Shown in pieces: positions 1 through 34,857 of a stretch of 34,857 nt of DNA. Each line of letters opens with the position of its first letter. The first letter of the stretch is position 1. The position numbers and the translations under genes are program-made. The notes under the pieces were generated by a model. It saw only the letters and a program-made list of their open reading frames with translations. It made no database searches and had not been told where the DNA came from. This DNA is from a virus, in the IMG/VR virus record IMGVR_UViG_3300002835_000588, positions 1-34,857 of that record; one strand, written 5' to 3'.

Positions 1-251
1 CATTGCAAATGATGTGCAGGCGCCTGTCACGACATCCACAGCGTCCAGGTAGTAGACGTTGGAGTCACCTTCAGCGGTGAACCAAACGCGCTGCTTCCAC
101 ACGGCCACAGTGCGCACGGTTGTGGGCAAGCCGGTGGTTGTCGCTGTGCGATCGACCCAGCCGCTTGTGGTGCTGTAGGTCCAGTACCCGGCGCCAGGAG
201 AGACGGCCAACAGGAAAGTGTCGGCAGGCGTAGAAAACTGAGTAGTCCACC
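1..251. repeat. Terminal direct repeat, left copy
   Basis: Bases 1-251 are identical to 34607-34857. The repeat lies wholly inside one open reading frame that is continuous across the joined ends. Overlapping the copies therefore gives a circular 34,606-bp molecule. An assembly overlap of a circular or circularly permuted genome is the simplest reading. A physical T7-style terminal repeat inside a coding sequence would be unusual but is not excluded. Confidence 0.95.
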
Positions 252-621
252 ACTCGTCAGCATCACTGCCCGTGCCTGTTACAGCAAGCACGGGGGCGCC
301 GGGGTCAGTCACGTCATAGATGTTGCCATTGGCTGCAATGAAGCGCTTGTCGTCATCGTTGACGGGCGCCTTGTAGCCAAACACAGACTCGATAGAATCT
401 TCCAAAGGCGTGGTGTATGAGAACCAGCCCTTGCGCAGCTCCACGCCCTGCTGGCGCGGGATGAAATTGGTGAGCGCAAGCGCGTCCAGTGGCGACATGG
501 CCGCGATCGGATCGCGGTAGTTCAAGCCACCTGTTGGGGCTGGAATGACACCTACCTGCGCTGTTTGTGCGGCGTAGGACCTTCTAGATACACGCGGAGA
601 TTGAAGCGGCAACAGAGGCAT
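1..621 (-). CDS. P22 gp10-like / tail-stabilisation protein, 5' part (continues at 34606)
   Basis: The ATG at 621 has a GGAG Shine-Dalgarno 7 bases upstream and begins 2 bases after the stop of the preceding gene. The frame runs through base 1 and continues from 34606 to the stop at 33632, giving 531 residues. The N-terminus carries a pattern common to podovirus head-tail completion proteins: GGLNYRDP near residue 31, then a P-x-DA-x-x-L-x-NF-x-P-R segment and an LRKGW element. These proteins sit below the portal and help retain packaged DNA. The exact family (P22 gp10-like versus T7 gp12-like) cannot be settled by eye. The gene is split here only by where the circle was opened. Confidence 0.7.
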   Translation of the reverse strand, partial: MPLLPLQSPRVSRRSYAAQTAQVGVIPAPTGGLNYRDPIAAMSPLDALALTNFIPRQQGVELRKGWFSYTTPLEDSIESVFGYKAPVNDDDKRFIAANGNIYDVTDPGAPVLAVTGTGSDADEWWTTQFSTPADTFLLAVSPGAGYWTYSTTSGWVDRTATTTGLPTTVRTVAVWKQRVWFTAEGDSNVYYLDAVDVVTGACTSFAM

Positions 622-623
622 GA

Positions 624-1373
624 TCAGACTCCATAGCCGGTGTCTGGCGTGTTCGTCAGAGGCTGGATGTATGGGAAGCGGAAGTCACGCGTCATGCTCA
701 AAACAGGAGCGCCTTTTTCTGCGCCCTTGCGGTTCTCAAACGCGATCTGGAAGTCGCGCATGGCCGCGGCAGTGTCTAGGCCCTTCATCTCAAGCCACTT
801 CACGCGGGTGTACAGCGTGATCAGCGTGGGATCGAGCAAAGCCTTGTCACCGTTCTTGGTGATGCGGTTTTTGTAAAGAGTTGGATCATCCTGGTCCTGC
901 ACCCACGCCTGAGACAGATAAAACACGTTCATCGTCTGGGGCGAGTTGGGAGGCGCCAGGACATAGATCAAGTTGTCGCGCACCTGCCAGTAGAACGACA
1001 GCACCGGCAGCGTTGTGCGGATCAGCAGCTGCTGCCACATCTGTGGCGAGACAGGTCCGAGAGACGGGAACTGCGTGGTCGCGTTCCAGTTGGTTTGGTC
1101 GATCCAATCGAAAAAGTCCTCAGGCAGAGGGAAACCTTTTTCCTTCTGGTTGGTGTAATCAGACTGAATCGGGATCACATAGTTTTTGATCAGCTCTTGC
1201 CAGTCGTACATGGTGAGCAGCTCAATGCCGGCCATGTTTGCCGCCTGGATGAACTGCTGAACCGTAGGATCTGGATCGCCGGCAGGGTCTTGAGGGACGG
1301 GGAAGGCCACCATCGAGGCCACGTTCTGCACGATGGCCGAGAGGGTCGATTCGTTAACGATTTGAAAGGCCAT
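624..1373 (-). CDS. Putative head-tail adaptor (gp4/gp11-like)
   Basis: 249 residues, with AGGAG a few bases before the ATG. The protein is mixed alpha/beta and rich in Trp and Tyr, with segments such as LLTMYDWQELIKNY and FYWQVRDNLIYVLAPP. These resemble the tail-accessory or tail-tubular A class of short-tailed phages, which forms the ring joining portal and tail. Position supports this: it lies two genes past the capsid group and directly before the P22 gp10-like gene, separated by 2 bases. No catalytic motif is seen. The assignment rests on context and general resemblance rather than a diagnostic signature. Confidence 0.55.
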   Translation of the reverse strand: MAFQIVNESTLSAIVQNVASMVAFPVPQDPAGDPDPTVQQFIQAANMAGIELLTMYDWQELIKNYVIPIQSDYTNQKEKGFPLPEDFFDWIDQTNWNATTQFPSLGPVSPQMWQQLLIRTTLPVLSFYWQVRDNLIYVLAPPNSPQTMNVFYLSQAWVQDQDDPTLYKNRITKNGDKALLDPTLITLYTRVKWLEMKGLDTAAAMRDFQIAFENRKGAEKGAPVLSMTRDFRFPYIQPLTNTPDTGYGV

Positions 1374-1386
1374 CCCCTACTCCTAT

Positions 1387-2001
1387 TTACTCAGCTTCAG
1401 CTGTTGCTGGCGCCACGTTGCGCTTGTTGGCCTTGGAGCTGGCCTGCAAGGCCTCCACCATGGTCTTCAAGTTCTCAATCTGCTCATCGCGCTTTTGCAG
1501 CTCGGCGTTCATCTTCTCGATCGGGGCGTTGTTAGCCGCGACTTCCATGAATGCCTTGGCGCGTTGCTTGTCTTGCTGGAATGACATGAACTTGCCGCCC
1601 AGGTTGTCATTCGCGTCAGCAAGCTGCTCGACGGTGATGATCTTGAAGAACTTGTATTCCTCAACCTTGGACGCGTTCATGCCTGGCAAGGCGCTCAATG
1701 GAGTGCCGGTGACAGCTTCTTCCTGGCCGGCCTTCCACTTGTTGTAGCGGTCCTGGAAGCGAAAGATGTCCTGCTGACTCAGAGGACGCTCAATCACAGA
1801 GGACTTGTCGCCCGGCACATGAATGCGGACGTAATCGACTTCCTCGTACACAGCGCGGCCAGCTTCACGGCTTTTGCCGGGTTGCATGACAGGCTTGCGG
1901 AAAAACTCGATGTAGAGCTTGTTATCGGCGGCAAAGCGGGTCTCATCCGGTTTGGAAAAGTCGCTAGGCTCGTCGAAGATGGTTGGTGTCGTGGGTTGCA
2001 T
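1387..2001 (-). CDS. Conserved virion-region protein with C-terminal coiled coil
   Basis: 204 residues, with AAGG 6-9 bases upstream of the ATG. The N-terminal two thirds look globular, with a VDYVRIHVPGDK strand segment and an FQDRYNKWKAG helix. Residues from about 150 on are strongly helical and charged (EKMNAELQKRDEQIENLKTM), a likely coiled coil, ending in an Ala-rich tail. It lies between a small 61-residue protein and the adaptor gene in the head-assembly cluster, so a structural or assembly role is likely. I do not recognise a named family. The start falls inside a 9-base motif that recurs elsewhere in the genome (see findings). Confidence 0.6.
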   Translation of the reverse strand: MQPTTPTIFDEPSDFSKPDETRFAADNKLYIEFFRKPVMQPGKSREAGRAVYEEVDYVRIHVPGDKSSVIERPLSQQDIFRFQDRYNKWKAGQEEAVTGTPLSALPGMNASKVEEYKFFKIITVEQLADANDNLGGKFMSFQQDKQRAKAFMEVAANNAPIEKMNAELQKRDEQIENLKTMVEALQASSKANKRNVAPATAEAE

Positions 2002-2022
2002 CTCTGACCTTTTTTATTTGAC

Positions 2023-2208
2023 TTACACGTTGGTATCGATCACCAGATCAGTACCGGGGGAGCCACCGATGCGTGAGCCACCGATGGATGCACCGTCAAC
2101 GCCTGTCAGGCCAATGCCTTCACAGACTGCGCCGGTGGATTGGGATGCAGCCGTGTCTACGACTGCGGGAGCGTTTGCGGAAACTGCGCCGCTAAATGTT
2201 GCTGCCAT
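2023..2208 (-). CDS. Small Gly/Ala/Ser-rich protein after the capsid gene
   Basis: 61 residues starting at an ATG with a strong GGAAGGA Shine-Dalgarno, which supports translation despite the short length. The protein is low in charge and rich in Ala, Gly, Ser and Thr, with a GVDGASIGGSRIGGSPGTD segment and a single Cys. It lies directly downstream of the major capsid gene but beyond a terminator-like structure. A minor head or decoration protein is possible from position only. No family is recognised. Confidence 0.55.
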   Translation of the reverse strand: MAATFSGAVSANAPAVVDTAASQSTGAVCEGIGLTGVDGASIGGSRIGGSPGTDLVIDTNV

Positions 2209-2225
2209 GATTTATTCCTTCCGTT

Positions 2226-2279
2226 AAAAAACCCGAGGGGTTGTGGGTCTCCCCAGTCCCTCGGGAAAGGGAGACCCAC
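2226..2279 (-). terminator. Terminator with two interlocked stems (attenuator-like)
   Basis: On the minus strand just past the capsid stop, segment 1 (2279-2269, GTGGGTCTCCC) can pair perfectly over 11 bp with segment 3 (2253-2243). Segment 2 (2265-2258, CCCGAGGG) can pair perfectly over 8 bp with segment 4 (2239-2232), which is followed at once by six T residues (2231-2226). Stem 2:4 plus the T tract is a standard intrinsic terminator. Stem 1:3 overlaps it topologically, so the pair forms either a pseudoknot or two mutually exclusive folds. It probably sets how much transcript passes from the capsid gene into the connector genes. Confidence 0.75.
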
Positions 2280-2294
2280 GACGGCCCACCAAAA

Positions 2295-3266
2295 TTAGTT
2301 TTGGATACGACCTTGGAACTGAGCACCAGAGGTGGTCAGGTTGCCAGCCCAAGCCAAGATCTGAACTTCAGCGTCCTGGTTGATGGCGTAGCGACGGTTA
2401 GGCGACAAAGGAACCATGTTGCGGTCCTTGTGAGGGCGCCATTTGATGTACTTGCTGTTGAGCATGAAGCCGGTGTTGGCAGGGCAATAGCCGCCAATAC
2501 CGCCGTCCAGAACAACGTCAGCATCCATGAACTTCAATGTAGGGAAGCCCAAATTGCCAGTCTCAGGAGATGTGAAACGCTGCTGAGCCTGCAAGCTGCC
2601 CATGTAGTAAGACCAGTAGTTGTTGTCCAACACGATCAAGTCAGGACGATCAGTGCCGCGAACCAAAGAGGCCCACAGACTGTTCAACGCGGCTTGCATA
2701 GTGGACGCGCTAGGTGTCACGCTTTGAGCGCTGAAGTCATACAACTTGGAGCGCCAGAACGTCCATGTTGCGCGGTTGATGCCACCGTAAGTGCCAGTTG
2801 TAGGATCGGCAGGCACAGCGGCGTTCAAGCCAGTGACTTCCTTACCGCCAGAGCCAGTGCCGTCTGAGTAGATGGACTGGGCCAACTGGTTGACCATTGT
2901 GGATTCGGCCACGTTCAAGCGAGCTTCGAGCAAGTCGATGAATTGCTCTTTGCCACTGTTTTGCAACATCTCGAGGCCAGACATCACGACGGGCACTGCG
3001 TACTGCTTGATTTGGAATTCAGCAGCAGAGATGACGTCTTGAGCAGCCACAGGCAGCAAGTCGTAACCAGAGTAGAAACCGCCGTTCGCGTTTTCAGCGA
3101 ATGAAAGTTCTTCAAAGATTGTGTTACCACCAGAGATGGTTTTGACGTTGCCGCGTGTGTTCAAGCGGGACAACAGGGCGTTGTTTTTAGTAACGTTGTC
3201 AGCGATCTGACGTGTGCGTGACTGGATCGTCGTTGCGACGATGTCACTTACATTTGGAAAAGACAT
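2295..3266 (-). CDS. Major capsid protein
   Basis: 323 residues with an AAGGAG Shine-Dalgarno 5 bases before the ATG. The protein has the size and layout of an HK97-fold phage coat protein. It has an N-terminal helix (SDIVATTIQSRT), an internal helix listing LEARLNVAESTMVNQLAQ, a segment RPDLIVLDNNYWSYYMGSL typical of the axial domain, and a C-terminal strand region (INQDAEVQILAWAGNLTTS). There is no obvious prohead protease in the window, and a separate scaffold-like gene lies upstream, as in P22-type podoviruses. A structured 182-base leader precedes it and a structured terminator follows, consistent with independent control of this highly expressed gene. Confidence 0.85.
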   Translation of the reverse strand: MSFPNVSDIVATTIQSRTRQIADNVTKNNALLSRLNTRGNVKTISGGNTIFEELSFAENANGGFYSGYDLLPVAAQDVISAAEFQIKQYAVPVVMSGLEMLQNSGKEQFIDLLEARLNVAESTMVNQLAQSIYSDGTGSGGKEVTGLNAAVPADPTTGTYGGINRATWTFWRSKLYDFSAQSVTPSASTMQAALNSLWASLVRGTDRPDLIVLDNNYWSYYMGSLQAQQRFTSPETGNLGFPTLKFMDADVVLDGGIGGYCPANTGFMLNSKYIKWRPHKDRNMVPLSPNRRYAINQDAEVQILAWAGNLTTSGAQFQGRIQN

Positions 3267-3448
3267 GATGACTCCTTCATCTGAGTTAAAACGAGCTTGC
3301 GCTCACCTTTTTCAGATGCGCCTACGCGAACCTTTCACAGTCCGACTTCGTCGTAGGTGGGACGCGAAGCGTCTCCTAGGAGCATGCGGTGGCTGGGGTG
3401 CTTGGGCACACCAGTCGAGATTTCTCTCAACGTGGTGTGATTATCGCA
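3267..3448 (-). promoter_or_regulatory. Structured leader upstream of the capsid gene
   Basis: This 182-base gap between scaffold and capsid genes has no ORF. Its minus-strand RNA can fold into at least five hairpins in series. The first (3439-3407) has 14 bp with one bulged C and a GAAA loop. The next are CTCCTAGGAG (3382-3373), GACGC-TTC-GCGTC (3373-3361, sharing its first base) and a CCTACG/CGTAGG stem extended by CGAA/TTCG (3357-3321). The last is GAGC-GCAA-GCTC near 3300, followed by GTTTTAAC. The 13-bp palindrome at 3436-3448 opens the region and the capsid Shine-Dalgarno closes it. Candidate roles are promoter plus leader RNA, a transcript-processing site or translational control. Confidence 0.6.
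3436..3448 (-). promoter_or_regulatory. 13-bp palindromic element, copy 1 (operator or extended -10)
   Basis: The minus strand reads TGCGATAATCACA directly after the scaffold TAA stop. It differs by one base from the perfect palindrome at 22172-22184, which also directly follows a stop codon, and resembles 14071-14083 in the early promoter. It contains TG-n-GATAAT, which also fits an extended -10 for the capsid transcript. No convincing -35 is visible. Confidence 0.5.
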
Positions 3449-4585
3449 TTACCTTGAGGTCATTGTGATGGCTGCCTCGATTGCAGAGCGCACATCGGTG
3501 CTTTCTTGCCTCAAGGCGCCCATTGGCGCGGAGCCGGAAACCTGCACGGCAGCCGACCTGGCCTTCTGTGCGGCGCTTGTCGTTTGTTGAGCTCCGCGTG
3601 CTTTGGCGCGTTGGGAGATCACAGAGCGAACGTTGTCGTTCATCAGGCAGGCCTTCTTGTAAGCGTCCTGCAAGGTGATGTTTTGGCCGCGGCGTTGATG
3701 CGTCTCAATGATGTCGGCCATGTCCTCGCGAACGTCTTCGCCAAACTCAGCGCGAGCCAAGAACGTGGCGACCTCGGTCTGCGCGGCCTGGGTGGCTTGC
3801 TGCTGCTGCTGGAGCTGTGCCTGCTGAAACTGCGTGAGCATGTTCTGCATGGGCGCTAGGCGCTGGTTAAGCACCTGCTCCATCGCCAGCTGCTGCGGGT
3901 CTTGTTTGGGCGTCTGGCCTGCCAAGGCGCTGTCAAGCATCTCGATGAAGCCATTGCCAAAACGGCCAGTGCCAAATTGATTGACAATGCCGGCCACCAG
4001 CTGCGCAAGCTCAGGCGCTGTGCCAGTGCGCAGACGCGCCGCAGTGCCCATCAGGTTGTCGATCGCCTGCAAGGGGTTGCTGTTCTCGGCCTTGATAAAC
4101 GCCTGGTAAGGCTCGATCGTCTTCATCACAGCCTCGGCAGTCTTGCGTGCCTCGGAGGTTTCTTGAAGAGTGCGTGCCACTTCAGTCTCTCGTCGCTGGA
4201 TCTCAGCACGCACAGGCTCAGGTAGTGAGCCCCAGTGCTCGCGGATGTCTGGGCGCCATGAAGCTGGCGCTTTTTCACCTGGCTGACGCGGCTGAGATTT
4301 GGGTCCAGCCTGAACACCTTCAGGTTTTTTAAATTTTCCTTGCTCGTCTCTTTCCGGTTGTTGAGCGAGCTCGTTATCGGCTGGCTTGTCCTCAGAAAGT
4401 GCATTCAAATCCTGCGCTGCGGCGGGAGCTGCTGCTGGCTCAGAGGTTGTTGCAACGGGCTCACTCGACGCGACAGGCTCCGAAACCGGTGCGGCCTCGG
4501 GTGCTGGCGCAAGCTGCAACGGCTCGTCTGCTTTCTCGAACGCGGCCTCAAGGGCGTCGCGCATGGTTGTCGTGGGTTCTGACAT
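3449..4585 (-). CDS. Putative scaffolding protein
   Basis: 378 residues. Residues 1-75 are acidic and rich in Pro and Ala (repeated SEPV/SEPA elements). A basic Gly/Lys segment (GKFKKPEG) follows, then a conserved WRPDIREHWGSLPEPVRAEIQRRE block near residue 108, then long helical stretches including a Gln-rich coiled coil (QFQQAQLQQQQQATQAAQ). This composition and its place between portal-linked genes and the capsid gene fit an internal scaffolding protein that shapes the procapsid and then leaves. The ATG has AGGTAAT upstream. The assignment rests on composition and position. An unrelated assembly chaperone would look similar. Confidence 0.7.
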   Translation of the reverse strand: MSEPTTTMRDALEAAFEKADEPLQLAPAPEAAPVSEPVASSEPVATTSEPAAAPAAAQDLNALSEDKPADNELAQQPERDEQGKFKKPEGVQAGPKSQPRQPGEKAPASWRPDIREHWGSLPEPVRAEIQRRETEVARTLQETSEARKTAEAVMKTIEPYQAFIKAENSNPLQAIDNLMGTAARLRTGTAPELAQLVAGIVNQFGTGRFGNGFIEMLDSALAGQTPKQDPQQLAMEQVLNQRLAPMQNMLTQFQQAQLQQQQQATQAAQTEVATFLARAEFGEDVREDMADIIETHQRRGQNITLQDAYKKACLMNDNVRSVISQRAKARGAQQTTSAAQKARSAAVQVSGSAPMGALRQESTDVRSAIEAAITMTSR

Positions 4586-4591
4586 GGCTTA

Positions 4592-4915
4592 TTACCTGTT
4601 TTGAAGTTTATGAATTGCGCGCTCTATGTCGGCACGCTTAAATGAACCGCCCTCGGTCATGTACCGTTCGCGGCTTTCTTTGGCTTTCGCCCAAGATCCT
4701 GTGAAATCGTCCATCGTTGTGAGACCCTTGGCCTTCATGTACTCACGATGCTTTGTGCGCGAGGAGATGTCAGTGCCGTCTGGCGCCTTCATGCCCGCGT
4801 AGCTGCTGTCGCCCCACAGGGCGCCAGAGTCGGTGCGCAGCTCAGGTTGGTAGTCGTCGGTGATCTCAATCAGCTCACCCGTTTTTCGGTCTTGAATCCA
4901 GCGGCGTCTGGTCAT
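4592..4915 (-). CDS. Small conserved head-region protein
   Basis: 107 residues beginning MTRRRWIQDRKTGELIEI, with GAGG 5 bases before the ATG. The protein is hydrophilic and mildly basic, with a C-terminal helix (RADIERAIHKLQNR) and no membrane segment. The N-terminal pattern of a basic start followed by a QDxKTGELI motif occurs in small proteins beside scaffold genes in other phages, but I know no assigned function. It lies 6 bases upstream of the scaffold gene and 7 bases after the DUF5856-like gene, so it belongs to the same transcript. Confidence 0.55.
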   Translation of the reverse strand: MTRRRWIQDRKTGELIEITDDYQPELRTDSGALWGDSSYAGMKAPDGTDISSRTKHREYMKAKGLTTMDDFTGSWAKAKESRERYMTEGGSFKRADIERAIHKLQNR

Positions 4916-4922
4916 TCGTTCC

Positions 4923-5288
4923 TCACTTCAACATGCGGAGTTTGTAAATCGTGGTTTGGTACAAAGCGACGATCTCGTCGATCGCGTTCTGCAGCGCAGT
5001 CTCATCCTTGTCGCAGACCTCGTAGCGATAGCGTTCGATCCACTCCATGTGCTCCTCAAGCTCGCCAGCGACGTCGTCGTCCAAGTCGCACGTCAGGATC
5101 TCGACCTTCATGCGCTCGCCGTAGTAGCCCTGGTACTGCTCGACAAACTCGTCCATGAGCTCGCCCAGACCCTCGTAGAACGAGGCCAGTGCCATGTGCT
5201 TGGAGTAGCTGTCTGTGGCCCAGTGAGCCACATGGCCCAATGAGCGTGACTTGACCAGTAGCGACGCAAATTCGTTTGCTTTTTCCAT
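4923..5288 (-). CDS. DUF5856-like helical protein with a Dps-like HW motif
   Basis: 121 residues with GAGG before the ATG. The pattern H-x-x-HW-x(5)-Y-x-x-H-x(6)-Y-x-G-L-x-E-L-x-D-x-x-VE spans residues 19-50, with the key His at 19, 22 and 31. It matches the phage DUF5856 type and recalls the ferroxidase segment of Dps/ferritin-like helical bundles, although the His spacing differs from E. coli Dps. The rest is helical and acidic (DLDDDVAGELEEHMEWIERY). It sits between portal and scaffold genes, so it may be a virion or assembly protein. Metal binding is a guess from the motif. A plain four-helix assembly factor is the alternative. Confidence 0.55.
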   Translation of the reverse strand: MEKANEFASLLVKSRSLGHVAHWATDSYSKHMALASFYEGLGELMDEFVEQYQGYYGERMKVEILTCDLDDDVAGELEEHMEWIERYRYEVCDKDETALQNAIDEIVALYQTTIYKLRMLK

Positions 5289-5296
5289 GTGTTACC

Positions 5297-7237
5297 TCAC
5301 TGCATGGGACCGCCGACTTGCGGCATTTGGGGTGCTGCCGGTGGCAGTTGGGGTTGTGGCTGCAAGATGCCCATTGCACGCAATTGAGCTTCTTTGGCAG
5401 TCGCTTCCATGTTGGTGTTCTTGGCCTTGGCCATACGCTCTGCCGCGCCAGCCTGCTTCTCGGCCACTTCGGCGTCTTGCATGGGGTCTGGTTTTGGCTG
5501 GGGCATGCCCTGCTGCTTGAGGGAGGAGATGGCCTGGTCCAAAACGCTCTCGATTTGCGTCGAGACGCGGAACTTGGAGACGCTCCACTGCAGCAAAGAC
5601 ATCAGGACAGGCGCTGCTTGCGGTACAGACTGAGCCATTGGCGCCACCTGGGAGATAAACGCGCCCAAGCCCTGCATAAACTGCACAGCGGCGTCACGTT
5701 CTGCTGCCCAGTCAAGGGCGGCCATCGAGTCGGCCTCGATGTTGATGCGGTACTCGTTCATTTCCTCGTCTTTGAGGAGCTGAACGGCGGCCATCGCCAG
5801 CGGTGCATCGGGCGTGCGCTCGATGTTGCTGCGCTTGATGATCGTCTCGGGCTGGAAGTGCTTGCAAATGATCTCTGCCTTGATGCGCAGGGCCTGCGTG
5901 ATCCAGTCAGCGATGTAGAACTGCTTGAGCTGAACACGCGTCGAGCCAAACTGAGCCTTGATTTGCTGGGCAGCCGCCGTCTCAGAGGCCTTTGAGCTGC
6001 CGCGCATGATGTCGGAGACACCCAGCACTTCGTAGATCTGCACAACCTTGTCTTGGCGGTACTGGCGAAGGTGATCGATGGCGTTCACCACCTGATCGAT
6101 CGGTGCAAAGTCAACCTGGCCCTTGACGCCGCCGCGCTCGGCAAACATTGCCCAGTTATCGACAGGGATCAGCTGGTTTTCAGTGGTCTGGTTGTAGAGC
6201 CTTTGGATGCCCTCGGCGCTCTTGTCGTAGACGCCGGCCACACGCGCAGCGCGAGTGAGCCAGGTGATGCGGGTGTTGATCTCATCGAGCTCGTTGAACT
6301 GGTCCTGAGCAAAGATGTAGTCGGCCCGAGGCATGAAGTTGCTCGAGGTGACGTTCGCGGCCAAGGGTTTGGGGCATGGGAAAAAGCCGTCCAAACCCAG
6401 TGGGTCGTCTTTGACGTCCAGGATGATGTCGCAGCTCTTGGCGTACCAGTAGACCTTGCGCTTTTCCTTGCACCAGATCTCGAAAACCTCGGCCTTGCTC
6501 CAGGGGTCGTGCTTCGGTGACTGGTCGTTGACTTGGTCCTTTTTGCTGTAGTTGCCCAGGGGCACTTGCGCAGCAATCTTTTCGCCAAAGCGCGCAACCA
6601 GCTGGTCTTTCGTCATAAACACGCGACGCGCAACCCAGCGCACCTCATGCCAGGTGCGGGCGGGGGAATAGAAGAAGTCTTCCCAGTAGATGTAGTCGCA
6701 CGGGGCGTCTTCGTTGACGATGCGCTCAGCCTCTTGAGCAGGGCTGAGTTCTTGGCCGTACTCGTCAAAAACGGCGGGGATCTCGTAGGGCTCGGTCGTC
6801 ACCTCATAACGCAGCCAGATCTGGCCACAGCCGACAACAAGCCAGTCCTCAATGCCCTGGCGCACAGCTGAGTCCCAGGCCGAGACGTTGTCGTCAAAGG
6901 CGCGGTTGAGCAAACGCTGCAGCATCGTGCCGGAGACGCGGGCGACGTCGTCGTCATAGTCCTGGAAGGAACGCGCAACATCAGCCTTCGGTGGCCGTGC
7001 GTAGAGCATGGACAGCAGAACTTGCATCGTTGACCAGAACAGGTTGACCTTGCTCTCGTCTTTGGCATACGCGTCGCGCTTGTCCAGGTAGCGCTGAGTG
7101 ATCCTGTTTGCGTCTTGGTGAAACTTCAGCAGCTCCTGCTGTGAAGCCTGAATCTCGGTCTGCCACTTTTGGGCCAGTCCGTTTGGCGTGTTTGCGAAAT
7201 CGCTCTCGCTGTTAATCGATGCGCTGTTACTCATCAT
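5297..7237 (-). CDS. Portal protein
   Basis: 646 residues from the ATG at 7237, which overlaps the terminase stop as ATGA. An in-frame ATG follows at 7234. The size and sequence fit the P22-like portal family. There is an N-terminal helical stem region (QASQQELLKFHQDANRITQRYLDKRD), a core with GIEDWLVVGCGQIWLRYEV and a clip/stem segment (DYIFAQDQFNELDEINTRI). The IYEVLGVSDIMRGSSKASETA segment is a strong portal hallmark. The C-terminus is a Gln/Pro/Ala/Met-rich tail, perhaps a short barrel or disordered extension. The dodecamer at the capsid vertex is the DNA channel and docks TerL, encoded immediately upstream. Confidence 0.85.
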   Translation of the reverse strand: MMSNSASINSESDFANTPNGLAQKWQTEIQASQQELLKFHQDANRITQRYLDKRDAYAKDESKVNLFWSTMQVLLSMLYARPPKADVARSFQDYDDDVARVSGTMLQRLLNRAFDDNVSAWDSAVRQGIEDWLVVGCGQIWLRYEVTTEPYEIPAVFDEYGQELSPAQEAERIVNEDAPCDYIYWEDFFYSPARTWHEVRWVARRVFMTKDQLVARFGEKIAAQVPLGNYSKKDQVNDQSPKHDPWSKAEVFEIWCKEKRKVYWYAKSCDIILDVKDDPLGLDGFFPCPKPLAANVTSSNFMPRADYIFAQDQFNELDEINTRITWLTRAARVAGVYDKSAEGIQRLYNQTTENQLIPVDNWAMFAERGGVKGQVDFAPIDQVVNAIDHLRQYRQDKVVQIYEVLGVSDIMRGSSKASETAAAQQIKAQFGSTRVQLKQFYIADWITQALRIKAEIICKHFQPETIIKRSNIERTPDAPLAMAAVQLLKDEEMNEYRINIEADSMAALDWAAERDAAVQFMQGLGAFISQVAPMAQSVPQAAPVLMSLLQWSVSKFRVSTQIESVLDQAISSLKQQGMPQPKPDPMQDAEVAEKQAGAAERMAKAKNTNMEATAKEAQLRAMGILQPQPQLPPAAPQMPQVGGPMQ

Positions 7238-8577
7238 CCAACCCTTCCAGACTGCACCGCTTGGCAGTCCCAAATGTCATTAAGTGCAAAGGCGTAGCTC
7301 GCGCCACCTTTGGGCAGTGATGAGATTGTAGTAACGCGTGTAGATTTTCTCGACGTTGGACGCGCAGCAAGAGCCAGGTATCTGAACGAATCAGACGCGT
7401 GTGAGTGCTGGTCATGCTTGGGTCTGTTGCGATACGTCTGCGTCTTCTCATCCCACTCGCGCATGTACGCACGCAAGTGCTCGAGGCCCTCGTAGGTCTT
7501 CTCTTCATCGAAGTAGCACGTCGGAATCGTGAGCCTTGCCGCCTCGATGCCGTCTTGCAAGCTCATCTCTGGGACCAAGTTGGGCCGGATGCCGTTGGCC
7601 AGGAACTGCTCGATGATTGACTTGCCGGTCTGCAGCGACTTTGCGCGTGCGTCGTGCGGCAGAAAGATGCCCTTGGGGTTGACCAGGTATGGCCGGCTCT
7701 TCACCCAGTCGATGTAGTGCTGAATCGGCTGGTTGTCGTCCTCCATGAAGTCAACGATCCGAATGCCGTCACGCGTCTCTTGCCAGCCCCACCATGAGCA
7801 GCTGTCGGTATAGCCCAAGTCAGCGACCAGGTTTACAGGGAACGCGGGATCGACGGGGTGCTTGCCAATCCGCCCCTCGTTGTAGGCCTCCCCAATCTGC
7901 TTGGCGAAGTAGGCGCCTGGCACGGCAGCGTCAAAGCTGCACTCGTACTCGACCATGAACGCGTCCTCAGTCATCTGAGCCTTGGCGTCTCTGAGTTCGT
8001 CGGGGTGAATAATTCCCGTCTTACTGGCCGGCAGCTCGAGCAGGAGGTGCGTCTCTGGGTTCATCCGAGCTTCTTCGCGCAGGTTCCAGAACATGTTCTT
8101 GCCTGCGGGCGTGCCGGCGAAGATGGCCCAGCCGCGGCGGTCTGACAGGGCTGGCCTGAGCACCTTGTACCAGGCGCTCGGTCTGATCTGGCCGACCTCG
8201 TCCAGCACAACGCCGTCAAAGTACATACCGCGCAGGGCGTCGTAGTTGTCGGCGCCGGCCACATAGATCGTTGACTCACCGCCGTGGCCGTTGTTGATCG
8301 TGATCTTTAGCTCGGACTCGTTGGGCGGCTTGCTCCACATCGGACGCGTCAGGTCCTTCAGATACGTCCACGCGACCCTCTTTGCCTGATCCCTTTGTGG
8401 CGCCATGTACGCGAACTGGGGTTTGGGTAGTGCCGTCTCGAGCGCGCCGATCACCAGGTCAGCGCACATCGCCACCGTCTTGCCGGCTCGGCGGTGTGCC
8501 ACAACACAGACCCAGCGCTTGTCACGGTTGTGCAGCGGCGTGAAGACGTCGCGGGGAACGTACTCGTTGAGGTTCAC
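7234..8577 (-). CDS. terL: Terminase large subunit (ATPase/nuclease)
   Basis: 447 residues from a GTG at 8577 that overlaps the previous stop as GTGA, with GAGAGG 8 bases upstream. The Walker A variant AHRRAGKT is at 27-34 and Walker B VVLDEV at 123-128. A GTPAGKN coupling motif follows, then an RNase H-like nuclease half with VADLGYTDSCSWW, a PHDARAKS segment and DQHSHASDSFRY near the C-terminus. It powers DNA packaging through the portal and cuts the concatemer. The Walker A lacks the usual x-x-GKS form, but RRxGKT types are common in this family. Stop and start codons overlap with its neighbours, indicating translational coupling. Confidence 0.92.
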   Translation of the reverse strand: MNLNEYVPRDVFTPLHNRDKRWVCVVAHRRAGKTVAMCADLVIGALETALPKPQFAYMAPQRDQAKRVAWTYLKDLTRPMWSKPPNESELKITINNGHGGESTIYVAGADNYDALRGMYFDGVVLDEVGQIRPSAWYKVLRPALSDRRGWAIFAGTPAGKNMFWNLREEARMNPETHLLLELPASKTGIIHPDELRDAKAQMTEDAFMVEYECSFDAAVPGAYFAKQIGEAYNEGRIGKHPVDPAFPVNLVADLGYTDSCSWWGWQETRDGIRIVDFMEDDNQPIQHYIDWVKSRPYLVNPKGIFLPHDARAKSLQTGKSIIEQFLANGIRPNLVPEMSLQDGIEAARLTIPTCYFDEEKTYEGLEHLRAYMREWDEKTQTYRNRPKHDQHSHASDSFRYLALAARPTSRKSTRVTTISSLPKGGASYAFALNDIWDCQAVQSGRVG

Positions 8578-8903
8578 TTGCTGAGCCTCTCGAGCTCGCG
8601 GTCAACGTACCAGCGGGCCTTTTTCAGGTCCTCGATCGCGTTGTCGTTCTTGAGGCCGGCGCGCCAGATGTACTTCACCGCATTCCCTAAGCAGAAGTTC
8701 ATGTGCTCGGTGATCTGGATGCACTCGACGCCGCTGGGGTGCTCGGTGTAGTGGCTGGGGTGGTTGACGGGGTCGTTCAGCGTCGGGATCTCGATCTTCT
8801 CGAAGCTGGGTGCAAACATGCAGCCGGGTTTGTGCGCCTCGATCGGGGATGTCTTGCAGTCTGGGCAGAACCAGGGGCTAATTGGTTTTGTCGTGGTGTT
8901 CAT
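8574..8903 (-). CDS. DUF3310 protein (T7 gp1.7-like)
   Basis: 109 residues. The DUF3310 block occupies about residues 45-105: NHPSHYTEHPSGVECIQITE, then FCLGNAVKYIWRAGLK and EDLKKARWYVDREL. T7 gp1.7, a nucleotide kinase, belongs to this family, so a role in nucleotide metabolism or sensitivity is possible. The N-terminus adds WFCPDCKTSPIEAHKPGC, a CxxC...C pattern suggesting a small zinc site not needed in the core family. It is unusual to find it inserted between the small and large terminase genes, with its stop overlapping the terL start. Confidence 0.8.
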   Translation of the reverse strand: MNTTTKPISPWFCPDCKTSPIEAHKPGCMFAPSFEKIEIPTLNDPVNHPSHYTEHPSGVECIQITEHMNFCLGNAVKYIWRAGLKNDNAIEDLKKARWYVDRELERLSK

Positions 8904-9092
8904 TGCGTTTTTCTCAACATGTCTTTTTGGGTTACTGAATTTTGGCGGGGGGACCCGTTCTCAGCTCGACCCCCCTCCCCGACCGAAAGGGGGGTGGGGG
9001 TCTGAAACTTTCCGGCCAAGCCAAACACGGGCTGGATCGCGTCAGATCCACGCAGGAGACGCGATCGTCCATTGACTGAGGGCGAGGCAGCA
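8904..9092. other. Intergenic region with two strong inverted repeats in the terminase locus
   Basis: This 189-base gap carries a perfect 9-bp inverted repeat, GATCGCGTC (9035-9043) and GACGCGATC (9058-9066), with a 14-base loop. It also carries a very GC-rich stem pairing 8968-8980 with 8990-9002 (13 positions: one C-T mismatch, one T-G wobble). Neither is followed by a T tract on either strand, so neither is a canonical terminator. A 46-codon minus-strand frame crosses the gap but lacks a Shine-Dalgarno. A packaging (cos/pac) site or a processing site is possible. Confidence 0.5.
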
Positions 9093-9713
9093 TCAGACAC
9101 CTTGCGCGTCTCCTGCGGCCTTGCCTGCCTCCGGCATGCCGCCGCCGCCCCCCCCTGCCGGCGACTCAATCGGATCGATGATCCGGTACTTGCCTGCCGA
9201 ATCCCTTTGCATATCAATCACTTGCGTGACCGGCTCTGCAATTTGTGTCGTTGTTGCGCCAATGTTGCGCGCACCCAGCCATGAAAGCTGCACTTGAATG
9301 CCGCCTTCAACGTTTGCATTGATCTGGGTCGGCAGCACCTTGCTCACCAAGCCAACGAACGCGGCGCGGTCTGAGCTGTTGCCCTGCGCGAGCCGAGCCA
9401 GATAGGCTGGTCCTCCCACCTCGTCAAACGCCTCGAGCACGGCCTCGCGCAGGTTCGTGAGCCGGTTCTTGACGCCTGGCGTGCGCCCCGGCGCTTGCGG
9501 CACTGGCTGCCCGTTCCTCGGGCTCACCGCTCTCGGCTTCTCTTCTGCTTTTCCGTCTTTTTTGGCAGAAACGTCCTCCTGAGCAGCCGCTAACTTCTCC
9601 AGCCTCACGCGCTCCTCAGCCTCGTCCATGCGCTGCTGCATCTCTGCTGTGGCCATGACCTCAGCAAGATCTGGGAACTTGAATTCAGGCATTTGTTGGG
9701 TTTGTATTTCCAT
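9093..9713 (-). CDS. terS: Putative terminase small subunit
   Basis: 206 residues. The N-terminal half is helical and charged, then a basic linker (SPRNGQPVPQAPGRTPGVKNRL) leads to a helical domain LREAVLEAFDEVGGPAYLARLA and a segment VSKVLPTQINANVEGG. These segments recur in phage proteins annotated as small terminase or terminase-associated DNA-binding proteins. The C-terminus has a six-Gly run coded by a C-rich plus-strand stretch. TerS recognises packaging sites and regulates TerL. Position upstream of terL supports the call, though DUF3310 intervenes. No HTH is obvious by eye, so the function is inferred. Confidence 0.6.
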   Translation of the reverse strand: MEIQTQQMPEFKFPDLAEVMATAEMQQRMDEAEERVRLEKLAAAQEDVSAKKDGKAEEKPRAVSPRNGQPVPQAPGRTPGVKNRLTNLREAVLEAFDEVGGPAYLARLAQGNSSDRAAFVGLVSKVLPTQINANVEGGIQVQLSWLGARNIGATTTQIAEPVTQVIDMQRDSAGKYRIIDPIESPAGGGGGGMPEAGKAAGDAQGV

Positions 9714-9728
9714 GCTTCGATTTTCTCA

Positions 9729-9887
9729 TCACGCATTGCCCGCGATTGCCGCGAACAACAAAAACACCAGAAAGCCTTGCCAGCCTCCGATCGACCATCC
9801 GGCAATTCCGGCGCAAACAAACAACGCCATCGCCAGATCATGTTTGTCCCGCTTGGCATTCAGTAACTGCAATTCCAATTCAGTCAT
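9729..9887 (-). CDS. Small two-helix membrane protein
   Basis: 52 residues from an ATG preceded by AGGAATGAGGA, a strong Shine-Dalgarno. The N-terminal 17 residues are charged (MTELELQLLNAKRDKHD). Two hydrophobic stretches follow, ALFVCAGIAGWSI and FLVFLLFAAIAG, a helical hairpin in the inner membrane. It ends 15 bases before the TerS start. No family is recognised. Its position at the start of the packaging genes, just after the iteron-like cluster, gives no functional clue. Confidence 0.6.
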   Translation of the reverse strand: MTELELQLLNAKRDKHDLAMALFVCAGIAGWSIGGWQGFLVFLLFAAIAGNA

Positions 9888-9907
9888 TCCTCATTCCTTT
9901 CCAAATT

Positions 9908-10062
9908 TGCACCGCACCCCACCCCTATATATCTAAGTGAGTGCGGTGCACCCCATTCCCCACTACCTGTAGTGCTTATGCACCGCACCCCAGCGGGGGG
10001 TGCGTTGCAGTGCATCTCACTGCTCCTTACCCTGCACCTTACTTGCGGTGCAGTGCGGTGCA
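9908..10062. repeat. Iteron-like cluster of TGCACCGCAC / GTGCGGTGCA
   Basis: Five copies of a 10-mer occur in 155 bases. TGCACCGCAC is at 9908-9917 and 9979-9988. Its inverse GTGCGGTGCA is at 9941-9950 and 10053-10062, and a one-mismatch copy (TTGCGGTGCA) abuts the last at 10043-10052. A degenerate version lies at 10001-10014. An AT-rich CTATATATCTAA segment (9925-9936) sits between the first two copies. Most of the cluster (9888-10016) is non-coding. It could be a replication origin, an operator array or a terminase binding site. The primase-helicase gene is about 0.9 kb away on the same transcript. Confidence 0.65.
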
Positions 10063-10181
10063 GATGGCTTTGCAGGCACCTGCGGAGCCGGTGTCTTAGT
10101 GCCAAAAATGCGCTCCCACGCATCCTGGTAGCCATTGCCTGGTCTGCGGTCTGACCCTTTGCCGCCGTCACTTGATGCCAT
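10017..10181 (-). CDS. Small phage protein (MASSDGGKGSDRRPG type)
   Basis: 54 residues. The ATG at 10181 has GGAGAG 5 bases upstream and overlaps the end of the previous small gene. The N-terminus is Gly/Ser/Arg-rich (MASSDGGKGSDRRPGNGYQD), followed by AWERIFG and a Pro/Ala/Lys tail. The start pattern recurs in small proteins of other proteobacterial phages, but I know no function. Its last third overlaps the CGGTGCA repeat cluster, so part of the tail may be shaped by DNA-level constraint. Confidence 0.55.
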   Translation of the reverse strand: MASSDGGKGSDRRPGNGYQDAWERIFGTKTPAPQVPAKPSAPHCTASKVQGKEQ

Positions 10182-10296
10182 TGCGTCTCTCCAAACGTTT
10201 CAGTGCAGGCGCGATGAGCTTGGCCACCCACCACGCTGTTTTGTTTTTGATCTTGATCCTGACAAGGTGCAGGTGTTTGCGTTGCCTGACTTTCAT
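10168..10296 (-). CDS. Small, very basic protein
   Basis: 42 residues from an ATG that overlaps the glutaredoxin stop as ATGA. About a third of the residues are Lys, Arg or His (MKVRQRKHLHLVRIKIKNK near the start, then LKRLERRNG), with a central WWVAKLIAPAL hydrophobic patch. A nucleic-acid binding role is possible from charge alone. It is too short for family assignment. Tight overlap with both neighbours argues that it is translated. Confidence 0.45.
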   Translation of the reverse strand: MKVRQRKHLHLVRIKIKNKTAWWVAKLIAPALKRLERRNGIK

Positions 10297-10529
10297 GTGG
10301 CCTCCATCTGCTTGAGTGCAGCCTGCAGCCCAGCCAGGCCACCGACTCGCTGATCGTTGATAAAGATCTGAGGCATCTGCCGCAGGTCTGGGTAGCTGAA
10401 CTCAAAGGCCTGGCGCACGCCCACGTCATCGATGCTGTTCTCGATGTAGCGCAGGCCCTTAGATTTAAGGAGCTGCTTAGCGGCCACACAGTTGGGGCAG
10501 CTGCTCTTTGTGTAGATAAAGATATTCAC
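10293..10529 (-). CDS. Glutaredoxin
   Basis: 78 residues from the GTG at 10529, which overlaps the previous stop as GTGA and has GGAAGGGAG upstream. The fold is classic glutaredoxin: MNIFIYTKSSCPNC with the redox pair Cys11/Cys14, LLKSKGL, a cis-Pro loop (MPQIFIND) and the GG motif in VGGLAGLQAAL. A phage glutaredoxin usually supplies electrons to ribonucleotide reductase. None is encoded here, so it would have to act on the host enzyme or on other thiols. It sits in an overlapping small-gene operon downstream of the primase-helicase. Confidence 0.9.
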   Translation of the reverse strand: MNIFIYTKSSCPNCVAAKQLLKSKGLRYIENSIDDVGVRQAFEFSYPDLRQMPQIFINDQRVGGLAGLQAALKQMEAT

Positions 10530-10777
10530 AGCTGCTCCCTTCCTGGCCAGTCCCAAGTCTTGCCCTGCTCCCTGACCCAGATCGAGAACGACGCCGCGGT
10601 GTCACCGAATGGCATGCGGTCGATCTGATCAGCGATGCGATCGCGCTCGGCCTTAGCGATCAAAGCAGCGAAGCGGGCAAGCTCATCGATCACTGGCCAC
10701 TCACGTTTGGATGGCTTGTAGTTCGGGCTGACAAGACCAGCCTCCTGCCCTATGCGGATGATTTCCTCGTCTGTCAT
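10526..10777 (-). CDS. Conserved small phage protein (MTDEEIIRIGQEAGL type)
   Basis: 83 residues. The ATG overlaps the zinc-ribbon stop as ATGA, with AAGGAGA 9 bases upstream. It begins MTDEEIIRIGQEAGLVSPN, followed by a helix FAALIAKAERDRIADQIDRM. This layout is very common in small proteins of the early region of tailed phages of Burkholderiales and Pseudomonas, mostly of unknown function. It has no Cys, no membrane segment and no catalytic motif. Confidence 0.65.
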   Translation of the reverse strand: MTDEEIIRIGQEAGLVSPNYKPSKREWPVIDELARFAALIAKAERDRIADQIDRMPFGDTAASFSIWVREQGKTWDWPGREQL

Positions 10778-10953
10778 TTGTTTGGTCTCCTTGTTGCTCT
10801 ATGTGTCCAGCAGGCTGCGCAGATCCATCTGGCCGCGCTCATCTGCACACCGCCCTCTGGCGGCTTTAACTCTTCGCACTTGTTGCACAGCTTGAACTTG
10901 TGCATGTTCTTTGAGGACTTGGGCATCTCGATTTGGTTTTTCACAAAGCTCAT
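10774..10953 (-). CDS. Small zinc-ribbon protein
   Basis: 59 residues starting at 10953 and overlapping the primase-helicase stop as ATGA. Two CxxC knuckles, CNKC near residue 24 and CAAC near residue 46, are spaced as in a zinc ribbon. The tail is basic (THRATRRPNK). It may bind DNA or contact the primase-helicase, whose gene it is translationally coupled to. It lacks an obvious named family. Confidence 0.6.
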   Translation of the reverse strand: MSFVKNQIEMPKSSKNMHKFKLCNKCEELKPPEGGVQMSAARWICAACWTHRATRRPNK

Positions 10954-13082
10954 TCGTCTGCCTCCTCACGCTGTGCCCATGTAGGCCCGGCTCCGCTGCC
11001 CAGTGCTACACGCGTCTGACCTGCTTCTGTGAGCACCACGCGCTGGCCAGACATGCGGTTGGCTTTCTTGTAGGTCTCGAGTGCGACCAGGCCTTCACGC
11101 TCAAGGTCGCGCATGATTCCAAAGAAGGCCTTGCGGTCCAGGTGGTTGGGGAACTCTGTGTCGTCTGCCAGGACGTTGTAAATGTTTGAGCGCGGTGAGT
11201 TGCTGCTCATTGAGAGGTTGACGCCTGCTGCGGCTGCTCTGCCTATTAGTTTGAGAATCGCAGCGCGTTGTGTATTTCGCACCAGTGATTGCGCAGCTTT
11301 TTGGCCTGGGATGGTTCCAAAGCGCTTGAAGACTTTGGCGACTGAGTCGAACTCAATGCGCAGCTCTTCTTGCAGTGGTCCCAGGTTGCACTTCTCATGG
11401 CGCAGGACAACGGTGTCAGCATCACGCACCATCGCCCAGCGCGACCTGGCTGAGTTGTTCCAGGCTGTGGAGCCTGAAAACGTCGTGTTGCTGTCCAGGC
11501 CTGCACCACCGCGCACGCTTGCCTTGTCAACGTGCGCCAGCAGCAGGACAGCTGCGCGTGTGACGTTGGCGATCAGGTTAAGCGCTCGCATGAAGCCGCG
11601 GACCTCGGTGCGATCGTTCTCGTTGGAGGCGAAGACGTCGGAGGCGTTGTCGATGATCACGACGTTGGCCTTGGTGGCCACAGTCACATCGGCCAGCCAT
11701 TGCATGCGCTCAGTTATGGCGCCGTCCTTCCACAGGATGCAGTCGGCCTGGGTCAGGTCATAGACCACCAGGCGATCGCGCAGCTCTGACATTGAGATGC
11801 CAAGGTCTGCGCAAATGTTGGCCACGCGAAAATGCACCGTGCGCGCCTCGTCCTCACCTGAGAGGATCAGCACCTTGGATGGCTTGGTCTCGATGTCGAA
11901 GAGGCTCATCCCATGAGCCATTGCCACGCCCAGCTGCAGTGACAGGTTGGACTTGCCTACGCCACCGTTGGCAGACAGCAAAGTGACTGTGCCCTCTGGC
12001 AGCCAGCCCTCATAGCGCCAGTTGGTGGGCTCGGGCTGTGTGTGCTCGAGCACGCCCCAATCCATCGGCTGAAGATCGCCAACAGGTGGTTGCACTGGCT
12101 CATCAGCTGAGCCATTAGGCATGGATAGATTGACAGTGATGCTCGGGGGCTGGCGCTCTTCGGGCGCAAACTTCTCAGCACTCTTGACGGCGCGTGGAAT
12201 CTCAGCGCGTCTGGTTTCCCAGCGACGCATCTCCTCTGGATCGCCTGGGCGGTTCTCATCCATCAGGCTGTAGAGGAAGTCCACAGCTGCACCAGGGAAC
12301 ATTCCACCGGCCACAAGAGAAGCGGCCAAGCGCGTGATGCTTTCGTGATAGACGCGGGCGCCTGGGTTGGGATCTGTCAGGCCGGCGATCATCTCGCCTG
12401 CATGAGTCGTCGCGCCAGTAGTTGAAGACTTGGTTGTCGGCAGCTGTGCAGCAATGCGCAAACTGTCTAGGTCAATCCCAATGGCCGCGCAGGCGTCGTC
12501 CAAGCTCCAGCGAATGTTTGGCTGCCAGACCTCGAGCTTGACTTTCCACTCGCCGGCAGCGCGTGGCTTGGTGTTCATGCCATTGGGCAGGCGAACGTAT
12601 CGCACGCAGGCATTGCCCGAGGCGTCATTGCTTCGACCGCGGGCGGCCAAAGCCGACATAAGACGGTCGATCAATACTTTGTTCGAGGTATCAGCGTCTT
12701 CCCCGTCGAGGAATATGCCTACTTGAAACTTGCCTGGACTGGTTTGCAAAGCGTAGGAAAATCCTTGCACATCAGACAGTTGGACGTCGTCTAAGACAAG
12801 CACAGCGAGTCGGACAAACGCCGACTTGTTTCGAGCAATTTCACCGTCTGGTGTTGCCGTCAAAACCGACGTGCAGAAGTAGGTGTTGTCTTGGACAGAA
12901 CGATCTATCAGGGCCGCTTGATTGGGCAGTCCCTTGTATGCGCGGCCTGACCACACTGCTGGGGGCGCGTTGTTTGGATCAGCGCGGAACGAGCACACCC
13001 AGCCGTGAGTGCCTGGCTTCATCTCGCCGTAAATTTCCGCAAGGAAGTCACTGTTGGTCATTGTTGATGCCTCAATGACCAT
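10950..13082 (-). CDS. RepB-type primase / RepA-like helicase fusion
   Basis: 710 residues from the ATG at 13082, four bases after the Cro-like gene's stop. ATG 13061, with GAGG upstream, is an alternative start. The N-terminal 230 residues resemble RepB-like primases of phages and plasmids: LAVLVLDDVQ, TSPGKFQVGIFLD and RYVRLPNGMNTKPR. From about 355 on lies an AAA_25/RepA-type hexameric helicase: Walker A NGGVGKS near 372-378, VLILSGEDE, Walker B NVVIIDNAS and LLLLAHVDKAS. The C-terminal 90 residues look like a winged helix. It should initiate and unwind replication on its own, so an origin is expected nearby. The repeat cluster at 9908-10062 is the best candidate. Confidence 0.8.
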   Translation of the reverse strand: MVIEASTMTNSDFLAEIYGEMKPGTHGWVCSFRADPNNAPPAVWSGRAYKGLPNQAALIDRSVQDNTYFCTSVLTATPDGEIARNKSAFVRLAVLVLDDVQLSDVQGFSYALQTSPGKFQVGIFLDGEDADTSNKVLIDRLMSALAARGRSNDASGNACVRYVRLPNGMNTKPRAAGEWKVKLEVWQPNIRWSLDDACAAIGIDLDSLRIAAQLPTTKSSTTGATTHAGEMIAGLTDPNPGARVYHESITRLAASLVAGGMFPGAAVDFLYSLMDENRPGDPEEMRRWETRRAEIPRAVKSAEKFAPEERQPPSITVNLSMPNGSADEPVQPPVGDLQPMDWGVLEHTQPEPTNWRYEGWLPEGTVTLLSANGGVGKSNLSLQLGVAMAHGMSLFDIETKPSKVLILSGEDEARTVHFRVANICADLGISMSELRDRLVVYDLTQADCILWKDGAITERMQWLADVTVATKANVVIIDNASDVFASNENDRTEVRGFMRALNLIANVTRAAVLLLAHVDKASVRGGAGLDSNTTFSGSTAWNNSARSRWAMVRDADTVVLRHEKCNLGPLQEELRIEFDSVAKVFKRFGTIPGQKAAQSLVRNTQRAAILKLIGRAAAAGVNLSMSSNSPRSNIYNVLADDTEFPNHLDRKAFFGIMRDLEREGLVALETYKKANRMSGQRVVLTEAGQTRVALGSGAGPTWAQREEADE

Positions 13083-13083
13083 C

Positions 13084-13326
13084 TCAAACCTCAACGGCGG
13101 CAAGCTCCTCGAGAGTGATGTCAACGCCTTGCTGGCGCGCCATCACAACCAATGCGGACCAGTACCGCTGCGGGATCACGCCGCCAGTGCCACCAGGCTT
13201 TGGCTGACACCAGCGCGAAAGGGTTGATTTATCTAGGTTTAATGATTCGGCCACACTGGCCTTGCCACCTAGCTTCTCGATGACACCAAATGCCGGCTCG
13301 AGTGTGTGAATTGTGGGGATGCTCAC
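13084..13326 (-). CDS. Cro-like helix-turn-helix regulator
   Basis: 80 residues from the GTG at 13326, chosen because AGGAG stands 7 bases upstream and the protein then begins MSIPTIHTLEPAFGVIEKLGG, typical of small phage repressors. Upstream ATG codons lack this support. The HTH covers about residues 20-38 (GKASVAESLNLDKSTLSRW). The C-terminus is helical (RYWSALVVMARQQGVDI). It is divergent from the CI-like gene, shares a 104-base control region with it, and leads the replication genes. It is therefore the probable lytic-switch regulator. Confidence 0.75.
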   Translation of the reverse strand: MSIPTIHTLEPAFGVIEKLGGKASVAESLNLDKSTLSRWCQPKPGGTGGVIPQRYWSALVVMARQQGVDITLEELAAVEV

Positions 13327-13430
13327 CTGAATTCTCCTATTTGTAATCATCAATTGAGATTGACTCATCGTGGAGTTTATGTCACTATGCATTCCCCTTA
13401 ACAAGAATTCGGGTGCAGATTAGAAACAGT
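13327..13430. promoter_or_regulatory. Divergent switch region between Cro-like and CI-like genes
   Basis: On the minus strand, TTGTTA (13404-13399) and CATAAA (13381-13376) are spaced by 17 bases and make a plausible promoter toward the Cro-like gene. On the plus strand TTGAGA (13354-13359) and TTGACT (13360-13365) are candidate -35 elements for the repressor, but no clear -10 is seen. GAATTC occurs at both edges (13329-13334 and 13405-13410). No copy of the 13-bp palindrome is present. Confidence 0.5.
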
Positions 13431-14021
13431 ATGGAAAACACGATGAACACACAATGGTTCAAAGACCGACTTAAAGACAAACAAATCTCACAGAGGGGGC
13501 TTGCTAAATTGTTAGATATTGACCCTGCAGCGGCCTCTTTGATGCTGCGCGCAAAAAGAAAAATGACAACGCACGAAGCGCATCAGATTGCGACGATTTT
13601 GGGCTTACCGCTCAATGAAATTATGCGCAACGCTGGCATTGAAGTGATTGATGATGTACGTCGTGTTCCGATCACGGCCTACATGGACGAGCATGGTGTT
13701 GTCTCTCTCATGCCTGCGCGCACACACGACACAGTTGTTGGCCCTGCCGACTGCCCCATCGGCACTTACGCGATCCAAGTGCGCTCACCCGCAACGATCA
13801 AGGACGGCTGGCTGGTGTTTGTGAACCCGACCCAAGCGCCAGCTGCGGACAACATTGACAAGCTGTGCTCGACAGCTACAGCTGAAGGCAAGCAGATCGT
13901 TGCAGTGGTTCGCCGTGGTTATAGGCGCGACACCCACAACTTGATTTTGTGGCCCAGCATGGAAGTCCTGGCTGACTGCAATGTCGCTTGGTCCTCCCCG
14001 GTTCTCTGGATCAAACCTTAA
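13431..14021 (+). CDS. CI-like repressor (XRE HTH + S24-like domain)
   Basis: 196 residues from the ATG at 13431. The ATG at 13443 and a GTG at 13413 are alternatives, and none has a strong Shine-Dalgarno. The XRE helix-turn-helix spans about residues 19-41 (ISQRGLAKLLDIDPAAASLML). The C-terminal half (RVPITAYMDEHGVVSLMP onward) resembles the LexA/S24 dimerisation domain. I do not see the usual Ser in a GDSM context or a partner Lys, so RecA-driven self-cleavage may be absent. It probably maintains lysogeny by binding the divergent region and perhaps the promoter at 14070-14098. A terminator follows the gene. Confidence 0.8.
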   Translation: MENTMNTQWFKDRLKDKQISQRGLAKLLDIDPAAASLMLRAKRKMTTHEAHQIATILGLPLNEIMRNAGIEVIDDVRRVPITAYMDEHGVVSLMPARTHDTVVGPADCPIGTYAIQVRSPATIKDGWLVFVNPTQAPAADNIDKLCSTATAEGKQIVAVVRRGYRRDTHNLILWPSMEVLADCNVAWSSPVLWIKP

Positions 14022-14030
14022 TTTTTTAAG

Positions 14031-14056
14031 CATTAGGGTTTCCCCTAGTGATTTTT
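14031..14056 (+). terminator. Intrinsic terminator after the repressor
   Basis: CATTAGGG (14031-14038) pairs with CCCTAGTG (14043-14050) across a four-base TTTC loop, with one T-G wobble. It is followed by A and five T residues (14052-14056). It separates the repressor gene from the early operon promoter starting 14 bases later. Confidence 0.75.
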
Positions 14057-14069
14057 GTTGATCTTGTTG

Positions 14070-14098
14070 TTGTGATTTTCGCATCATTGATATATATT
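14070..14098 (+). promoter_or_regulatory. Early-operon promoter with overlapping palindromic operator
   Basis: TTGTGA (14070-14075) and TATATT (14093-14098) are spaced by exactly 17 bases, a good sigma70-type promoter for the recombination operon starting at 14142. The -35 and spacer contain TGTGATTTTCGCA (14071-14083), a diverged copy of the palindrome at 3436-3448 and 22172-22184. A protein bound there would block polymerase, so it is a candidate repressor operator. Confidence 0.65.
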
Positions 14099-14141
14099 CA
14101 CAACATAGTTTGATTTAACGCAACAGCAAGAAAGAACCCAA

Positions 14142-14309
14142 ATGCTGAAACCCAGCCACTTCCAAACCCCCCGCACCCTCGCTGACTGCACCTTTCCGGT
14201 CGGTTACGCAGACAAAGAACCCGTTTACGAATCAATCCTTGGCTATTGCTTGGCACTGGCCATCGGCGTTGGCCTTGCAGTTCTCCTCGTTGCCTGGTGG
14301 AGCAGTTGA
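14142..14309 (+). CDS. Small phage membrane protein (MLKPSHFQTPRTLADC type)
   Basis: 55 residues and too short for a default ORF scan. The N-terminus MLKPSHFQTPRTLADCTF is a pattern seen at the start of small membrane proteins in betaproteobacterial and other phages. It is followed by one hydrophobic helix (GYCLALAIGVGLAVLLVAWW). The Shine-Dalgarno is weak (AAGAAAG). The stop overlaps the next gene's TTG start. It is first in the early operon behind the 14070-14098 promoter. Its function is unknown. Confidence 0.65.
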   Translation: MLKPSHFQTPRTLADCTFPVGYADKEPVYESILGYCLALAIGVGLAVLLVAWWSS

Positions 14310-14473
14310 ATTGCCCACGATGCGGCACTTGGACAGAGGTTCTGGAAACCAGGACTAAGCAGGACAACACCAAGCGACGCAGATACCAGTGCGCAAACCT
14401 GCACCGATTCACAACGATAGAACTGATCAACGAAAAAGTTTCCCCTGAAGTACCCCAAAAAAAGAAGCAGTAA
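14306..14473 (+). CDS. Zinc-ribbon protein (NrdR-like N-terminus)
   Basis: 55 residues assuming a TTG start at 14306, which overlaps the previous stop as TTGA. GTG 14297 is an alternative. The protein begins with NCPRCGTWTEVLETR and continues to RRRYQCANLHRFTT, the CxxC...C-x(2)-H ribbon seen in small phage proteins and at the N-terminus of NrdR-type regulators. The tail is Lys-rich. A DNA- or RNA-binding regulatory role is plausible but unproven. Confidence 0.6.
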   Translation: MNCPRCGTWTEVLETRTKQDNTKRRRYQCANLHRFTTIELINEKVSPEVPQKKKQ

Positions 14474-14503
14474 TTTTTTAAACCCACGACTGGACCCACA
14501 ACT

Positions 14504-14884
14504 ATGAACTTGGATGAACTAGCAACGAAATGGCGAGAAGCCAAACAACGCGAAGAGGCGGCCCGCAATGACCGGGTTGCCATTGAGCAAGAGATCATTG
14601 AAATGCACCCTGCCAAAGAAGAAGGCGCGGTCACAGTGCACACAGCAGGTGGGAACAACATCACCCTCACCGGCAAGTTAGCTTACAAAGTTGACATTGA
14701 GAAACTGACAGCTCTCACGGGTAGCTGGCCAGCAGAGATTCGGCCCCTCAAGACCAAGGTTGAGGCCGATGAAACCAAACTGAAAGCAATTCGCAACGAC
14801 GTCCCCAAGCTCTGGGCCGAGATCGCTGCTGCTGTAGAAACCAAACCCGCGAAAACTGGGGTTGCAATTAAGTTTAAAGAATGA
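14504..14884 (+). CDS. Early protein with helical ends
   Basis: 126 residues. It has an N-terminal charged helix (LATKWREAKQREEAARNDRVAIEQEI), then a small beta segment (AVTVHTAGGNNITLTGKLAYKVD), then a Lys-rich helical end. The layout recurs in phage recombination operons just upstream of Sak4-like genes, and the protein may assist that system. The function is not established. The stop overlaps the next start as ATGA. The Shine-Dalgarno is weak. An ACCCACGAC motif lies 13 bases upstream of the start. Confidence 0.6.
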   Translation: MNLDELATKWREAKQREEAARNDRVAIEQEIIEMHPAKEEGAVTVHTAGGNNITLTGKLAYKVDIEKLTALTGSWPAEIRPLKTKVEADETKLKAIRNDVPKLWAEIAAAVETKPAKTGVAIKFKE

Positions 14885-15183
14885 GCAGCGGTGAACAGCT
14901 GCGCGACCAGGGCATCACGCTGGTCCTCGACAACGCTGCTGACTGGGCCCTGGTGTCACAAGTCAACTTCACCTTCTGGCTTGAGCATGTGGCGCCCACA
15001 GAGTTCAGCATTGAAGACTTCCGCATCTACGCGGCCAAGAACGGCATGCCAGAGCCGCACCACCCCAACGCCTGGGGCGCAATGAGCAAACGCTTTTCTC
15101 ACCTGATCCAGCCAGTTGGCTACACACAGAGCCGGCGCCCCGCTGCTCACTCTCGTTTAACTCGTACTTATAGAAGGGCCTGA
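14881..15183 (+). CDS. Small early protein with winged-helix-like pattern
   Basis: 100 residues coupled to the previous gene by ATGA. Central helices (WLEHVAPTEFSIEDFRIYAAKNG) and a conserved-looking HHPNAWGAMSKRF segment followed by a basic tail (QSRRPAAHSRLTRTYRRA) suggest a small DNA-binding or winged-helix fold. Similar proteins occur beside phage recombinases. No catalytic residues can be named. Confidence 0.55.
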   Translation: MSSGEQLRDQGITLVLDNAADWALVSQVNFTFWLEHVAPTEFSIEDFRIYAAKNGMPEPHHPNAWGAMSKRFSHLIQPVGYTQSRRPAAHSRLTRTYRRA

Positions 15184-15185
15184 TC

Positions 15186-15929
15186 ATGGCATTCGATCTC
15201 TCATCCATTTCGCGCACCAAGCGCATGCGCGCTCCCAAAATTGTCATTGCCGGCCCAGGCAAAATTGGCAAGACAACCTTTGCTTCCCAGGCGCCAAACG
15301 CTGTCGGCATCTTGACTGAGGACGGCGCTGACGCGGTCGATGCTTCGGCCTTTCCGTTGTGTTCTTCGCTATCCGATGTTTATGCCGCAATAGGAACGCT
15401 GCTCAAAGACAAGCACGACTTTGAGTCTGTGTTCCTAGATTCCCTCGACTGGCTTGAGCCATTGCTGCACCAGCATGTTTGCGAGGCCAACAAGTGGGCA
15501 TCGATCGAGGCGCCTGGTTACGGCAAGGGCTACATCGCTGCAGCTGAAGAGTGGCGCACGTTGCTCTCAGGCCTGGAGGCTCTTCGCGCCCAACGCAACA
15601 TGGCCATCATCTTGATCGCGCACGACAAGATCAAGCGCTTTGAGTCTCCCCTGCATGAGGGCTACGACCAATACACATTGAAGTTGCACGACCGCGCTGG
15701 CGCTCTTGTCCAGGAGTGGGCAGACGTCATTGGCTGGGCCAACTACCGCGTCGTGACTACGCAGTCCGATGCCGGCTACGGCAACAAAGAAACAAAGGCC
15801 CGCACCACGGGCGAACGAATCCTTCACGTCGAACCGCACCCCGCTCATATGGGTGGGAACCGTTTCGGTTTGAAGAATATGCCTCTCAGCTGGGAGTCAT
15901 TTGCTGCCGCACTTGCGGCCAACAACTAA
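15186..15929 (+). CDS. Sak4-like recombinase ATPase (AAA_24)
   Basis: 247 residues. Walker A is GPGKIGKT at 23-30. The Walker B-like segment FESVFLDSLDWL lies near 79-90, and a RecA-like MAIILIAHDKIKRFE strand follows, the arrangement of the phage AAA_24 family that includes the Sak4 single-strand annealing/recombinase proteins. It would promote pairing of phage DNA ends during replication and repair. Downstream DUF669 and a PD-(D/E)XK nuclease complete the recombination module commonly found with Sak4. No separate Redβ or Erf-type gene is present. Confidence 0.8.
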   Translation: MAFDLSSISRTKRMRAPKIVIAGPGKIGKTTFASQAPNAVGILTEDGADAVDASAFPLCSSLSDVYAAIGTLLKDKHDFESVFLDSLDWLEPLLHQHVCEANKWASIEAPGYGKGYIAAAEEWRTLLSGLEALRAQRNMAIILIAHDKIKRFESPLHEGYDQYTLKLHDRAGALVQEWADVIGWANYRVVTTQSDAGYGNKETKARTTGERILHVEPHPAHMGGNRFGLKNMPLSWESFAAALAANN

Positions 15930-15951
15930 GCCATCAACCAGGAGAAACCAC

Positions 15952-16419
15952 ATGGCCTTATTTAACTTCAACGCTGCCACAGTCGAACCAATGCAAGCGC
16001 GCTCATTTGAGCCGCTGCCCAAAGGCGACTACGAAATGATGATCGTCAAATCAGATGTCAAGCCTACGCAGGCCGGAACTGGTCACTACATCGAGCTGGA
16101 GATGCACGTCCTGAACGGTGAGCACTCTGGCCGCCGTCACTGGGAGCGCTTAAATGTGGACAACCCAAACAAGACAGCGCAAGACATCGCCAACGCGGCC
16201 CTGGCCTCTCTTTGCTATGCCATCGGCATCGAAGACATGACCGAGACAGAGCAGCTGCATGACCAGCCGTTTGTTGCGCATGTGGAGATCGACAAGAAAG
16301 ATCCAACACGCAACCGCGTCATGGGTTATGCCACCGCAGGCGCGCCAGCACCTAAAGCAGCAGCGTTAGCACCACGTCCCGCAGCTGCAGCTGGACTTGC
16401 TAAGAAACCCTGGGCTTAA
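15952..16419 (+). CDS. DUF669 protein, probable ssDNA-binding partner
   Basis: 155 residues from the ATG at 15952, which has AGGAG 7 bases upstream. The DUF669 pattern is clear: FEPLPKGDYEMMIVKSDVK, HYIELEMHVLNGEHSGRRHW and a DQPFVAHVEIDKKD segment. The Ala/Pro-rich basic tail ends KKPWA. DUF669 proteins lie beside Sak4-type recombinases and are thought to bind single-stranded DNA. That role is family knowledge plus context, not visible in a motif. Confidence 0.8.
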   Translation: MALFNFNAATVEPMQARSFEPLPKGDYEMMIVKSDVKPTQAGTGHYIELEMHVLNGEHSGRRHWERLNVDNPNKTAQDIANAALASLCYAIGIEDMTETEQLHDQPFVAHVEIDKKDPTRNRVMGYATAGAPAPKAAALAPRPAAAAGLAKKPWA

Positions 16420-16421
16420 TC

Positions 16422-17606
16422 ATGGCGCGAGTGCCCGAGTCACAGCACACAACGGCCACCGCCATCGTGCGGTGGTACGAGAGCAAGCCACAAGAGCACC
16501 GCCCTCACATGGGCGCGTCTCTGATTGGCCACCAATGCAATCGCTACATATGGCTGACATGGCGCTGGGCGCTGAAGCCTGAATTTTCAGGCCGCATGCT
16601 GCGTTTGTTCAGCACCGGCCAGCGCGAGGAATCACGCCTGGTCGAAGAGCTGCGCGGGATTGGCGCGACTGTGTGGGAACGTGATCCAGACACTGGTGAT
16701 CAGTTCCGCGTGTCGGCCTGCAATGGCCACTTCGGTGGCTCACTCGACGGCGTTGGCAAAGGTCTGCCAGAGGCGCCAAAGTCACCCTGCGTGCTCGAGT
16801 TCAAGACACACAACGACAAGTCATTCAATGACCTGTGCAGCAAGAAAGTACAAGGCGCAAAGCCTCAGCACTACGACCAGATGACGGTCTACATGGGGCT
16901 GATGGAGATCGATCGCGCCATGTACATGGGCGTGAACAAAAACAACGACGACGTCTATTGCGAGTGGGTTCACTTTGACAAGGACCACTTTGCAGTGCTG
17001 ATGGATCGCGCACAGCACCTGATCGAGCAGACAGCATCACCAGAGCCACTAAGCCGCGACCCAAGCTACTACATCTGCAAGATGTGCAGCTTTCACAAAC
17101 ACTGCCACGGCGGCATGGCTGCCGAGATGAACTGCCGCACATGCTGTCATTCATCACCTGTTGAGAACGCGGCGTGGCAATGCGTGAAGTTCAGAAAACA
17201 GCTGACTGACAAAGCGCAGCGCGCAGGCTGTGAGGCTCACCTGATGATCCCGTCGCTGATTCCCTACGCGGAAGCCATCGACGGCGGCGAGTCATGGATT
17301 GCCTACAAGCACCGCGAGACTGGTGCGACGTTTGTGAATGGCCAGGAGACGATTCAAGAGTACGGCCAGAGCTTCTCAAGCAAAGAGCTGCAATTGTGTC
17401 CAGGCACATTGATCTCTGAAGTGGCCGCGCTCAAGGAACAGTTTCCAGGCAGCACGGTTGCGAGCGGCAGCTTGACCATATTTGACGATCTGGCCACGCA
17501 CCCTGATGACATCCCAGTCAAGAAGGACAACCCGACCAAGGCAGAAGCCAGACGCAAAACAAGCGCCGCAGTTGAGGCAATGAAACGTTTCGGAGAGACG
17601 CGATGA
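16422..17606 (+). CDS. PD-(D/E)XK exonuclease, Cas4/RecB-like
   Basis: 394 residues, starting 2 bases after DUF669. The nuclease core is GGSLDGVGKG with Asp109, then VLEFKTH with Glu126-x-Lys128, and a downstream QHYDQMTVYMGL helix (QxxxY). Cys39 together with a CKMCSFHKHC cluster resembles the four-Cys iron-sulfur arrangement of Cas4/AddB-type nucleases. A further Cys-rich stretch, CRTCCHSSP, may be a second metal site. It would resect DNA ends for the adjacent Sak4-like recombinase. The C-terminal 130 residues have no motif I can assign. Confidence 0.8.
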   Translation: MARVPESQHTTATAIVRWYESKPQEHRPHMGASLIGHQCNRYIWLTWRWALKPEFSGRMLRLFSTGQREESRLVEELRGIGATVWERDPDTGDQFRVSACNGHFGGSLDGVGKGLPEAPKSPCVLEFKTHNDKSFNDLCSKKVQGAKPQHYDQMTVYMGLMEIDRAMYMGVNKNNDDVYCEWVHFDKDHFAVLMDRAQHLIEQTASPEPLSRDPSYYICKMCSFHKHCHGGMAAEMNCRTCCHSSPVENAAWQCVKFRKQLTDKAQRAGCEAHLMIPSLIPYAEAIDGGESWIAYKHRETGATFVNGQETIQEYGQSFSSKELQLCPGTLISEVAALKEQFPGSTVASGSLTIFDDLATHPDDIPVKKDNPTKAEARRKTSAAVEAMKRFGETR

Positions 17607-17716
17607 TCAAGAATGTTTGCATTTATGTGAGCCTGTGGTGCGCGAGCCTAGTCATCATTGGCTTGATTGCGAAGGCCACTTACTACGTCTTCATGTTGGG
17701 GTGGAACGCGCTGTGA
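17603..17716 (+). CDS. Small single-span membrane protein
   Basis: 37 residues. The start overlaps the nuclease stop as ATGA and the stop overlaps the next GTG as GTGA. One hydrophobic helix covers most of it (VSLWCASLVIIGLIAKA). The strict double overlap is the main reason to believe it is translated. Its function is unknown. Confidence 0.5.
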   Translation: MIKNVCIYVSLWCASLVIIGLIAKATYYVFMLGWNAL

Positions 17717-18213
17717 CCATCATCGACATGATCAAAGAACGCACGGTTGAAGTGGGCGATTGCTGGGAGTGGCAAGGAGCTTTGCAGGCGTGTGGAACAA
17801 CACCCACGATTCGTCACAAGCAGCGGACCATGTCTGTGCGTCGATTGATCATGGAGGTGCAGGGCTATTCGCTTGAAAGCAAAGTTGCCACATGCACATG
17901 CGGCAATCACTTGTGCGTCAATCCTGAGCATGTGGAAATCATTACCAGGAAGAAACTCACAAAGCGAGTCGCATCACAAATCAGGCGCTCAGTCAGCGTG
18001 ATTCGCATGGCCAAGATTTCATCAGTGGCGCGTCAACACGCGAAGCTCAACGAGCAGCTGGCTGAAGAGATCAGGCAGGCCGAGGGCACACAGCGCGAGA
18101 TCGCCAAACGCTTTGGCGTGAGCCAGGCAACAGTCAGCGTAATTAAGCGCGGCAAGACCTGGCGCGACTACAACAACCCTTTCGCTCAGCTTATTGGAGC
18201 AAGTAACAAATGA
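17713..18213 (+). CDS. HNH endonuclease with C-terminal HTH
   Basis: 166 residues from the GTG at 17713 (GTGA overlap). A 198-residue frame with an upstream ATG would overlap the small membrane gene. The N-terminal half has GDCWEWQGA and a Cys/His-rich CTCGNHLCVNPEHVEI, the pattern of phage HNH nucleases of homing type. The C-terminus holds a resolvase-like HTH (TQREIAKRFGVSQATVSVIKRG) for target recognition. It sits between nuclease and resolvase genes and may be a mobile insertion or a functional part of the DNA-processing operon. Confidence 0.75.
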   Translation: MTIIDMIKERTVEVGDCWEWQGALQACGTTPTIRHKQRTMSVRRLIMEVQGYSLESKVATCTCGNHLCVNPEHVEIITRKKLTKRVASQIRRSVSVIRMAKISSVARQHAKLNEQLAEEIRQAEGTQREIAKRFGVSQATVSVIKRGKTWRDYNNPFAQLIGASNK

Positions 18214-18686
18214 ATTTTTTAATCGGTATTGATCCAGGCGCGTCCGGCGCCGTTGCGATCCTGGAGAAGAGCGGAAAGCTGGTTCATGTCTTTGACATGC
18301 CATCAGTCGAAGTCATGGCAGGTGGCAAAGCCAAAAAACGCGTGAGCCCTGAGATGCTGGCTGCCGAGCTCAAGCTCTACGCCGACCAGGGCGCCACAGC
18401 TGTGGTCGAGCAAGTGGGCGCGATGCCTGGCCAGGGCGTGAGCTCCATGTTTGCCTTTGGTGAATCGTTTGGCTTGGCCAAGGGAGTCCTGGCCGGCCTG
18501 GGCATCCCGACCAGCACGGTGACGCCTGGTAAGTGGAAAAAAGCAATGGGAGTCAACGCAGGCAAAGACGGCAGTCGGGCCAAGGCAGCGCAGCTGTGGC
18601 CTACCCAGGCGGGCGAGTTCAAGCGCGTCAAGGACGATGGCCGCGCCGAGGCAGCGCTAATTGCCGAATGGAGCCGTCTTAACTGA
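18210..18686 (+). CDS. RuvC-like Holliday junction resolvase
   Basis: 158 residues overlapping the HNH stop as ATGA. The RNase H-fold motifs are in order: IGIDPGASGA with Asp8, VVEQV with Glu67, and a C-terminal DDGRAEAALIAEW with Asp142/Asp143 and Glu147. Length fits RuvC. It would resolve branched replication and recombination DNA before packaging, completing the Sak4/DUF669/nuclease set. It is the last gene of the operon before the integrase promoter. Confidence 0.85.
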   Translation: MNFLIGIDPGASGAVAILEKSGKLVHVFDMPSVEVMAGGKAKKRVSPEMLAAELKLYADQGATAVVEQVGAMPGQGVSSMFAFGESFGLAKGVLAGLGIPTSTVTPGKWKKAMGVNAGKDGSRAKAAQLWPTQAGEFKRVKDDGRAEAALIAEWSRLN

Positions 18687-18692
18687 CACATG

Positions 18693-18721
18693 TTGACATT
18701 TCCGATGATAGTTGAGACAAT
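18693..18721 (+). promoter_or_regulatory. Integrase promoter
   Basis: A perfect TTGACA (18693-18698) is followed after 17 bases by GACAAT (18716-18721, 4 of 6 to consensus), with AAGGAG and the integrase ATG 30 bases further on. This implies integrase transcription independent of the recombination operon. Confidence 0.65.
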
Positions 18722-18750
18722 CTCATCATCAAATTAAGGAGTCCCAAAAA

Positions 18751-19707
18751 ATGGCACTTATTCTCAGAGGCGACAACTATTGGATGGACGTCCAGATCAA
18801 TGGCAAGCGTTTGCGTGAATCACTCAAGACCGGCGACAAGAAGCTGGCCCAGCAGCTGCACGACATGCGCAAGGCTGAGCTCTGGCGCGAGGGGGTCTTG
18901 AAGGAGAAGCCCAAGAAGACATTCAAGGAGGCCTGCGCACGTTGGTTGGTCGAGCGCGCACATAAGCGTTCACTGCCTGATGACGAGCTCAAGATCAAGT
19001 TTCTCCTCCCAAAGATAGGCACTGTGCTGCTGTCTGAGCTCACTCGAGACAAGATCGAGAGCGTGCTGCCCAAGGAGGTTGCAGGCGCCACCAGGAACCG
19101 CTACCGCGCCCTGATTCGGGCCATGCTGCGTGCTGCTGAGCGTGAGTGGGACTGGCTTGACCGCGCTCCTATCCTCAGAACAGAGGCAGAACCAAAGCGC
19201 CGCGTCGCATATCTGACACGCGAGCAGGCCGAGGTTTTGATCGCTTGTCTCCCGGAAAAGTATCGGATGCCAGTCCGTTTCGCTTTACTCACCGGGTTGA
19301 GAAGATCGAATGTTTTTGGCTTGACCTGGGAGGCTGTGGACCTGGACAACAGCATGGTGCATGTGGCCGCGGAAGACGCCAAAGCTGGCCAGCGCATCTT
19401 GGTCCCGCTCAACAAGTCGGCCAAGGCACTGCTGGAATCCTTCCCTGAGCCCCGCAAAGGGCGCGTGTGGGGCGATATGGACCGCGTCTGGGCCAACACC
19501 TGGACAGGCGCCTGCAAGCGCGCTGGCGTGCCTGGCTTTCGCTTCCATGATCTGCGCCACACCTGGGCGTCCTGGCACGCGATGGCCGGCACTCCCCTGT
19601 CGGTGCTCCAGGAGCTGGGTGGCTGGCATTCCCATGAGATGGTGCAGCGCTACGCCCACCTGTCGCCAGAGCACCTGGCGAATGCGGCTGAGCGCGTTAA
19701 CTTCTGA
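18751..19707 (+). CDS. int: Tyrosine recombinase / integrase
   Basis: 318 residues from the ATG at 18751, preceded by AAGGAG. It has an N-terminal arm-binding-like beta segment, a SAM-like core-binding domain (about 55-140) and a catalytic domain with Arg184 (LLTGLRRSN), Lys211, HDLRH with His266 and Arg269, His293 (GGWHS) and the nucleophile Tyr301 (VQRYAHL). It ends 6 bases from a tRNA-His gene and 163 bases from a tRNA-His 3' fragment, the expected int-attP arrangement. It inserts the phage into the 3' end of the host tRNA-His gene. No excisionase is recognised. Confidence 0.95.
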   Translation: MALILRGDNYWMDVQINGKRLRESLKTGDKKLAQQLHDMRKAELWREGVLKEKPKKTFKEACARWLVERAHKRSLPDDELKIKFLLPKIGTVLLSELTRDKIESVLPKEVAGATRNRYRALIRAMLRAAEREWDWLDRAPILRTEAEPKRRVAYLTREQAEVLIACLPEKYRMPVRFALLTGLRRSNVFGLTWEAVDLDNSMVHVAAEDAKAGQRILVPLNKSAKALLESFPEPRKGRVWGDMDRVWANTWTGACKRAGVPGFRFHDLRHTWASWHAMAGTPLSVLQELGGWHSHEMVQRYAHLSPEHLANAAERVNF

Positions 19708-19713
19708 GGGGGC

Positions 19714-19790
19714 TGGGGTGGCCGATGGGACTCGAACCCACGACCGCTGGAATCACAATCCAGAGCTCTACCAGCTGAGCTACGGCCACC
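19714..19790 (-). tRNA. tRNA-His (GTG), complete, CCA encoded
   Basis: The minus strand folds into a full cloverleaf. The acceptor stem GTGGCCG/CGGCCAC carries the extra 5' G typical of tRNA-His opposite C73, and an encoded CCA follows. The D arm is GCTC/GAGC, the anticodon stem CTGGA/TCCAG has loop TTGTGAT with anticodon GTG, and the T loop is TTCGAAT. All stems are intact, so it should be functional. It is convergent with int. It differs from the nearby attP fragment at several positions, so it is not simply a duplicate of that core. Confidence 0.92.
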
Positions 19791-19808
19791 ACTGCTTTGA
19801 ATCTACGA

Positions 19809-19823
19809 CACAAAAATGTCACA
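19809..19823. repeat. 15-bp direct repeat, left (candidate integrase arm site)
   Basis: CACAAAAATGTCACA is repeated exactly at 19992-20006. The two copies lie on either side of the tRNA-His fragment that forms the att core, 47 bases and 72 bases away. Paired direct repeats flanking an att core beside int are typical of arm-type integrase binding sites. That role is inferred. Confidence 0.6.
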
Positions 19824-19870
19824 ACAACTCAAAAATCAAAACAGAGAAACGCCGAAAGCCTTGATTCTAT

Positions 19871-19919
19871 TGGGGTGGCTGATGGGGCTCGAACCCACGA
19901 CAACAGGAATCACAATCTG
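19871..19919 (-). other. attP: attP core: 3' fragment of a tRNA-His gene
   Basis: 49 bases match the 3' two thirds of a tRNA-His gene on the minus strand: GATTGTGATTCC around the anticodon, the T arm GTGGGTTCGAGCCCCAT, and CAGCCACCCCA including CCA. The upstream half of the tRNA is missing. This is the standard form of an attP that rebuilds the host tRNA gene upon integration. The sequence looks like betaproteobacterial tRNA-His, the main basis for the host guess. Confidence 0.85.
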
Positions 19920-19927
19920 AAAATAGC

Positions 19928-19952
19928 AAAAAAAGCCCCCAGTTACGGGGGC
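19928..19952 (-). terminator. Terminator of the late/lysis transcript (possibly bidirectional)
   Basis: GCCCCC (19935-19940) pairs with GGGGGC (19947-19952) across a 6-base loop. On the minus strand the stem is followed by seven T residues (19934-19928). It lies 55 bases beyond the endolysin stop and inside the attP region, ending the long minus-strand transcript before it reaches the att core and integrase. Confidence 0.85.
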
Positions 19953-19991
19953 AAAGGTGCAGATGGCAACTGCTCTGTCACAAACTAATGG

Positions 19992-20006
19992 CACAAAAAT
20001 GTCACA
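19992..20006. repeat. 15-bp direct repeat, right (candidate integrase arm site)
   Basis: This is an exact second copy of CACAAAAATGTCACA (19809-19823), next to the endolysin stop. Together the two copies bracket the att core and the terminator. The rest of the 300-base gap 19708-20007 holds only the tRNA, the core, the terminator and these repeats. I see no gene in it. Confidence 0.6.
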
Positions 20007-20007
20007 T

Positions 20008-20535
20008 TTATTCTTCCTCGGTTTCCATCGAGCTGAGGAACAAGGCCTTCTCAGCCTTGCGCCGTTTGACCAGGCCCGGCAATTCTTTGCCGCCTCCCCT
20101 AGTCCACTGCATAAAAGCCTCCGCGGCGCCCTCCCAGTCCTGGCGCCCGATCTTCATCCGAATAGTGGAACGCTGAAAGTTTCCCAGCCCGGCATTGAAC
20201 GCAAAGCTGGTACACGCGTCGAAAGCGCCTTGATTGCCAAGTAGATTGGGAGCAAGTCGTAAAACGCCACGCTCAAAACTAGCGACGTCACTTGCGAATA
20301 GCGCATCGATCTCCTGTTGACTCCAAACACGGTTGTCCTCCGGTCTCAGTGGGTATTCCTTGCGGATCACGGGGCTGTGGATCTCCTTCACCCGCATGAT
20401 TGGCAGTCTGATCTGCTCCTGGTAGAGCACATGCCCCCAGCCGATCGTCCAGATGTGCGCGGGGCATAGGTAGGGCCGGTTTCTGCAGCCCTCGTACTGG
20501 TGCATGAGATCTGCACCGGCCTTGCTCAACTTCAC
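20008..20535 (-). CDS. Endolysin, T4/P22-type lysozyme (GH24)
   Basis: 175 residues. The catalytic triad spacing of GH24 lysozymes is present: Glu15, Cys24 in the place often held by Asp or Cys, and Thr30 within CPAHIWTIGWGH. A CTSFAFNAGLGNFQRST segment and a basic LPGLVKRRKAEKALF end complete the family pattern. It cleaves peptidoglycan glycan strands. No signal or SAR helix is visible, so release should depend on the holin encoded upstream, whose stop overlaps this start. The acidic MSxETEEE-like tail is unremarkable. Confidence 0.88.
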   Translation of the reverse strand: MKLSKAGADLMHQYEGCRNRPYLCPAHIWTIGWGHVLYQEQIRLPIMRVKEIHSPVIRKEYPLRPEDNRVWSQQEIDALFASDVASFERGVLRLAPNLLGNQGAFDACTSFAFNAGLGNFQRSTIRMKIGRQDWEGAAEAFMQWTRGGGKELPGLVKRRKAEKALFLSSMETEEE

Positions 20536-21035
20536 TTCTTGCTCCAGCTGCGTGAGCCAAACCAGAAGCCGATGATCCCGCCTAGCATGGCCATCTCGTC
20601 AGAGCTGAAGATGATGTCTGACAGGCGAATCAAGTCGTCCATGTTGATGACTAGGCCAGGGTGCTGGTAGACGTAGAAAGCGATCCATGCGTTGATCGCG
20701 CAAAGCTCAAGCACGAAGATGTAGGTCACGACTGGCCGCACAGTGCCCACAAAATTGACGACCCAGGTGCTGGCTCGCTCCAGAACCTTCTTGTCGTGGT
20801 CATACGCGGCCACAGTCATTTGCGCGTCAGTCTGCATGGCGATCTGATCGGTGCGGATCTCCTCGACCCTCTGCTGCGCCGCAAAGCCCTTGGCCGCCAA
20901 CTCGAGCTCGCGCTCTGTCTGGACCCTGGCCAGCGCCAGCTCATGCTTCTGGTCAGCTTTGTTCTGGAAGTAGTCCAGCAGCTTGGGCAGGCCAGAGATC
21001 AGCAGGCCGCCGAGGGTTGAAAACAGAGAAAGCAT
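20532..21035 (-). CDS. Holin, GTA_holin_3TM-like
   Basis: 167 residues. It has an N-terminal hydrophobic segment (LFSTLGGLLISGLPKLL), then a charged helix rich in Glu, Gln and Arg (residues 25-85). Two further hydrophobic segments follow (VRPVVTYIFVLELCAINAWIAFYVY and MAMLGGIIGFWFGSRSW), and the C-terminus FWFGSRSWSKK is typical of the three-TM holin family found with gene-transfer agents and phages. It should permeabilise the inner membrane for the cytosolic lysozyme encoded next, with which it overlaps by four bases. Confidence 0.8.
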   Translation of the reverse strand: MLSLFSTLGGLLISGLPKLLDYFQNKADQKHELALARVQTERELELAAKGFAAQQRVEEIRTDQIAMQTDAQMTVAAYDHDKKVLERASTWVVNFVGTVRPVVTYIFVLELCAINAWIAFYVYQHPGLVINMDDLIRLSDIIFSSDEMAMLGGIIGFWFGSRSWSKK

Positions 21036-21037
21036 TT

Positions 21038-21187
21038 TTAAAGTCCAATCTTTTCAAGCAGTAAATTCACGATCTTGTTTGATAGGTCGTCAGGCAAAAA
21101 CCTCAAGAAGCCCAAAAACCACCAGGCCGCGCAGCCGTAACAAACGACTTTGCAGAACAGGTTGAATTGCTTTTGGTACTCATTCAT
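21038..21187 (-). CDS. Small membrane-associated protein before the holin
   Basis: 49 residues, starting by ATGA overlap with the previous stop and ending 2 bases before the holin start. It has a short hydrophobic segment AAWWFLGFLRFLP and two Cys in VVCYGCA, flanked by charged ends. It could be an accessory or antiholin-like protein given its position. No family is recognised. Confidence 0.55.
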   Translation of the reverse strand: MNEYQKQFNLFCKVVCYGCAAWWFLGFLRFLPDDLSNKIVNLLLEKIGL

Positions 21188-21681
21188 CGACCACAGCGGC
21201 GTGTTGTTTCGCAGAAGTCCATCAGCTCAACGACGCCGATGAAAACCAGAAGCACGACGAACGCGATGCCGCCAATGAGCGCGGCCATCTCCATCTGCTC
21301 CTGCTCTTTTTCCTTGCGCTTTTTTTCCTCGGCCTTGAGCTTGCGTGCCTCATGCGCGTCGTCTGCGTCCATCTGTGCCTGGCGCTGCTTGATCTTTGCC
21401 CAGACGTCAGCGCGGCCAGATGCCTGGAACAGGAGCATCAGCTCAGCCTCGAAGCGCTTGGCCTCGTCCAGTGCCATCTCGATTTGAAGCGCTGTGCCAA
21501 GGTTGGATTTGTTGCCGGATCTTTTGGCCTCCACCATCGCCTTGGTGGCCATGCTCTTGGCGTCGAACATCTTGCCGATCATGGGCGCCAGGCCGCCTAG
21601 GTCATTGGCGACCTTGCTCGCCTTCTTGACCATGCTGATGGCTTTTTGTAGGCCCTCCAGGGCGCTAATTGGATCGATCAC
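21184..21681 (-). CDS. Coiled-coil protein with C-terminal membrane anchor
   Basis: 165 residues from the GTG at 21681. This start has GGAGG 9 bases upstream and gives MIDPISALEGLQKAISMVKK, typical of a phage family encoded next to lysis genes. It is preferred over an upstream in-frame ATG at 21738 that would overlap a small membrane gene. Residues 100-140 are a Lys/Glu-rich coiled coil, and AALIGGIAFVVLLVFIGVVE near the end is a membrane helix. The function is unknown. A tethered lysis or virion factor is possible. Spanin identity is not supported, since there is no lipobox or partner. Confidence 0.6.
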   Translation of the reverse strand: MIDPISALEGLQKAISMVKKASKVANDLGGLAPMIGKMFDAKSMATKAMVEAKRSGNKSNLGTALQIEMALDEAKRFEAELMLLFQASGRADVWAKIKQRQAQMDADDAHEARKLKAEEKKRKEKEQEQMEMAALIGGIAFVVLLVFIGVVELMDFCETTRRCGR

Positions 21682-21779
21682 GATGGGAGCCTCCAGACCC
21701 AGACCATGACGTAGACCGACCACAGGACCAGGCCGCATAGAGCTGCGGCTGATATGAACGCGATCAGCCAGTCCTTCAT
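21678..21779 (-). CDS. 33-residue single-span membrane protein
   Basis: The gene starts one base after the previous stop (TGACATG) and ends by GTGA overlap with the next gene. Nearly all of it is one hydrophobic helix (WLIAFISAAALCGLVLW, then VYVMVWVW) with a short MKD head and RLPS tail. Its overlaps with genes on both sides argue for translation. It is a candidate holin-like or regulatory micropeptide. Confidence 0.5.
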   Translation of the reverse strand: MKDWLIAFISAAALCGLVLWSVYVMVWVWRLPS

Positions 21780-21780
21780 G

Positions 21781-21969
21781 TCAAGCCTTGGGGAGTGAGT
21801 TATGGCCTGCGAGCCACATGGCCAGGCCAATCACTGCTGCACCTGTGAGCCAGGCGAGCTTCTTTAAAACTGATTTGCCGACTTCTGTGTAGACCTTGTT
21901 TAAGGCGACCTCGGCAGCACGCTCCGCGATCGCCTCGATCTGTTCATCAGTCAGTGGTACTTCCTTCAT
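21781..21969 (-). CDS. Small phage membrane protein (LTDEQIEAIAERAAE type)
   Basis: 62 residues beginning MKEVPLTDEQIEAIAERAAEVAL, an amphipathic helix, then a membrane helix LAWLTGAAVIGLAMWLAG. The layout recurs in small proteins near phage lysis genes, with no known function. The start has GGGGCAGG upstream and overlaps the end of the preceding small gene. Confidence 0.6.
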   Translation of the reverse strand: MKEVPLTDEQIEAIAERAAEVALNKVYTEVGKSVLKKLAWLTGAAVIGLAMWLAGHNSLPKA

Positions 21970-22123
21970 CGCCTGCCCCTTCGGTGTTCTTCGGGAGCTG
22001 AAGTGCAGCCTGGGCGCGGATCTTGGCCGCGATGGGCCAGGTGTTGGTGCTTGTCGGGAGTGCCCCGATCGCGTCCAGTACCGCGTTGACTTCGTTCAGC
22101 TCGAGTTTGAGAGTGATTTCCAT
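21947..22123 (-). CDS. Small protein upstream of the lysis cassette
   Basis: 58 residues, beginning MEITLKLELNEVNAVLDAIG and containing LPTSTNTWPIAAKIRAQAA, then an acidic Gly/Glu/Asp tail. It is soluble, probably strand-helix. Similar small proteins with this strand and a central LPT...PLI/IAAKI element occur beside phage fibre and lysis genes, with unknown function. It is the first gene after the 22172-22184 palindrome, from which a transcript could start. Confidence 0.55.
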   Translation of the reverse strand: MEITLKLELNEVNAVLDAIGALPTSTNTWPIAAKIRAQAALQLPKNTEGAGDEGSTTD

Positions 22124-22171
22124 GTGATTCTTTCGTGGGAGTCGTGGGTTGATGATGTTCTAGTTATGTCG

Positions 22172-22184
22172 TGCGATTATCGCA
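22172..22184. promoter_or_regulatory. 13-bp perfect palindromic element, copy 2
   Basis: TGCGATTATCGCA is a perfect palindrome about its central base. It abuts the TGA stop of the fibre chaperone (22185-22187), exactly as copy 1 abuts the scaffold stop, and sits 49 bases upstream of the next start. On the minus strand it includes TG-n-GATAAT, usable as an extended -10 for the small-protein/lysis cassette. The surrounding 61-base gap holds nothing else I can name apart from an ACCCACGAC motif at 22149-22141. Confidence 0.55.
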
Positions 22185-22664
22185 TCAGCTTGACCATGCA
22201 GCTGTTGGCCGTGTTGGCCACTCAGACACCGTCACAGGGGGGTTGACCACGATCGCACGCAGGGCGAGGCGATAGGTGTCGAAGTCTGCGGAGTTGGTCA
22301 GGTGAGGCGTCACAGCCGTGTTGCGCACGCTAGCCAAGTCTGCCCAGTCGGTCTCCTCGAGCAGCGTCTTTGCCTGGCCGGCGTTGGCGGCCTTGCGTTG
22401 CGCGTCCACGGCAGCGATGCCGTCGGCGTCCATGTCCGCGACGCTGTACTTGGTGTACCACTTGCCATCGATCTGCTGCACGCCATCGGCAAACGCGACC
22501 TGGTACATCGTGGGCGTGGCCTGGGGGCCTTCAAACACGACGTCAGCGCCCATGTCGTTGATGAGCTGCTCGCTTAGTTGCGCGGGGAATGATGTGTTGG
22601 CATGCAGAGCGCGGAACTCGCCCTCGTACATAACCGCGCCTGTTTCTCTGATTCTTACTTGCAT
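22185..22664 (-). CDS. Tail-fibre assembly chaperone-like (DUF4376-like)
   Basis: 159 residues, AAGGA before the ATG. The C-terminal 60 residues match the end of phage fibre-chaperone and DUF4376-type proteins: TLLEETDWADLASVRN, TYRLALRAIVVNPPV and a final WPTRPTAAW. The middle has a beta segment (VAFADGVQQIDGKWYTKYSVAD). Such proteins are encoded directly after a fibre or adhesin gene and help it fold or attach, as here. Confidence 0.65.
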   Translation of the reverse strand: MQVRIRETGAVMYEGEFRALHANTSFPAQLSEQLINDMGADVVFEGPQATPTMYQVAFADGVQQIDGKWYTKYSVADMDADGIAAVDAQRKAANAGQAKTLLEETDWADLASVRNTAVTPHLTNSADFDTYRLALRAIVVNPPVTVSEWPTRPTAAWSS

Positions 22665-22673
22665 GATGTTCCT

Positions 22674-24632
22674 TTATGCGATTGCCAAGAAGATGTAGGT
22701 TCCACCGCTTGAGTTGATTACTGAATATGCATTTTGCGTCACAGTGAACCCCGTGCTATCAACGCCAACGCTATTCCAATCAACAACTTCAGCGGCTGTG
22801 CTATTCAGCATTAATGATGGGTCATTACCAGATGTGATGCCTCTAGCGCTGTCCCAAACATACCAGTTACTAGAGCTGTCCCCCAAATTTGTGCGCTTAA
22901 TCAAAATGAATCTAGCGCCGCCCGTAAAGCCACAGTTAATTGTTTGAGTTGAACCATTCCCTGTGTATGAGCCTACTTTGGAAACACCTGCACAAGTGGC
23001 AAATAGGTAGGCTACAAAAGTTTTTCCAACACCATTAACGTCTGCATTATTGTCTACTGTGAATGTTGTAGCCGTTGGGCTTCTAATAGCGTTACTTAGA
23101 TATGTACCCGCTGAAGACGTATCGTTTAAAAACAAATTGGCCGTTCCAACCGAGGAAGCATAAACAGGCCATCCAATATATGTTGATGTTTGTCTGCACT
23201 TAATTATTACAAGTTCTGGAGAAACGCCTAAATTGTGGTTAATTATTTGGGTAGAACCTGTTTTCCCGTCATAGCAAACCTCATCAAAAAAGCCGGGGGC
23301 ACGCCTGAACATATAGTTGATATATGGTGATGCCGCACTATTAGTATTGATTACCTCATTAGCGCCATCATTAACAATAACGCCGGTCATTGAATCAAAA
23401 CCAATAACAGAACCAGACGCGGCAGTTTCCGCTTGTGTGGTGTATGTGCCAAGCCAGTTAGTTACTCCACGCAGCCTGTCCCACGCCCTCATACCATTAG
23501 CAACATCTCGGCTTTGAGCCATGATGGTGTCAACAGGCCCAACACCTCCAGAAGAAATTGTTGTCAGTGAACTTGTGCCCGCTCTAGAGAGTGGCGTAAA
23601 CACACTTGTTCCACTCGTAGGCACTTTCATTGGGCCTCTACGAATGGCGATGTAGACGTAAGTGTCGCCGTTATCGCTCATACCACCGCCACCAACAACA
23701 AAACCTGTTGCAGTTGGGCTAACGGCGGTGTCGGCCGATGCAGCTTCTGCAAGATCTAAATTTGGATATAGCTCTTTCTTGCCAGTTGTGTTGTAGGCGG
23801 TCATTCCGCGCATTGTGTCCATCAAGTACCAATTGCTTGAAGCGTTTGACTTTTTAACTAACACCCATTGAGGCTCATACCCAAGAGTGATTGTCTGCCC
23901 GGTGCTTAATCCCGTGTAAGACCCACACGAAATTACATTGTCTGCACCGGTAAGACCAAAGCCCCCTGCGTTATGGGCAAATAGGTAGGCGATATATGTC
24001 CCACCATTTAGATTGGTTGCTGAAGAATCACCAAGTGTGAACACGGTGCTAGTAGGAGCGGTGCTGTCAAATCTGTTTGCGGAAGTGAAAGCACCGGACA
24101 CGCCTTCTAATTGCAAAACATCCGCAGCCGATGCAAGGCTCCGGTGATAAACAGTCCAGTTGCTGGTCGTATCTGTTCTTTTAATAATCATGCAACCCGG
24201 AGTTGATCCAAGAGAATGAGCAATTTGACGATTAAGCGCACCATTGCCTGTATAGGTCACAATGTCAAAAAACTTTGGTTGCTTGCGAAATGTCCATAAA
24301 GAATAGGTCTGCCCGCTGTTATTGTTGACAGAAAATGATCCGGGAAAAGTAACTCCATTTGAATTGAATGAAGTTAAATAACTAAAAGTGGAGTTTCCGC
24401 TTTGCGCGTTTGAGAATATTGCTTTATTCGTTCCGCGTGCAGTATCCAGCAAAGCGTTGTTGTAACCACCAGAGCGAGACTTGAACCAAGTCAGTCCACC
24501 CTTGCCAGCTAAATCAATACCATTGTTAATGGTGATATTTGAGCCAGTACCTGTGTAGAGGTATGTGCTGAACACATCCTCAATGTAGTTGGCCGCGCCT
24601 GATACCTGTGAAGTGTTTGAGCTAAACATCAA
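22674..24632 (-). CDS. Repeat adhesin / tail-fibre protein (DUF7483-like)
   Basis: 652 residues built from about five degenerate units of roughly 100-130 residues. Each has a YTGNG/STQTI strand, a G-x-x-P-x-x-x-x-I/V-K segment and a W-x-V/L-x-D-x-x-RG motif. Clear copies are FKSRSGGYNNALLDTARG near 50, MIIKRTDTTSNWTVYHRSL near 148, VLVKKSNASSNWYLMDTMRG and ILIKRTNLGDSSSNWYVWDSARG near 600. This pattern is frequent in phage fibres carrying DUF7483. The gene is visibly richer in A and T than its neighbours and uses codons such as AAT, ATT and TTA more freely, suggesting recent acquisition. It probably carries host-receptor specificity. Confidence 0.7.
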   Translation of the reverse strand: MMFSSNTSQVSGAANYIEDVFSTYLYTGTGSNITINNGIDLAGKGGLTWFKSRSGGYNNALLDTARGTNKAIFSNAQSGNSTFSYLTSFNSNGVTFPGSFSVNNNSGQTYSLWTFRKQPKFFDIVTYTGNGALNRQIAHSLGSTPGCMIIKRTDTTSNWTVYHRSLASAADVLQLEGVSGAFTSANRFDSTAPTSTVFTLGDSSATNLNGGTYIAYLFAHNAGGFGLTGADNVISCGSYTGLSTGQTITLGYEPQWVLVKKSNASSNWYLMDTMRGMTAYNTTGKKELYPNLDLAEAASADTAVSPTATGFVVGGGGMSDNGDTYVYIAIRRGPMKVPTSGTSVFTPLSRAGTSSLTTISSGGVGPVDTIMAQSRDVANGMRAWDRLRGVTNWLGTYTTQAETAASGSVIGFDSMTGVIVNDGANEVINTNSAASPYINYMFRRAPGFFDEVCYDGKTGSTQIINHNLGVSPELVIIKCRQTSTYIGWPVYASSVGTANLFLNDTSSAGTYLSNAIRSPTATTFTVDNNADVNGVGKTFVAYLFATCAGVSKVGSYTGNGSTQTINCGFTGGARFILIKRTNLGDSSSNWYVWDSARGITSGNDPSLMLNSTAAEVVDWNSVGVDSTGFTVTQNAYSVINSSGGTYIFLAIA

Positions 24633-24637
24633 TCACC

Positions 24638-27247
24638 TCAGACTGTGTAGTTCTGGCCAGCGTTGCTGCCGTACCAGTTTGTGCCGTCGCTGGTGAAGAC
24701 ATACTTGTCCAGCTTTGACGCAGTCGAAGTGATCGTCGGAGCTGTGCCGCCTGGCCACTTCACCGCCGCAGGCCATGTCACCGTGCGCGAGCCAGTGCCG
24801 TCTTGCTTAAGCAGCAGCGTGAATGACTTGCCTGCCGTCGCAGTTGGGAACGTGAACGTGCAGTTGCCGGTCAGCGTCAGGACCTGAACGGTTCCGCCGC
24901 TGATCGCGATCGTGTACGCGGTCGAGGTGTTGGCTGTGACGACGTTTTCTTTGTAGTCGTTGGCCAATGTGATCGTGCCGGCGTTGGTAATGCGGAAGCG
25001 CTCAGTCGGCGCAGAAGCGCCGTCAGCGGTCGTGAAGAACACCAGAGCACCAGGCACGTCGTTTGTGCCAGGCGTGCCGTCTGAGTAGCCAATGATGGCC
25101 GCCGACTGCAAGTAGCTTGTGCCGTCAAACGAGCGCCAGATGATGTTGCCTAAGTTGTCGCCGCTTTGAACGATCGCGCCAGCGCGGTCCTTGTCGAACA
25201 CCATGTAAGACGCGTTGGGGTCGTTGGTCTTGTTGCGGTTGACGACCTGGGGGTAGTAACCGTCATTCGAGACCAACGCGATGCCGGCGGACGTCACGTT
25301 GTCGGGTGTCGTTGTTCCGATACCGACAGCACCAGTAGAAGACACCACAAACGGCGTCGCGTCAGCTGCCACGTCCTCGATGTACAACGCGTTGCCAGAG
25401 CCTGCCTGAGTGATGCTCAGAGCTGCGCTCGAGGTGTTGGCGCTGATGATCTGGTTGGCCGTGAATGTGTTGGTCGCGGCCAGCTGTGCATAACCAGACG
25501 CGGGCAAATAAGCCGCGATCCAGGCAGCACCGTCATAGACGCGCATCTGGTTGCTGGTGGTGTTCCAATACAGCGCACCAGTCAGCAAAGGGTTGCCGTC
25601 GTTGTCCACCGTGGGGTCAGATGCCTTGGCGCCTAAGTAGCGATCGTCAAACGAGTCGAAAGAGGCGGCAGCTGAGGCAGCCGATGCAGATGCAGACGAT
25701 GCGCTGCTCGAGGCGTTTGAGGCCGATGTCGATGCAGCCGAGGCAGAAGCCGCTGCAGCAGCTGCAGACGCGGCAGCCGTTGTGGTCGAACCAAAGATTG
25801 TGTCGATGTAGTTCTTGGTCGCAGCGTCTTGGGCAAGTGTCGGATCACCGAGGCCGGTGATCTTGTTTGTGCCCATCGCGATCGCGCCCGACATCGTGCC
25901 GCCAGTCAGGTTGAGCTTGAGTGCAAGCGCAGAGTCCACCTGGCTAGTGGTGTATGCGTCGCTGATACCGTAGCCGGCCAACGTTGTGGGGTTTGTGCCA
26001 GCAGTCACGCGGCCATACGCGTCAACAGTCACAGACTTGTATGTCGATGCAGTGACGCCAGTGGTGGCCAGGTCGATGTCATCTGTGCCGACGACAATGC
26101 GAGAGCTTGAGGCCGTGCCAACGTTGAGCGTGTTGCCGCTTTTTGTCAGACCAGCGCCAGCTGTAATTTGGCCTGCGCCAGAGAACTGCTCGAAGACGAC
26201 GGCTGTGACGCCTAATGTGCCGCCAGGTGCAGATGTGCAGACCCAGCCGGTGTTGTCGTTGACAGTGCCGTCTTCGACAAACGTGAAAGCACCCACCAGC
26301 TCGGCCCATGTGTCCGCGTCAGGGGAACGTGACCAGGCGCCAGCAGCGGCCACATAAATGCCGTTCTCAGCTGCGCTGGACTGGTTCTTCACCAGTACGC
26401 GATCGCCAGCGATCACGGCCACGCCGTCGATCGTCTGGGCGCCGCTCAAAGTAATGTTTGCAGTCGTCGCAGCGCGGCAAGATGCCTTGACATCGAGGCC
26501 TTGGGCAACGCTGTCAACGTAGGCCTTGGTCGCGCCATCGGCGTCTGCCGTTGGAGTGGCCAAGCCAGTGATCTTGTTGTTGCCCATTGCAATGGCGCCA
26601 GACATAGTGCCGCCAGTCAATGCCAGGCGAAGCGCGTCTTGCGAGTCAACGTAGGCCTTGTTGGCCGCGTCGGTGGGGTTTGTCGGAGTGCTCAGGCCGG
26701 TGATGGTTGCAGAGCTGCCGGCAGTCATGTCCAGAGCGCCAGTGATCACGACGTCGTTGAACGTCGATGTGCCAGAGCCAGCCGTCACGTTGCCGGTGAC
26801 GTTGCCAACAACTCCACCTGTTGCTGTAATCGCACCAGTCACGGCCAAAGTTGAGGCCAAAGTGGTCGCGCCAGTCACGCTCAGAGTGCCGCTTGCGCTG
26901 GCGTTGCCCAAAACAGTCAAAGCCTTGCCGGCTGCAACAGTAAGACCGACAGTCGAGAACTGGGCGACGTTAACGCCCAATATCGACATCCAGACAGAGC
27001 CTGAGCCTGATCGATACAAACCTGTGTTGGTCTCGTTCAAGTAAGACAGGCCGGGGCCGCTGACAGAGCCGTCAGCGATGCGGAAAGGCGCCAGCATGCC
27101 GCCAGCGCCTGTGCGAGATAGAGAGTTCGTCAGCGCGTCAGCAACGTCCTCCAGGGTCGTGTTGGCCCAATCGGCCTCGATGACGTCACCAGGCGTGACG
27201 GGGTTGCCGCCTGGTAGCGTGTAAATACCGGATGCGTTGCGTGGCAT
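24638..27247 (-). CDS. Tail fibre protein
   Basis: 869 residues with AGGAG before the ATG. The N-terminus (MPRNASGIYTLPGGNPVTPG, then DWANTTLEDVADALTNSLSR) is a virion-anchoring type common in podovirus fibres. The middle has Thr/Gly/Ala beta repeats, including three ITGLxxPTxxxDAAxKxYVDS-like units. Two of them follow a near-identical LTGGTMSGAIAMG element, suggesting internal duplication. An Ala/Ser-rich coiled stretch (about 505-550) precedes a Trp/Tyr-containing distal part with a GIGTTTP turn. The C-terminus resembles the beta-rich tips of phage adhesins and has no S74 domain. It binds the cell surface with the neighbouring adhesin. Confidence 0.85.
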   Translation of the reverse strand: MPRNASGIYTLPGGNPVTPGDVIEADWANTTLEDVADALTNSLSRTGAGGMLAPFRIADGSVSGPGLSYLNETNTGLYRSGSGSVWMSILGVNVAQFSTVGLTVAAGKALTVLGNASASGTLSVTGATTLASTLAVTGAITATGGVVGNVTGNVTAGSGTSTFNDVVITGALDMTAGSSATITGLSTPTNPTDAANKAYVDSQDALRLALTGGTMSGAIAMGNNKITGLATPTADADGATKAYVDSVAQGLDVKASCRAATTANITLSGAQTIDGVAVIAGDRVLVKNQSSAAENGIYVAAAGAWSRSPDADTWAELVGAFTFVEDGTVNDNTGWVCTSAPGGTLGVTAVVFEQFSGAGQITAGAGLTKSGNTLNVGTASSSRIVVGTDDIDLATTGVTASTYKSVTVDAYGRVTAGTNPTTLAGYGISDAYTTSQVDSALALKLNLTGGTMSGAIAMGTNKITGLGDPTLAQDAATKNYIDTIFGSTTTAAASAAAAAASASAASTSASNASSSASSASASAASAAASFDSFDDRYLGAKASDPTVDNDGNPLLTGALYWNTTSNQMRVYDGAAWIAAYLPASGYAQLAATNTFTANQIISANTSSAALSITQAGSGNALYIEDVAADATPFVVSSTGAVGIGTTTPDNVTSAGIALVSNDGYYPQVVNRNKTNDPNASYMVFDKDRAGAIVQSGDNLGNIIWRSFDGTSYLQSAAIIGYSDGTPGTNDVPGALVFFTTADGASAPTERFRITNAGTITLANDYKENVVTANTSTAYTIAISGGTVQVLTLTGNCTFTFPTATAGKSFTLLLKQDGTGSRTVTWPAAVKWPGGTAPTITSTASKLDKYVFTSDGTNWYGSNAGQNYTV

Positions 27248-27256
27248 GTCTTACTC

Positions 27257-29026
27257 CTAGTTGCCAAGCGCGGCGCCGTAATTGCGCAGCGCGGGGATTA
27301 AATACTCTTGACCATATTTTCGTACAGCGCCTTGGACGGGATATTTCCCCATCAGCATGTTTTGGCCTGCTTGCGTGCCAAGCAACAAAGACGCGCCTGC
27401 GTCCATGCCGACCATAGGCAAACCAAAGCCACCGACAAGCATCATTTTTTCGGCAGTGCCTGGCCCAACGTCGGGCAACGTGTTGCCATAAACCTGTTGA
27501 GCGGTTAGTGCTTGTTGCTGGCCTGGTGCTTCACCGCGTGAGAACGCCGACTTGTCTGGCGTCTTGTCGCGGGCGCGGATGGCGTTCAGCTGCTGGGCAG
27601 GCGTCACCACACCACCCTCTTTCTGAGCGCCCAGCATTGAGGATGCACGGCTGACGGTCTTGAACTTGGCGTAAGCCTTGTTAATCTCCGCTGCTTCAGA
27701 CGCCACCTCGGGAGGCAAGCCTCTTGAGCGCAACGACTCAATCGTTGAACGCAACGCTGTCAGGGCCTCGGCCTTCTCCGCGTCGCCAGATTTCCACGCC
27801 GCTGTGATTGAATCATTTACACCGTCAAGAGCTTTCTTCACGTTGCCGTGCGTTGTGACTTCTCGGCCAGGCTCAACCGTCGTGACGATCGGCGTCTTGA
27901 TCCGAGAGCTGACCACACCCTTGCCAACGTTTTCCCCACCTGCGCGTGTGGTAGTGGGGCTGGTCAACCCAGCCAAAGTGTCTGTCGCCTTGCGTACTGC
28001 GCCGGCAACGTCGTCAGACGCGCCAGGCAAGTAAGCCTTGGTGTTGCGCAGGAGCTCAACGACTTGCTTGTTAAATTGATCGTCAACCGGCACGCCTCGG
28101 CTGCCGTATAACGCGCCGTAAGCCTCGTCAAAGCGCTCTGACAGTTCTTGCAAACCTTTGGAGCCAACGTCTTTGACAGGAGGCCTTTCCCAGCGCAAAA
28201 CGCTGCCAGCATCGTCAAGCACGGGCTGAGGTGGTGTTGCCTCACGCAGCAAGACTTTGTTCCAGGACTCAACGCCCGCACGCTCCTGGCCTTTGATAAT
28301 GTCGCCGGCGACCGGTAATGCTTTGGCACGCTCGGCAACGTTGCGCAGAACGCGGCCTGTGCGTGTTGCATCGTCTGTGGCCTTCCACATTGGCACGTTG
28401 GCGCCTTGATCCATGAGCTCGCGTGCGGCGGGCGATACCTTGTCGGAGACGACACCGCCCAATGTCTTAGTCAGGAAGCGACCAGCAACGTCACCCACAG
28501 CGCCACCAGCTGCACCGCCATAAAAGGCGCCTGTGCGGTCTTCTGGCGCAAGGGCGGCTGACGCCAAGCCAGAACCAGCCGCAGCTGCTCCTGTGCCTGT
28601 ACGCGTGGCTGCAAGTGCTTTTCCAAGATAGGGCACAGCCTTGGCGGCCATGCTTGCGGCTTGCACGCCTTGAACAGCTCGAGTTGAGGGTGCGGCAAAC
28701 ATGCCGATCTCGCCCGCGATGTTGCCCACTGTTGCGGCTGTGTCGCCCTGCTTTACAAACGCTTTGCCTTGCTCAAGCAAAGCCTTGTCCTCGGGCGTCA
28801 GATCCGTAAACAAGCCCTTCAGGCCCATCGCAGCGCTGTCAAAAGCGTGCTTTGCGCCGCCAACACCGCGCATGAATGTGCCCATCTGGCCAACGTCCTG
28901 GCCAGCGTAAACGTTGGCCTGGCTGCGTTCTTTTTGCTTTCGCACTTCGCCAAGATCTTGAGACGCGAGCCTGCGCTCAAGCTCCTCAAGGCGACGTAAT
29001 TCTTCAAGTTCTTGACGGTCGCTCAT
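27257..29026 (-). CDS. Putative internal virion / DNA ejection protein
   Basis: 589 residues, start overlapping the previous stop as ATGA. The N-terminal 35 residues are a charged coiled coil (ELEELRRLEELERRL). Then come amphipathic, Ala/Gly-rich segments able to enter membranes (residues 120-190, for example AAAAGSGLASAAL and YGGAAGGAVGDVAG), helical regions and a C-terminal hydrophobic part (KMMLVGGFGLPMVGMDAGASLLLG). Gly-zipper stretches plus coiled coils, and a place directly before the fibre, are typical of podovirus ejection proteins. No enzymatic motif such as a transglycosylase is seen. Confidence 0.65.
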   Translation of the reverse strand: MSDRQELEELRRLEELERRLASQDLGEVRKQKERSQANVYAGQDVGQMGTFMRGVGGAKHAFDSAAMGLKGLFTDLTPEDKALLEQGKAFVKQGDTAATVGNIAGEIGMFAAPSTRAVQGVQAASMAAKAVPYLGKALAATRTGTGAAAAGSGLASAALAPEDRTGAFYGGAAGGAVGDVAGRFLTKTLGGVVSDKVSPAARELMDQGANVPMWKATDDATRTGRVLRNVAERAKALPVAGDIIKGQERAGVESWNKVLLREATPPQPVLDDAGSVLRWERPPVKDVGSKGLQELSERFDEAYGALYGSRGVPVDDQFNKQVVELLRNTKAYLPGASDDVAGAVRKATDTLAGLTSPTTTRAGGENVGKGVVSSRIKTPIVTTVEPGREVTTHGNVKKALDGVNDSITAAWKSGDAEKAEALTALRSTIESLRSRGLPPEVASEAAEINKAYAKFKTVSRASSMLGAQKEGGVVTPAQQLNAIRARDKTPDKSAFSRGEAPGQQQALTAQQVYGNTLPDVGPGTAEKMMLVGGFGLPMVGMDAGASLLLGTQAGQNMLMGKYPVQGAVRKYGQEYLIPALRNYGAALGN

Positions 29027-30276
29027 GGTGTCGTCTTTCTATGCTTTGCACGCAAACTCGCCAGCTCGGCCTGCTCATTCGCAGACAAACCGCCGCTGCC
29101 GCCTGGGGGCTGTGAGCCGCCAGAGCGATTGCGCGCTGCATCGTTAATTGCGCCGCCAAACGCCTGAGCGTTACTGCGTGCGTAATCGCGAGCTGCTTTG
29201 AGCTTTTCCATAACGATCTGTGGAGGATCTTCTGAAGCTGGAATAAACGTCGCAGCGCGTGCCGCCTCGCCTACCGACTGGGCAGCACCGTAGATGTCGC
29301 TGATCTCCATTGCGGCTTGGCGCAGTACGTCAGCACGCAGCTTGAGCGTGTCTTCACTAAGCAGCTGGGCGCCGACGCGGCCTTGAATGGCAGAAGGCAG
29401 CCGCGAAACCGCAGCCGCTGTGATGCCAAACGCGGCGGGGTTTGACTCGATCTTTTTGACTAGCGCGTCAGCTGAATCGGCTTTGGTTTGGAATGTCTGA
29501 GCAGCGCCCACGTTTTTCTCAAACGTGGCTTTGGGAATCGCTGCGCCGCCGTAAGGCGTGTAGACAGGCTGACCTTGAGGGCCAACATCCAGCACAAAGT
29601 TCATGCCGGTCTTGTTGGTGACTAGCGTCTTGCCGTCTGGAGTAAAGCCCGATTGCGTAAACGTACCGCCGGAGTTGTTGGCTGCCATGTCGCGGCGCAA
29701 GCCCAACATTTCCATCTTGTACATTTGCTCAAACTCACGCGCCTTGCGTTCGCTTGCAATGCGCTCTCGAGCAGTCTCAGCAGTCGCGGCCATCGTCTCG
29801 TAGGCTTTGGCCTGCTGTAGCAAGAACTCAGCTTTTTTGTTCTGAGCGATTTCTGGGTCTTTCAGATACTCGCCTTCAGCGGTAATGACGCCGCTGCCCA
29901 TCTTCATTGGGTCGCGTGACGTGGCAGCCTTCTTTAAATACTGCTCTTGCACGGGGGCAAAGCTCTCCCCTGCAAACTGAGCTGCCAAAGCGTTGAGCAT
30001 AGCCGCGTCGCCCTGCTGGGCACGCTGCTTGGCAAACTTTTGAAACTGCGAAAAGTCAGGCTCTTGGTTGTAAAGATCGCTGCCCTGTTGATACAAATCT
30101 GAAGCCTTTGATCGATACGCGTCAATCGCGTTGGGAAGCATGCCGCCTTGACCAGGCTGCACTGTGTTTGACAAAACGCCGCCTGGCGATTGAATCATCG
30201 CCCTCGACTTTTTTAAGAGGCCAACTTGCGGTTGCTCCTCCTCGTTGTTGAACAGGGTGTAATCGACCATGATCAA
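29023..30276 (-). CDS. Putative internal virion protein
   Basis: 417 residues from the ATG at 30276 (ATGA overlap). The ATG at 30270 is equally possible. The protein is largely helical and Gln/Ala/Lys-rich (KAYETMAATAETARERIASERK, KLRADVLRQAAMEISDIYGAAQSVG) with a short beta insert (TNKTGMNFVLDVGPQGQPVY). No signal peptide or catalytic motif is seen. With its neighbours it forms the row of ejection-protein candidates between the connector and fibre genes. Confidence 0.6.
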   Translation of the reverse strand: MIMVDYTLFNNEEEQPQVGLLKKSRAMIQSPGGVLSNTVQPGQGGMLPNAIDAYRSKASDLYQQGSDLYNQEPDFSQFQKFAKQRAQQGDAAMLNALAAQFAGESFAPVQEQYLKKAATSRDPMKMGSGVITAEGEYLKDPEIAQNKKAEFLLQQAKAYETMAATAETARERIASERKAREFEQMYKMEMLGLRRDMAANNSGGTFTQSGFTPDGKTLVTNKTGMNFVLDVGPQGQPVYTPYGGAAIPKATFEKNVGAAQTFQTKADSADALVKKIESNPAAFGITAAAVSRLPSAIQGRVGAQLLSEDTLKLRADVLRQAAMEISDIYGAAQSVGEAARAATFIPASEDPPQIVMEKLKAARDYARSNAQAFGGAINDAARNRSGGSQPPGGSGGLSANEQAELASLRAKHRKTTP

Positions 30277-30641
30277 TACCCAGAACCTGGCATGTCGAAG
30301 CCATAATCTTCGATGTTCATGCCGTTATTCATGGGCGCAGCGGGCGTCATGCGACGCTTGCGCAGCTGTTCAAGAGCCATGCGTTGGCGATCATTCATGC
30401 CGCGCATACTCTGGTCCACGCCGCCTTGAGCCTTTGACGCAAGGTAGCCCTGACCCAGCTGCGAAATGGCTTGGCCAATGCCTGGCGCAACGTAGTGCTT
30501 GCCGACCATCTCGCCTTGCATTGGGCTCATGGAGTTCTTGCGGAGCGCGTCAACCATTGCCTGCTTTTTCTTTAGCTCAGCTTCTTCAGGACGCATTTGG
30601 CCCATCTGGACCAGGTACTCAAACATCAAATCGTCATTCAT
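30273..30641 (-). CDS. Small Met-rich virion-region protein
   Basis: 122 residues from the ATG at 30641, which shares its A with the upstream stop (TGATG) and has GGAGG 6 bases before it. The GTG three bases earlier is too close to that site. It is unusually rich in Met (about one in nine residues), Gln and Gly, with helical segments (EEAELKKKQAMVDALRKN and NDRQRMALEQLRKRR). Tight coupling to the S74-bearing gene suggests a partner. Function unknown. Confidence 0.55.
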   Translation of the reverse strand: MNDDLMFEYLVQMGQMRPEEAELKKKQAMVDALRKNSMSPMQGEMVGKHYVAPGIGQAISQLGQGYLASKAQGGVDQSMRGMNDRQRMALEQLRKRRMTPAAPMNNGMNIEDYGFDMPGSGY

Positions 30642-32020
30642 CACAAACCTCCGTAATTCACCATCAAATAGCCACTGGCGTGACGCTTGACGAGGTCAGG
30701 TCGCACCGCTTCAACTTCTTGGGCAATCACACCGCGTTGCGGCATTCCCATCATTGTGTAGTCATAAATTCCCACGCCAATTGCGTGAGTGCCAACGCGC
30801 TTGATGTTTGACTTCAAGCGACGATCGGAGAACATGAACGCGGCAGATCCAAGCTGTGCGCCGGCGCCCAACAGGTTGCCGAATGCAGCGTTTTGAGCGT
30901 TGGCCGCGCCCAGCTGCGCGTCGTATGCGGACTGCGTTGCGCCCAAGATGTTGGGCGTCTGGGACTGCTGTGCAGCCACAAACGATGGCATCTGAGGCAT
31001 CGACACCTGCTGGCCAGACAACAACGCGTTCATCTCGTTCAGAGACATACCGCGGCGCTGTGCTTGCTCTGCAATCGCTTGCTGGCGCAGTTGGTTCTGC
31101 GCGTTGGCGTATTGCTGGTTCAAGCCGTACTGCTGAGAGATCGCGTTGTTCTGCGCATTCATGTTTGCCAGATCCAACGCAGAACCTTGGCCAAGCGCCT
31201 GGTTCTGGAACTGAGCCGCGCCCAAGTTTTGGTTGAAGTTCTGCTGCTGCGCTGCGTTGCCAAACTGGCCGCCTTGCAAGTCTTGATTAAAGGCCTGCTG
31301 CGCTGTGCCCATCTGCATGTTGTACAGGCGCTGTGCTTCGCTTCCGGCAGTGTCCAGCGCGTTGTAGCGCTCGGCAGATTGACGTTGAGCCATGTTGTTC
31401 AGCTCGCGGTCATAGCCTTCTGTGCCTGGGCGAAAACCCATGTTTGAGAGCTTTGTCTCGAGCTGGCGCTGCTGGTAGTCATGGACCGGCTGCATCTTCT
31501 GCATGAGCTGATTGGCCACCGTGTCGCGGTAGCTTGAATCAAACTGAGGCAGCGCTGGGTTGTCCGCAGTGTTCAAGGATGTCTGAGGACCGCCAAAATT
31601 AAAGCCAGTGGTCAAGCCGCCGGAGTAGTCCTTCACGCCGGTCTGCAATGTTGCAGGCGCGTTTGCGGACGTCATCTGAGGCAGGTTCTGATAGTCGAAC
31701 GGCTGCGAGTATTCATTGGCCACGCGGCCCATGAAACTGTTGGCCAAATCACTTCGACCACCTTGGATTGAGATCTGATCGTTCAGTGCATCTTGAAGAC
31801 CAGGAGCAAGCGTGTTGTTCTGAGTCCATTGCGTGACTGCTTGGCCACTAGCCGGATCAGTGACAGATTGAGTGCCCCAGGACTGCGAACCAAACGGCGT
31901 GTTGATAACAGGCCGATTGGCAAAGTTCTGAATGTTGGTCAGCTCTTTTGAAGCTGCCGCTTGCGTATTGGCCGCGCCTAAATAATCAGGTGCTGCTGGT
32001 GCTGACGCTTTTCCGCCCAT
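30641..32020 (-). CDS. Virion protein with C-terminal S74 (intramolecular chaperone) domain
   Basis: 459 residues with AAGGAGAAGG before the ATG. The N-terminus (MGGKASAPAAPDYLGAAN) and the following Asn/Gln/Ala-rich helical body (residues 190-370) resemble podovirus internal or DNA-transfer proteins. The last 62 residues are an S74-type domain: SDRRLKSNIKRVG with the predicted Ser398/Asp399 cleavage site, YDYTMMG, GVIAQEVEAVRPDLV and a final LMVNY. S74 domains normally trimerise fibre or spike proteins and then cut themselves off. Its presence on this Gln-rich body, next to ejection genes and away from the fibres, is notable. Confidence 0.7.
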   Translation of the reverse strand: MGGKASAPAAPDYLGAANTQAAASKELTNIQNFANRPVINTPFGSQSWGTQSVTDPASGQAVTQWTQNNTLAPGLQDALNDQISIQGGRSDLANSFMGRVANEYSQPFDYQNLPQMTSANAPATLQTGVKDYSGGLTTGFNFGGPQTSLNTADNPALPQFDSSYRDTVANQLMQKMQPVHDYQQRQLETKLSNMGFRPGTEGYDRELNNMAQRQSAERYNALDTAGSEAQRLYNMQMGTAQQAFNQDLQGGQFGNAAQQQNFNQNLGAAQFQNQALGQGSALDLANMNAQNNAISQQYGLNQQYANAQNQLRQQAIAEQAQRRGMSLNEMNALLSGQQVSMPQMPSFVAAQQSQTPNILGATQSAYDAQLGAANAQNAAFGNLLGAGAQLGSAAFMFSDRRLKSNIKRVGTHAIGVGIYDYTMMGMPQRGVIAQEVEAVRPDLVKRHASGYLMVNYGGL

Positions 32021-32426
32021 GTTCCTTCTCCTTGATCCAGCGGCACTCGTCGTGCCTCATTTCAAACATCACACAATCAACGGTCTCAGCTATCTGCCGA
32101 AACCCCAGCTTGCGGTTCATCCTTAACGCATCATCCAAGTGCTTTGGTGTAAGGCCGTAGACCGCTTCCTTGCCGCATGTAATCAGCGGGTATTCGAAAG
32201 CCGCACGCCAAAGCTCACGGGTCAAACTGTGCGAGGTGTCAAATGCAACGTGCATCCAGCACCCCTTCTCTGTCCACGCGTTGTATGCGACAGCAGCCCC
32301 AATTGTGCCGTCATCGCGCATCGCTGCTATCGCTCGCAGGTCACTACTCCAAGGCAGGTGAGTCCTGCGGTTCATCCATTCCCAGATGACCGGATACTCG
32401 CCTGGTTTGTCAGTAGTGAGTCGCAT
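31986..32426 (-). CDS. GNAT-like protein, T7 gp13-type virion factor
   Basis: 146 residues overlapping the next gene by 35 bases, with GGAG 9 bases before the ATG. The order of elements fits a GNAT acetyltransferase fold: a helix WEWMNRRTHLP, strands (AIAAMRDDGTIGAAVAYNAW), CGKEAVYGLTP, then DALRMNRKLGFRQIAE, which resembles the Y/N-x-x-LGF end of GNATs. The canonical acetyl-CoA loop (R/Q-x-x-G-x-A/G) is not clear, so activity may be lost. T7 gp13, an ejectosome assembly protein, has a GNAT-like fold, and this gene precedes the ejection genes as gp13 does. Confidence 0.65.
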   Translation of the reverse strand: MRLTTDKPGEYPVIWEWMNRRTHLPWSSDLRAIAAMRDDGTIGAAVAYNAWTEKGCWMHVAFDTSHSLTRELWRAAFEYPLITCGKEAVYGLTPKHLDDALRMNRKLGFRQIAETVDCVMFEMRHDECRWIKEKEHGRKSVSTSST

Positions 32427-32429
32427 GCG

Positions 32430-33632
32430 TTAGAACTCCAAACTTCCCCAAGTTTCATCAAACACAGACTTTCCGCCGCCAGTCGTGCCAGTTCCAAGGG
32501 ATTGCTGTTGGTTCAACCATTCGTTGTAAGCCTGCAGCTCGGCGTCATCTAAAAGCTCTGGGTAGTCAAAGGTTTGCGATAGGCTGCCCTTGTCATCCAA
32601 AGAGATGTCGCCATTGACTACCTCAAGGGTGACGTTTGGAACTTTTGGTTTTGTCAAGTCTGACAGTTGATCAGCGGTAAATGCCGACCCTGTCATGTTT
32701 GACGCGGCGCTGTCGGCGAGGAGGGCTGCAGAGTTGTCAATCGATGCAGAGCCACCCATAGCAGCCTCAATAGCGTCACGCAAGTCACCTGCTCCACCTG
32801 TAGTGCCAGTGTCTTCAGTTGTCTCGTCTGTGCCCGTGGTGTCAGTGCCGCCTAAGCCATCTAAGCCGCCCAATCCGTCGCCGCCTAAACCGTCACCACC
32901 CAAACCATCACCGCCTAGACCGTCGCCACCCGCTCCGCTGTCACCAGCCCCGCTTGTTCCATCTCCGCCAGTTTCGCCAACAACGGTGTCGTTGCCTGTT
33001 CCACCATCGATGGTGTCGTTTCCTGTGCCGCCATCTACGGTGTCCACAACCACTACGTCTTCAGCGACCACGTCGTCGTCAACGATTACATCGTCAACAA
33101 TTACGTCTTCATCAATGATGTCGTCATCCACAACGTCATCTTCTACAACATCATCCTCAACGATGTCGTCCTCGACGACGTCATCTTCGACAATGTCGTC
33201 CTCCACGACGTCGTCTTCAACAATGTCGTCTTCAACAATGTCGTCCTCAACGATGTCGTCAAACACTAGGTCATCAAACACAAAATCATCAGGCCTGACA
33301 TAAGGCATGTCTGTCTCGCCGCCAGGCAAAATGACTTCTGGCGCCACATACCCTTGCATGCTCAACACGCCTGGGTTGTTTGCGCCGCGATAAGTGCGGG
33401 GTTTGAAATTAAGAGCAGCGCCGTTGGCGCCGTTGGCGTATCGAGTGAAGCCAGGATTTCCTGGGCCAGGAATGCTGCGCAGCGCGGAAATCAAATCGGA
33501 GCGACGCACGTCAGGCGTGGCAAATTGAGCTGCTGAACCCTGTTGCGGCAACAAGAAGCTCAACTCTGGCGCTGATGCAATCAGCTGTAGCGTTTCATCT
33601 GGTAGCCCGTAGTTGTCTTGCTTTACTGCCAT
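32430..33632 (-). CDS. Acidic repeat protein with DDIVE repeats and RTX-like motif
   Basis: 400 residues from the ATG at 33632, which overlaps the gp10-like stop as TGATG with GGAG 7 bases upstream. Residues 1-118 look globular (RSDLISALRSIPGPGNPGF). Residues 120-196 are a run of 5-residue repeats of the form DDIVE/DDVVE degenerating to VIVDD. Residues 201-225 hold GGTGNDTIDGGTGNDTVV, the RTX calcium-binding nonapeptide pattern. Residues 236-262 are GGDGL repeats. A helical end follows. The negative charge is extreme. It sits in the connector/ejection region, so it is likely virion-associated. A calcium-stabilised fibre, a DNA-mimic or a spacer are possible roles. No enzyme motif is seen. Confidence 0.7.
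   Translation of the reverse strand: MAVKQDNYGLPDETLQLIASAPELSFLLPQQGSAAQFATPDVRRSDLISALRSIPGPGNPGFTRYANGANGAALNFKPRTYRGANNPGVLSMQGYVAPEVILPGGETDMPYVRPDDFVFDDLVFDDIVEDDIVEDDIVEDDVVEDDIVEDDVVEDDIVEDDVVEDDVVDDDIIDEDVIVDDVIVDDDVVAEDVVVVDTVDGGTGNDTIDGGTGNDTVVGETGGDGTSGAGDSGAGGDGLGGDGLGGDGLGGDGLGGLDGLGGTDTTGTDETTEDTGTTGGAGDLRDAIEAAMGGSASIDNSAALLADSAASNMTGSAFTADQLSDLTKPKVPNVTLEVVNGDISLDDKGSLSQTFDYPELLDDAELQAYNEWLNQQQSLGTGTTGGGKSVFDETWGSLEF
33045..33275. repeat. 15-bp tandem repeat tract encoding DDIVE units
   Basis: About fifteen degenerate 15-base units (consensus on the plus strand TCGTCCTCNACNATG) run through the middle of the acidic protein gene. The copies keep the reading frame and vary mainly at third positions. 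Such tracts can change length by slippage in whole 5-residue steps. Confidence 0.8.
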
Positions 33633-34857
33633 CACATCACTCCACCAAGTTCAGTCATCACGTTGCATGAAGTGAAGACAGTTTGTGGCAGGCCACGCAC
33701 CTTCATGCGCAGCGAGCCGTAATACCCAAGGCCAGTCGTGCCGGCCCAACCCTGATAGGTGTTTGTTCCCACCCAGGTCGATGTGTTCCAGATTCCCTCA
33801 TCCCACACAGCGCCATCGCCCTGCGTAAAGTATGGAGAGCCACCCACAGGGGTGATCTGAAACTGCGTGTTCATTTGCAGCTTGATCGCTGGCGCAGCCG
33901 TCGAGATAAACGTCGGGCGCACCATGCCAAACTTCTTGAGCTGCGCAGGCGTGTTGAATGCCTGAAAAGACGTCTGCACGTCTCCCTCGACATAGTTGCC
34001 GCCGTCGCCGTTAACGTCCGCGCCATCTTTGTCGCCTGTCAGACCTTCGCAAACGTAGCCGTCAACCGTTCCAAACAGCAGACGGCCACCGATGATGCCG
34101 GCGCATCGCATGGGGATGCCGACAAACTGACACCAGGCGCCTGTGATCACGTTCATTGCAAACTGGCGATACGTTCCACCGTCAGCCGGCAGCTTGATCA
34201 CCATCACGTCGGAAGACGGCACGACAAACACGTCGAAATACTTTTCGTTCAGCAGCTTGCGAACCAAAGGCGCAAAGACCGACTGGATCTTGGACGCGGG
34301 GCCGATCTGCTGATCTTCTGTGTACTGGCCATTGACCAGCTTGGACATGGGGACCAGGCCCAGCTCGGAGACGATCATCACGTCACCGCCAAAGGGCGTA
34401 AAGAACGTTCCATGACGGGGAACTGGGCCGACGTACCAGACACCCTTCAGGCTGAAGGTATCGACGCTGGTTGGGTCAGTGCCCTGCCACACGCCAATGT
34501 CGCCTTCTGTGCCGACAACGATCAGGAAGTCGTCGATTGAGAAACCAGCATCCATCGTCCAGTTAATCAGCGCGGAGACATAGCCGCCGTTGCGCAAAGA
34601 TGAACCCATTGCAAATGATGTGCAGGCGCCTGTCACGACATCCACAGCGTCCAGGTAGTAGACGTTGGAGTCACCTTCAGCGGTGAACCAAACGCGCTGC
34701 TTCCACACGGCCACAGTGCGCACGGTTGTGGGCAAGCCGGTGGTTGTCGCTGTGCGATCGACCCAGCCGCTTGTGGTGCTGTAGGTCCAGTACCCGGCGC
34801 CAGGAGAGACGGCCAACAGGAAAGTGTCGGCAGGCGTAGAAAACTGAGTAGTCCACC
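33632..34857 (-). CDS. P22 gp10-like / tail-stabilisation protein, 3' part
   Basis: This is the continuation of the frame that starts at 621 and crosses the circle junction (34606/1). The part from 34606 to the stop at 33632 adds 324 residues, for a total of 531. Bases 34607-34857 repeat 1-251. The sequence is beta-rich with many Gly, Trp and Phe (SALINWTMDAGFSIDDFLIV, HGTFFTPFGGDVMIVSELG, RRLLFGTVDGYV-like blades), compatible with the propeller-like fold of P22 gp10 or T7 gp12. The stop overlaps the acidic repeat gene as TGATG. Only the 5' portion at 1-621 carries the true start. Confidence 0.7.
   Translation of the reverse strand, partial: WTTQFSTPADTFLLAVSPGAGYWTYSTTSGWVDRTATTTGLPTTVRTVAVWKQRVWFTAEGDSNVYYLDAVDVVTGACTSFAMGSSLRNGGYVSALINWTMDAGFSIDDFLIVVGTEGDIGVWQGTDPTSVDTFSLKGVWYVGPVPRHGTFFTPFGGDVMIVSELGLVPMSKLVNGQYTEDQQIGPASKIQSVFAPLVRKLLNEKYFDVFVVPSSDVMVIKLPADGGTYRQFAMNVITGAWCQFVGIPMRCAGIIGGRLLFGTVDGYVCEGLTGDKDGADVNGDGGNYVEGDVQTSFQAFNTPAQLKKFGMVRPTFISTAAPAIKLQMNTQFQITPVGGSPYFTQGDGAVWDEGIWNTSTWVGTNTYQGWAGTTGLGYYGSLRMKVRGLPQTVFTSCNVMTELGGVM
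34607..34857. repeat. Terminal direct repeat, right copy
   Basis: These bases are identical over 251 positions to 1-251. Removing one copy closes the genome at 34,606 bp and restores a single uninterrupted gene. Confidence 0.95.

Follow-up and report, generated by a model that had tools for sequence, protein, structure and literature searches.

The attachment site described here raises the question of why a temperate phage whose attP holds a tRNA-His 3' half, apparently able to rebuild the host gene, should also carry a complete tRNA-His gene of its own. The answer that we consider probable is a lambda/P22-type attP accompanied by a spare tRNA-His gene that would protect an essential host gene, with this phage as an intermediate. 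The window, i.e., the whole stretch of DNA analysed (34,857 nt), terminates in an exact 251-bp copy of its first bases (from position 34606 to the end); on account of this terminal repeat, we take the window to be a complete and circular phage genome of ~34.6 kb with no prophage edge. Family searches (PHROG, Pfam) identified an integrase, a terminase, a portal, a major head protein, a lysozyme and a repressor-like protein, and the window therefore represents a temperate tailed phage. Its structural region also includes an ORF (32430-33635, minus strand) with a long acidic repeat of the VEDD/VVEDD type.

Anatomy of the attachment site

The integrase gene (int, 18751-19707, plus strand) stands beside the attP, as in canonical tRNA-gene attachment sites, and encodes a lambda/P22-like tyrosine integrase (PHROG phrog_1 integrase, E 1.7e-65; Pfam PF00589) that shares ~41% identity with integrases of P22-type phages. 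The int stop is followed, six bases on and ahead of the left arm, by a complete tRNA-His(GTG) gene (19714-19789, minus strand), which was called by ARAGORN, has phage DNA on both sides and is referred to here as the spare. The earlier note on this DNA did not include the spare, which changes the meaning of the site. It had proposed an arm-core-arm attP in which a tRNA-His fragment lies next to int; this anatomy is well supported by relatives, but the fragment itself does not adjoin int, because the spare and the left 15-mer stand between them.

The 15-mer CACAAAAATGTCACA, proposed previously as an arm-site candidate, is indeed present in two exact copies, at 19809-19823 and 19992-20006, and an exact direct repeat of 15 nt was reached in 0/2000 dinucleotide shuffles of 19790-20006 (shuffle maximum, 13). 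Each copy represents a pair of GKCACA-type sites that are 11 bp, or one helical turn, apart. The left arm (19807-19823) contains the first copy, with arm-type sites at 19807 (GACACA) and 19818 (GTCACA), 11 bp apart; the right arm (19977-20006) contains the second copy, with three arm-type sites at 19977, 19990 and 20001. Arm-type sequences are thus found on both sides of the core, as expected for a canonical attP. The terminator claimed for the minus strand was also recovered, at 19952-19935 (folding z -3.15); it would act as an intrinsic terminator between the core and the late genes, which include a lysozyme (endolysin) gene reading towards attP (20008-20535, minus strand; PF00959, E 6e-34).

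The tRNA-His 3' fragment, confirmed at 19871-19917 (minus strand), includes a 46-nt 3' half (19871-19916) that matches 31/32 reference positions. Together with 19714-19760 of the spare, positions 19871-19917 form 47-nt direct repeats that are 89% identical and both contain the core, so the spare could act as attB for a second phage or take part in a core-core deletion. The anticodon loop of the half (19909-19915, ATCACAA on the plus strand) is the putative 7-bp overlap for strand exchange. While the loop was found in 29/29 tRNA-His-core loci because it served as the search anchor, tRNA similarity in each isotype starts, by eye, at this 7-nt loop, and 21 tRNA-His loci retain nothing beyond the loop and a few bases around it; together, these observations point to a crossover within the loop. 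Consistent with this, the relevant part of a review states that the anticodon loop and stem match the lambda overlap and core sites (PMC8371274).

To assess rebuilding in silico, the 5' halves of 17 different host tRNA-His sequences were joined to the phage 3' side. All 17 hybrids were called tRNA-His for the window, L002-L006 and L027, and 16/17 for L013, while 0/17 were called for each of the 21 loci that retain only the core; the window thus has the host-rebuilding 3' part of a canonical attP. Its half forms 5/5 anticodon-stem pairs only with a CAGGA-type host, and the host tRNA that this predicts, with CCAGGA as 5' stem joined to the window half, is present without mismatch in 31/399 Burkholderiales genomes, suggesting that the window would rebuild such a host tRNA exactly.

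Arm sites were compared in the 45 loci whose core could be recognised. In these, GKCACR sites lie near +68, +81 and +92 from the anticodon loop, and those on the int side mostly near -102/-91, -80/-69 or -123/-112. The proximal left site was therefore mostly near -69, -91 or -112, in classes ~21-22 bp (about two helical turns) apart. At least one left arm site was found in 44/45 loci (the exception being L027) and right sites in 45/45, and a terminator-like hairpin is present on the late-gene side in 33/45. The 16/45 loci with a tRNA-Cys, -Asn or -Ser core keep the spacing of arms to core, indicating that the arm sites follow the integrase rather than the tRNA; the repeats predicted to recur in relatives do so at a fixed distance from the core, even where the core is of another isotype.

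The 45 loci exclude L024 and L025, in which the core is unrecognisable, L098, L099, L100, L102 and L103, in which the att arrangement is of another kind, and L107-L109, which are 44% identical; L028, with an int truncated at the end of its contig, and L111-L153 were outside the analysis, and eight duplicate-contig loci were dropped. By eye, L098-L100, L102 and L103 appear to carry a tRNA-Ser(GGA) 5' half and arm sites of opposite orientation within ~0.5 kb after int, an arrangement in which the 5' part, and perhaps a promoter, would come from the phage. L024 and L025 have a probable other gene close after int and no recognisable tRNA core or arm pair, and their attP may have been lost or may lie in another place. 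Several relatives (L011, L013, L015, L017-L019, L022, L023, L026 and L106) apparently have an additional short reading frame between int and attP.

Spare gene and 3' half among related phages

The 29 tRNA-His-core loci, comprising the window, 17/27 loci of one relative set and 11 loci of a second set, were found in three states. The half alone is present in 4/29 (L004, L006, L013 and L027), the half and a complete tRNA-His gene in 4/29 (the window, L002, L003 and L005), and a complete tRNA-His gene without the half in 21/29. Loci with neither were found in 0/29, although such cores would be hard to recognise. The distinction is sharp, as identity of the half is bimodal (31-32/32 in 8/29 loci and 6-11/32 in 21/29). 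A complete tRNA-His gene is present in 25/25 loci of the both-part and core-only states, in 0/4 loci with the half alone and in 0/16 loci with Cys, Asn or Ser cores. For the half-alone state, the records of L004, L013 and L027 each have one match to the window attP region, so no separate tRNA-His was found there, and the record of L006 is only 4.6 kb long. A Fisher test (p 0.003) ignores relatedness and is given no weight here. The co-occurrence counts are not independent, since the core-only loci fall in three clades.

This distribution bears on the possibility that the complete tRNA-His is ordinary phage cargo, serving lytic translation or acting against tRNA-cutting defences, whose place is incidental. 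tRNA-His is carried by many large phages in the GenBank set, as such an explanation would have it. In 25/25 loci, however, no other tRNA was called in the 1 kb that follows int, and the gene agrees in isotype with the att site and sits in a single orientation between int and the left arm; moreover, it is absent from 16/16 relatives with other isotypes and missing from 0/21 loci without the half, and the terminator would exclude late transcription from it. Cargo is thus an unlikely explanation of the gene.

Slightly less likely still is that the complete tRNA is a neutral relic of faulty excision or recombination and that the window uses its 3' half alone, in the canonical manner. The half does rebuild the tRNA by itself in silico, and short repeats of the int end flank the spare, as judged by eye. 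By comparison, the spare is identical in the window and in three phages whose int genes differ from it at 25-31/951 bases, and among 8 distinct phage tRNA-His sequences all 21 cloverleaf pairs are formed in 100% of cases, and both members differ in 4 of the pairs; such covariation was absent from four of six slid controls and limited to one pair in the other two. These compensatory changes across the family argue that the spare has been kept functional. Finally, the reading of the earlier note as a canonical attP with nothing unusual, though every element that it named exists, is almost certainly wrong, as it is contradicted by the ARAGORN call and takes no account of the complete tRNA-His gene or of the 21 relatives without the half.

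In the preferred reading, of a lambda/P22-type attP with a protective spare, the core is the anticodon loop of tRNA-His, and the integrase would bend the arm sites onto the core and recombine it with the host tRNA-His gene by strand exchange within the 7-bp loop. The 46-nt half would then complete the host gene at the left junction. Integration would place the spare 81 nt downstream of the rebuilt gene and in the same orientation, where transcription from the host tRNA promoter would reach it, while in the free phage the terminator would keep late transcription out. A promoter-like site upstream of the phage tRNA exceeding shuffles was found in none of the 15 loci tested, while 10-of-12 promoter matches are present upstream of two host tRNA-Pro-Arg-His clusters. 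This hints that the spare may lack a promoter of its own and, along with the terminator on the late-gene side, suggests that it could be read from the host promoter after integration. The spare would make insertion into an essential tRNA gene safe, and in the 21 core-only relatives, whose 3' half is gone, it would be the sole source of tRNA-His, a situation known as tRNA-dependent lysogeny. While the anatomy, the arm spacing, the rebuilding or its failure in silico and the co-occurrence can be read from the sequences, integration, the crossover point, expression of the spare and rescue of the host are predictions from them.

The 29 tRNA-His loci form a single group in the integrase tree (92/93). 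The core-only loci fall in three clades, to one of which L013, with the half alone, is sister (96/89), and L004 and L006, also with the half alone, are sisters by int DNA (94/99). Two of the three states occur within one group of near-identical integrases, and the window's group shows that half and spare can coexist. For L004 and L006, loss of the spare fits as well as gain in the window's group, and the trees do not decide between repeated gain and repeated loss, so that any order of events is inferred. Tentatively, and with somewhat less than even confidence, the window may be an intermediate in the origin of tRNA-dependent lysogeny, in which a cognate tRNA was gained while attP still rebuilt the host gene; the half would then have eroded, in as many as three lineages within a single integrase family, with the arm spacing reset by two helical turns, and the spare would be driven by a captured host tRNA promoter, so that it works only in the lysogen.

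Host site and search for prophages

The host tRNA-His gene was previously proposed as the exact integration site. The relatives support it well as the target, but the claim of exactness found no support, as no prophage with a close integrase was found in the genomes searched. In 399 Burkholderiales genomes, an order that may not be that of the host, tRNA-His had a single match in 328/343 genomes with a match, at most two candidates being scored per genome. The same sample gave integrase matches in 58 genomes at 1e-50, the best being 50% identical. Cellular integrases of 43-50% identity adjoin various tRNA genes in 27/30 loci and tRNA-His in none; G269 has one int-tRNA-His pair, with an int that is 41% identical. 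Searches by family at E 1e-88 found a close integrase in 0/26, 0/83, 0/5, 0/187 and 0/43 genomes, a scan of genome contigs for the window integrase gave 3 distant matches, and plasmid and GenBank phage records contained only integrases below 60% identity. A search of viral contigs for attL junctions yielded 29 pattern matches, which proved to be 28 ordinary tRNA-His genes and one cut by a contig end, with no core-only junction among them.

Second tRNA-His 3' halves starting near the loop were found in G015 (C1, 935341 and 967362), G060 (C1, 1825581 and 1854809) and G402 (C1, 67131 and 68552), at 32, 29 and 1.4 kb from the complete gene, respectively. These halves mark other elements that integrated near the tRNA-His anticodon loop, as canonical elements would.

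Relation to known systems

Experiments on mycobacteriophages demonstrated tRNA-dependent lysogeny in 2024 (PMC10865867); the authors describe how it is related in evolution to ordinary tRNA integration as "not clear" and name several possible routes. According to that work, actinobacteriophages such as Fionnbharth and Gaia share a tyrosine integrase, an attB in an essential tRNA gene and a phage tRNA of the same isotype, and among related phages some rebuild the tRNA and others bring a copy of their own, as in the window family; in Gaia, the phage tRNA is also downstream of int. The actinobacteriophages have a core of 8-17 bp and do not rebuild the tRNA, whereas the window also retains a half with which to rebuild it. 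In Fionnbharth, the phage tRNA is served by a promoter of its own, whereas none was seen for the spare. Table 2 of that paper includes no tRNA-His and marks no phage with both rebuilding and a phage tRNA. Since its 46-nt half still rebuilds the tRNA, the window does not have the short, non-rebuilding core of tRNA-dependent lysogeny and is not a strict member of this class. By comparison, the 21 core-only relatives have a short core that leaves the host tRNA unrebuilt (0/17 hybrids each) and a phage tRNA of the same isotype (21/21), and thus look like cases of tRNA-dependent lysogeny.

Replacement of a host tRNA has also been reported for S. meliloti prophages similar to Mesorhizobium phage vB_MloP_Lo5R7ANS, where the tRNA is tRNA-Leu(UAG) and not tRNA-His (PMC11476347, PMC12429752); the portions of these papers that describe the prophages mention no state with both parts. 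Burkholderia phage Magia resembles the window, as far as the site is concerned, in having a tRNA-His 3' half beside its integrase, but differs in that the search matched no complete tRNA-His in its record. Among open-licence papers, no report was found of a phage that combines a cognate tRNA with a half capable of rebuilding the host gene, and the tRNA-His case and the half-plus-spare state therefore appear to be new. If the core-only relatives are as they look, tRNA-dependent lysogeny would extend to tRNA-His and to phages whose hosts are apparently proteobacteria. The presence of half-only, half-plus-spare and spare-only phages in one family makes the evolutionary question directly testable, and an attP with a spare, as in the window, may show how tRNA-dependent lysogeny evolves.
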